A stretch of 35,932 bases of DNA from Thermodesulfovibrionales bacterium. GTDB taxonomy: Bacteria > Nitrospirota > Thermodesulfovibrionia > Thermodesulfovibrionales > SM23-35. The stretch is from the NCBI GenBank assembly GCA_030019415.1, contig JASEEX010000020.1:1-35932 (forward strand). Direction: 5' to 3'. Position numbers and translations under genes: made by a program. How positions within the stretch are numbered: position 1 is the first letter of the stretch; each line of letters begins with the position of its first letter. This document shows positions 1 to 35,932 of this stretch, in pieces. The notes below the pieces were generated by a model that saw only the letters and a list, made by a program, of their open reading frames with translations, was not told where the DNA came from and did no database searches.

Positions 1-503
1 CCACCTTTGGCATACTCTAAATACTCCTCCTCTGTTATATCATCTTCAAATAGCAAGGGGTTGAATCCATGCTCAGGCCAGTAAATACCATTGAGCCATC
101 TGAATATGCCAAGTTTGCTCACGGGGTCCGAGAGTTTGTTTATTACCATCATCAATGACCATCCCTCATACCGCACCGATGCCCCACGCTTCTTTAAATA
201 TCTTCTTATGATTTCATGTAAGCCTAATCTCTCCCATATCGCCTGGGCTACATATCTAACACCATATTCCTTTGTGCCAATTAATTGTCCGTCTTCTGCA
301 AAGGTTAAATGCTTCTCTCCACATGCCTTCAAAAGTCCATTTACAATCTGTTTGATGTCCCTTCTTAAAACTGCAATATTGCCGAGATTAGCAATTGTCT
401 TTTGTCTTACCTTTCCTTTTTTACGGACACTCTCTACTATCCTCAGATATTTATGTGTCTTACCAGAGGATGATGTTACTTCATCTGTTCTTAGAAATGC
501 CAT
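1..503 (-). CDS. IS1634-type (IS4 superfamily) transposase, 5' part only
   Basis: The reverse strand has an open frame from an ATG at 503 that runs off the left edge (167 codons visible). The protein begins MAFLRTDEV and continues with a segment reading KGKVRQKTIANLGNIAVL. This is the N-terminal layout of IS1634-family transposases: a short beta-rich start, then a conserved QRTIANLG-like motif. The DDE catalytic residues lie further on and are outside the window, so I cannot tell whether the gene is intact. A GGAGG ribosome binding site sits 4-5 bases before the ATG, and a good promoter lies at 541-569. The family call rests on recognising the N-terminus. The enzyme would cut and join the ends of its own insertion sequence. 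Confidence 0.75.
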   Translation of the reverse strand, partial: MAFLRTDEVTSSSGKTHKYLRIVESVRKKGKVRQKTIANLGNIAVLRRDIKQIVNGLLKACGEKHLTFAEDGQLIGTKEYGVRYVAQAIWERLGLHEIIRRYLKKRGASVRYEGWSLMMVINKLSDPVSKLGIFRWLNGIYWPEHGFNPLLFEDDITEEEYLEYAKG

Positions 504-540
504 AATCCTCCATTGTTAGCATTACTGAACCTTGTGAGAT

Positions 541-569
541 AGAATAGCAATATTGAAGCTATAAGTCAA
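541..569 (-). promoter_or_regulatory. Promoter of the transposase gene
   Basis: On the minus strand TTGACT (564-569) is followed after exactly 17 bases by TATTCT (541-546). This is a good sigma-70-type pair about 40 bases upstream of the transposase ATG. Activity is inferred from the match only. Confidence 0.6.
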
Positions 570-733
570 GCTTTTTCTGTGAGGTGAATGCGTTTTATTT
601 GCACTACACTTTTTGAGGATTTAAAATAAGATATGGCTTAAATAAAGGATTTGTTGGCCTCAAGGACTCATTTTTTAGGCTCAAGTTGTTGAACGTAAGT
701 AAACAGGGAAGGGTGTAGTGCGGCTGAGCAGGA
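570..733. other. Non-coding stretch between insertion sequence and DUF2784 gene
   Basis: No gene is visible. GCACTACAC (601-609) recurs inverted as GTGTAGTGC (713-721). The first copy is a plausible outer end of the insertion sequence, since it lies just upstream of the transposase promoter. The other IS end is outside the window, so the boundary near 609 is a guess. Confidence 0.35.
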
Positions 734-1084
734 ATGTTCTACAGGTTAGCAGCAGATTTTGTGGTCCTTATCCATTTTCTATGGATTGTTTTCCTGACAT
801 TTGGTGCCTTCATGGGAAGGAGGTATCGGGCTGTAAAGATATTCCATATAGCTGGTCTCGGCTTTGCAATTACTATGCAGATATTTGGATGGTACTGTCC
901 GCTGACCCATCTCGAGATATGGCTCAGGAAGAGACACAATCCATCACTTAACTATAGCGGTTCCTTCATCATTCACTACGTGGAAAAGCTCGTTTATATC
1001 GATTTGTCTCCGGAGATTATATTTGTTTTAACGTTGGTTCTAATTTCAGCATCAGTGTATTTATATTTAAAGAAGGGTGGATGA
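734..1084 (+). CDS. DUF2784 small membrane protein
   Basis: This 116-residue protein has three hydrophobic segments at about residues 6-27, 37-54 and 93-112. Its second segment runs into the motif GWYCPLTHLEIWLR (52-65), followed by SGSFIIHYVEKLVY. The GW-CPLT-LE-WLR motif and the F-I-HY segment are the signature of the DUF2784 family of short integral membrane proteins, whose function is unknown. Length matches the family. The ATG at 734 has only a weak AGGA just before it. It stands alone, between the insertion sequence and a palindromic element, and no operon partner is visible. Membrane location follows from the hydrophobic profile. Confidence 0.8.
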   Translation: MFYRLAADFVVLIHFLWIVFLTFGAFMGRRYRAVKIFHIAGLGFAITMQIFGWYCPLTHLEIWLRKRHNPSLNYSGSFIIHYVEKLVYIDLSPEIIFVLTLVLISASVYLYLKKGG

Positions 1085-1125
1085 GTTTTCATCCGAGCCA
1101 ACTTTATTCATAAAATTATTGTGGA

Positions 1126-1259
1126 TATAATGAGGATATAGTATTTCGCTCATTCTCGTCCCGCACCATGATACGGTGCGGGATTTTGCCTCTTTATATT
1201 AGAATATTCTTAATGGACTATCAGCAAAAAAATCCGCTCAATACTATATCCTCATTATA
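1126..1259. repeat. 134-bp palindromic element (MITE-like), copy 1
   Basis: The ends are a perfect 20-bp inverted repeat, TATAATGAGGATATAGTATT at 1126-1145 and its complement at 1240-1259. Inside, 1159-1183 forms a 9-bp GC-rich hairpin (TCCCGCACC, loop ATGATAC). It carries no gene. The left half (unit A) and the right half read in reverse (unit B) both recur at 15150-15300, but there B has the opposite orientation relative to A. This looks like a small non-autonomous element or a pair of REP-like units. It fills most of the gap between the DUF2784 gene and mazG; nothing else is visible in 1085-1286. Confidence 0.8.
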
Positions 1260-1493
1260 AATAATATGGAATAGGGGGATTCTGTTATGGGTTTTCAGGA
1301 ATTATTAAACATTATGGAGAAACTTAGAGGTGAGAGGGGCTGTCCCTGGGATAAGGAGCAGACGAGGGAATCGCTCAAACCTTTTATTCTTGAAGAGGCA
1401 TATGAGTTTATTGAGGCTATTGATCAGGGTGAACCGGAGAAGATGATGGAGGAGCTTGGAGACCTTCTGTTAAGGCAAGTATTCTCCAGAAAT

Positions 1494-1523
1494 TTGACAG
1501 CCTTCTTAGATTTATGTTTTAAT
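1494..1523 (+). promoter_or_regulatory. Probable pyr operon promoter
   Basis: TTGACA (1494-1499) is followed after 18 bases by TTTAAT (1518-1523). The predicted start of transcription is near 1530, which coincides with the first base pairs of the PyrR-binding stem. The promoter lies inside the mazG remnant. It is predicted from sequence only. Confidence 0.6.
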
Positions 1524-1528
1524 AAAAT

Positions 1529-1583
1529 TGCCTTTAAGGATGGCCCGGTGAGGCCAGAAGGCAGAGGAGGCAGCCCAAGCTGC
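1529..1583 (+). promoter_or_regulatory. PyrR-binding RNA loop (pyr attenuator leader)
   Basis: The RNA would fold as a stem TGCCTT (1529-1534) with AAGGCA (1558-1563), an internal purine bulge AAGGA, an upper stem TGGCC (1541-1545) with GGCCA (1552-1556), and the loop CGGTGA. The CC-GUGAGGCC core and the flanking bulge are those of known PyrR binding loops. A second small hairpin follows (GCAGC 1570-1574 with GCTGC 1579-1583). The 3' side GAAGG (1557-1561) can alternatively pair with CCTTC (1606-1610) of the terminator, giving an antiterminator. When UMP-loaded PyrR holds the binding loop, that pairing is blocked and the terminator forms. Structure seen, mechanism inferred from the family. 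Confidence 0.85.
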
Positions 1584-1603
1584 GAAAATTTAAAAACTTA
1601 ATG

Positions 1604-1637
1604 AACCTTCCACTCAACGAGGGGAAGGTTTTTTTTT
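1604..1637 (+). terminator. Intrinsic terminator (attenuator) before pyrR
   Basis: AACCTTCC (1604-1611) pairs with GGAAGGTT (1623-1630) around an 11-base loop, and a run of nine T (1629-1637) follows. It lies 12 bases before the pyrR start codon and downstream of the PyrR-binding loop, exactly where an attenuator of the whole operon belongs. Confidence 0.9.
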
Positions 1638-1648
1638 GGTTTTGAAGA

Positions 1649-2218
1649 ATGCCTAAGGAACTCTTCGACAGGAAGGGTATAGACAGGGCCTTAACCAGGA
1701 TGGCACATGAAATTATAGAAAAGAACAAAGGCACAGAGAGGCTCTGCCTCATTGGAATACAGAGGGGGGGAGTGCACCTTGCAAAAAGGCTTGCCTCAAA
1801 GATAGGGGAAATTGAAAAAAAGGATATACCCGTTGGCTTGCTCGATATAGCATTTTACAGAGATGACCTGAATATAAGAAAGGAGCAAACCGTTGTAAGG
1901 AGAACAGAAGTTCCCTTTGAGGTAACGGATCTAAAAATTGTCCTCGTTGATGATGTCCTCTTTACAGGGAGGTCGATAAGGGCTGCCATGGATGCATTAA
2001 TGGACCTCGGAAGACCTGCTGCTATCCAGCTTGCAGTTCTGATTGATAGGGGGCATAGGGAGCTTCCGATAAAGGCTGACTATGTCGGGAAGAACATCCC
2101 AACATCCTTGACTGAGAACATCGAGGTTCAACTTGAGGAAGAAGGGTTAGGAGATAGGGTAATACTCGAATCCCCCTCAAATCCCCCTTTACTTCCGCCT
2201 CAGGCGAAGGGGGACTAA
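1649..2218 (+). CDS. pyrR: Bifunctional PyrR: pyr operon RNA-binding attenuator / uracil phosphoribosyltransferase
   Basis: PyrR senses UMP and PRPP, binds the pyr leader RNA to promote termination, and often also makes UMP from uracil and PRPP. The 189-residue protein has the PRPP loop [13 protein letters not shown] at about 97-109, the early RGG loop ([11 protein letters not shown], 36-46) and the RRTEVPF segment expected in PyrR. Its natural end is probably near residue 173. The last residues ([15 protein letters not shown]) are encoded by a palindromic repeat that also supplies the stop codon. It is the first gene of pyrR-pyrB-pyrC-carA-carB and lies just behind its own predicted attenuator, so it should be autoregulated by UMP. 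Confidence 0.93.
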
Positions 2219-2226
2219 GGGGGATT
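2169..2226. repeat. GGGGGATT-type palindromic repeat across the pyrR stop
   Basis: AATCCCCCT at 2169-2177 is mirrored by AGGGGGATT ending at 2226, with a nested CGCCTCAGGCG hairpin in the middle. It encodes the last codons and stop of pyrR and could form a strong RNA hairpin between pyrR and pyrB. A related palindrome sits inside smc (14729-14772), and the CCGCCTCAGGCGG core recurs in carA (5194-5206). Confidence 0.8.
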
Positions 2227-2241
2227 AGTGAGGAGTAAAAG

Positions 2242-3162
2242 ATGCTGAATAAAAAGGACTTACTCGGCATAAAGGAACTCTCTGTGGAAGAAATTGACCT
2301 TATTCTCGATACAGCGGCGGGATTCAAAGACGTGCTTAGAAGGGACATTAAAAAGGTTCCCACCCTCCGCGGCAAGACTGCTGTTAACCTCTTCTTTGAA
2401 CCCTCAACAAGGACAAGGACATCTTTTGAACTCGCAGCAAAGAGGCTTAGCACAGATGTCATAAACTTCTCTGTACCTACAAGCAGCGTTGTAAAAGGTG
2501 AGAGTCTGATTGACACAGCCCTTACAGTCCAGGCCCTCGGTGCAGATTTCATAATAATAAGACATTCCTCATCTGGGGTACCACATCTACTCGCTAAAAA
2601 ACTCAGGGCCTCTGTGATAAATGCAGGGGATGGCACAAATGAGCATCCAACCCAGGCACTCCTCGATGCCTTCACTATAAGGGAGAAGAAGAGAAAGATC
2701 GAAGGTCTCGATATAGCTATTGTGGGAGACATAATCCATAGCAGGGTTGCAAAATCAAATATCTATAGCCTTACGAAACTCAGGGCAAGGGTAAGGCTGA
2801 TCGGCCCTCCAACCTTGATACCAAAAGAGATGGAGGGCATCGGTGTTGGAGTCTTTCATAATATGGAAGATGGTCTGAAGAATGTGGACGTTGTGATGAT
2901 GCTCAGAATACAGATGGAAAGGCAGGGCAGGGGTTTCTTTCCGTCCACGGAGGAGTATTTCAAAAACTGGGGGCTGACACCTGAAAGACTCTCGCTTGCA
3001 AAGGATGACGTTATAGTTATGCATCCTGGCCCAATGAACCGGGGGGTCGAAATTGCATCAGAGATTGCAGATGGTCCGAAATCGGTAATCCTCGAACAGG
3101 TGACAAATGGCCTTGCTGTTAGGATGGCGGTTATGTATCTCCTCGCAGGGGTAAAAAGATGA
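2242..3162 (+). CDS. pyrB: Aspartate carbamoyltransferase catalytic chain
   Basis: It joins carbamoyl phosphate and aspartate to carbamoyl-L-aspartate, the first committed pyrimidine step, in the cytoplasm. The 306-residue length is standard. The carbamoyl-phosphate loop STRTRTSFE is at about 55-63, [18 protein letters not shown] at about 130-147 and [10 protein letters not shown] near residue 258-267. Those are the active-site segments of the family. GGAG lies 8-9 bases before the ATG. The 3' end overlaps pyrC by four bases (ATGA), which points to translational coupling. No pyrI regulatory-chain gene is seen, so allosteric control by a PyrI partner is not supported here; regulation is more likely through PyrR. 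Confidence 0.97.
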
Positions 3163-4475
3163 GGATATTAATCGAAAAAGGACATATTATAGACCCTTCA
3201 CAGGGTATAGATGGAATTGGTGATGTATTAATTGAAGATGGAAAGATTAAAGAAGTCAGAGCAAAGAGCAAAGAGCAGGGAGCAGAGAGCAAAAAACAGA
3301 AGCCCCATAAGTCAAACTCTGAACTCCGAACTATCGACGCAAAAAGAATGTTCGTAATTCCTGGGCTTATCGATATGCATGTGCATCTAAGGGAGCCTGG
3401 TTTTGAATACAAGGAGACGATAAAAACAGGAACTGCTGCTGCTATCAGGGGTGGCTTTACAACCGTCTGCTGTATGCCAAACACATACCCTATTAATGAC
3501 AATGCAAGCGTAACAGAATTCATAATAAGAAAGGCTGCACAGGAAGGCTTATGCACCGTCCTACCAATTGGTGCAATAACCAAAGGCCAGAAAGGAGAAG
3601 AACTTGCAGAGATTGGCACAATGAGGAACGAAGGTTGCGTCGCATTTTCTGACGATGGACAGCCTGTGATGAACAGTCTGATTATGAGAAGGGTGCTTGA
3701 GTATTCAAAGGCATTTGATGTGCCGATAATCTCTCACTGTGAGGACTTAACACTTTCTGAAGGCGGAGTGATGAATGAAGGGCTACTGTCTGTAACACTC
3801 GGCCTTAGAGGGATTCCTGCTGAGGCAGAGGAGATAATGGTCTTCAGGGATATTATGTTAGCAGGACTTACGGGTGGAAGGCTACACATTGGACATGTGT
3901 CAACAGAAGGCTCAGTGAAATTGATAAGGGATGCAAAGAGAAGGGGTGTAAATGTTACAGCTGAGACATGCCCTCATTATTTCAGCCTCACAGAGGATGC
4001 TTTAAGGGATTATGATACGAATGCTAAGGTTAATCCTCCTTTACGGACAAAGAGGGACATCGAGGCCATAAAGGAGGGGCTAAAAGATGGCACGATTGAT
4101 GTGATTGCAACTGACCATGCACCACATCACAGGGATGAAAAACTCAGGGAATTCGACCTCGCACCTTTAGGCATCTCGGGTCTCGAAACTGCACTCCCTT
4201 TGAGCTTGAGACTTGTTGATGAAGGGGTTTTAACTATGAACCAGTTGGTAGAAAAGATGTCCTTCAATCCTGCACGGATTCTCGGTATTTCTTCAAAAGG
4301 CAGTCTTAAACAAGGGTCTGATGCAGGTGTTACGATCTTAGATACAAAAAAAGAGGTCAGGGTTGAGGCTGAGAAATTTGTTTCAAAGGGGAAGAATACG
4401 CCTTTTGATGGATGGGTTCTTAAAGGTATGGTTGTTATCACAATCTCAAAAGGAAGGATATGCGAATGGCAATAA
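3159..4475 (+). CDS. pyrC: Dihydroorotase (type I, zinc)
   Basis: It closes carbamoyl aspartate to dihydroorotate, the third pyrimidine step. The 438-residue protein has the amidohydrolase metal motif [10 protein letters not shown] (72-81), a [12 protein letters not shown] segment, the HCED loop and the catalytic ATDHAPHH motif near residue 320. Residues about 32-58 are a lysine, glutamate and glutamine-rich stretch encoded by a simple repeat. They fall between two beta strands of the small N-terminal domain, where a surface loop is tolerable. It overlaps pyrB by four bases and carA by 10-16 bases. It stops directly at the edge of the palindromic element that starts carA. Confidence 0.96.
3255..3333. 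repeat. In-frame simple repeat in pyrC (AAAGAGCA-type)
   Basis: Short units AGAGCAAAGAGC / AGGGAGCAGAGAGC are followed by partly complementary units (AACTCTGAACTCCGAACT). They add about 26 residues to PyrC without breaking the frame. It is the same style as the repeats in carA, carB and the ribosomal gaps. Confidence 0.7.
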
Positions 4476-5782
4476 ACCCCATTAGAAAGCTCGCCCCGTT
4501 TAGAGATAAATCTTTAACGAGGCTTGGGCCTGCTTCGTTAGAAAATTTTTCTAACAGGGTAAAGGCATTGCTCGTCCTGTCAGATGGGACTGTATTTGAG
4601 GGTAGAAACTTCGGTGCTGAGGGAGAGGCGATAGGTGAGGTAGTATTTAACACCTCTATGACAGGCTATCAGGAAATCCTCACAGACCCTTCGTACAAAG
4701 GACAGATTGTCACGATGACATACACCCAGATAGGAAATTATGGGGTGAATTCCGAAGATATAGAATCTCTCGGGGGCCCGAAGGTAGAAGGTTTTATAGT
4801 TAAAGAATACCTCCCTTTCCCGAGTAACTGGCGAGCCGAGAAGTTTAAAGTTAAAAGTTTAAAGTTAAAAGTTATAAATTCATTAAAAGACTATTTGAAA
4901 GAATATGGAATTGTTGGTATTCAGGGAATAGATACAAGGGCCCTCACAAAGCATATAAGAGACTATGGCTCGCAGATGGGGATAATTTCAACGAGGGACC
5001 TAAACCCTGAGAATCTTCTCGAAAAGGTAAGGAGAAATCCTGGGATTGTGGGCATTGACCTCGTAAAGGAGGTAACCTCAAAAAAGGCATACTTGTGGAA
5101 AGAAGGTTTATGGAAGTGGATTCCTGCTGACGCAGAAGTTCAAAGTTCAAAGTTCAAAGTTCAAAGTTATGAAGAAAAAAACTCAGCACTCATCCGCCTC
5201 AGGCGGACTCAGCACTCAGTACTTAAAAAAGTTGTGGTCTATGATTTTGGAGTTAAGCTCAGCATCCTGAGAAACCTTGTAGATGCAGGCTTTGATGTCT
5301 ATGTTGTGCCTGCAAAAACTCCTGCCAAGGAGGTTCTTGATATGAACCCTGACGGGATAGTCTTGAGCAATGGCCCAGGAGATCCTGAGCCAGTTAAATA
5401 CGCCATCGAAAATACAAAGAAGCTTATTGGCAAAAGGCCCTTATTCGGCATCTGCCTTGGCCATCAGATACTCAGTTTAGCACTTGGGGGAAGGACATAC
5501 AAACTCAAATTCGGGCATCATGGAGGAAACCATCCTGTAATGGATCTGGAGACTGAGAAGGTTGAGATAACCTCCCAGAACCATAACTTCTGTGTTGATA
5601 TTAAGAGCCTGAGGGGACAGGTCGAACTCACTCACAGGAATCTTTATGACGGAACAGAGGAAGGAATGAGGCATGTTGAACTTCCCATATTTTCTGTTCA
5701 GTATCATCCAGAGGCAGGCCCAGGGCCAAACGATGCATGCTACATATTCAAGAGGTTTAGGGAGTTAATCGAGAGAGGTTAA
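4460..5782 (+). CDS. carA: Carbamoyl-phosphate synthase small chain (glutamine amidotransferase)
   Basis: CarA releases ammonia from glutamine and feeds it to CarB. The class I amidotransferase triad is intact: Cys332 in FGICLGHQ, His416 and Glu418 in QYHPEAG. The N-terminal domain begins at [15 protein letters not shown] (34-48), so residues 1-33 are extra and are encoded by a palindromic element (4476-4560). Two more repeat-encoded inserts lie at about residues 128-141 and 226-255. With them the protein is 440 residues, against about 360-380 normally. The start is the ATG at 4460 or, better spaced from AGGAAGG, the ATG at 4466. A single base separates it from carB. Confidence 0.95.
4476..4560. 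repeat. CCCCATTAGAAAG-ended palindromic element forming the CarA N-terminus
   Basis: The left end ACCCCATTAGAAAG (4476-4489) is mirrored by TTTTCTAACAGGGT (4547-4560), 11 of 14 pairs. A near-perfect hairpin GTTAGAAAA/TTTTTCTAAC lies at 4537-4555. The ends match the element at 20522-20624. It starts directly after the pyrC stop codon, and all of it is translated as the first part of CarA. Confidence 0.7.
4841..4877. repeat. In-frame AAAGTTA-type repeat in carA, insert 1
   Basis: Tandem AAGTTTAAAGTTAAAAGTTT units encode [10 protein letters not shown]. The units are 7-14 bases long, and the reading frame stays open. The same motif occurs in carB and in gaps of the ribosomal cluster. Confidence 0.8.
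5135..5216. repeat. In-frame composite repeat in carA, insert 2
   Basis: Four or more AAGTTCA units (5135-5170) are followed by a perfect hairpin CCGCCTCAGGCGG (5194-5206), flanked by direct copies of ACTCAGCACT. The insert lies between the N-terminal and the amidotransferase domain of CarA, a natural linker, and adds about 30 residues. Confidence 0.8.
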
Positions 5783-5783
5783 G

Positions 5784-8700
5784 TTGCCAAAGAGAACTGA
5801 CATCAAGAAGATTCTCCTTATTGGTTCTGGTCCTATAATCATAGGCCAGGCATGCGAATTTGACTATTCAGGGACTCAGGCATGCAAGGCCCTCCGTGAA
5901 GAGGGCTACAAGACTGTACTCGTCAACTCAAACCCTGCGACAATAATGACTGACCCTGAGATGGCTGATGCAACATACATAGAGCCTCTGACTGCTGATA
6001 TCCTTGAATTGATAATTACAAAGGAAAGGCCTGATGCCCTTCTTCCGACCATGGGTGGCCAGATTGCCCTGAATCTATCTGTAGAGCTGGCCGAGGAAGG
6101 TGTGCTCGATAAATATGGTGTTGAACTTATTGGTGCAAAGCTTGATGCAATAAAAAAGGCGGAGAACAGGGAACTTTTTAAGGAGGCTATGGTAAAGATT
6201 GGCCTCGAAGTCCCAAGGTCTGCCTATGTTGATTCACTAAAAGAGGGACTTGAAGCAATAGAGGATATTGGATTCCCTGCAATCCTGAGGCCTTCCTTTA
6301 CCCTTGGAGGCACTGGGGGTGGTATAGCTTACAACATAGAGGAATACAGAGAGTTGCTTGAACGAGGCCTAAAGTTCAGCCCCATCCATCAGGTGCTCGT
6401 CGAGGAATCAGTCCTCGGATGGAAGGAATATGAACTCGAAGTCATGCGTGACAGGAAAGACAATGTTGTTATCATCTGCTCCATAGAGAACTTTGATCCC
6501 ATGGGAATACATACTGGAGATTCGATCACTGTTGCACCGGCCCAGACCCTTACTGATAAAGAATATCAGAGGATGCGCGATGCAGCCATCGCAATCATAC
6601 GTGAGATAGGTGTTGACACAGGTGGTTCAAACATCCAGTTTGCCCTCAATCCGAAGAACGGAAGAATGGTAGTGATAGAGATGAACCCGAGGGTATCGAG
6701 GAGTTCAGCCCTCGCATCGAAGGCAACGGGATTCCCGATAGCAAAGATCGCAGCAAAGCTTGCCGTTGGTCTCACCCTCGACGAGATACCCAATGATATA
6801 ACGAGGGAAACTCCTGCGTCCTTCGAACCGACAATTGACTATGTTGTGACGAAGTTCCCACGCTTTGCCTTTGAGAAATTCCCTGAGGCAGACCCCACAC
6901 TCACCACACAGATGAAGTCTGTCGGAGAGGTGATGGCCATAGGGAGGACCTTTAAAGAGTCCCTCCAGAAGGCTATAAGAAGCCTTGAGATTGATAGCTA
7001 TGGCCTAGAGGATCTGAAGGCCGATATAAGCATTATAAGGGCAAAGCTCAAGACTCCGAATTCTGAAAGGGTATGGTACATAGCACAGGCTTTGAGAGAG
7101 GGCATGAGTATTCAAGAGATATATGAGCTTACGTGGATAGACCCGTGGTTTCTTAACAATATAAAGCAGATAATAGATATGGAAGAAAGGATAAGGAATT
7201 ATGGGAGGGGGATTAAAAAAGAGGCAAGCCTGAGCCTTGCACCATATTTAATACCAAAGGATCTTTTAATTGATGCGAAGGGATATGGCTTTTCGGATAG
7301 AAGGATTGCAGAACTCCTTAATGTAGAAGAATCTGATTTAAGGCATCTGAGGCGCCAACACGGAATGCATGCTGTTTACAAGATGGTTGATACATGTGGA
7401 GCAGAGTTTGCTGCATACACACCATATCTGTATTCGACGTATGAGAAACCATTCTATAAAGTTGAAAGTGAAAAGTTAAAATTTAAGAGTGAAAATCAAG
7501 ATACAATCAGTTCACTCTCAACTCTTAACTCTCAACTTTTAACTTCGAGAATTGAGTGTGAGGCAAATCCAGGCAGTAAAAAGAAGATTCTCATCCTCGG
7601 TTCAGGTCCTAACAGGATAGGGCAGGGTATCGAATTTGACTACTGTTGTGTGCACGCAGTGTTCGGCATCAAGGAGCTCGGCTATGAAACCATAATGGTG
7701 AACTGTAACCCTGAAACAGTCAGCACAGACTATGACATTGCGGACAGGCTTTACTTTGAGCCTCTCACAATAGAGGATGTGCTCAGTATAACCAAGACCG
7801 AAAGGCCTGAAGGTGTTATAGTCCAGTTTGGGGGCCAGACGCCCCTGAAGCTCGCAGTTCCCCTCGACAGAGAGGGTATAAAAATCCTTGGCACATCTCC
7901 CGACTCCATAGACCGTGCAGAAGACAGGAAGAGATTTAAAGAACTACTCCATAAGCTCGGTTTTAAACAGGCTGAGAGCGATACCGCCATGTCTGTTGAA
8001 GAGGCTATATATGCGGCAGAGACAATAGGGTATCCTGTGATGATAAGACCATCTTATGTTCTTGGCGGCAGGGCTATGGAGATAGTCTATGATGAAAAAT
8101 CTCTAAAGGACTATATGAAAAAAGCTGTGAAGGTATCTCCTGAACACCCCGTGCTTGTAGACAAGTACCTGGAGGATGCTATCGAGGTAGATGTCGATGC
8201 TATATCTGATGGGAGGGATATAATCATTGGGGGAGTGATGGAACATATCGAGGAGGCGGGTATCCATTCTGGTGATTCAGCATGTTGCCTTCCTCCGCAT
8301 TCGCTAAATAAAGAGATTATAGATGAGATAAAGAGGCAGACAAAGGCTCTCGCAAAAGAGCTCAATGTAATAGGGTTGATGAATGTGCAGTTTGCTGTAA
8401 AAAACTATGATATCTACATACTCGAGGTAAATCCAAGGGCATCGAGGACGATACCCTTCGTGAGCAAGGCAACGGGCATTCCCTTAGCGAAGATTGCAGC
8501 AAAGGTAATGGTTGGCAAGACGTTAAAAGATCTCGGGATCACAGAAGAGAGGCATATAGAACATATTGCAGTTAAGGAGGCCGTCTTCCCCTTTGACAGA
8601 TTTTCCGGAGTCGACACCATACTCGGTCCTGAGATGAAATCAACGGGAGAGGTGATGGGCATAGATGAGGACTTCGGTCGCGCCTTTGGGAAGTCCCAGA

Positions 8701-9158
8701 CTTCCTGTGGCAACAGGATTCCTTTATCAGGGAAGATATTTATCAGCCTTAAGGACAAAGACAAGCCCACCTCTGTTTTAATAGTTAAAAAGCTTCTTGA
8801 ACTCGGCCTCTCTGTAATTGCAACGAGGGGAACTGCCCGGTATCTTAAGGAACACGGTCTTGAGGTTGAGGTCGTCAATAAGGTTACCGAAGGGAGGCCA
8901 CATATCGTAGACTTGATCAAGAACAAGGAGATTAATTTTGTCATTAATACAGTAAGCGGTACTCAGGCACAGAAAGACTCCTTCTCAATACGGCAGAGTG
9001 CCCTTCAATACAAGGTACCTTTTACTACAACGGTATCAGGTGCATTTGCAGCAGTGAAGGCAATAGAGATACTTAAGGAGAAGGAGGTTAATATAAAGTC
9101 AATACAGGAATATCACGCGGACTTATTAGCCCCCAGGATATCCCTTACCCGTTTCTGA
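5784..9158 (+). CDS. carB: Carbamoyl-phosphate synthase large chain
   Basis: CarB makes carbamoyl phosphate from bicarbonate, two ATP and ammonia delivered by CarA. The two homologous ATP-grasp halves are visible: the first starts [15 protein letters not shown] (about residue 8), the second [15 protein letters not shown] (about 600). A C-terminal MGS-like allosteric domain begins near residue 985. Length is 1124 against about 1070 normally. The excess is mainly an in-frame repeat at residues 559-588, in the linker just before the second half. The start is TTG at 5784, one base after the carA stop, with GAGAGAGG upstream; no ATG fits the conserved N-terminus. It is the last gene of the pyr operon. 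Confidence 0.97.
7459..7547. repeat. In-frame inverted AAAGTTA-type repeat in carB
   Basis: The left arm has units like AAAGTTGAAAGTGAAAAGTTAA, and the right arm carries the complement (ACTCTCAACTTTTAACTTC). A hairpin of about 35 bases per arm, imperfect, could form. It adds about 30 residues to the linker between the two synthetase halves. Confidence 0.8.
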
Positions 9159-9199
9159 ACATATCTTACAGCCTCTGCCAGCTTATCTTGAGAGATTCT

Positions 9200-10027
9200 A
9201 TGAAGAACCCTCCTTTAAAGAAATTTCCCAGCAGGATCTACGGTGTTGATTTCAGTGGTGCTGCTAAAGCAGGTAAAAAAATCTGGATATCGAGTGGCAT
9301 CATAGAAGGAGGTGCCTTAAAGATAGATGACTGTTTCTCAGGCACAATGTTGCCCGACTCCGGGATAGGTCGGGACCACTGTCTGATTGCCCTTATAAAT
9401 TTTATAGCAAGAAAAAGAGATTCTGCCTTCGGATTAGATTTCCCTTTTGGATTACCTCGATGTCTTTTTTATGAAAATAGCTGGGAAGAATTCATTCTGT
9501 CTTTCCCTGAGAAATACCCGAACCAAGATATTTTTAGAGACATATGCTATAAGTTAGCCGGTAATTCTGAAATTAAGCGAGTTACGGATAAGGAGAATTC
9601 AACTCCCTTTTCTCCTTATAACCTCCGCCTCTATAAACAAACTTATTTTGGAATCCGGGGCGTGCTTCATCCTTTAGTAAGGAACCATTTAGTTTGTGTG
9701 CTCCCGATGCAAAGAATAAAGTCCGGGAAACCGTGGATCCTTGAGGTTTGTCCCGCATCTACCCTGAAAAGGGAGAATCTCTATTTCCCGTATAAAAACA
9801 AAAGGCATAAAAAGGTTAGAGAACATATCTTGAAGGAGATAGAGGCTAAAGGTGTCTTATCAATTCAATCAAGTCGGATAAGATCTGAAATCGCAGATGA
9901 TGACGAGGGGAATGCCCTTGACAGCATTATCGCAGCCTTTGCTACTTTTCGGGCCCTTCTCAGTCCTTTCCGTCTTTTTGTCAAGAAAGACAGCATCTAT
10001 GCACTCGAGGGATATGTATTTGTGTAA
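9200..10027 (+). CDS. DUF429 family protein (predicted RNase H-fold)
   Basis: The protein (275 residues from the ATG at 9200) begins its fold with YGVDFSGAAKAGKKIWIS, a first strand with a conserved Asp. It has GLDFPFGLPRCLF further on, EVCPASTLK in the middle and a DEGNALDSIIAAFA segment near the C-terminus. These acidic positions in strand and helix are typical of DUF429, which is predicted to adopt an RNase H-like fold. Substrate and role are unknown. GAGAG lies 5 bases before the ATG; a TTG at 9188 is an alternative start. It follows carB by 41 bases with no terminator seen and may be read through from it. It ends five bases from the convergent flavin oxidase gene. Confidence 0.75.
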   Translation: MKNPPLKKFPSRIYGVDFSGAAKAGKKIWISSGIIEGGALKIDDCFSGTMLPDSGIGRDHCLIALINFIARKRDSAFGLDFPFGLPRCLFYENSWEEFILSFPEKYPNQDIFRDICYKLAGNSEIKRVTDKENSTPFSPYNLRLYKQTYFGIRGVLHPLVRNHLVCVLPMQRIKSGKPWILEVCPASTLKRENLYFPYKNKRHKKVREHILKEIEAKGVLSIQSSRIRSEIADDDEGNALDSIIAAFATFRALLSPFRLFVKKDSIYALEGYVFV

Positions 10028-10032
10028 TTGCT

Positions 10033-11391
10033 TTAAGGTAGGAAGATTTTCCCGGGATTCAGGATATTTTTTGGATCAAATATCTTCTTTATGGACCTCA
10101 TGATTGACATCTCTGTTTCTGAAATCTCCATTCCCATATAACTTGTCTTTGTCAGTCCGATGCCGTGTTCTCCTGAGATAGTACCTCCCAGTTCGAGGGT
10201 CTCCTTAAAAACCTTCTCTACGAGCTCTAACCCCTTTTTGTATTCCTCTTTGTTTTTCTTGTCAACCATAATATTTACATGGATATTCCCATCACCCGCA
10301 TGTCCAAAGTTTACTATCTTTATACCGCTTTCTTCTGACAGCCTCCTGAGGCGGTTCAGCATCTCGGGTATCCTGTTTCTCGGGACGACAACATCTTCAT
10401 TTATCTTTGTGGGGCTTATATGATAGAGGGCAGGAGACACTGCACGCCTTGCCTCCCATAGTTTTCCCCTTGCCTCTTCATCTTCTGCTATGTTTACCTC
10501 AGCACCGAGATGCTCGCATATATCAGCCACCTTTTCTGCCTCCTTTGTGATTGCCGGTGGATGGCCATCCAGCTCTATGAGGAGGATTGCCTCAACATCC
10601 TTAGGAAGACCGACAGGTTTAAAATTCTCAACGGCCTTTATAGCCTCACTGTCCATGAACTCAAGCGTCCTCGGTATTATCTTTGAGGATATAATCCTGG
10701 ATACTGCATGGCCTGATGACCCGAGATCCTCAAACATAACGAGTAAGGTAACAACATCTTCAGGCAGGGGAAGGATCTTTAATCTTATCTTTGTAAATAC
10801 CGATAGTGTCCCTTCTGATCCGACGAGGAGTCTCGCCAGGTCATAACCAACAACCCCTTTTGGAGTTCTCACACCTGTGGTTAATATCTTCCCATTTGGG
10901 AGCACTGCCTCTATCTCCATTACATAGTCCCTCGTTACCCCGTATTTGATTGCCTTCGGCCCCCCTGCATTTTCTGCAACATTTCCGCCTATGGTGCAGA
11001 AGCTCATACTCGCAGGGTCTGGTGGGTAAAAGAGGCCCATCCTTTCAAGCTCACGCTGGAGCCTCCCGTTTATCAGGCCTGGCTCACAGAGGACATAGAG
11101 ATTCTCCGGGTCTATCTCAAGGATCCTGTTCATCTTTTCGAGGCTGAGGATTATTGCTCCTTTTGATGGTACAGCGCCACCCGTCATGCCTGTGCCTGCA
11201 CCTCGAGGGACAACTGGGATACCGTTGTCAAAGGCATACCTCATTACCCTTACAACATCCTCTGTATTTTCTGGCCAGATGACTGCTGAAGGAGATGCCT
11301 CCAGACCTGAGGCATCAAAGCTGTAGCATATAAGGTCTTCAGGAGCAGTAGATATTTTTATGTCTGGTAATGCATCTATAAGTCTGTTCAT
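10033..11391 (-). CDS. FAD-linked oxidase, GlcD / D-lactate dehydrogenase type
   Basis: This is a flavoprotein that oxidises a 2-hydroxy acid such as glycolate or D-lactate. The FAD-binding PCMH domain shows PRGAGTGMTGGAV and the FAD loop GGNVAENAGGPKAIKYG. The C-terminal FAD-oxidase domain shows GHAGDGNIHVN and the family motif SGEHGIG. Length is about 452 residues, the usual size. I prefer the ATG at 11391, because an upstream TTG at 11412 would draw its codons from a repeat region. No GlcE or GlcF partner gene adjoins, so a single-subunit or remotely partnered enzyme is likely, and the substrate cannot be told from sequence. It shares the direction of smc upstream, across a 111-base repeat gap. 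Confidence 0.88.
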   Translation of the reverse strand: MNRLIDALPDIKISTAPEDLICYSFDASGLEASPSAVIWPENTEDVVRVMRYAFDNGIPVVPRGAGTGMTGGAVPSKGAIILSLEKMNRILEIDPENLYVLCEPGLINGRLQRELERMGLFYPPDPASMSFCTIGGNVAENAGGPKAIKYGVTRDYVMEIEAVLPNGKILTTGVRTPKGVVGYDLARLLVGSEGTLSVFTKIRLKILPLPEDVVTLLVMFEDLGSSGHAVSRIISSKIIPRTLEFMDSEAIKAVENFKPVGLPKDVEAILLIELDGHPPAITKEAEKVADICEHLGAEVNIAEDEEARGKLWEARRAVSPALYHISPTKINEDVVVPRNRIPEMLNRLRRLSEESGIKIVNFGHAGDGNIHVNIMVDKKNKEEYKKGLELVEKVFKETLELGGTISGEHGIGLTKTSYMGMEISETEMSIMRSIKKIFDPKNILNPGKIFLP

Positions 11392-11404
11392 TTTAAAAAG
11401 CTCA

Positions 11405-11502
11405 AATGCCAAAATCCAAATGTCAAATCAATATCAAATGATTAAATGTCTAAAATTAAGATTTTTTTGACATTCGGGCTTTGTCATTTGTCATTAGAAT
11501 TA
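11405..11502. repeat. CAAATGTC/GACATTTG-type repeat gap between smc and the flavin oxidase gene
   Basis: The AT-rich stretch has recurrent words AAATGTCAAAT, TCAAATGATTAAATG and, inverted, TGTCATTTGTCATT. It can fold back on itself imperfectly. No gene is seen. It resembles the simple-repeat gaps in the ribosomal cluster. Confidence 0.6.
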
Positions 11503-14500
11503 TCATGCCTCAACAAGCTGCATGGATATTACCTTAGATACCCCTGCCTCCTCCATGGTTATTCCGTATAGATGATCAGCCGCACTCAAGGTGGTTCTAT
11601 TATGAGAAACTATAATAAATTGTGTATCCCTTGAGAGTTCCTGCAACATCTTTGCAAACCTTTCTATGTTCGATTCATCCAGGGTAGCATCTGCCTCATC
11701 CAGAATACAAAGTGGAGTTGGTTTAATCAAAAAGCCTGCAAAAAGAAGGGACAATGCAGTAAGGGCCTTCTCTCCACCCGAGAGGAGGTTTATATTCTGC
11801 AGCCTCTTTCCTGGAGGCTGTGCTATGATATCAATACCGGTCTCAAGGATATTATCCTCATCTGTCAAAACAAGGTCAGCCTTCCCTCCACCGAAGAGTA
11901 TCAAAAAGACCTCAGAGAATTTTACCCTCAGTTGATCGAATGCCTCTCTCAGTTTCCTCCGTGTGGTGATATTTATCCTCTTTATTGCCTCTTCAAGCTC
12001 TGTTATAGATTTGTTAAGATCCTCTTTCTGCTTCATAAGAAACTCATAGCGTGCGCGCAGTTCTTCATACTCTTCTAAGGAGCCCAGGTTTACGGGTCCG
12101 AGTTCCTGAATCTTTTCTCTGAGCCCGATAAGCCGCTCCTCATCCTCTGAGGTAAGGGATTCAACCTCCGCCGTTTCTATGTTTAAACCGTAGTTTTGAC
12201 TTATGTTTTTAGAGAGGTTCTCTATCCTCAGTTTGTACTCAGCCCTGGAGATATCGAGTTCTGCCACCCTTTGTGAAAGGGACTCTATCTGTCGCCTGAT
12301 AAGCCTCAGGTCTTGTTCTGCTTTGAGGATCTCTTGATTTTCAGCCTCAACCACCTCTTCCCTTTCCCGTATCTCTCTCCTGAGCTTATCTGCAGCAGAA
12401 ATCAGTGATTTTATCTTTCCTTCGTATTCCACCATTTCTGTCTCTCGCTGGGAGATGCGGGATTTTACCGAAGAGATCTCTTCTAACAAGAACCCTTTTT
12501 TCTGGTCGATCTCCTCTGTCTTTTTGAGCACAGCCTCCTTTTCCTTAATGACTGACTCCATCTTCTCTTTGAGAGATGCTATGGAGAGCCTGAGGTCTGT
12601 TACACCTGAACGATAGCCTTCGAGTCTTGACCTCCCCTCCGTGATTTCTTTTAGGAGGGAAGCACTATCCCCCTCTATATCTACCCTCTTTGCCTCAGCT
12701 GACTGGACCTCGGCATCCTTCTCCATGATTAGCCTCTGTGACAACTCCCTTTCCTCGATTAACTGCCCCACCTCTGTAATGAGGTAAGCAATCTTTCTCT
12801 CTATACGCTCTTTTTCTTTCCTGTAGTTATCCGAGGTCAGTCTTAAAAGAGATCTCTCTTTCTCTCCCTCTGTAATTCGGGATTCGATATCTCTGAGCTC
12901 AGATTCTCTTCTTTCGATCAACTCCTGAATTGAAGTCAATTCAGCCTCCAGATTCCCCGCAATGGTCTTCTTATTTTCGATTATGCCTTCAAGTTCCCTT
13001 ATTTCTCTTTTTCTCTTGAATATGCCCTTGACCTCTCCTCCAATAACCGCACCTGAGGGTTCTACTACCTCCCCATCAAGGGTCACAAAGAATAGCCTTT
13101 GGCCTGCAGCCATAAGATTAAGGGCTTCTTTAAGATATCTGACTATAAAGATATTGCCCAATAGAGCCTTTGCAACCCCTGAGAACCCCTCTGGAGTTTT
13201 TACAAAACGTGATGCCCTCCCTATCACACCTTCAGGTGTATCTATCTCTTCAGTGGGGGGATTAACAGGCATGAAGGCCGTCCTGCCAAGGCCCTTTTCC
13301 TTAAAAGACGACATGACAATTTCGATATCATTGGAGGATGAAAGTATGAACAAATTCACCTTCTCGGATAGGGCGCTCTCTATGGCCTTTTCATATTCAG
13401 CCTCGACCTCAAAGACATCTGAAATAGATATGAGGAGACGGAGGCCCGAACCTTCTAAGAGAAGGTCCCTTGTCGGTCTGTCAAAGACTATCTCCCTAAG
13501 AGACTCCAGCCGCGATTTATATGATGCAAGTTCTTCCCTGAGACTCGAGAGTGTCTCCCTGAGGTTGTCAATCCTGTTTCTGCTCATAGAGAGTTCTTTT
13601 ATAAATATTTCCCTCTTCTCATTTAACAGGAGAAGGTCTTTATCCTTATCCCGAAGGGTTGTCTCTGTATCCTTTATGGAAGAATCTATCTCGGTCAACC
13701 TTTTTCTCAGATTCTCCGCATCTTTTTGAGAAAATACCTCCCTGCGCTTCAGGTCTTCGAGAGATGACTGAAGCCTGCTCAGGTTATTTCTCAGATTGCT
13801 GTGCTCCTCTGATATCTTGAAAATTTCTCGCCTTTTTCCCTCGAGGAGTTCCTCCTTCTCTAAAAGTTCTTCCTCCATAGACCTGACGAGATCAGCCTTC
13901 TCCCTGAGCATTTCTTCCTGCCTCTCCATGTCTGATAGGAGGTCTTCCTCGGTAATATCCAGTTTTTCCTTTTCGATCAGTCCCTCTCTTCTCTTTATAT
14001 TAAATTCTTCCTCTTGCTGATAAAGTTTTGTAAGATATTCTTTAAGGTTATCTCTATCTGTCCTTGATACGGCTATACCCTTTTCGAGTTCAGCCATCTC
14101 TCTCTCAAGGTTCTGTAACTCATCCTGAAACTCTTCTAAGGCATGATCCTTTTCGAGGAGTTCAAGCCTTTTTGTTTCAGTCAGGTTCTCAATCTTTGCG
14201 AGTTCTGCCCTCTTTAGTGAATTCTCTTCCCTCAGGGAATTGTATTCTGAAAGTATCTCTGCCAAGGACTCTCTCAGGGCCTGATAATCTCTCTTTGCAA
14301 TCTTTAGTTCTATGGAGCTAATCTCGGAAGAGAGGTTTTTATATCTCTCGGCCTTTTTTGCAATTCTGTTGAGGAGATTAATCTGCCTTTTTACCTCTAC
14401 AGTAATATCGTTTATCCTCTGGAGATTAGCCCTCGATGATTCGAGCTTGGCCTGGGCCTCTCCCTTCCTGACATTGTACTTCATAATCCCTGCTACTTCC

Positions 14501-15036
14501 TCTATCAGGAACCTTCTTTCCTGTGGTTTTGAATTCAGTATCTCTGAAATCCTGTTCTGCTCGAGTATGGAATAGCTTTTTATCTCGAGGCCGGAGTCGA
14601 GAAAGAGGTCTTTGATGTCTTTCAGCCTGCACTGATTTTTATTCAGTATATATTCGCTTTCACCTGACCTGTAAAGTCTTCTGGTGACATACGCTATGTC
14701 TGATAAGCCTTCTCCATTTTCATTCAAAAATCCCCCCTGCCCCCCTTTACTAAAGGGGGGTGTGGGGGGATTATTCAGCCCCGAGACGACCATTGTGACC
14801 TCTGCCATACCTCTGGGTTTTTTCGAGACAGAGCCATTAAAGATAACCTCTTCCATCCTCTCACCCCTGAGGCTCTTTACACTCTGCTCTCCTAAAACCC
14901 ACCGGAATGCGTCAACAATATTACTCTTTCCGCAACCGTTTGGACCTACAAAGCAGGTAATACCCGGATGGAAGTTAAATATGGTTCTCTCTGCGAAGGA
15001 TTTAAATCCTGTTAACTCGATTCTCTCGATTCGCAT
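11503..15036 (-). CDS. smc: Chromosome partition protein SMC
   Basis: SMC is the ATPase of bacterial condensin and organises the chromosome with ScpA and ScpB. The 1177-residue protein has Walker A GPNGCGKSN (31-39), a long coiled coil, a hinge near the middle (GLGRTAFMPVN, the glycine-rich GEVVEPSGAVIGG), a second coiled coil, the ABC signature LLSGGEKALTAL (1084-1095) and Walker B LCILDEADATLD (about 1109-1120). Residues 88-105 (NNPPTPPFSKGGQGGFLN) are an insert encoded by a palindromic repeat, in the N-terminal head after Walker A, between strands. All catalytic motifs are intact, so the protein is probably functional. It lies at 15036 directly behind a strong promoter. Confidence 0.96.
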   Translation of the reverse strand: MRIERIELTGFKSFAERTIFNFHPGITCFVGPNGCGKSNIVDAFRWVLGEQSVKSLRGERMEEVIFNGSVSKKPRGMAEVTMVVSGLNNPPTPPFSKGGQGGFLNENGEGLSDIAYVTRRLYRSGESEYILNKNQCRLKDIKDLFLDSGLEIKSYSILEQNRISEILNSKPQERRFLIEEVAGIMKYNVRKGEAQAKLESSRANLQRINDITVEVKRQINLLNRIAKKAERYKNLSSEISSIELKIAKRDYQALRESLAEILSEYNSLREENSLKRAELAKIENLTETKRLELLEKDHALEEFQDELQNLEREMAELEKGIAVSRTDRDNLKEYLTKLYQQEEEFNIKRREGLIEKEKLDITEEDLLSDMERQEEMLREKADLVRSMEEELLEKEELLEGKRREIFKISEEHSNLRNNLSRLQSSLEDLKRREVFSQKDAENLRKRLTEIDSSIKDTETTLRDKDKDLLLLNEKREIFIKELSMSRNRIDNLRETLSSLREELASYKSRLESLREIVFDRPTRDLLLEGSGLRLLISISDVFEVEAEYEKAIESALSEKVNLFILSSSNDIEIVMSSFKEKGLGRTAFMPVNPPTEEIDTPEGVIGRASRFVKTPEGFSGVAKALLGNIFIVRYLKEALNLMAAGQRLFFVTLDGEVVEPSGAVIGGEVKGIFKRKREIRELEGIIENKKTIAGNLEAELTSIQELIERRESELRDIESRITEGEKERSLLRLTSDNYRKEKERIERKIAYLITEVGQLIEERELSQRLIMEKDAEVQSAEAKRVDIEGDSASLLKEITEGRSRLEGYRSGVTDLRLSIASLKEKMESVIKEKEAVLKKTEEIDQKKGFLLEEISSVKSRISQRETEMVEYEGKIKSLISAADKLRREIREREEVVEAENQEILKAEQDLRLIRRQIESLSQRVAELDISRAEYKLRIENLSKNISQNYGLNIETAEVESLTSEDEERLIGLREKIQELGPVNLGSLEEYEELRARYEFLMKQKEDLNKSITELEEAIKRINITTRRKLREAFDQLRVKFSEVFLILFGGGKADLVLTDEDNILETGIDIIAQPPGKRLQNINLLSGGEKALTALSLLFAGFLIKPTPLCILDEADATLDESNIERFAKMLQELSRDTQFIIVSHNRTTLSAADHLYGITMEEAGVSKVISMQLVEA
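14729..14772. repeat. GGGGGGATT palindrome inserted in frame in smc
   Basis: AATCCCCCCTGCCCCCCTTT (from 14729) is mirrored by AAAGGGGGGTGTGGGGGGATT (to 14772) with a tiny loop. It encodes the NPPTPPFSKGGQGGF peptide, which is known from repeat-derived inserts in many bacterial proteins. The related copy at 2169-2226 ends pyrR. Confidence 0.88.
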
Positions 15037-15044
15037 TATTAAAT

Positions 15045-15073
15045 AATATAACTTATACTGCCTGCACTGACAA
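15045..15073 (-). promoter_or_regulatory. smc promoter, giving an almost leaderless mRNA
   Basis: On the minus strand TTGTCA (15068-15073) is followed after 17 bases by TATATT (15045-15050). The expected transcription start near 15038 is only one to three bases before the smc ATG (15036), and no ribosome binding site is visible. The promoter match is good; leaderless translation is an inference. Confidence 0.6.
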
Positions 15074-15149
15074 GGTCTATTTTCTGAGGGTAAGCATCTC
15101 TTTTTTCGTGACAGAATTTAACTTTAATTTTTAAATGGTAATAAAGGGC

Positions 15150-15225
15150 AGGATATAGTATTTTCGCTCATTCTCGTCCCGCACCATGATACGGTGCGGG
15201 ACTCCGAGGCTTTTGCCTCTTTATA
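15150..15225 (+). repeat. Palindromic element unit A, copy 2
   Basis: It starts AGGATATAGTATTTTCGCTC and is almost identical to 1133-1198. It holds the same 9-bp hairpin TCCCGCACC / GGTGCGGGA (15177-15201). A further GAGGC-TTTT-GCCTC hairpin (15206-15219) has lost its left arm in copy 1. Confidence 0.85.
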
Positions 15226-15227
15226 CA

Positions 15228-15300
15228 GGATATAGTGTTTGAGCGGATTCTTTTGCCGATCCTGAACTTGATTCAGGACCCATTGAGAATATATTAATAC
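15228..15300 (+). repeat. Palindromic element unit B, copy 2 (orientation switched)
   Basis: It starts AGGATATAGTGTTTGAGCGG and continues to GAGAATATATTAATAC. This is the complement of the right half of copy 1 (about 1196-1253). It contains TCCTGAA-CTTGA-TTCAGGA (15260-15278), a hairpin absent from copy 1. Here A and B point the same way, whereas in copy 1 they face each other. With unit A it fills most of the smc-fdhD gap. Confidence 0.75.
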
Positions 15301-15359
15301 TCATGGAATTGGAGATGCTTACTCTCTGAGGGATTAAAAAACATATCATTTTTGCCCTT

Positions 15360-15388
15360 TTGACAGTAAAGAGATACCTCTGTTAAAA
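15360..15388 (+). promoter_or_regulatory. Probable fdhD promoter
   Basis: TTGACA (15360-15365) is followed after 17 bases by TTAAAA (15383-15388). Transcription would begin about 5 bases before the fdhD ATG at 15400. No Shine-Dalgarno sequence is visible, so this mRNA too may be nearly leaderless. Confidence 0.5.
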
Positions 15389-15399
15389 TTCAGTCAAAG

Positions 15400-16158
15400 A
15401 TGAATCCCCACATAAAAAGAAAGGTGATGAAAAAACAAGGTGCATCTTTTGAGGAGACAGAAGATTATATCGCTGTAGAAAAAAGACTGAGAGTCTCCGT
15501 TAATGGAAAGGATGTTATAAGTCTCTACTGCACACCCCTTATGATAAAGGAGTTAGTAATGGGCCTTTTTCTTACAGAAGGGATAATCGAGGAAATCTGC
15601 CCAGAGGAGATGAGTATAGTATATGGAGAGGAGATTATGGTTGATATCCCCGTTGCTGGAGATGCTTTAACAGAAGGAATGACAATCACCTCGAGATGCA
15701 TAGGGGGTGTCACCTTCAATAAAAAAAGAAATTTCGAAAAGGTCACAGATGATTTTTCTCTTGAGGTAGGAGCCCTTAAGGGTATCTCTGAGGAGTTTCA
15801 GCAGAGGTCGGAACTCTTCAGGCTGACTGGTTGCTTTCACAGCGCAGCACTATCAGATGGAGAGAGAATTCTTGTCTTCGCAGAGGACATAGGCAGACAC
15901 AATGCTGTTGATAAGGTGATAGGATATTCCATTCTTGAGGATATTCCTTTCACCGGGAAATTAATGTTAGTAAGTTGCCGCCTCTCGTCAGAGATTGCCT
16001 CAAAATGCTCAAGATGGGGTATCCCCATAGTTGCGAGCAGGGCTGCACCTACAGATCGCGCGATCGAGATAGCCGAGACATCGGGTATTACACTTGTAGG
16101 TTTCGTAAGGAGAGACCGCATGAACGTCTATACAAACGCACGGAGGATACTTTTATAG
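15400..16158 (+). CDS. fdhD: FdhD, sulfur carrier/insertion protein for formate dehydrogenase
   Basis: FdhD passes sulfur from IscS to the molybdenum (bis-MGD) cofactor of formate dehydrogenases. The 252-residue protein has the FdhD core: FHSAALSDGERILVFAEDIGRHNAVDKVIG (split here as FHSAAL, AEDIGRHNAVDK), SCRLSSEIASKCSRWGIPIV and SRAAPTDRAIEIAE. The cysteine loop reads TSRCIGGVTF (98-107), one Cys (Cys100) rather than the CxxC pair of E. coli FdhD, as also seen in several bacterial and archaeal members. No formate dehydrogenase gene is in the window, so its client is elsewhere. It stands alone between the smc control region and the convergent pil operon. Confidence 0.9.
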   Translation: MNPHIKRKVMKKQGASFEETEDYIAVEKRLRVSVNGKDVISLYCTPLMIKELVMGLFLTEGIIEEICPEEMSIVYGEEIMVDIPVAGDALTEGMTITSRCIGGVTFNKKRNFEKVTDDFSLEVGALKGISEEFQQRSELFRLTGCFHSAALSDGERILVFAEDIGRHNAVDKVIGYSILEDIPFTGKLMLVSCRLSSEIASKCSRWGIPIVASRAAPTDRAIEIAETSGITLVGFVRRDRMNVYTNARRILL

Positions 16159-16216
16159 CATAGGGCATTAAGTAAGAGTTAAAAAACTCTATGCTCTAAG
16201 CTCTACGCCCTTTGCT
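16157..16216. terminator. Palindromic region between convergent fdhD and pilC
   Basis: AGCATAGGGC (16157-16166) pairs with GCCCTTTGCT (16207-16216), nine of ten, around a nested AGAGTT/AACTCT hairpin (16175-16190). Both stop codons lie in the outer arms, and T- and A-rich tracts flank it. It could stop transcription from both sides. It is built from simple GCTCTA-type words like other repeats here. Confidence 0.5.
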
Positions 16217-17423
16217 ATTTTATAAGTGTAATCAGTTTAAATATCGGGAGATACATAGAGATAACTATAAAACCAACAGTAGTTCCGAGAAATATCATAA
16301 GCATAGGTTCCATCATCGCGGTGAGGTTTGATACTGATGCATCTACCTCGTCATCATAGAAATCGGCAATCTTGCTGAGCATTGCATCAAGGGCACCTGT
16401 CGATTCACCGACTGCTATCATATGTGTGACCATCGGGGGGAAGACCCCTGCCTTTTTAACAGGATCGGCGAGGGTCTTTCCTCCCATAACTCCCTTTCTA
16501 ACACCCATAACCGCATGTTCGACCACCTTGTTGCCTGATGTCTTTGCTGTTATCTCAAGACCATCTAATAGCGGAACACCACTGCTGACAAGGGTTCCGA
16601 GTGTCCTTGTGAATTTTGCTACAGCGACCTTATTAAGAAGTGCACCAAATATAGGAAGCCTGAGTAGTATTGTATCTGTTATCTCTTTGCCCTTTTCTGC
16701 CCTCCGAAACTGGATGATAAAGGCGGCAGCGGCAACTATCGAAACAAAGCTCATTAGCCCGCCTATGCCTGCAATAAAGCTACTGGTATTAATGATTATC
16801 CTTGTTGGTAGTGGCAGGGTTCCTCCAAGCTGGGCAAACATCTTTGAAAATGTCGGGACAACAAAGAGCATTATGATAACAATTACCAGGATAGCAACTG
16901 TTGTGACTACTGCAGGATAAACCATTGCCCCTTTGACCTTCTTCTTCAGCTTCATTGCCTTTTCTATATAAGCTGCCAACCTGTTGAGTATTGTATCGAG
17001 GATACCGCCGGCCTCACCTGCTGCAACCATATTTACATACAACTCACTGAATACCCTCGGGTGCTTTTTAAGGGCATCGGCATACGTTAAGCCTGACTCA
17101 ACATCTGTCTTGACCTGCGCAATTATCCTACCAAAGGCCTTGTTCTCAACCTGGGTAGAAAGTATTTCGAGTGCCTGCACAAGCGGAAGCCCTGCATCTA
17201 TCATCGTAGCAAACTGTCTTGTAAAGACCACAATGTCTTTATCCTTTACCCTTCCTCCGAGACCAAATATACGTGCCTTCTTCGGTTTCTCCGTTATGAC
17301 CGTAGGAATAATCTTTCTCTTTCCGAGAATTGCGATTACCTCTTCTTTTGTTGCTGCAGTTATCTCTCCTGATTCTATGGTCCCCCTTGGCGTCTTACCT
17401 GACCATTGATATACAATAGCCAT
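16215..17423 (-). CDS. pilC: Type IV pilus inner-membrane platform protein PilC
   Basis: PilC (GspF family) sits in the inner membrane and couples the PilB and PilT motors to pilin movement. The 402-residue protein starts with the YQWSGKTPRGTIESGEI domain. It has two GspF (T2SSF) repeats, each with TRQFATMIDAGLPLVQAL (about 67-84) or a similar TRTLGTLVSSGVPLLDGL segment. It also has hydrophobic spans near 170-190, 215-240 and at the C-terminus (MLIFLGTTVGFIVISMYLPIF). Length is normal. It lies three bases after the pilT stop and is the last gene of pilB-pilT-pilC. No pilin gene is in the window. Confidence 0.94.
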   Translation of the reverse strand: MAIVYQWSGKTPRGTIESGEITAATKEEVIAILGKRKIIPTVITEKPKKARIFGLGGRVKDKDIVVFTRQFATMIDAGLPLVQALEILSTQVENKAFGRIIAQVKTDVESGLTYADALKKHPRVFSELYVNMVAAGEAGGILDTILNRLAAYIEKAMKLKKKVKGAMVYPAVVTTVAILVIVIIMLFVVPTFSKMFAQLGGTLPLPTRIIINTSSFIAGIGGLMSFVSIVAAAAFIIQFRRAEKGKEITDTILLRLPIFGALLNKVAVAKFTRTLGTLVSSGVPLLDGLEITAKTSGNKVVEHAVMGVRKGVMGGKTLADPVKKAGVFPPMVTHMIAVGESTGALDAMLSKIADFYDDEVDASVSNLTAMMEPMLMIFLGTTVGFIVISMYLPIFKLITLIK

Positions 17424-17426
17424 TTT

Positions 17427-18521
17427 TTATCCCCTTCCTCGGCCAGAGGTAGTTGACACACTCCTCTGGAGCATTGTGATTAACTCATCAGGTAGATATG
17501 ACCTTCCAATTGCATCCTCGTATGATACAAGTCCTTTCGAATAAAGGTCGTATAATGACTGGTTCATCGTCTGCATACCGAATTTTGCCTGGCCTGTCTG
17601 CATCATTGAATATACCTGGTGTATCTTGTCTTCTCTTATCAGGTTTCTTATAGCTGGATTTGGAATCAGCAACTCAATGGCAAGAACCCTTCCCTGTCCA
17701 GATTTCTTAGGGATAAGCTGTTGAGCAAGTATTCCTTCGAGGACAAAAGAGAACTGAACCCTTACCTGCTCCTGTTGATGGGGTGGAAAGACATCTATGA
17801 TACGGTTTATTGTCTGGACAGCAGAATTTGTATGTAATGTGGCGAGGGTTAAATGCCCTGTCTCCGAGACCTTAAGGGCTGCCTCTATTGTTTCGAGGTC
17901 GCGCATCTCACCTATTAAGACAACATCAGGATCCTGTCTGAGGACATATCTCAGTGCGGTTTCAAATGATGCAGTGTCAGCAGTTACCTCTCTCTGGTTG
18001 ATCAGACATTTTTTGTGTTGATGAAGATATTCTATCGGGTCCTCTATAGTTACTATATGGGCAGATCTCTCTGAGTTTATCCTGTCGACCATGGCTGCAA
18101 GTGTTGTAGATTTACCGCTTCCAGTTGGGCCTGTAACAAGGATGAGGCCTGAAGACTTTTTCAAAATATCATTAACGATATCCGGTAAGCCGAGTTCCTT
18201 AAAACCCCTAATCTCGAACGGGATGGTTCTGAATGCCCCGGCAACAGCTCCCCTCTGCATGAAGATATTTGCCCTGAACCTGCTAACACCCTTGATAGCA
18301 AAAGAGAGATCGAGCTCATTATTTTCCTCATATTTATGTTTCTGTGCATCCGTTAGTATGCTGTAGCATAGCGCCTTTGTATCTGCAGGGGTCAGGGGTG
18401 GGTGATCAATGGGCACGAGCTTTCCATCTATCCTCAACCTTGGTGGGCTTCCTGTTGTTATATGAAGGTCCGAAGCACCCCTTTCTATCATCATCCTCAG
18501 TAAGTCATAAAGAGCGGCCAT
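17427..18521 (-). CDS. pilT: Type IV pilus retraction ATPase PilT
   Basis: PilT is the hexameric ATPase that depolymerises pili, giving twitching motility. The 364-residue protein has the N-terminal GASDLHITTGSPPRLRIDG region, Walker A GPTGSGKST (131-139), the Asp box IEDPIEYLH (159-167), Walker B-like DPDVVLIGEMRD (198-209) and the His box TGHLTLATLHTN (221-232). The PilT-specific retraction motif AIRNLIRE is also present near residue 289, which separates it from PilB-like extension motors. It has 24 bases between it and pilB and three before pilC. Confidence 0.96.
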   Translation of the reverse strand: MAALYDLLRMMIERGASDLHITTGSPPRLRIDGKLVPIDHPPLTPADTKALCYSILTDAQKHKYEENNELDLSFAIKGVSRFRANIFMQRGAVAGAFRTIPFEIRGFKELGLPDIVNDILKKSSGLILVTGPTGSGKSTTLAAMVDRINSERSAHIVTIEDPIEYLHQHKKCLINQREVTADTASFETALRYVLRQDPDVVLIGEMRDLETIEAALKVSETGHLTLATLHTNSAVQTINRIIDVFPPHQQEQVRVQFSFVLEGILAQQLIPKKSGQGRVLAIELLIPNPAIRNLIREDKIHQVYSMMQTGQAKFGMQTMNQSLYDLYSKGLVSYEDAIGRSYLPDELITMLQRSVSTTSGRGRG

Positions 18522-18545
18522 AACTCACCCCCTATTTCTTTAGTC

Positions 18546-20348
18546 TCAAAATGTAACTCTTATCACCTCTTCCAAAGAGGTGGTGCCCTCCTTTATCTTA
18601 GTGATGCCGCTTATCCTCAGGGTCTTCATGCCGAGCTTGACGGCAGTCTTCTTTATCTCATCAGCTGATGCCCCTTCAAGAACCTGCTCCTTGATCTCAT
18701 CCTTGAGGGGCATAACCTCATAGAGTGCTATCCTTCCCTTATATCCAGAACCATTGCATGCAGGACAACCCTTGCCCCTGTAACATTTTACTGTCTCTGC
18801 CTCTTCCTCTGAGAAACCTATCTTTATTAACGCTGAGGCAGGAACCTTTTCCTCCTCCTTGCACTTTGTGCATACCTTTCTTACAAGCCTCTGGGCCATT
18901 ATAAGGATAACCGATGCCGATACAAGAAAGGGCTCAATACCCATATTCAATAACCTGCTTATAGTGCTTGGTGCATCATTTGTGTGCAGGGTACTCAAGA
19001 CAAGATGTCCTGTCAGGGCTGCCTTGACCGCGATCTCTGCTGTCTCAAAGTCACGAATCTCTCCAACCATGATGACATCAGGGTCCTGCCTTAAAAAAGA
19101 CCTGAGGGCTGCGGCAAATGTAAGGCCAATATCTTCCTTCACCTGAACCTGATTTATCCCTAAGAAGTTATACTCAACAGGGTCCTCAACGGTCATTATG
19201 TTAATGCCAGGATTATTTAGACAATTCAACGCAGAGTAGAGGGTTGTTGTCTTGCCACTTCCAGTAGGTCCTGTAACTAAGATCATGCCGTATGGCTTAT
19301 TCAGTGCATCCATGAAATCCTGTAATGCCCCTTCCTCAAATCCGAGCTTTGTGAGGTCTATCTGAAGGCTTGACTTATCGAGGAGCCTTAAAACAGTCCT
19401 TTCACCAAAAAGGCATGGCAAGACAGAGACACGGAAATCTATCTCTCTTTTTTTGCCGAGTCTCAGTTTAATCCTGCCATCCTGAGGAAGTCTCCTTTCT
19501 GCAATATCAAGGTTTGACATTATCTTGAGCCTCGATGTTACAGCAGCCTTTATCTTTACCGGCAGGTTCATAACTATATACATTACGCCGTCAATCCTTT
19601 GTCTTACCCTCAGGAATTTCTCATACGGTTCTATATGGATGTCACTTGCCCCTGCCTTTATCGCATTTATAAGTACACCATTAACAAGCTTTACTACTGG
19701 TGGTGCAACATCCCTTATAACCTCTGCATTCTCTTTTTCCTCCACCACCTCGACGTCGTCAAGGGCCTTATCTACTACCTCGTCAAGTTTTTCAACATCG
19801 CCTAAGCCTTCATCAATTGAGGAGACATCCTCTTCGATCTCTTCTAAATCCGAGACCGCATAATCCTTTGCCTGAAGCACCTGTGCCGCTGCTGCCCCTT
19901 TTGCAGCAATAAGGGCCTCACCATGGCCCACATAATAGGTTGATATGGAATTTAAAATCGAGGATTCACTCGACACAACAACCTCAACATTATACCCCGT
20001 CCTGAACTTCACATCATCTACCGCAAATACATTGGATGGGTCAGCCATGGCAATCGTTAAAGTAGCACCAACCCTTGCAACAGGCATTATTGGGTATTTC
20101 CTCGCCATATCAACAGGTATGAGCTTTAAGAGAGAAGGGTCAACCTTGTAATCCGATAGGTTTATTGCAGGAACATTGTACTGTCTGCTCAGGAAGGCAA
20201 CAAGTTTTTCTTCCGTTATATAACCTAACTTCACAAGGTTCGTCCCGAGCCTTCCGCCTTGTCTCCTCTGAAGGTCAAGGGCCTCTTTCAGCTGCTCCTC
20301 TGAGATAACATTAGAGGCTATAAGGAGCCGACCTAATTTAGCTGGCAT
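18546..20348 (-). CDS. pilB: Type IV pilus assembly (extension) ATPase PilB
   Basis: PilB powers pilus extension. The 600-residue protein has an N-terminal MshEN-type domain (LGRLLIASNVISEEQLKEAL), a second N-domain, a very acidic linker at 167-210 (many Glu and Asp), Walker A GPTGSGKTTT (360-369), the Asp box DPVEYNF, Walker B DPDVIMVGEIRD and the His box ALTGHLVLSTLHTND. A zinc tetracysteine follows: CTKC and CPAC pairs. MshEN domains in related ATPases bind c-di-GMP. Whether this copy does cannot be told without aligning its two 22-residue motifs. It is the first gene of the pil operon, with a TTGACA promoter element at 20379-20384. Confidence 0.95.
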   Translation of the reverse strand: MPAKLGRLLIASNVISEEQLKEALDLQRRQGGRLGTNLVKLGYITEEKLVAFLSRQYNVPAINLSDYKVDPSLLKLIPVDMARKYPIMPVARVGATLTIAMADPSNVFAVDDVKFRTGYNVEVVVSSESSILNSISTYYVGHGEALIAAKGAAAAQVLQAKDYAVSDLEEIEEDVSSIDEGLGDVEKLDEVVDKALDDVEVVEEKENAEVIRDVAPPVVKLVNGVLINAIKAGASDIHIEPYEKFLRVRQRIDGVMYIVMNLPVKIKAAVTSRLKIMSNLDIAERRLPQDGRIKLRLGKKREIDFRVSVLPCLFGERTVLRLLDKSSLQIDLTKLGFEEGALQDFMDALNKPYGMILVTGPTGSGKTTTLYSALNCLNNPGINIMTVEDPVEYNFLGINQVQVKEDIGLTFAAALRSFLRQDPDVIMVGEIRDFETAEIAVKAALTGHLVLSTLHTNDAPSTISRLLNMGIEPFLVSASVILIMAQRLVRKVCTKCKEEEKVPASALIKIGFSEEEAETVKCYRGKGCPACNGSGYKGRIALYEVMPLKDEIKEQVLEGASADEIKKTAVKLGMKTLRISGITKIKEGTTSLEEVIRVTF

Positions 20349-20356
20349 TATTTAAA

Positions 20357-20384
20357 CATATATGAAAAATTTAACAAATGTCAA
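20357..20384 (-). promoter_or_regulatory. Probable pilB promoter
   Basis: On the minus strand a perfect TTGACA (20379-20384) is followed after 16 bases by TATATG (20357-20362). The pilB ATG is at 20348. The -35 match is perfect and the -10 is moderate. Confidence 0.5.
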
Positions 20385-20404
20385 CTCAAAGGTCTTTTTA
20401 TTTG

Positions 20405-20520
20405 GCAACTCCCCGGGATTAAACACTACCGGGTGAACCCAATACGCCAAGGCACAGGGGGCATAGTTAACCGAAAATATGGTAAGATAGGACTGAGGAA
20501 AGATTTCAACAGGTTAAGTA
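20405..20520. other. Non-coding, possibly structured RNA region between pilB and Toprim gene
   Basis: No gene is visible. CCCGG (20412-20416) pairs with CCGGG (20430-20434). The stretch 20451-20505 reads GGCACAGGGG, then ACCGAAA, then GGTAAGAT, AGGAC and GAAAG. The words loosely resemble a c-di-GMP-I (GEMM) riboswitch, but the P3 side and the G-C tetraloop-receptor contacts are not recognisable. I therefore leave it as an unidentified element. Confidence 0.3.
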
Positions 20521-20521
20521 A

Positions 20522-20624
20522 ACCCCGTTAGAAAGGACGGGGCTTTTACTCCGCCCTTTCTGTAAGGAATTAAATTTTTGTTTATACCATCCCCGCCACA
20601 AATGGCAGGGCTTTCTAACGGGGT
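20522..20624. repeat. CCCCGTTAGAAAG-ended palindromic element (103 bp)
   Basis: ACCCCGTTAGAAAG (20522-20535) has a perfect inverted copy at 20611-20624. Two inner hairpins follow: GAAAGGACGG (20531-20540) with CCGCCCTTTC (20551-20560), and CCCCGCCA (20591-20598) with TGGCAGGG (20603-20610). The first inner hairpin competes with the outer stem for GAAAG. Ends match the element at the start of carA. It ends eight bases before the Toprim gene ATG. Such branched hairpin ends occur in REP-like and IS200/IS605-derived mini-elements, but no transposase link is shown here. Confidence 0.75.
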
Positions 20625-20632
20625 AAATTATA

Positions 20633-21061
20633 ATGAACAAAAAGGGAGATATGCCCTCACCCGGTGATATTGAGAGGATGGAGAGGTTAAGGGAGGTTAT
20701 TGAGGCCCTTTATGAGATAAACAAAACAGTACCTATTATCGTAGAGGGCAAGAAGGATGTATCTGCATTGAGGAGGCTCGGACTTATCGGTGAGATAATA
20801 ACACTTCACAGAGGTAAGGGCCTCCACGATTTTTGTGCAGACATCGCAGAGAAATTTCACAGGGTTATCATCCTCCTTGACTGGGACAAGAAAGGCGAGA
20901 ACCTCAACAAGGCTTTATCCATGCATCTCAATGGACATTGGGAAGAGTTTTCTTTTTTTAGGGAACTCTTCAAAGTGCACTGTCAGAAGGAGATAAAGGA
21001 TATAGAAGGGATACCAAAGCTCCTCAGGAGGTTTGGAGGAGATGAAGACCCTTGGTGGTAG
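20633..21061 (+). CDS. Stand-alone Toprim domain protein
   Basis: The 142-residue protein is almost entirely one Toprim domain: VPIIVEGKKDVSALRRLG with Glu38, then a middle GKGLHDFC loop, then VIILLDWDKKGEN with Asp83 and Asp85 (DxDxxG). Toprim domains catalyse metal-dependent phosphoryl transfer in RNase M5, primases and topoisomerases. A small single-domain form like this resembles UPF0292 or RNase M5-like proteins. Its substrate is unknown; an RNA-processing role is only a guess. Its stop overlaps the start of yraN by 20 bases, so the two are probably co-translated. The start is the ATG at 20633, eight bases after the palindromic element; no strong ribosome binding site is visible. Confidence 0.82.
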   Translation: MNKKGDMPSPGDIERMERLREVIEALYEINKTVPIIVEGKKDVSALRRLGLIGEIITLHRGKGLHDFCADIAEKFHRVIILLDWDKKGENLNKALSMHLNGHWEEFSFFRELFKVHCQKEIKDIEGIPKLLRRFGGDEDPWW

Positions 21062-21392
21062 GGGCGAAAGCCTTGCAGTAAAATTTCTGAAGGGTAAAGG
21101 CTATAAGATAATTGCGAGGAACTACAAGACCCCTATTGGTGAGATTGACATTGTAGCAAAGGACGGAGACACCGTAGTATTTGTTGAAGTGAAGACGAGG
21201 GCAGATGATTCCTTCGGCTATCCATTCGAGGCAGTGAATAAAAAGAAAAGGCAAAAACTGAAAAATTTAGCCTTACTTTATCTGAAAAGGCAGGGCAAAG
21301 AATCTCCGGTGAGGTTTGATGTTCTCAGCATTTTTTACAGAGATAGTGGAAAGAAGGATATCGAACATATCAAGGATGCCTTCGAGGTTTAA
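21042..21392 (+). CDS. yraN: YraN family protein (UPF0102, endonuclease-like fold)
   Basis: The 116-residue protein has the UPF0102 layout: LGGRGESLAVKFLKGKGYKI at the start, then the PD-(D/E)XK-like core GEIDIVAKDGDTVVFVEVKTR (Asp and Glu-X-Lys residues visible) and ESPVRFDVLSI near the end. The cellular role of the family is not established; it is predicted to be nuclease-like. I chose the ATG at 21042, with GGAGG close upstream; a TTG at 21033 is possible. It overlaps the Toprim gene at the start. Its last 23 bases overlap the end of rplQ on the other strand, with no terminator between. Confidence 0.9.
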   Translation: MKTLGGRGESLAVKFLKGKGYKIIARNYKTPIGEIDIVAKDGDTVVFVEVKTRADDSFGYPFEAVNKKKRQKLKNLALLYLKRQGKESPVRFDVLSIFYRDSGKKDIEHIKDAFEV

Positions 21393-21774
21393 CAGGGGTG
21401 GAGGACTTCCGTACATCCTCGTAATCAACAAATTCAAGCACAGCCATCGGTGAAGAGTCCTTGACCCTGTTTCTTGTCTTGACAATCCTCAGGTATCCAC
21501 CACTTCTTCCAGAAAGTCTCGGTGCTATCTCGCTGAAGAGCTTTGCAATAGCAGCCCTGTTAGGGAGATACGAAAGAGCAAGCCGCTTTGCATGGAGATC
21601 TCCCCTGATGCTGAGCGTTATTATCCTCTCTCCAATTCTTTTTACCTCCTTTGCCTTTGCAACGGTTGTCTCTATCCTCTGATGTTCAAAGAGCGAAGCC
21701 ACCAGACCCCGTAAAAGGGCCTTCCTCTGGTTCGTAGTCCTCCCGAATAACCTACCATCAACTCTATGTCGCAC
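21370..21774 (-). CDS. rplQ: Ribosomal protein bL17
   Basis: This is a large-subunit protein near the peptide exit tunnel. Residues read RHRVDGRLFGRTTNQRKALLR, the standard L17 start, and the central LAKRLALSYL-type region follows. The GTG at 21774 matches the family start (MRHR...), with GGAGGT about 10 bases upstream. An earlier in-frame GTG at 21792 would add six residues that L17 does not have. Length is 134 residues with a short basic tail. It overlaps the rpoA stop by 11 bases and overlaps yraN convergently, and it is the last gene of the S10-spc-alpha run. Confidence 0.95.
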   Translation of the reverse strand: MRHRVDGRLFGRTTNQRKALLRGLVASLFEHQRIETTVAKAKEVKRIGERIITLSIRGDLHAKRLALSYLPNRAAIAKLFSEIAPRLSGRSGGYLRIVKTRNRVKDSSPMAVLEFVDYEDVRKSSTPVKPRRHP

Positions 21775-22816
21775 CTTGCTCAACACCTCCACCTCGTGAG
21801 GCTATCTCTTTGTTAAGGACATCAAAGTCAATCCTCATGCCGAGGCGCAATTCCATTGAATGGAGTATCTCCTTTATCTCATTAAGGGACTTGCGTCCAA
21901 AGTTCTTTGTCTTGAGCATCTCATGCTCTGTTTTCTGTATAAGGTCGGCAATGGTCCTTATGTTTGCATTCTTCAGGCAGTTACAGGATCTTACGGAGAG
22001 CTCCAGCTCATCAACACTCTTAAGGAGATTTCTGTTGAATACGGGATTCTCGCTGAGTAATTGTACTTCACTACTTTCCTGCACAGAACTTATCTCTATC
22101 TCTTCTTTCTCCTCTTCCTCTTTTAATAGGAACAGCTTCATATGCTCAATTATGATAGATGCAGCCTGCGAAACTGCCTTTTCAGGTGTTATACTTCCAT
22201 CGGTCCATATCTCCATTACAAGTCTGTCATAATCTGTTGCCCTTCCCACCCTTGTCTTCTCCACGGTGAAGTTAACCTTCTTTATAGGGGTAAAGACAGA
22301 ATCAACGGCAATTATATCCATAGGGAGGCCTTCCTCTTTATTTAATTCAGCAGGCACATATCCTTTGCCCTTTTTAATATGCATCTCAGCCTCAAATATA
22401 GCATCCCTATCTAAGGTTGCTATGACCTGCTCAGGGTTAAGGATCTCAAAAGATGCATCCCCCTGAATATCAGAGCCCGTCACATCTTTGGGGCCCTTTA
22501 CCTTTACTGTTGCAATCTTCTTTCCATCCGTATACACTTTGAACCTGAGCTTCTTCATGTTCAGGATTATGTCAATCACATCTTCCTTAATACCGTCTAT
22601 TTTGGAGAATTCATGAAGGGCACCCTGTATCTTTACTGCTGTAACTGCTGCACCTTCTATAGAGGATAGCAAAACCCTCCTGAGGGCATTCCCTACGGTG
22701 GTACCAAAACCACGCTCTAAAGGCTCTGCTATAAGTTTACCGTATGTGTCGGTCAGGATTTCTTCATCAAAAATGATTTTATCAGGTAACTGAAAACCTC
22801 TTTCCTTTAGATCCAT
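21764..22816 (-). CDS. rpoA: RNA polymerase alpha subunit
   Basis: Alpha dimerises to nucleate RNA polymerase. The 350-residue protein has the N-terminal dimerisation domain (PLERGFGTTVGNALRRVLLSS, GIKEDVIDIILNMK). After a longer than usual linker rich in Glu and Lys comes the C-terminal DNA- and activator-contact domain, with ELSVRSCNCLKNANIRTIADL and FGRKSLNEIKEIL. E. coli RpoA is 329 residues; the excess is in the linker. It lies between rplQ and rpsD, but is separated from rpsD by a 222-base repeat gap that is unusual for this operon. Confidence 0.98.
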   Translation of the reverse strand: MDLKERGFQLPDKIIFDEEILTDTYGKLIAEPLERGFGTTVGNALRRVLLSSIEGAAVTAVKIQGALHEFSKIDGIKEDVIDIILNMKKLRFKVYTDGKKIATVKVKGPKDVTGSDIQGDASFEILNPEQVIATLDRDAIFEAEMHIKKGKGYVPAELNKEEGLPMDIIAVDSVFTPIKKVNFTVEKTRVGRATDYDRLVMEIWTDGSITPEKAVSQAASIIIEHMKLFLLKEEEEKEEIEISSVQESSEVQLLSENPVFNRNLLKSVDELELSVRSCNCLKNANIRTIADLIQKTEHEMLKTKNFGRKSLNEIKEILHSMELRLGMRIDFDVLNKEIASRGGGVEQGAT

Positions 22817-22833
22817 AAGGCCTCCTCGAATTT

Positions 22834-22990
22834 AAAATACAATAACCAAATCACAAATTCCAGATAATCACCAATAATCAATAACCAAATAAGTCCCCAA
22901 TTTTAATTCTCAATTTCCAGACTGTTTGGTTATTGTATTTTGGTTATTGGTTATTATTTGGTTATTGGTGCTTGGAATTTGGTTATTTTC
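22834..22990. repeat. Long imperfect inverted repeat between rpoA and rpsD
   Basis: The left arm is AAAATACAATAACCAAAT, then CCAGATAATCACC and AATCAATAACCAAAT. The right arm carries the complements TTTGGTTATTGTATTTT, GGTTATTGG and TTGGAATTTGG. Words of AATAACCAA recur. The fold would make a hairpin of about 50 bases per arm, inside an otherwise compact operon. No gene lies in 22817-23038. Confidence 0.75.
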
Positions 22991-23038
22991 ATAAATTATC
23001 TAATTTGTTTATATAAGAACAACTCTAAAAAGTTATTC

Positions 23039-23665
23039 TCACTTAGAGTAGAGTTCTACTATGAGCTGCTCCTGAACAGGAAGCTGTATTTCCTCCCTTG
23101 ATGGTATATGCAAAACCTTGCCTCTCATGTCTGCACTATCAACCTCAACCCATCGGGGTATTCCTCTATGCTCAGCCTTTGATAGGCTGTCGGTTATCTC
23201 GGGTATGTCCCTGCTTGATTCCTTTACTTCCACGAAATCCCCTCCTTTGACCTCATATGATGGGAGGTTTACTATTTTACCGTTTACAAGAAAGTGGCCA
23301 TGACTGACAAATTGTCTCGCCTTACGTCTATTGGATGCAAAACCCATGCGATATACAATGTTATCAAGACGGCTCTCGAGGAGCTGAAGGAGCACCTCTC
23401 CTGTAATGCCTTTTCTCCTCTCAGCCTCATAGAAATACCTTCTGAACTCTCTTTCAAGAAGTCCATAAGTCCTTCTGACCTTCTGTTTTTCTCTGAGTTG
23501 GGTACCATAGTCGGATAATTTCCTATAACCCTGCCCATGTTGTCCAGGAGGATATTTTCTTCTATCGGTAGCACATTTCTCTGTATAACACCTATCGCCC
23601 TTTAGAAAAAGTTTTTCCCCTTTCCCGCGGCAAATCCTGCATAAAGGTCCTGTATATCTTGCCAC
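23039..23665 (-). CDS. rpsD: Ribosomal protein uS4
   Basis: S4 starts 30S assembly at 16S rRNA and often represses its operon. The 208-residue protein begins [20 protein letters not shown]. It carries four cysteines in a CxxC...C...C zinc motif (Cys9, Cys12, Cys26, Cys31), the zinc-binding form of S4. An S4 RNA-binding domain follows ([22 protein letters not shown]). It lies one base after rpsK. Confidence 0.98.
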
Positions 23666-23666
23666 G

Positions 23667-24053
23667 TTATACCCGCCTCTTTTTTGGAGGCCTGCATCCG
23701 TTGTGAGGGACTGGTGTTACATCCTTTATAAGGTTAATCTCCAAACCTGCTGCCTGAAGTGCTCTGATAGCAGATTCCCTCCCTGCACCAGGACCTTTAA
23801 TAAAGATATCAATCTGCTTAATGCCCAAGTCCTTAGCCTTTTTAGCTGCTGCAGCAGCTGCTATTTGTGCTGCATAAGGAGTCCCCTTCCTTGAGCCCTT
23901 AAAGCCTAAGTTGCCCGCGCTTGACCAGGTAATAACATCACCATCGGGGTCAGTTATAGTTATTATCGTGTTGTTAAAAGTAGCTTGAATATGGGCTGCT
24001 CCGTAGGTGATATTTTTTTTCTCTTTCTTGATATCTTTTTTCCTCTGAGCCAT
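23667..24053 (-). CDS. rpsK: Ribosomal protein uS11
   Basis: S11 is part of the 30S platform. The 128-residue protein has [21 protein letters not shown] at the start and [20 protein letters not shown]. The tail [11 protein letters not shown] is the conserved end. Four bases separate it from rpsM. Confidence 0.98.
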
Positions 24054-24057
24054 TCAG

Positions 24058-24432
24058 TTATGCCTCTTTCTTCCTGCCAATGGCTGCCTTTTTTGGGCCT
24101 TTACGAGTTCTGGCATTCGTTCTCGTCCTCTGACCTCTCACAGGGAGTCCTAAACGGTGTCTCAGTCCTCTATAACAGCCGATGTCTATAAGTCTTTTTG
24201 TACTCATGGATGTGTCACGCCTGAGATCACCCTCAACCCTGTAATCCCTCTCGATCACATTCCTTATTTTTACAATCTCTTCATCAGTGAGGTCCTTTAC
24301 CCTCGTGTCAGGGTTGACCTTCGTCTCAGACAACATCTTCTGTGAAAGAGATCTGCCTATACCGAAGATCCTTGTCAGCCCTATCTCTATGCGTTCGTTC
24401 TTTGGTAAATCAACTCCAGCAATTCTTGCCAA
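24058..24432 (-). CDS. rpsM: Ribosomal protein uS13
   Basis: S13 sits in the 30S head and contacts the large subunit and P-site tRNA. The 124-residue protein starts [21 protein letters not shown] and has the conserved [20 protein letters not shown] segment and a basic C-terminal tail. Length is standard. A short repeat-filled gap separates it from rpmJ upstream. Confidence 0.98.
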
Positions 24433-24507
24433 CTATACCTCCCCTGTCAGTTTGAAGTTTTTAGTTTGGAGATTTTTTCACTCACAACTCTGAACTCATA
24501 ACTGTTT
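24433..24507. repeat. Simple-repeat gap between rpmJ and rpsM
   Basis: Words such as TTTGAAGTTTTTAGTTTGG and ACAACTCTGAACTCATAACT make an imperfect fold-back of the AAAGTTA family. No gene. Confidence 0.55.
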
Positions 24508-24621
24508 TTATCCCTGCCTCTGTTTATGCCTTGGGTTATCACAGATAACCCTTATAACGCCCTTCCTTTTTACTATCTTGCATTTGGCACATATAGGTCT
24601 CACCGATGACCTGACCTTCAT
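24508..24621 (-). CDS. rpmJ: Ribosomal protein bL36 (zinc form)
   Basis: A 37-residue frame starts at ATG 24621 and reads [20 protein letters not shown], then [17 protein letters not shown]. The pattern CxxC...C...H is the zinc-binding form of L36. It closely fits the family in length and sequence. It lies between infA and rpsM, its usual place. Confidence 0.97.
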
Positions 24622-24703
24622 TTCTCCCTCTTAAATTTAAAGTTAAGAGTTATGAGTTAAAAGTTATAAAGCCAAAAACTTTTCACTTTCAACTTTTAAC
24701 TTT
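24622..24703. repeat. AAAGTTA-type repeat gap between infA and rpmJ
   Basis: The right-hand gap has AAATTTAAAGTTAAGAGTTA and AAAAGTTATAAAG. It then reads back as CTTTTCACTTTCAACTTTTAAC. It is an inverted array of the same words as in carA and carB. No gene. Confidence 0.75.
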
Positions 24704-24922
24704 TTATTTTGCTCTATAAGTTATTCTACCCTTCGTAAGATCGTATAGCGAAAGCTCCACTGTAACCTTATCACCCGGCAAAATCTTTATAAAGTGCATC
24801 CTCATCTTCCCTGATACATAGGCGAGTATAACTTGGCCATTTTCAAGCTCCACCTTGAACATTGCATTCGGCAGGGTCTCTATAACCGTGCCCTGAACCT
24901 CTATAATTTCCTCTTTTGGCAT
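24704..24922 (-). CDS. infA: Translation initiation factor IF-1
   Basis: IF-1 binds the 30S A site during initiation. The 72-residue protein reads [20 protein letters not shown] and [20 protein letters not shown], the single OB fold of the family. It has standard length and sits between map and rpmJ. Confidence 0.98.
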
Positions 24923-24943
24923 TAACTTGAAATTATAATTTTT

Positions 24944-25693
24944 TCATTCGCTTTTAGTCAAGATTTTAGGTCCATCTGATGTAACAAGCACAGTATGCTC
25001 AAAGTGGGCTGATGGTTTACCATCAACTGTAACCGCTGTCCATCCATCAGTGAGAATAAAGACCTCATATCCCCCCGCATTGACCATGGGCTCTATCGCC
25101 AGGGTCATGCCTTCCCTGAGCCTTGGGCCACGCCCCGGGGAACCAAAATTAGGAATCTGAGGCTCTTCATGTAATTTCCTGCCTATGCCATGGCCTACAA
25201 ATGCCCTTACTACAGAAAACCCATTTGACTCAACATGTCTTTGAATAGAATGTGAGATATCGGATACTCTATTGCCTATCCTTGCATTCTCAATCCCTAT
25301 GTAAAGGGATTCTTCTGTTACCCTAAGTAACCTTTCTACATCTGGGTGTATTTTCCCCACAGGAAATGTATAAGCGGCATCTCCGTAAAAACCATCGCTA
25401 TAAACACCAAGGTCAACACTCAGAATATCTCCCTCCTTTAAAACCCTCTTCGATGGTATACCGTGAATAACCTCATTATTCATGGATGTGCATATGCTTG
25501 CAGGGTATCCCCTGTACCCCTTAAATGCTGGTACCCCTCCCTGTGCCCTAATATAGGCATCGGCAAAACTCTCGATCTCTTCCGTTGTGATGCCAGGTCT
25601 CACCATACCTCTTATAGCATCAAGTGTACTGGCAACGATATGGCATGACTTAGCTATCCTTTCTATCTCTTCCGGAGACTTTAAGATAATCAT
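24944..25693 (-). CDS. map: Methionine aminopeptidase type I
   Basis: It removes the initiator methionine from new proteins. The 249-residue enzyme has the metal ligands in DLGVYSDGFYGDAAYTF (two Asp), in GHGIGRKLHEEPQIPN (His), in LAIEPMVN (Glu) and in SAHFEHTVLV (Glu). It belongs to the short type I class without an N-terminal SH3 extension. It follows secY by 43 bases with a small TTTTGAATTT repeat between. adk, which is usually found between secY and map, is absent here. Confidence 0.97.
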   Translation of the reverse strand: MIILKSPEEIERIAKSCHIVASTLDAIRGMVRPGITTEEIESFADAYIRAQGGVPAFKGYRGYPASICTSMNNEVIHGIPSKRVLKEGDILSVDLGVYSDGFYGDAAYTFPVGKIHPDVERLLRVTEESLYIGIENARIGNRVSDISHSIQRHVESNGFSVVRAFVGHGIGRKLHEEPQIPNFGSPGRGPRLREGMTLAIEPMVNAGGYEVFILTDGWTAVTVDGKPSAHFEHTVLVTSDGPKILTKSE

Positions 25694-25736
25694 ACTTCTG
25701 AAAATTTATCATTTTGAATTTTGAATTCTCAAAACC

Positions 25737-27044
25737 CTATCCTCTCCTGCCTCTTATCCTGCCCTTTTTTAGGAAGCCCTCGTATGAACGTGTAATCAGG
25801 TGCGTCTCTATCTGGGAAACGGTGTCGAGGGCAACTCCGACTGTAATCAGAAGAGATGTGCCTCCAAAATAAAAAGGAAGATTAAATCTTCCTATCAGTA
25901 TCTCTGGGATAATGCATACAATTGCTAGATATAAACCGCCCACAAACGTCAGTCTCGAAAGCACCCTGTAGATATACTCAGAGGTCTTCTGGCCGGGTCT
26001 TATACCTGGTATATAACCACCGTACTTCTTGAGATTATCTGCAATATCAACAGGGTTAAATATAATAGCAGTATAAAAATAGGCAAAGAAAAAGATCATC
26101 CCGACATAAAGTGTGGTATAAAGTACTGTCCCGGGAGAAAGCTGTCTTGCTATTGCCTGTACCCATGGTATTGCTATAAAACCTGCTACCGTTGCGGGGA
26201 ACATAATAATGGAGGATGCAAATATTGGAGGAATAACTCCAGCGGTATTTACCTTTAGTGGCAGGTGCGTGGATTGACCACCATACACCTTGCGCCCCAC
26301 AACTCTCTTTGCATACTGTACAGGGATCTTCCTCTGTCCTCTCTCCATATAGATTATCGCACCGACAACAGCCACCATCATCACAATAAGTACGATGATG
26401 AATAATATAGATAGCTCCCTTGCCTGTGTTAGCCTGATTGTACTTATTACAGCATTAGGAAAACGTGCAACAATTCCGGCAAATATTATGAGGGATATAC
26501 CGTTACCTATACCTCTCTCGGTGATCTGTTCTCCAAGCCACATTAAAAAGACCGTCCCTGATGTAAGTGTAATCATCGTCAGCAGCCTGAATGACCAGCC
26601 GGGGTTTTGCACAAATGCACCTCCTGCCATACCCTCCAGGCCTGCTGCAATGCCGAAAGACTGAATGGCACTGATAATAACCGTCCCATATCTTGTATAT
26701 CTTACGATCTTTTTTCTGCCTGCCTCTCCCTCCTTTGCAAGCTTACCTATAGCCGGAATTACTACTGTAAGAAGCTGAAGGATAATAGATGCACTTATAT
26801 AAGGCATTATGCCGAGGGCAAAGATAGTGACCCTCGATAAAGCCCCACCTGAAAACATATCAAAAAAGCCCATGAGGGCCCCACCCTTCTCAGCGAGAAA
26901 CTTGCTCAGTTCCTCCCCGTTAATTCCAGGGGTAGGGATATGGGCGCCAATCCTGTATACAGCGAGTAGGGCGAGGGTAAAAAGAATTCTGCTTTTAAGC
27001 TCTGGTATCTTAAATATATTCTGGAAGCTCGAGAGAATTCCCAA
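25737..27044 (-). CDS. secY: Protein translocase subunit SecY
   Basis: SecY forms the protein-conducting channel in the inner membrane. The 435-residue protein has about ten hydrophobic segments. It begins MGILSSFQNIFKIPELKSRIL and includes the typical RIGAHIPTPGIN and LGIMPYISASIILQLLTVV motifs of transmembrane 1-2, the MLWLGEQITERGIGNG loop region and the ISRPGKTS-like IRPGQKTSEYI cytoplasmic loop. Its ATG is one base after the rplO stop, indicating coupling. Confidence 0.98.
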   Translation of the reverse strand: MGILSSFQNIFKIPELKSRILFTLALLAVYRIGAHIPTPGINGEELSKFLAEKGGALMGFFDMFSGGALSRVTIFALGIMPYISASIILQLLTVVIPAIGKLAKEGEAGRKKIVRYTRYGTVIISAIQSFGIAAGLEGMAGGAFVQNPGWSFRLLTMITLTSGTVFLMWLGEQITERGIGNGISLIIFAGIVARFPNAVISTIRLTQARELSILFIIVLIVMMVAVVGAIIYMERGQRKIPVQYAKRVVGRKVYGGQSTHLPLKVNTAGVIPPIFASSIIMFPATVAGFIAIPWVQAIARQLSPGTVLYTTLYVGMIFFFAYFYTAIIFNPVDIADNLKKYGGYIPGIRPGQKTSEYIYRVLSRLTFVGGLYLAIVCIIPEILIGRFNLPFYFGGTSLLITVGVALDTVSQIETHLITRSYEGFLKKGRIRGRRG

Positions 27045-27045
27045 C

Positions 27046-27486
27046 CTACACTACCTCCGCCTTACCACCTGAAGCGGCTATCTTGGCTAAGGCAGAGGCA
27101 CTAAAGGCATTTGCCTTTATCGTAAAGGGTCTGTGAATCTCACCCTCGCCAAGTACCTTGAGGCCATCCTTTAAATCCTTTATGATACCCCTTTCAACAA
27201 GGACCTCGGGTGTTATAATATCTAACCCCTCTAACCTACTAACATCTTTTAGATTTATGATTGCGTACTCTATCCTAAAACGGTTTTTAAACCCCCTCTT
27301 AGGAAGTCTCCTCTGCAGAGGCATCTGCCCGCCCTCAAAGCCTGGCCCTTTTGTGCCCCCGGAACGAGCTTTCTGCCCCTTATGGCCCCTGCAAGAAGTT
27401 TTTCCATGTCCCGAGCCTGTACCGCGGCCGACTCTCTTAATCTTTCTTCTCCTTCCTACCGCAGGCTTTAAATCTTCTATCTTCAT
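27046..27486 (-). CDS. rplO: Ribosomal protein uL15
   Basis: L15 is a late-assembly large-subunit protein. The 146-residue protein has the glycine- and basic-rich tail [20 protein letters not shown] near its N-terminus and [15 protein letters not shown]. Its start overlaps the rpsE stop by four bases (27483-27486), so there is no room for rpmD, which normally lies here. Confidence 0.97.
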
Positions 27487-27992
27487 AACGCCTTTTGGTG
27501 CTCCTCTTCAAGCTTTCCTCTCAGCTTCATTACAGAATCGGGGTCCTTGAGGATTGAAAGCCCATTCAGCGTTGCCTTCACTGCATTAAAGGGATTATGG
27601 CTGCGGAGGGATTTTGCAACTATATTTTGAACCCCTGCTACCTCCAATACTGCCCTAACAGCACCTCCTGCAATAATCCCAGTGCCCTTCTGTGCCAGGT
27701 TCATAACAATGGTTCCTGAGCCGAATTTTCCTATGACCCTGTGGGGAATTGTCCCGTCTTTTATGGGAAACTTTATTAGGGATTTTTTCGCTTGCTCAAT
27801 CGCCTTTCTTATTGCCTCAGGAACCTCTGAGGCCTTTCCTTTTCCCATGCCAACAGTTCCCTCTCCATCTCCTACAACAACGAGGGCGGTAAAGGAAAAT
27901 CGCCTTCCACCTTTAACAACTTTTGCTACCCTGTTTATGTATACAACCTTATCTTTGAGATTCAATCCCTCTGGGTCAATCCTTGCCACCAT
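27483..27992 (-). CDS. rpsE: Ribosomal protein uS5
   Basis: S5 helps accuracy and 30S head-body contacts. The 169-residue protein has the dsRBD-like start [41 protein letters not shown] and the [19 protein letters not shown] segment. Length is standard. Confidence 0.98.
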
Positions 27993-28061
27993 ACCCCCTT
28001 CAAAAGTTATAAGTTATAAGTTGTTAGTAATTAAAAACTGAAAACTAAAAACTGACAACTA
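27993..28061. repeat. Simple-repeat gap between rplR and rpsE
   Basis: GTTATAAGTTATAAGTTG is followed by AAAACTGAAAACTAAAAACT. It lies in a gap where these two genes are normally a few bases apart. No gene. Confidence 0.6.
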
Positions 28062-28424
28062 TTAAAATTCCAATCCCGCTTCCCTGGTTGCCTCTGCCAG
28101 TGCCTTAATTCTGCCATGATAAAGATATCCGCCCCTGTCAAAAACAACCTTCTTTATGCCTTTCTCTAAGGCCCTTTTTGCTATGAGCTCACCGACCTGC
28201 TTTGCTGTCTCGATATTACCTTTATGGGATTTCTTATCTTTAAATTCCTTATCGAGACTCGATGCAAAGACAACAGTATGTCCCTTGAGGTCATCTATAA
28301 TCTGGGCGTACATGTGATTCAGGCTCCGATAAACAGAAAGTCTTAACCTTTCGGGCGTCCCGAGGACCTTCTTCCTTACCCTTTTATGGCGTCTTTCTCT
28401 GCCCTCTTTTTGGCCCTTTGCCAA
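28062..28424 (-). CDS. rplR: Ribosomal protein uL18
   Basis: L18 carries 5S rRNA in the central protuberance. The protein reads [20 protein letters not shown] near the start and [20 protein letters not shown] near the end, as in the family. I chose the TTG at 28424 (MAKGQKEG...), since GGAGGG lies just upstream. A GTG at 28436 would place that ribosome binding site inside the coding sequence. It is 120 residues with this start. Confidence 0.95.
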
Positions 28425-28436
28425 AAGACCCTCCAC

Positions 28437-28485
28437 AATTTAGTTATCAGTTATTAGTCTTTAGTTTTTAGTTCAAAACTATTAA
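28437..28485. repeat. Simple-repeat gap between rplF and rplR
   Basis: The gap reads TTAGTTATCAGTTATTAGTC and continues with TTTTTAGTTC and AACTATTAACTA. It is a mix of short words of the AAAGTTA style. No gene. Confidence 0.55.
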
Positions 28486-29028
28486 CTATTTTTTACCCGT
28501 TTTACCGGCTTTCAATTTGAGGTGTTCGCCTGAATACCTGATACCCTTACCTTTATAAGAATCAGGCGGTCTGAGGGCCCTGAGATTTTCAGCCACCTGT
28601 CCGAGTTGATGTTTGTCAATTCCCGTGAGGGTGACTGTAGTCTGTTTTGAATCAACAGACGCCTTGATACCCTCTGGCAATTGAAACTCAATGGGATGAG
28701 AATAACCGAGGGTCAATATAAGCTTGTTACCCATCACCTGGGCCTTATAACCAACACCAACTATCTCAAGGACTTTCTGGTAACCCTGTGAGACCCCTAT
28801 TACCATATTAGAGATGCTGCTCCTTGTAAGACCATGTAGTGCCCTGTCAGCCCTCGAGTCACCAGTTCTTTCAACCACTATTTTGCCATCATTTACTGAA
28901 GCCTTAATCTTATCCGGACAACTCCAGCTAAGTTCGCCTTTTGGCCCCTTTATCTTTATTGTCCTTTCATCTATTGATACATCAACACCTTCGGGTATCT
29001 CAATGGGCTTTTTACCTATCCTTGACAC
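28486..29028 (-). CDS. rplF: Ribosomal protein uL6
   Basis: L6 lies near the factor-binding site of the large subunit. The 180-residue protein begins MSRIGKKPIEIPEGVDVSID. It has the VGVGYKAQVMGNKL segment and the signature PPDSYKGKGIRYSGE near the C-terminus. Length is standard. Confidence 0.98.
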   Translation of the reverse strand: MSRIGKKPIEIPEGVDVSIDERTIKIKGPKGELSWSCPDKIKASVNDGKIVVERTGDSRADRALHGLTRSSISNMVIGVSQGYQKVLEIVGVGYKAQVMGNKLILTLGYSHPIEFQLPEGIKASVDSKQTTVTLTGIDKHQLGQVAENLRALRPPDSYKGKGIRYSGEHLKLKAGKTGKK

Positions 29029-29118
29029 TCTGTTCTCCTCGTGAAAAAGGTGTCAGTGTCAGTTTTTAGTGTCAGTAACTGACACTGTTCACTGTCACCA
29101 TTCACTCTTAGTTTACTT
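29029..29118. repeat. GTGTCAGT-type repeat gap between rpsH and rplF
   Basis: Words GTGTCAGTGTCAGT and GTGTCAGTAACTGACACTG form perfect small palindromes (AGTGTCAGTAACTGACACT). No gene. The gap is about 90 bases, where a few would be normal. Confidence 0.65.
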
Positions 29119-29511
29119 TTACCAAACATAACAGATGACTTCTCCTCCCACACCCTCACGACGACAGGCCTTATCACTCAACACCCCTTTCGGGGTTGTC
29201 AGAATTGCAATCCCGACCCCCCCAATTACCTTCGGGATGTCCTTCCTGCCAACATAGACCCTCCTGCCCGGCTTGCTGATTCTCTTCAAGCCAGTGATAA
29301 GACTCTTATCCTCCACGTATCTCGGGATTATCCTCAGAATACCTTGCCTTTTATCCTTCAAAATTTTGTATGACTTTATAAACCCTTCCTCCTTCAATAT
29401 CTTCGCTACCTCTACCTTCATTCTGGAGGCAGGAATATCAACCTTCTCTGCCTTTATACGTACTGTGTTTCTTATTCTTGTAAGCATATCTGCAATAGGA
29501 TCGGTTACCAT
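29119..29511 (-). CDS. rpsH: Ribosomal protein uS8
   Basis: S8 binds the central domain of 16S rRNA. The 130-residue protein begins [15 protein letters not shown] and ends with the conserved [28 protein letters not shown], seen here in two parts ([11 protein letters not shown] and [10 protein letters not shown]). Length is standard. Confidence 0.98.
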
Positions 29512-29550
29512 TAAAATTCCTCCTTTGATGGACTTAGTCCCTCAAAGCTC

Positions 29551-29736
29551 CTACCAGCTCGATTTTACCACTCCGGGTATCTGCCCTTTGAGGGCAAGAG
29601 CCCTAAAACAGATCCTGCACATCCCGTACTTCCGTAGATAGCCCCTTGGCCTTCCACACAGCTTACACCTGTTGTGAGACCTCACCGGGAACTTTGGTTG
29701 CCTCTTGGCCTTCTCTATCATACAAACCTTAGCCAT
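29551..29736 (-). CDS. rpsN: Ribosomal protein uS14, zinc type (61 residues)
   Basis: Part of the 30S head. The 61-residue protein has the zinc motif [20 protein letters not shown], the short zinc-binding (rpsZ) form of S14, as opposed to the 101-residue form of E. coli. It lies between rplE and rpsH, its usual place. Confidence 0.97.
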
Positions 29737-29748
29737 TCATAACTCCCG

Positions 29749-30291
29749 TCAACTCCTGAAGGGCATTCCTAAATAATGCAAAAGGGCCTTCCCTTCTTTA
29801 TCCGTCTTTGCAGTAGTACAGATTGTGACATCAAGTCCATGGGCTACCTCGACCTTGTCATAATCTATCTCAGGGAACATAAACTGCTCTTTGAGGCCCA
29901 GAGAATAGTTACCCCTTCCATCAAAGGACCTCCCTGATAACCCCTTGAAATCCCTGATCCTCGGCAGGGCAAGACTTATAAACCTGTCAAGGAATTCGTA
30001 CATCCTATTCCCCCTGAGGGTCACTTTACAGCCTATAGGCATTCCCTTCTTTAGTTTAAAACCGGCGATTGATTTTTTTGCCTTTGTTACAACAGCCCTC
30101 TGGCCCGTTATTAGAGAGAGTTCCTTCTGTACTGCATCGAGGAGTTTTATGTTCTGTATCGCCTCTCCAAGACCGACATTAAGGACAATCTTTTCTAACC
30201 TGGGTACCTCCATTACATTTTTATATGAAAACTCTTTCATCATAGCCGGAATAACCTCTTTTATATATTTCTCCTTGAGTCTCGGTACCAC
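29749..30291 (-). CDS. rplE: Ribosomal protein uL5
   Basis: L5 binds 5S rRNA and P-site tRNA. Residues read [20 protein letters not shown], with [19 protein letters not shown] and FPEIDYDKV later. The family starts at this point, and the GTG at 30291, directly after the rplX stop, gives the expected 180 residues. An ATG at 30315 or 30393 would extend it over rplX with a sequence lacking family similarity. Confidence 0.93.
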
Positions 30292-30611
30292 TACTCGTCT
30301 ATAATCTCCTTGCATTTTTTGCACACCCTTACCTTCTTGCCATCTGATAAGACTGTATTGCCAATCCTTGTTGGTTTTGCACACTTCGGGCATAGAAGCA
30401 TCACACTTGATATATGAAGGGGTGCTTCTTTCTCGATTATACCTCCCTGTGTATATTTTCTGCTCGGTCTCATATGTCTCTTGATTATGTTAACTCTCTC
30501 TATCAGGAGCTTGTCCTCTGATGGGTAAACAAAAAGGACCCTCCCTTTTTTACCTTTTTCCTTGCCAGTAATGACTAATACTGTATCATTTTTCTTAATG
30601 CTTAATCCCAT
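30291..30611 (-). CDS. rplX: Ribosomal protein uL24 with four-cysteine motif
   Basis: L24 is an early assembly protein of the large subunit. The 106-residue protein starts with a KOW-type region [20 protein letters not shown]. It has two CxxC pairs in its second half: LLCPKCAKP and VRVCKKCKE. Such pairs mark a probable zinc-binding form of L24. Confidence 0.96.
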
Positions 30612-30618
30612 AGTGTAC

Positions 30619-30987
30619 CTACAGCACCTCCGGAGCTAAAGAGATTATTTTTGTAAACTCCTTCCACCTGAGTTCCCTTGCCACAGGGCCAAAGATTCTC
30701 GTCCCAATAGGTTCGCCCTCTGCATTTATAAGAACAACGGCATTCTGGTCAAAACGTATATATGACCCATCAGGCCTTCTATGTTCTTTCTTCGTCCGTA
30801 CCACAACGGCCCTTGTTACCGTTCCCTTTTTGATGTTGCTGTCTGGCAATGCCTCCTTGACGCTGACAACAATGATATCACCAAGCCTCGCGTACTTCTT
30901 ATGGGAGCCTCCAAGAACCTTTATACATTGAACCTTTTTTGCACCTGAATTGTCTGCCACCCCAAGTATGCTCCTCAGCTGAACCAT
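30619..30987 (-). CDS. rplN: Ribosomal protein uL14
   Basis: L14 lies at the subunit interface. The 122-residue protein has [20 protein letters not shown] and [18 protein letters not shown] near the start, as in the family. It has standard length and close spacing to its neighbours. Confidence 0.98.
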
Positions 30988-30989
30988 CT

Positions 30990-31244
30990 TTAACCACCTC
31001 TTGCTGCCCTATCTAAGACTTCAAGCACCACCCACCTCTTTTCCTTGCTGAGAGGCCTTGTCTCTATAATCTTGACACTATCCCCAATACGACACCTGTT
31101 ATCCTCATCATGTGCCTTGAACCTTGCCACCCTCTTTACAGTCTTCTTGTATTTAGGGTGCTGGAAAAGTCTTTTTACAGCCACAACGACGGTCTTATCC
31201 ATCTTGTCGCTAATAACTTCACCTGTATAAATCTTTTTAGACAT
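30990..31244 (-). CDS. rpsQ: Ribosomal protein uS17
   Basis: An early 30S assembly protein with an OB fold. The 84-residue protein reads [20 protein letters not shown], with the basic [18 protein letters not shown] loop and [13 protein letters not shown]. It overlaps rpmC by eight bases. Confidence 0.97.
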
Positions 31245-31437
31245 TTTTACTTTTCAACTTTTCACTTTTTATTGTTAAGACCCTTGCAATATCCCTTTTC
31301 ACAGCCCGTATGCGCATCGGATTCTCTATCTCCCCTGTAGCCTGTTGGAACCTTAGATTGAAAAGTTCCCTTCTGAGGTCCTGCTCCTTTTTTATCAACT
31401 CCTCTATTGTCATTGCCCTGAATTCAGATGGTTTCAT
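31237..31437 (-). CDS. rpmC: Ribosomal protein uL29
   Basis: L29 lies near the exit tunnel and the SRP site. The 66-residue protein reads [20 protein letters not shown] and has [20 protein letters not shown] as in the family. The last residues, [10 protein letters not shown], are encoded by AAAAGTGAAAAGTTGAAAAG, a run of the AAAGTTA-type repeat seen elsewhere, and probably replace or extend the native end. Confidence 0.96.
31249..31272. repeat. AAAGTTGAAAAG repeat at the rpmC 3' end
   Basis: On the minus strand GTGAAAAGTTGAAAAG encodes the last residues of L29, directly before the rpsQ start. It resembles the gap repeats nearby. Confidence 0.55.
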
Positions 31438-31853
31438 AGAACCCCCTCGTCCCTTTTTACAAACTTTGTTGCCACAGGCAATTTATGAGAGGCAAGACGC
31501 AAGGCCTCTTTCGCAACCTCCTCGCTAACACCGGACATCTCGTATAGAATCCTTCCCGGCCTAACAACTGCAACCCAGTATTCAAGTGCCCCTTTACCCT
31601 TTCCCATCCTTGTCTCAGCGGGCTTTCTGGTTATCGGTTTATCAGGAAAGATCCTTATCCATACCTTGCATCCCCTCCTGGCATGGCGTGTAATAGTGAT
31701 TCTTGCTGCCTCGATCTGTCTACTGGAGACCCATCCAGGTTCAAGCGCCTTCAGACCGAACTCACCAAAGGAGACGGTGCAACCTCTATAGGCCTTCCCA
31801 TCCATCCTACCTTTCTGCATCTTTCTGTATTTGACCTTTTTGGGCATCAACAT
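31434..31853 (-). CDS. rplP: Ribosomal protein uL16
   Basis: L16 organises the A-site region of the large subunit. The 139-residue protein starts [16 protein letters not shown]. It has the conserved [20 protein letters not shown] and the [20 protein letters not shown] stretch. Start and length fit the family. The gap of 59 bases to rpsC holds no gene. Confidence 0.98.
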
Positions 31854-31912
31854 AGCATTACCTGTATTTTACCAGCTTACTTTGATAATTCCGTCCCGGA
31901 TTACGAACCTCA

Positions 31913-32569
31913 CTATTGGGTTTGGGACGAAGGCCCGAAGCTTTCTGGTAGTATATCGCCGTGATAGACCCATACCTTAACTCCTATAACACCATAGGTT
32001 GTCCTTGCCTCTGCAAAGCCGAAGTCAATATCAGCCCTTAATGTATGGAGCGGAACCCTGCCCTCCCTGTACCACTCTGACCGCGCTATCTCGGCCCCGG
32101 CAAGCCTCCCTGAGCATGATATCTTTACTCCGAGGGCACCAAATCTCAAGGCTGAGGTCACGGCCTTCTTCATAGCCCTTCTGAAGGCAATCCTCTTTTC
32201 GAGTTGAAGGGCTATATTTTCCGCAACAAGTTGAGCATCTATTTCTGGTTTCCTTATCTCTTTTATATCTATCGCAATATCTCTACCTGTCATCAGTTGA
32301 AGGTCTTTCCTGAGCCTTTCTACTTCAGCACCCTTTTTGCCGATAATAATTCCGGGTCTTGCAGTATGGATTGCTACTCTCATATTTTGACCTGCCCGTT
32401 CTATCTCTATCTTCGAGACCCCTGCATGGAAGAGTCTGTTTTTGAGCATCTTTCTTATTGTTATGTCTTCGAGAAGTTGTTCGGTATAGTCCTTTTTGAG
32501 ATACCATATCGAATCCCATGTTTTTATTATACCGAGCCGATTTCCTATAGGATGCGTTTTCTGACCCAG
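31913..32569 (-). CDS. rpsC: Ribosomal protein uS3 with CTG start codon
   Basis: S3 forms part of the mRNA entry tunnel. The conserved N-terminus is present only if translation begins at the CTG at 32567-32569. The frame then reads (M)[20 protein letters not shown], which is the normal start of S3 (GQKxHPxGxRLG). The first ATG in frame, at 32449, would remove 40 residues including most of the first conserved block. GGAGG lies 5 bases before the CTG, an ideal distance, and there is no ATG, GTG or TTG between the upstream stop and the GQK codons. With this start the protein has 218 residues, the usual size. The KH domain [18 protein letters not shown] is visible. It follows rplV by nine bases. 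Confidence 0.9.
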
Positions 32570-32578
32570 ATTTACCTC

Positions 32579-32914
32579 CTATTCTTCATCTGACAAAATT
32601 AAAGTTACATGGGAAGTCCTTTTCCTTATAATATTTGCTCTTCCCATTGCCCTCGGTTCGATCCTTTTCATCACAGGTCCCTGATCAACAAAGGCCTTTA
32701 CAATTTTCATGGATTCAGGATTATCAGCCTTTTTCTGTTCTGCATTGGCCATAGCTGACTTAAGAAGCTTTTCTACAAAACTTGCCCCTCTGTATGGCAT
32801 AAAATGTAGAAACAAAAGGGCATCGCCGGCACTTTTGCCCCTTATCAGGTCTATTACCCTTCTTGCCTTCCTTGGTGTTATCCTCGCATACCGTAATATC
32901 GCCTTTGCTTCCAT
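32579..32914 (-). CDS. rplV: Ribosomal protein uL22
   Basis: L22 lines the exit tunnel. The 111-residue protein reads AKAILRYARITPRKARRVID, with the tunnel hairpin tip in PVMKRIEPRAMGRANIIRKR and HVTLIL at the end. Length is standard. Its TAG stop (32579-32581) lies ten bases before the CTG of rpsC. Confidence 0.98.
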   Translation of the reverse strand: MEAKAILRYARITPRKARRVIDLIRGKSAGDALLFLHFMPYRGASFVEKLLKSAMANAEQKKADNPESMKIVKAFVDQGPVMKRIEPRAMGRANIIRKRTSHVTLILSDEE

Positions 32915-32926
32915 GGCAAATTCTTT

Positions 32927-33205
32927 TTATCCCTTTTTAGCCTTTTCTGAGCCGGCATGGCCTCTGAAGGTCCTTGTTGGTGCAAACTCGCCAAGCTTAT
33001 GACCAACCATATTCTCCGTAACATACACGGGTATGAACTTTTTACCATTATGAACAGCAAAGGTATATCCTATAAACTCGGGTACTATTGTAGAATGCCT
33101 GGACCATGTCTTGATGATCTTTTTTTCACCACTCTCCATCATTGACCTGACCTTCTTCATAAGCTTCTCATCCACAAAGGGACCTTTTTTTAAGGATCTC
33201 GCCAA
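32927..33205 (-). CDS. rpsS: Ribosomal protein uS19
   Basis: S19 belongs to the 30S head. The family sequence starts [20 protein letters not shown], so the TTG at 33205 (92 residues) is the right start. A longer frame to 33328 would overlap rplB and adds 41 unrelated residues. GGAG lies eight bases upstream, inside the last codons of rplB. Confidence 0.95.
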
Positions 33206-33206
33206 A

Positions 33207-34025
33207 TTACTTTCTCCTCTTAATAATGAATCTATTTGTTCTCTTATTCTTCCTTGTTTTAACTCCTTCGGGTTTCCCCCATGGTGAGCATGCCGGTCTG
33301 CCACCAGAGCTCTTGCCTTCACCGCCACCGAGCGGGTGGTCTATGGGGTTCATTGCAACGCCCCTTACATGAGGTCTCCTGCCCAACAGTCTCGTTCTGC
33401 CTGCCTTACCGTAAGAGATGTTTTCATGGTCAGGGTTACTAATCTGCCCGATTGTGGCCATACAGCCTGAAGGTATAAGCCGCACCTCACCTGATGAGAG
33501 CTTAACCTGGACATAATTATCCTCTTTAGCTATTAGCTGTGCTGAGGAGCCTGCACTTCTGACAAGTTTGGCACCTCCTCCTGGCCTAAGCTCAATATTA
33601 TGTATAAATGTTCCTAATAGGATGTCGCTCAAAGGTAGGGCATTGCCAGTCTTTATCTCAGCACCCCTACCTGAGACAATCTCATCTCCCACCTGAAGCC
33701 CTAAGGGTGCAATTATGTATCTCCTATCACCATCTCTGTATTTAAGAAGGGCGATCCTTGCTGACCTGTTTGGATCGTATTCTATAGTCTCAACCTCTGC
33801 AGGGACACCAAACTTATCCCTTTTAAAATCGATAACCCTGTAGAGTCTTTTGTTACCTCCACCTCTCTGCCAGACGGTAACACAACCTTTGTTATTCCTG
33901 CCAGCGGTCCTCCTCGTAGGCCTCAGGAGAGGCTTGTATGGTGTATCTGTTGTTAGGTCAGTAAAGTCAGAGACAGTCTGGAATCTCCTGCCTGGTGATG
34001 TTGGATTATACTTCTTTATACCCAT
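33207..34025 (-). CDS. rplB: Ribosomal protein uL2
   Basis: L2 is essential for the peptidyl transferase centre. The 272-residue protein reads [20 protein letters not shown]. The C-terminal motif [20 protein letters not shown] contains the conserved catalytic-centre His. Length is standard. The ATG overlaps the rplW stop. Confidence 0.98.
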
Positions 34026-34315
34026 TATGCACCTTCAATAAAATCGAGTTTTTCACCCTTTTTAAGGGTAATTACCGCCTTCTTTCTATCAGGCCTTTTG
34101 CCAATAGACCTTCCATATCTTTTCCATTTACCTTCTATATTTATTGTTGAAACTTTCTCAACTTTTACCTTAAAAATCTCTTCTATAGCCTTTTTTATCT
34201 CAAGCTTATTAGCATCAGGGCTTACCTCAACTAATATCTTATTTTCTGATTCCTTCAGATAACTCCCCTTTTCAGTAAAAAGGGGCTTTTTGATTATATT
34301 ATAGAGACTCCTCAT
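34025..34315 (-). CDS. rplW: Ribosomal protein uL23
   Basis: L23 forms the docking site for trigger factor and SRP. The 96-residue protein has [20 protein letters not shown] and [20 protein letters not shown], as in the family. It overlaps rplD by four bases. Confidence 0.97.
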
Positions 34316-34944
34316 TCTGTTATCTCTTTACCTCCAAATCTGGCGACTGCATCTTTTGTCATAAGGAGTCTGCCGTGAACCAATACATCATAGGAATTCA
34401 CGTCCGAAACCCTGACCACCTTTACACCAGGGATATTCCTTGCAGAGAGGGCTACAACTTCATCCCTTTCAGGGGTTACGATAAGTATCCTCTCTCCTTC
34501 TAATCCGAGGTTCTTCAATATTGCTATCATATCTTTTGTTTTAGGTCGATCCATCGAGAATCTATCTATGACTGTAATTGCCCCCTCTGACATCTTTATA
34601 GAAAGGGCTGTCCTTAAGGCAAGCCTTTTCACTTTTTTTGGAAGCTCATAGGAGTAATCCCTCGGCTGAGGTCCAAAGACTATCCCGCCACCTCTCCATA
34701 AAGGGGAGCGAATGCTTCCCGCCCTTGCCCTTCCTGTATGCTTCTGCCTCCAGGGTTTCTTTCCGCCTCCACGAACAAGACCTTTTGTCTTTGTTGCATG
34801 AGTACCTTGCCTCTGGTTTGCAAGAAAATTAATTACTGCCTCATGGACAACGCCGGGAGCCGCACGGACACCAAAGATATCATCACGCAAGTTAATCTTC
34901 GCGACAGTACTATTGTTCCTATCTTTCACTTTTACCTCCGGCAT
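34312..34944 (-). CDS. rplD: Ribosomal protein uL4
   Basis: L4 lines the exit tunnel and in some bacteria represses the S10 operon. The family starts near MPEVKVKDRNN, so I take the ATG at 34944 (210 residues). A frame start at 34998 would run into rplC. Conserved RQGTHATKTKGLVRGGGKKP and GRARAGSIRSPLWRGGGIVF are present. Confidence 0.95.
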   Translation of the reverse strand: MPEVKVKDRNNSTVAKINLRDDIFGVRAAPGVVHEAVINFLANQRQGTHATKTKGLVRGGGKKPWRQKHTGRARAGSIRSPLWRGGGIVFGPQPRDYSYELPKKVKRLALRTALSIKMSEGAITVIDRFSMDRPKTKDMIAILKNLGLEGERILIVTPERDEVVALSARNIPGVKVVRVSDVNSYDVLVHGRLLMTKDAVARFGGKEITE

Positions 34945-34945
34945 G

Positions 34946-35557
34946 TCAGTCTTCCTTTCTAATCTCCAGATAGGTACCCTTCGCACCTGGAACCGCACCT
35001 TTTATAAGGAGCAGGTTCTGGTCAGTCCTAACATCAACGATCTTGAGGTTCTTTACTATTACCCTTTCTGAGCCCATATGGCCAGGAAGCCCCTTATTTT
35101 TCCAGACCCTGGATGGGAAGGAACTTGAACCGATAGAACCCGGGGCCCTGTTGAACATTGAGCCATGAGACGCCGGCCCTCCAGCATAGTGATACCTCTT
35201 CACAACACCCTGAAATCCTTTCCCTTTTGAAATACCAGTAACAGAAACCCTGTCTCCTTTAGAAAATCTCTCCACGGTCAAGAGCTCGCCGACCTTTAAA
35301 CCACTCATAGGGAATTCCTTTAATATCCTGTAGGGTTTAACTCCTGCCTTTTTGAAAACACCTGCTAAGGGTTTTTTTAATTTCTTTTCTTCTACCTCCA
35401 AAAGGCCGACTTTAATAGCCTCATATCCGTCATTATCGAGAGTCTTGACCTGAATAACACAACAGGGACCAGCTTCAACAACAGTAACAGGGCATACTTT
35501 TCCGTCCTCCATAAATATCTGGGTCATACCGAGTTTTCTCCCGAGAATACCCATCAT
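34946..35557 (-). CDS. rplC: Ribosomal protein uL3
   Basis: L3 is an early assembly protein of the peptidyl transferase region. The 203-residue protein reads [20 protein letters not shown]. It has the loop [20 protein letters not shown] with [11 protein letters not shown], near the active site. The ATG overlaps the rpsJ stop by four bases (ATGA). Confidence 0.98.
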
Positions 35558-35859
35558 AATTTTATCTCCACATCAACTCCGGCTGCGAGCTCTAATTTCA
35601 TGAGGGCATCAATAGTCTGTGGAGTTGGATCGTATATGTCTATCAGTCTCTTATGTGTCCTGATCTCAAACTGTTCCCTCGATTTTTTATCCACGTGCGG
35701 AGACCTGAGAACAGTTATTTTACTTATTTTTGTGGGTAAGGGTACCGGACCTGCTATCCTTGCTCCGGTCCTCTGGGCAGTATCCACTATTTCCTTTACA
35801 GACCTGTCAAGTATCCTGTGGTCATAAGCCCTTAATTTTATCCTTATCTTCTGGTTCAC
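35554..35859 (-). CDS. rpsJ: Ribosomal protein uS10
   Basis: S10 belongs to the 30S head and, as NusE, to transcription antitermination. The 101-residue protein reads [20 protein letters not shown] and [20 protein letters not shown] with [19 protein letters not shown]. Length is standard. It lies 18 bases downstream of tuf. Confidence 0.98.
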
Positions 35860-35877
35860 CCTCGTCGTTTCACTCCA

Positions 35878-35932
35878 TCACTCCAGTATCTCCGTAACAA
35901 CACCTGCACCTACAGTCCTTCCGCCCTCTCTT
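35878..35932 (-). CDS. tuf: Elongation factor Tu, last 17 codons
   Basis: The frame read from the right edge gives REGGRTVGAGVVTEILE followed by a TGA stop (35878-35880). This is the end of EF-Tu (the usual IREGGRTVGAGVVTKIIE). The rest of the gene lies beyond the window. tuf directly before rpsJ is the common str-S10 junction. Confidence 0.95.
   Translation of the reverse strand, partial: REGGRTVGAGVVTEILE

Follow-up and report, generated by a model that had tools for sequence, protein, structure and literature searches.

The pyr operon and its leader

The window, the whole stretch of 35,932 nucleotides that was analysed, comes from a Thermodesulfovibrionales bacterium and carries a pyr operon on its forward strand. 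The first gene, pyrR (1649–2218), codes for the bifunctional regulator/uracil phosphoribosyltransferase (NF003549, 240 bits against a cut-off of 138). The rest of the operon follows directly downstream on the same strand (2242–9158) and consists, by NCBIfam assignment, of pyrB (2242–3162), pyrC (3159–4475), carA (4460–5782) and carB (5784–9158), in the order pyrR-pyrB-pyrC-carA-carB after the leader. No clear ribosome site precedes the start of pyrR itself. A palindrome (GGGGGATT) at 2165–2232 covers the 3′ end of pyrR and encodes its last residues; no second copy was found in the genome at an E value of 0.001.

A promoter lies on the forward strand at 1494–1523. It is made up of TTGACA (1494–1499), an 18-base spacer and an extended −10 element, TG-T-TTTAAT (1515–1523), and matches 11 of the 12 consensus bases. 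A simple sigma-70 scan skipped it because of the scan's rule for the −10 box, TTTAAT having no A at position 2. From this promoter, transcription is predicted to start near 1530, where the PyrR loop stem begins.

The predicted PyrR binding loop (1530–1562, forward strand) was recognized from an Rfam match, the minimum-free-energy fold and class-wide pairing. It has a lower stem (1530–1535/1557–1562), a purine bulge, AAGGA (1536–1540), an upper stem (1541–1545/1552–1556) and the hexaloop CGGUGA (1546–1551), which follows the pattern C-N-G-N-G-A. The loop was present in the minimum-free-energy structure of the window (z −1.78; 9 of 200 shuffles folded equally well). Two bases 3′ of it on the same strand is a Shine-Dalgarno-like AGGAGG (1565–1570), followed by a small hairpin, GCAGC-CCAA-GCUGC (1570–1583, forward strand), seen in the window fold and in the comparison with relatives. 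An intrinsic terminator occupies 1603–1637 of the forward strand, 3′ of the loop, with its stem at 1603–1631 and a T run at 1629–1637.

The coordinates were checked, and this part of the preliminary description was borne out. The promoter, the PyrR-type loop with its purine bulge and the terminator are all present at 1494–1648 in front of pyrR. The loop core was seen in the fold, in the RF00515 alignment and in the class pairing, and transcription is predicted to begin on the first base of the stem, which would make the leader minimal.

Upstream of the operon, a mazG gene (1287–1601) retains about 70 of 250 residues and breaks off exactly at the pyr promoter, and its truncated frame continues in frame through the promoter and leader to 1601. 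This fragment is the sole MazG of the genome, and a full MazG domain was found elsewhere in 20 of 20 relatives. The join may be either a rearrangement or a misassembly. The tblastn matches of mazG residues 66–104 in relatives were set aside, since what aligned was the conserved promoter and leader, translated in the frame of mazG, and no mazG gene.

Occurrence of the leader in Nitrospirota

The Rfam PyrR model (RF00515) matched positions 1527–1637 with 44.7 bits (E 1.2e-4) over all 115 model positions, and this was its only match in the genome. The gathering cut-off is 54 bits, and at this threshold Rfam gave no match in the window. It had been proposed that a cmsearch score below threshold for the loop would refute the description, and under that rule the element would fail. 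The rule is too strict. Two clear homologues, L305 and L306, have a complete leader although the RF00515 search missed them, and score only 38.7 and 37.7. Other weak Rfam matches, including mir-4433 and GibS, scored far below their own cut-offs and were attributed to chance or to palindromes.

The RF00515 search matched 41 of 61 genomes (the window's own and its relatives), 116 of 230 genomes of the class, with 27 of the 230 reaching the cut-off, and 273 of 395 genomes drawn from the phylum. The class belongs to Nitrospirota: a stretch of 1746 bases in its member G214 is identical to part of a 'Nitrospirae bacterium JdFR-81' contig. A second, partial match in G113 was not used, and L131 was dropped as a duplicate of L139 (both from G326). 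L039, which has a long insert, was left out of alignment A1 and included in all later leader counts.

Pairing of the loop was maintained across the 116 class leaders. Pairs 2–5 of the lower stem were paired in 100% of them, those of the upper stem in 94–100% and the outermost pair in 77%, with the pairs varying between C-G, T-A and G-T types. An exact TTGACA was present in 84 of the 114 class leaders whose upstream sequence was long enough; in stretches 60 bases farther 5′ it occurred in 4 of 110. Of the 114 leaders, 58 had the same 6-base gap between the −10 box and the loop as the window. Every one of the 116 class leaders used had a T run 3′ of the loop, a biased count, as this set was found with a model that includes the terminator. 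Because of the matches in class and phylum, the paired stems and the conserved promoter, the element was confirmed as real and as ordinary within its own lineage.

The preliminary description had considered the element worth recording in this lineage, PyrR attenuation being described mainly from Gram-positive bacteria and actinobacteria. This was half right: the loop is common across Nitrospirota, as the class and phylum counts show. Among the matches listed, loop sequences also came from beyond the phylum, from Dehalococcoidia, other Chloroflexi and some actinobacterial MAGs; this survey lists 80 loci of 120 stretches and gives occurrences from which no frequencies can be derived. Behind the PyrR loop in L218, L210, L241 and L258 (Dehalococcoidia and actinobacterial MAGs), a short ORF runs across the terminator, and the layout of loop, ORF and terminator may extend beyond Nitrospirota.

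The 20 RF00515 misses among the 61 genomes were also followed up. Genomes G001, G017 and G038 had no PyrR gene over the cut-off, and in G039 the PyrR gene was cut by the contig end. The upstream regions of the other 16 pyrR genes were examined by eye and with a script. Besides the complete leaders L305 and L306, six had a loop without a terminator (L307, L311, L312, L314, L317 and L320), and no loop was seen upstream of pyrR in eight (L308, L309, L310, L313, L315, L316, L318 and L319).

Most class leaders (e.g. L008 and L015) have an ATG directly after the T run (TTTTTTTATG). It serves as the start of pyrR in some families that do not belong to the order of the window, and there AAGG in the 3′ arm of the terminator might act as ribosome site. 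Within that order itself, pyrR mostly begins farther downstream, with the ATG after the T run still kept.

Pairing of the terminator arm and the leader reading frame

The preliminary description had also proposed that GAAGG (1557–1561) pairs with CCTTC (1606–1610) in a mutually exclusive antiterminator. This would make the leader a classical attenuator of the Bacillus subtilis type, in which GAAGG, or the GGAGG behind it, pairs with the 5′ arm of the terminator, PyrR prevents this pairing, and no ribosome is involved. The loop, the terminator and the complementarity between the two segments are all present, the last amounting to 5 pairs only. In the window the loop itself was estimated at −16.3 kcal/mol, and the best duplex between the loop region and the terminator arm at −8.0, no better than shuffles (z +0.2). 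When the transcript was folded up to the terminator loop, without the 3′ arm, the binding loop stayed in the minimum-energy structure, and the bases of the arm paired with the loop region with a mean probability of 0.23. This part of the description was not supported: by thermodynamic estimate, and beside Bacillota controls, there was no strong antiterminator to compete with the loop in the window.

The controls were 60 Bacillota leaders in which a terminator was found and the length was at least 85. The arm-loop pairing probability was above 0.5 in 44 of these 60, against 22 of the 116 leaders of the window's class; two sites of Bacillus velezensis gave 0.50 and 0.90, and Listeria 0.83. The duplex test alone separated the two groups less well, with a median z of −0.25 in the class and −1.01 in Bacillota, and an antiterminator stronger than the loop in 36 of 116 and 50 of 60 leaders, respectively.

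When pairing with the spacer was counted too, pairing of the arm exceeded 0.5 in 61 of the 116 class leaders. For this reason some competing pairing with the terminator arm was considered common in the class, and a partial antiterminator is possible. Attenuation of the B. subtilis type gains from this count. On the other hand, the weak pairing in the window speaks against it, and it leaves the conserved reading frame described below unexplained. We regarded it as unlikely.

A leader ORF was absent from the earlier reading of the window. In 104 of the 116 class leaders, a Shine-Dalgarno site directly behind the loop is followed by a start codon before the terminator. The starts were picked by ribosome-site score and position alone, never by the length of the ORF. 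No stop interrupted the frame before the terminator arm in 102 of the 104, against 74 and 56 in the two control frames, and the frame ran past the terminator hairpin in 86 (46 and 41). In 59 (6 and 8) its stop codon lay between −5 and +8 relative to the pyrR start. In the non-redundant set, built by shared 6-mers and not by tree, 78 of 88 leaders had a start; 76 of the frames were open to the arm (controls 54 and 47), 62 passed the hairpin (33 and 34) and 42 stopped near pyrR (2 and 8). The Fisher p values for the stop position, 5e-22 and 9e-16, are too small, as they treat the leaders as independent.

The stop overlapped pyrR even at long distance, as in L062, where pyrR is 227 bases away. 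The opening codons of pyrR (ATGNNTAA) in part dictate a stop at +8, and the evidence therefore lies in the frame staying open that far. Bacillota leaders showed no frame preference (21 of 38 frames, against 17 and 21 in the control frames). These results showed that the reading frame is selected in the class.

Outside the class, 52 of 54 Nitrospirota leaders, mostly the best-scoring ones, had a start, usually an ATG 14–18 bases behind the loop core. Fifty of the 52 frames reached the terminator arm (controls 32 and 34) and 31 passed the hairpin (22 and 22), and only 8 stopped near pyrR (1 and 3). The scarcity outside the class of stops near pyrR and of frames past the hairpin speaks against the translation-coupled attenuation proposed below, and so do the 8 of 16 RF00515-negative upstream regions without a visible loop. 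In several leaders of the window's own family, moreover, the ORF stopped at or inside the terminator, short of pyrR.

The small hairpin behind the ribosome site was found as CAGC-N4-GCTG in 31 of the 116 class leaders. Its loop is GTGA in 23, where the hairpin CAGC-GUGA-GCUG carries a GTG start, and CCAA only in the window. A genome-wide scan for GCAGC-N4-GCTGC found only the leader itself and one site with one mismatch, which ruled out a dispersed repeat.

The window copy thus retains the hairpin, with CCA in place of the usual GTG, and lacks any ATG, GTG or TTG preceded by a ribosome site between loop and terminator. The original leader frame is still open to the TAA at 1599–1601 (xSCENLKT; compare MSCKNLES in L026). 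Nine bases after AGGAGG, a CTG (1580–1582) opens a 21-codon frame that crosses the terminator and ends with a TGA at 1643–1645, three bases upstream of pyrR. This candidate leader ORF (1580–1645, forward strand) meets the original frame in TAATG (1599–1603, forward strand), where the stop of the original frame overlaps an ATG of the CTG frame.

A single 21-codon frame in the window is not significant alone. Among the 12 class leaders without a usual start, however, L020, L029, L080 and L115 each open a frame with CTG that passes through the terminator; the stops lie at +8, +4, +8 and +8. Because these leaders share the layout, CTG 1580 is plausible as the likeliest substitute start, judged from the sequence comparison. 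It lies in the 3′ strand of the small hairpin, and translation of the window leader may be weak.

We also considered that the window copy had decayed: a rearrangement beside mazG would have removed the leader start, leaving the switch locked low or fed by upstream transcripts that translate the mazG fragment through to TAATG. The CCA in place of GTG agrees with this, as do the mazG frame running in frame through the leader and the truncation of a gene that is intact in all 20 relatives. But the leader still has an undamaged promoter, loop, ribosome site and terminator, the downstream operon is intact, and the mazG join could be an assembly error. We thought decay quite unlikely.

Three of the leaders missed by the RF00515 search, L311, L314 and L320, have the loop and the ribosome site and no stable T-tailed hairpin. 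Their ORFs, of 53, 48 and 43 codons, end at +8 of the pyrR ATG, and neither control frame does so. By their sequences, these leaders fit coupling of the ORF to pyrR as a separate function. L307 has loop and ORF without a terminator, with the stop at +11. L317, in which the ORF stops early, and L312, in which the frame fuses into pyrR, fit more poorly.

Such leaders would be expected if control were mainly translational, with PyrR on the loop blocking the leader ORF and, by coupling, pyrR, and with the terminator adding polarity only. The want of a clear ribosome site at pyrR in the window would agree with this. The T run in every class leader, on the other hand, makes the transcriptional arm look selected, with the reservation that the search model was biased towards it. 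Control of this kind was considered improbable.

Proposed regulation and comparison with known PyrR systems

Translation-coupled attenuation by a PyrR leader is probably the best explanation of these observations. Transcription would begin at the PyrR binding loop. At low UMP, the loop would be free of PyrR, and a ribosome could load at the site just behind it and translate the short leader ORF as far as the terminator or through it, thereby preventing the terminator from folding. It would stop at the pyrR start and hand over to pyrR by re-initiation. At high UMP, PyrR would clamp the loop, within ribosome reach of the Shine-Dalgarno site, and occlude the ribosome; the leader would stay untranslated, the terminator would form, and the operon would be off. 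Binding of PyrR to the loop and its dependence on UMP are presumed here by analogy with the B. subtilis family.

The scheme may apply throughout Nitrospirota. PyrR would then gate the translation of a leader ORF, and the ribosome would serve as the antiterminator before re-initiating at pyrR. The peptide sequence would be irrelevant, the frame alone being kept, and some lineages would have lost the terminator and kept the relay from ORF to pyrR. We consider that this wider proposal could equally well hold or fail.

The literature searched, with most subscription journals outside its scope, held no description of PyrR leaders of Nitrospirota and no mention of a ribosome-coupled PyrR scheme in Thermus. 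The loop shape, the hexaloop and the purine bulge of the window agree with the description of PyrR loops, whose consensus is given as ARUCCAGAGAGGYU (PMC7430163). The B. subtilis pyr attenuators and RF00515 share these features with the window, and also a terminator after the loop. The window differs from B. subtilis in having no strong antiterminator, a leader ORF instead, and a score below the gathering cut-off. Its genome has one site, whereas B. subtilis has three in the operon.

Mycobacterial PyrR acts by translational repression at a PyrR loop adjoining a ribosome site, and the window likewise has its loop beside such a site. The mycobacterial site, however, belongs to the first gene and is without a terminator, whereas that of the window belongs to the leader ORF and is followed by a terminator.

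Another close parallel is the pyr operon of Thermus ZO5, reportedly described by Van de Casteele and co-workers in J Bacteriol in 1997. It is said to have a PyrR leader before pyrR-pyrB and no antiterminator, and a translating ribosome was reportedly proposed to prevent the terminator. It would resemble the scheme proposed for the Nitrospirota leaders in using a ribosome rather than an antiterminator. The Nitrospirota case differs from this reported one in resting on a frame conserved in many genomes, in the frequent overlap of the stop with the pyrR start and in the lineages without a terminator.

If the proposal is true, a mechanism reportedly put forward for one Thermus strain becomes phylum-wide and testable, and the low Rfam scores of Nitrospirota leaders are in part explained. 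One RNA-binding protein would then act through RNA refolding in Bacillota and through the movement of ribosomes in Nitrospirota.
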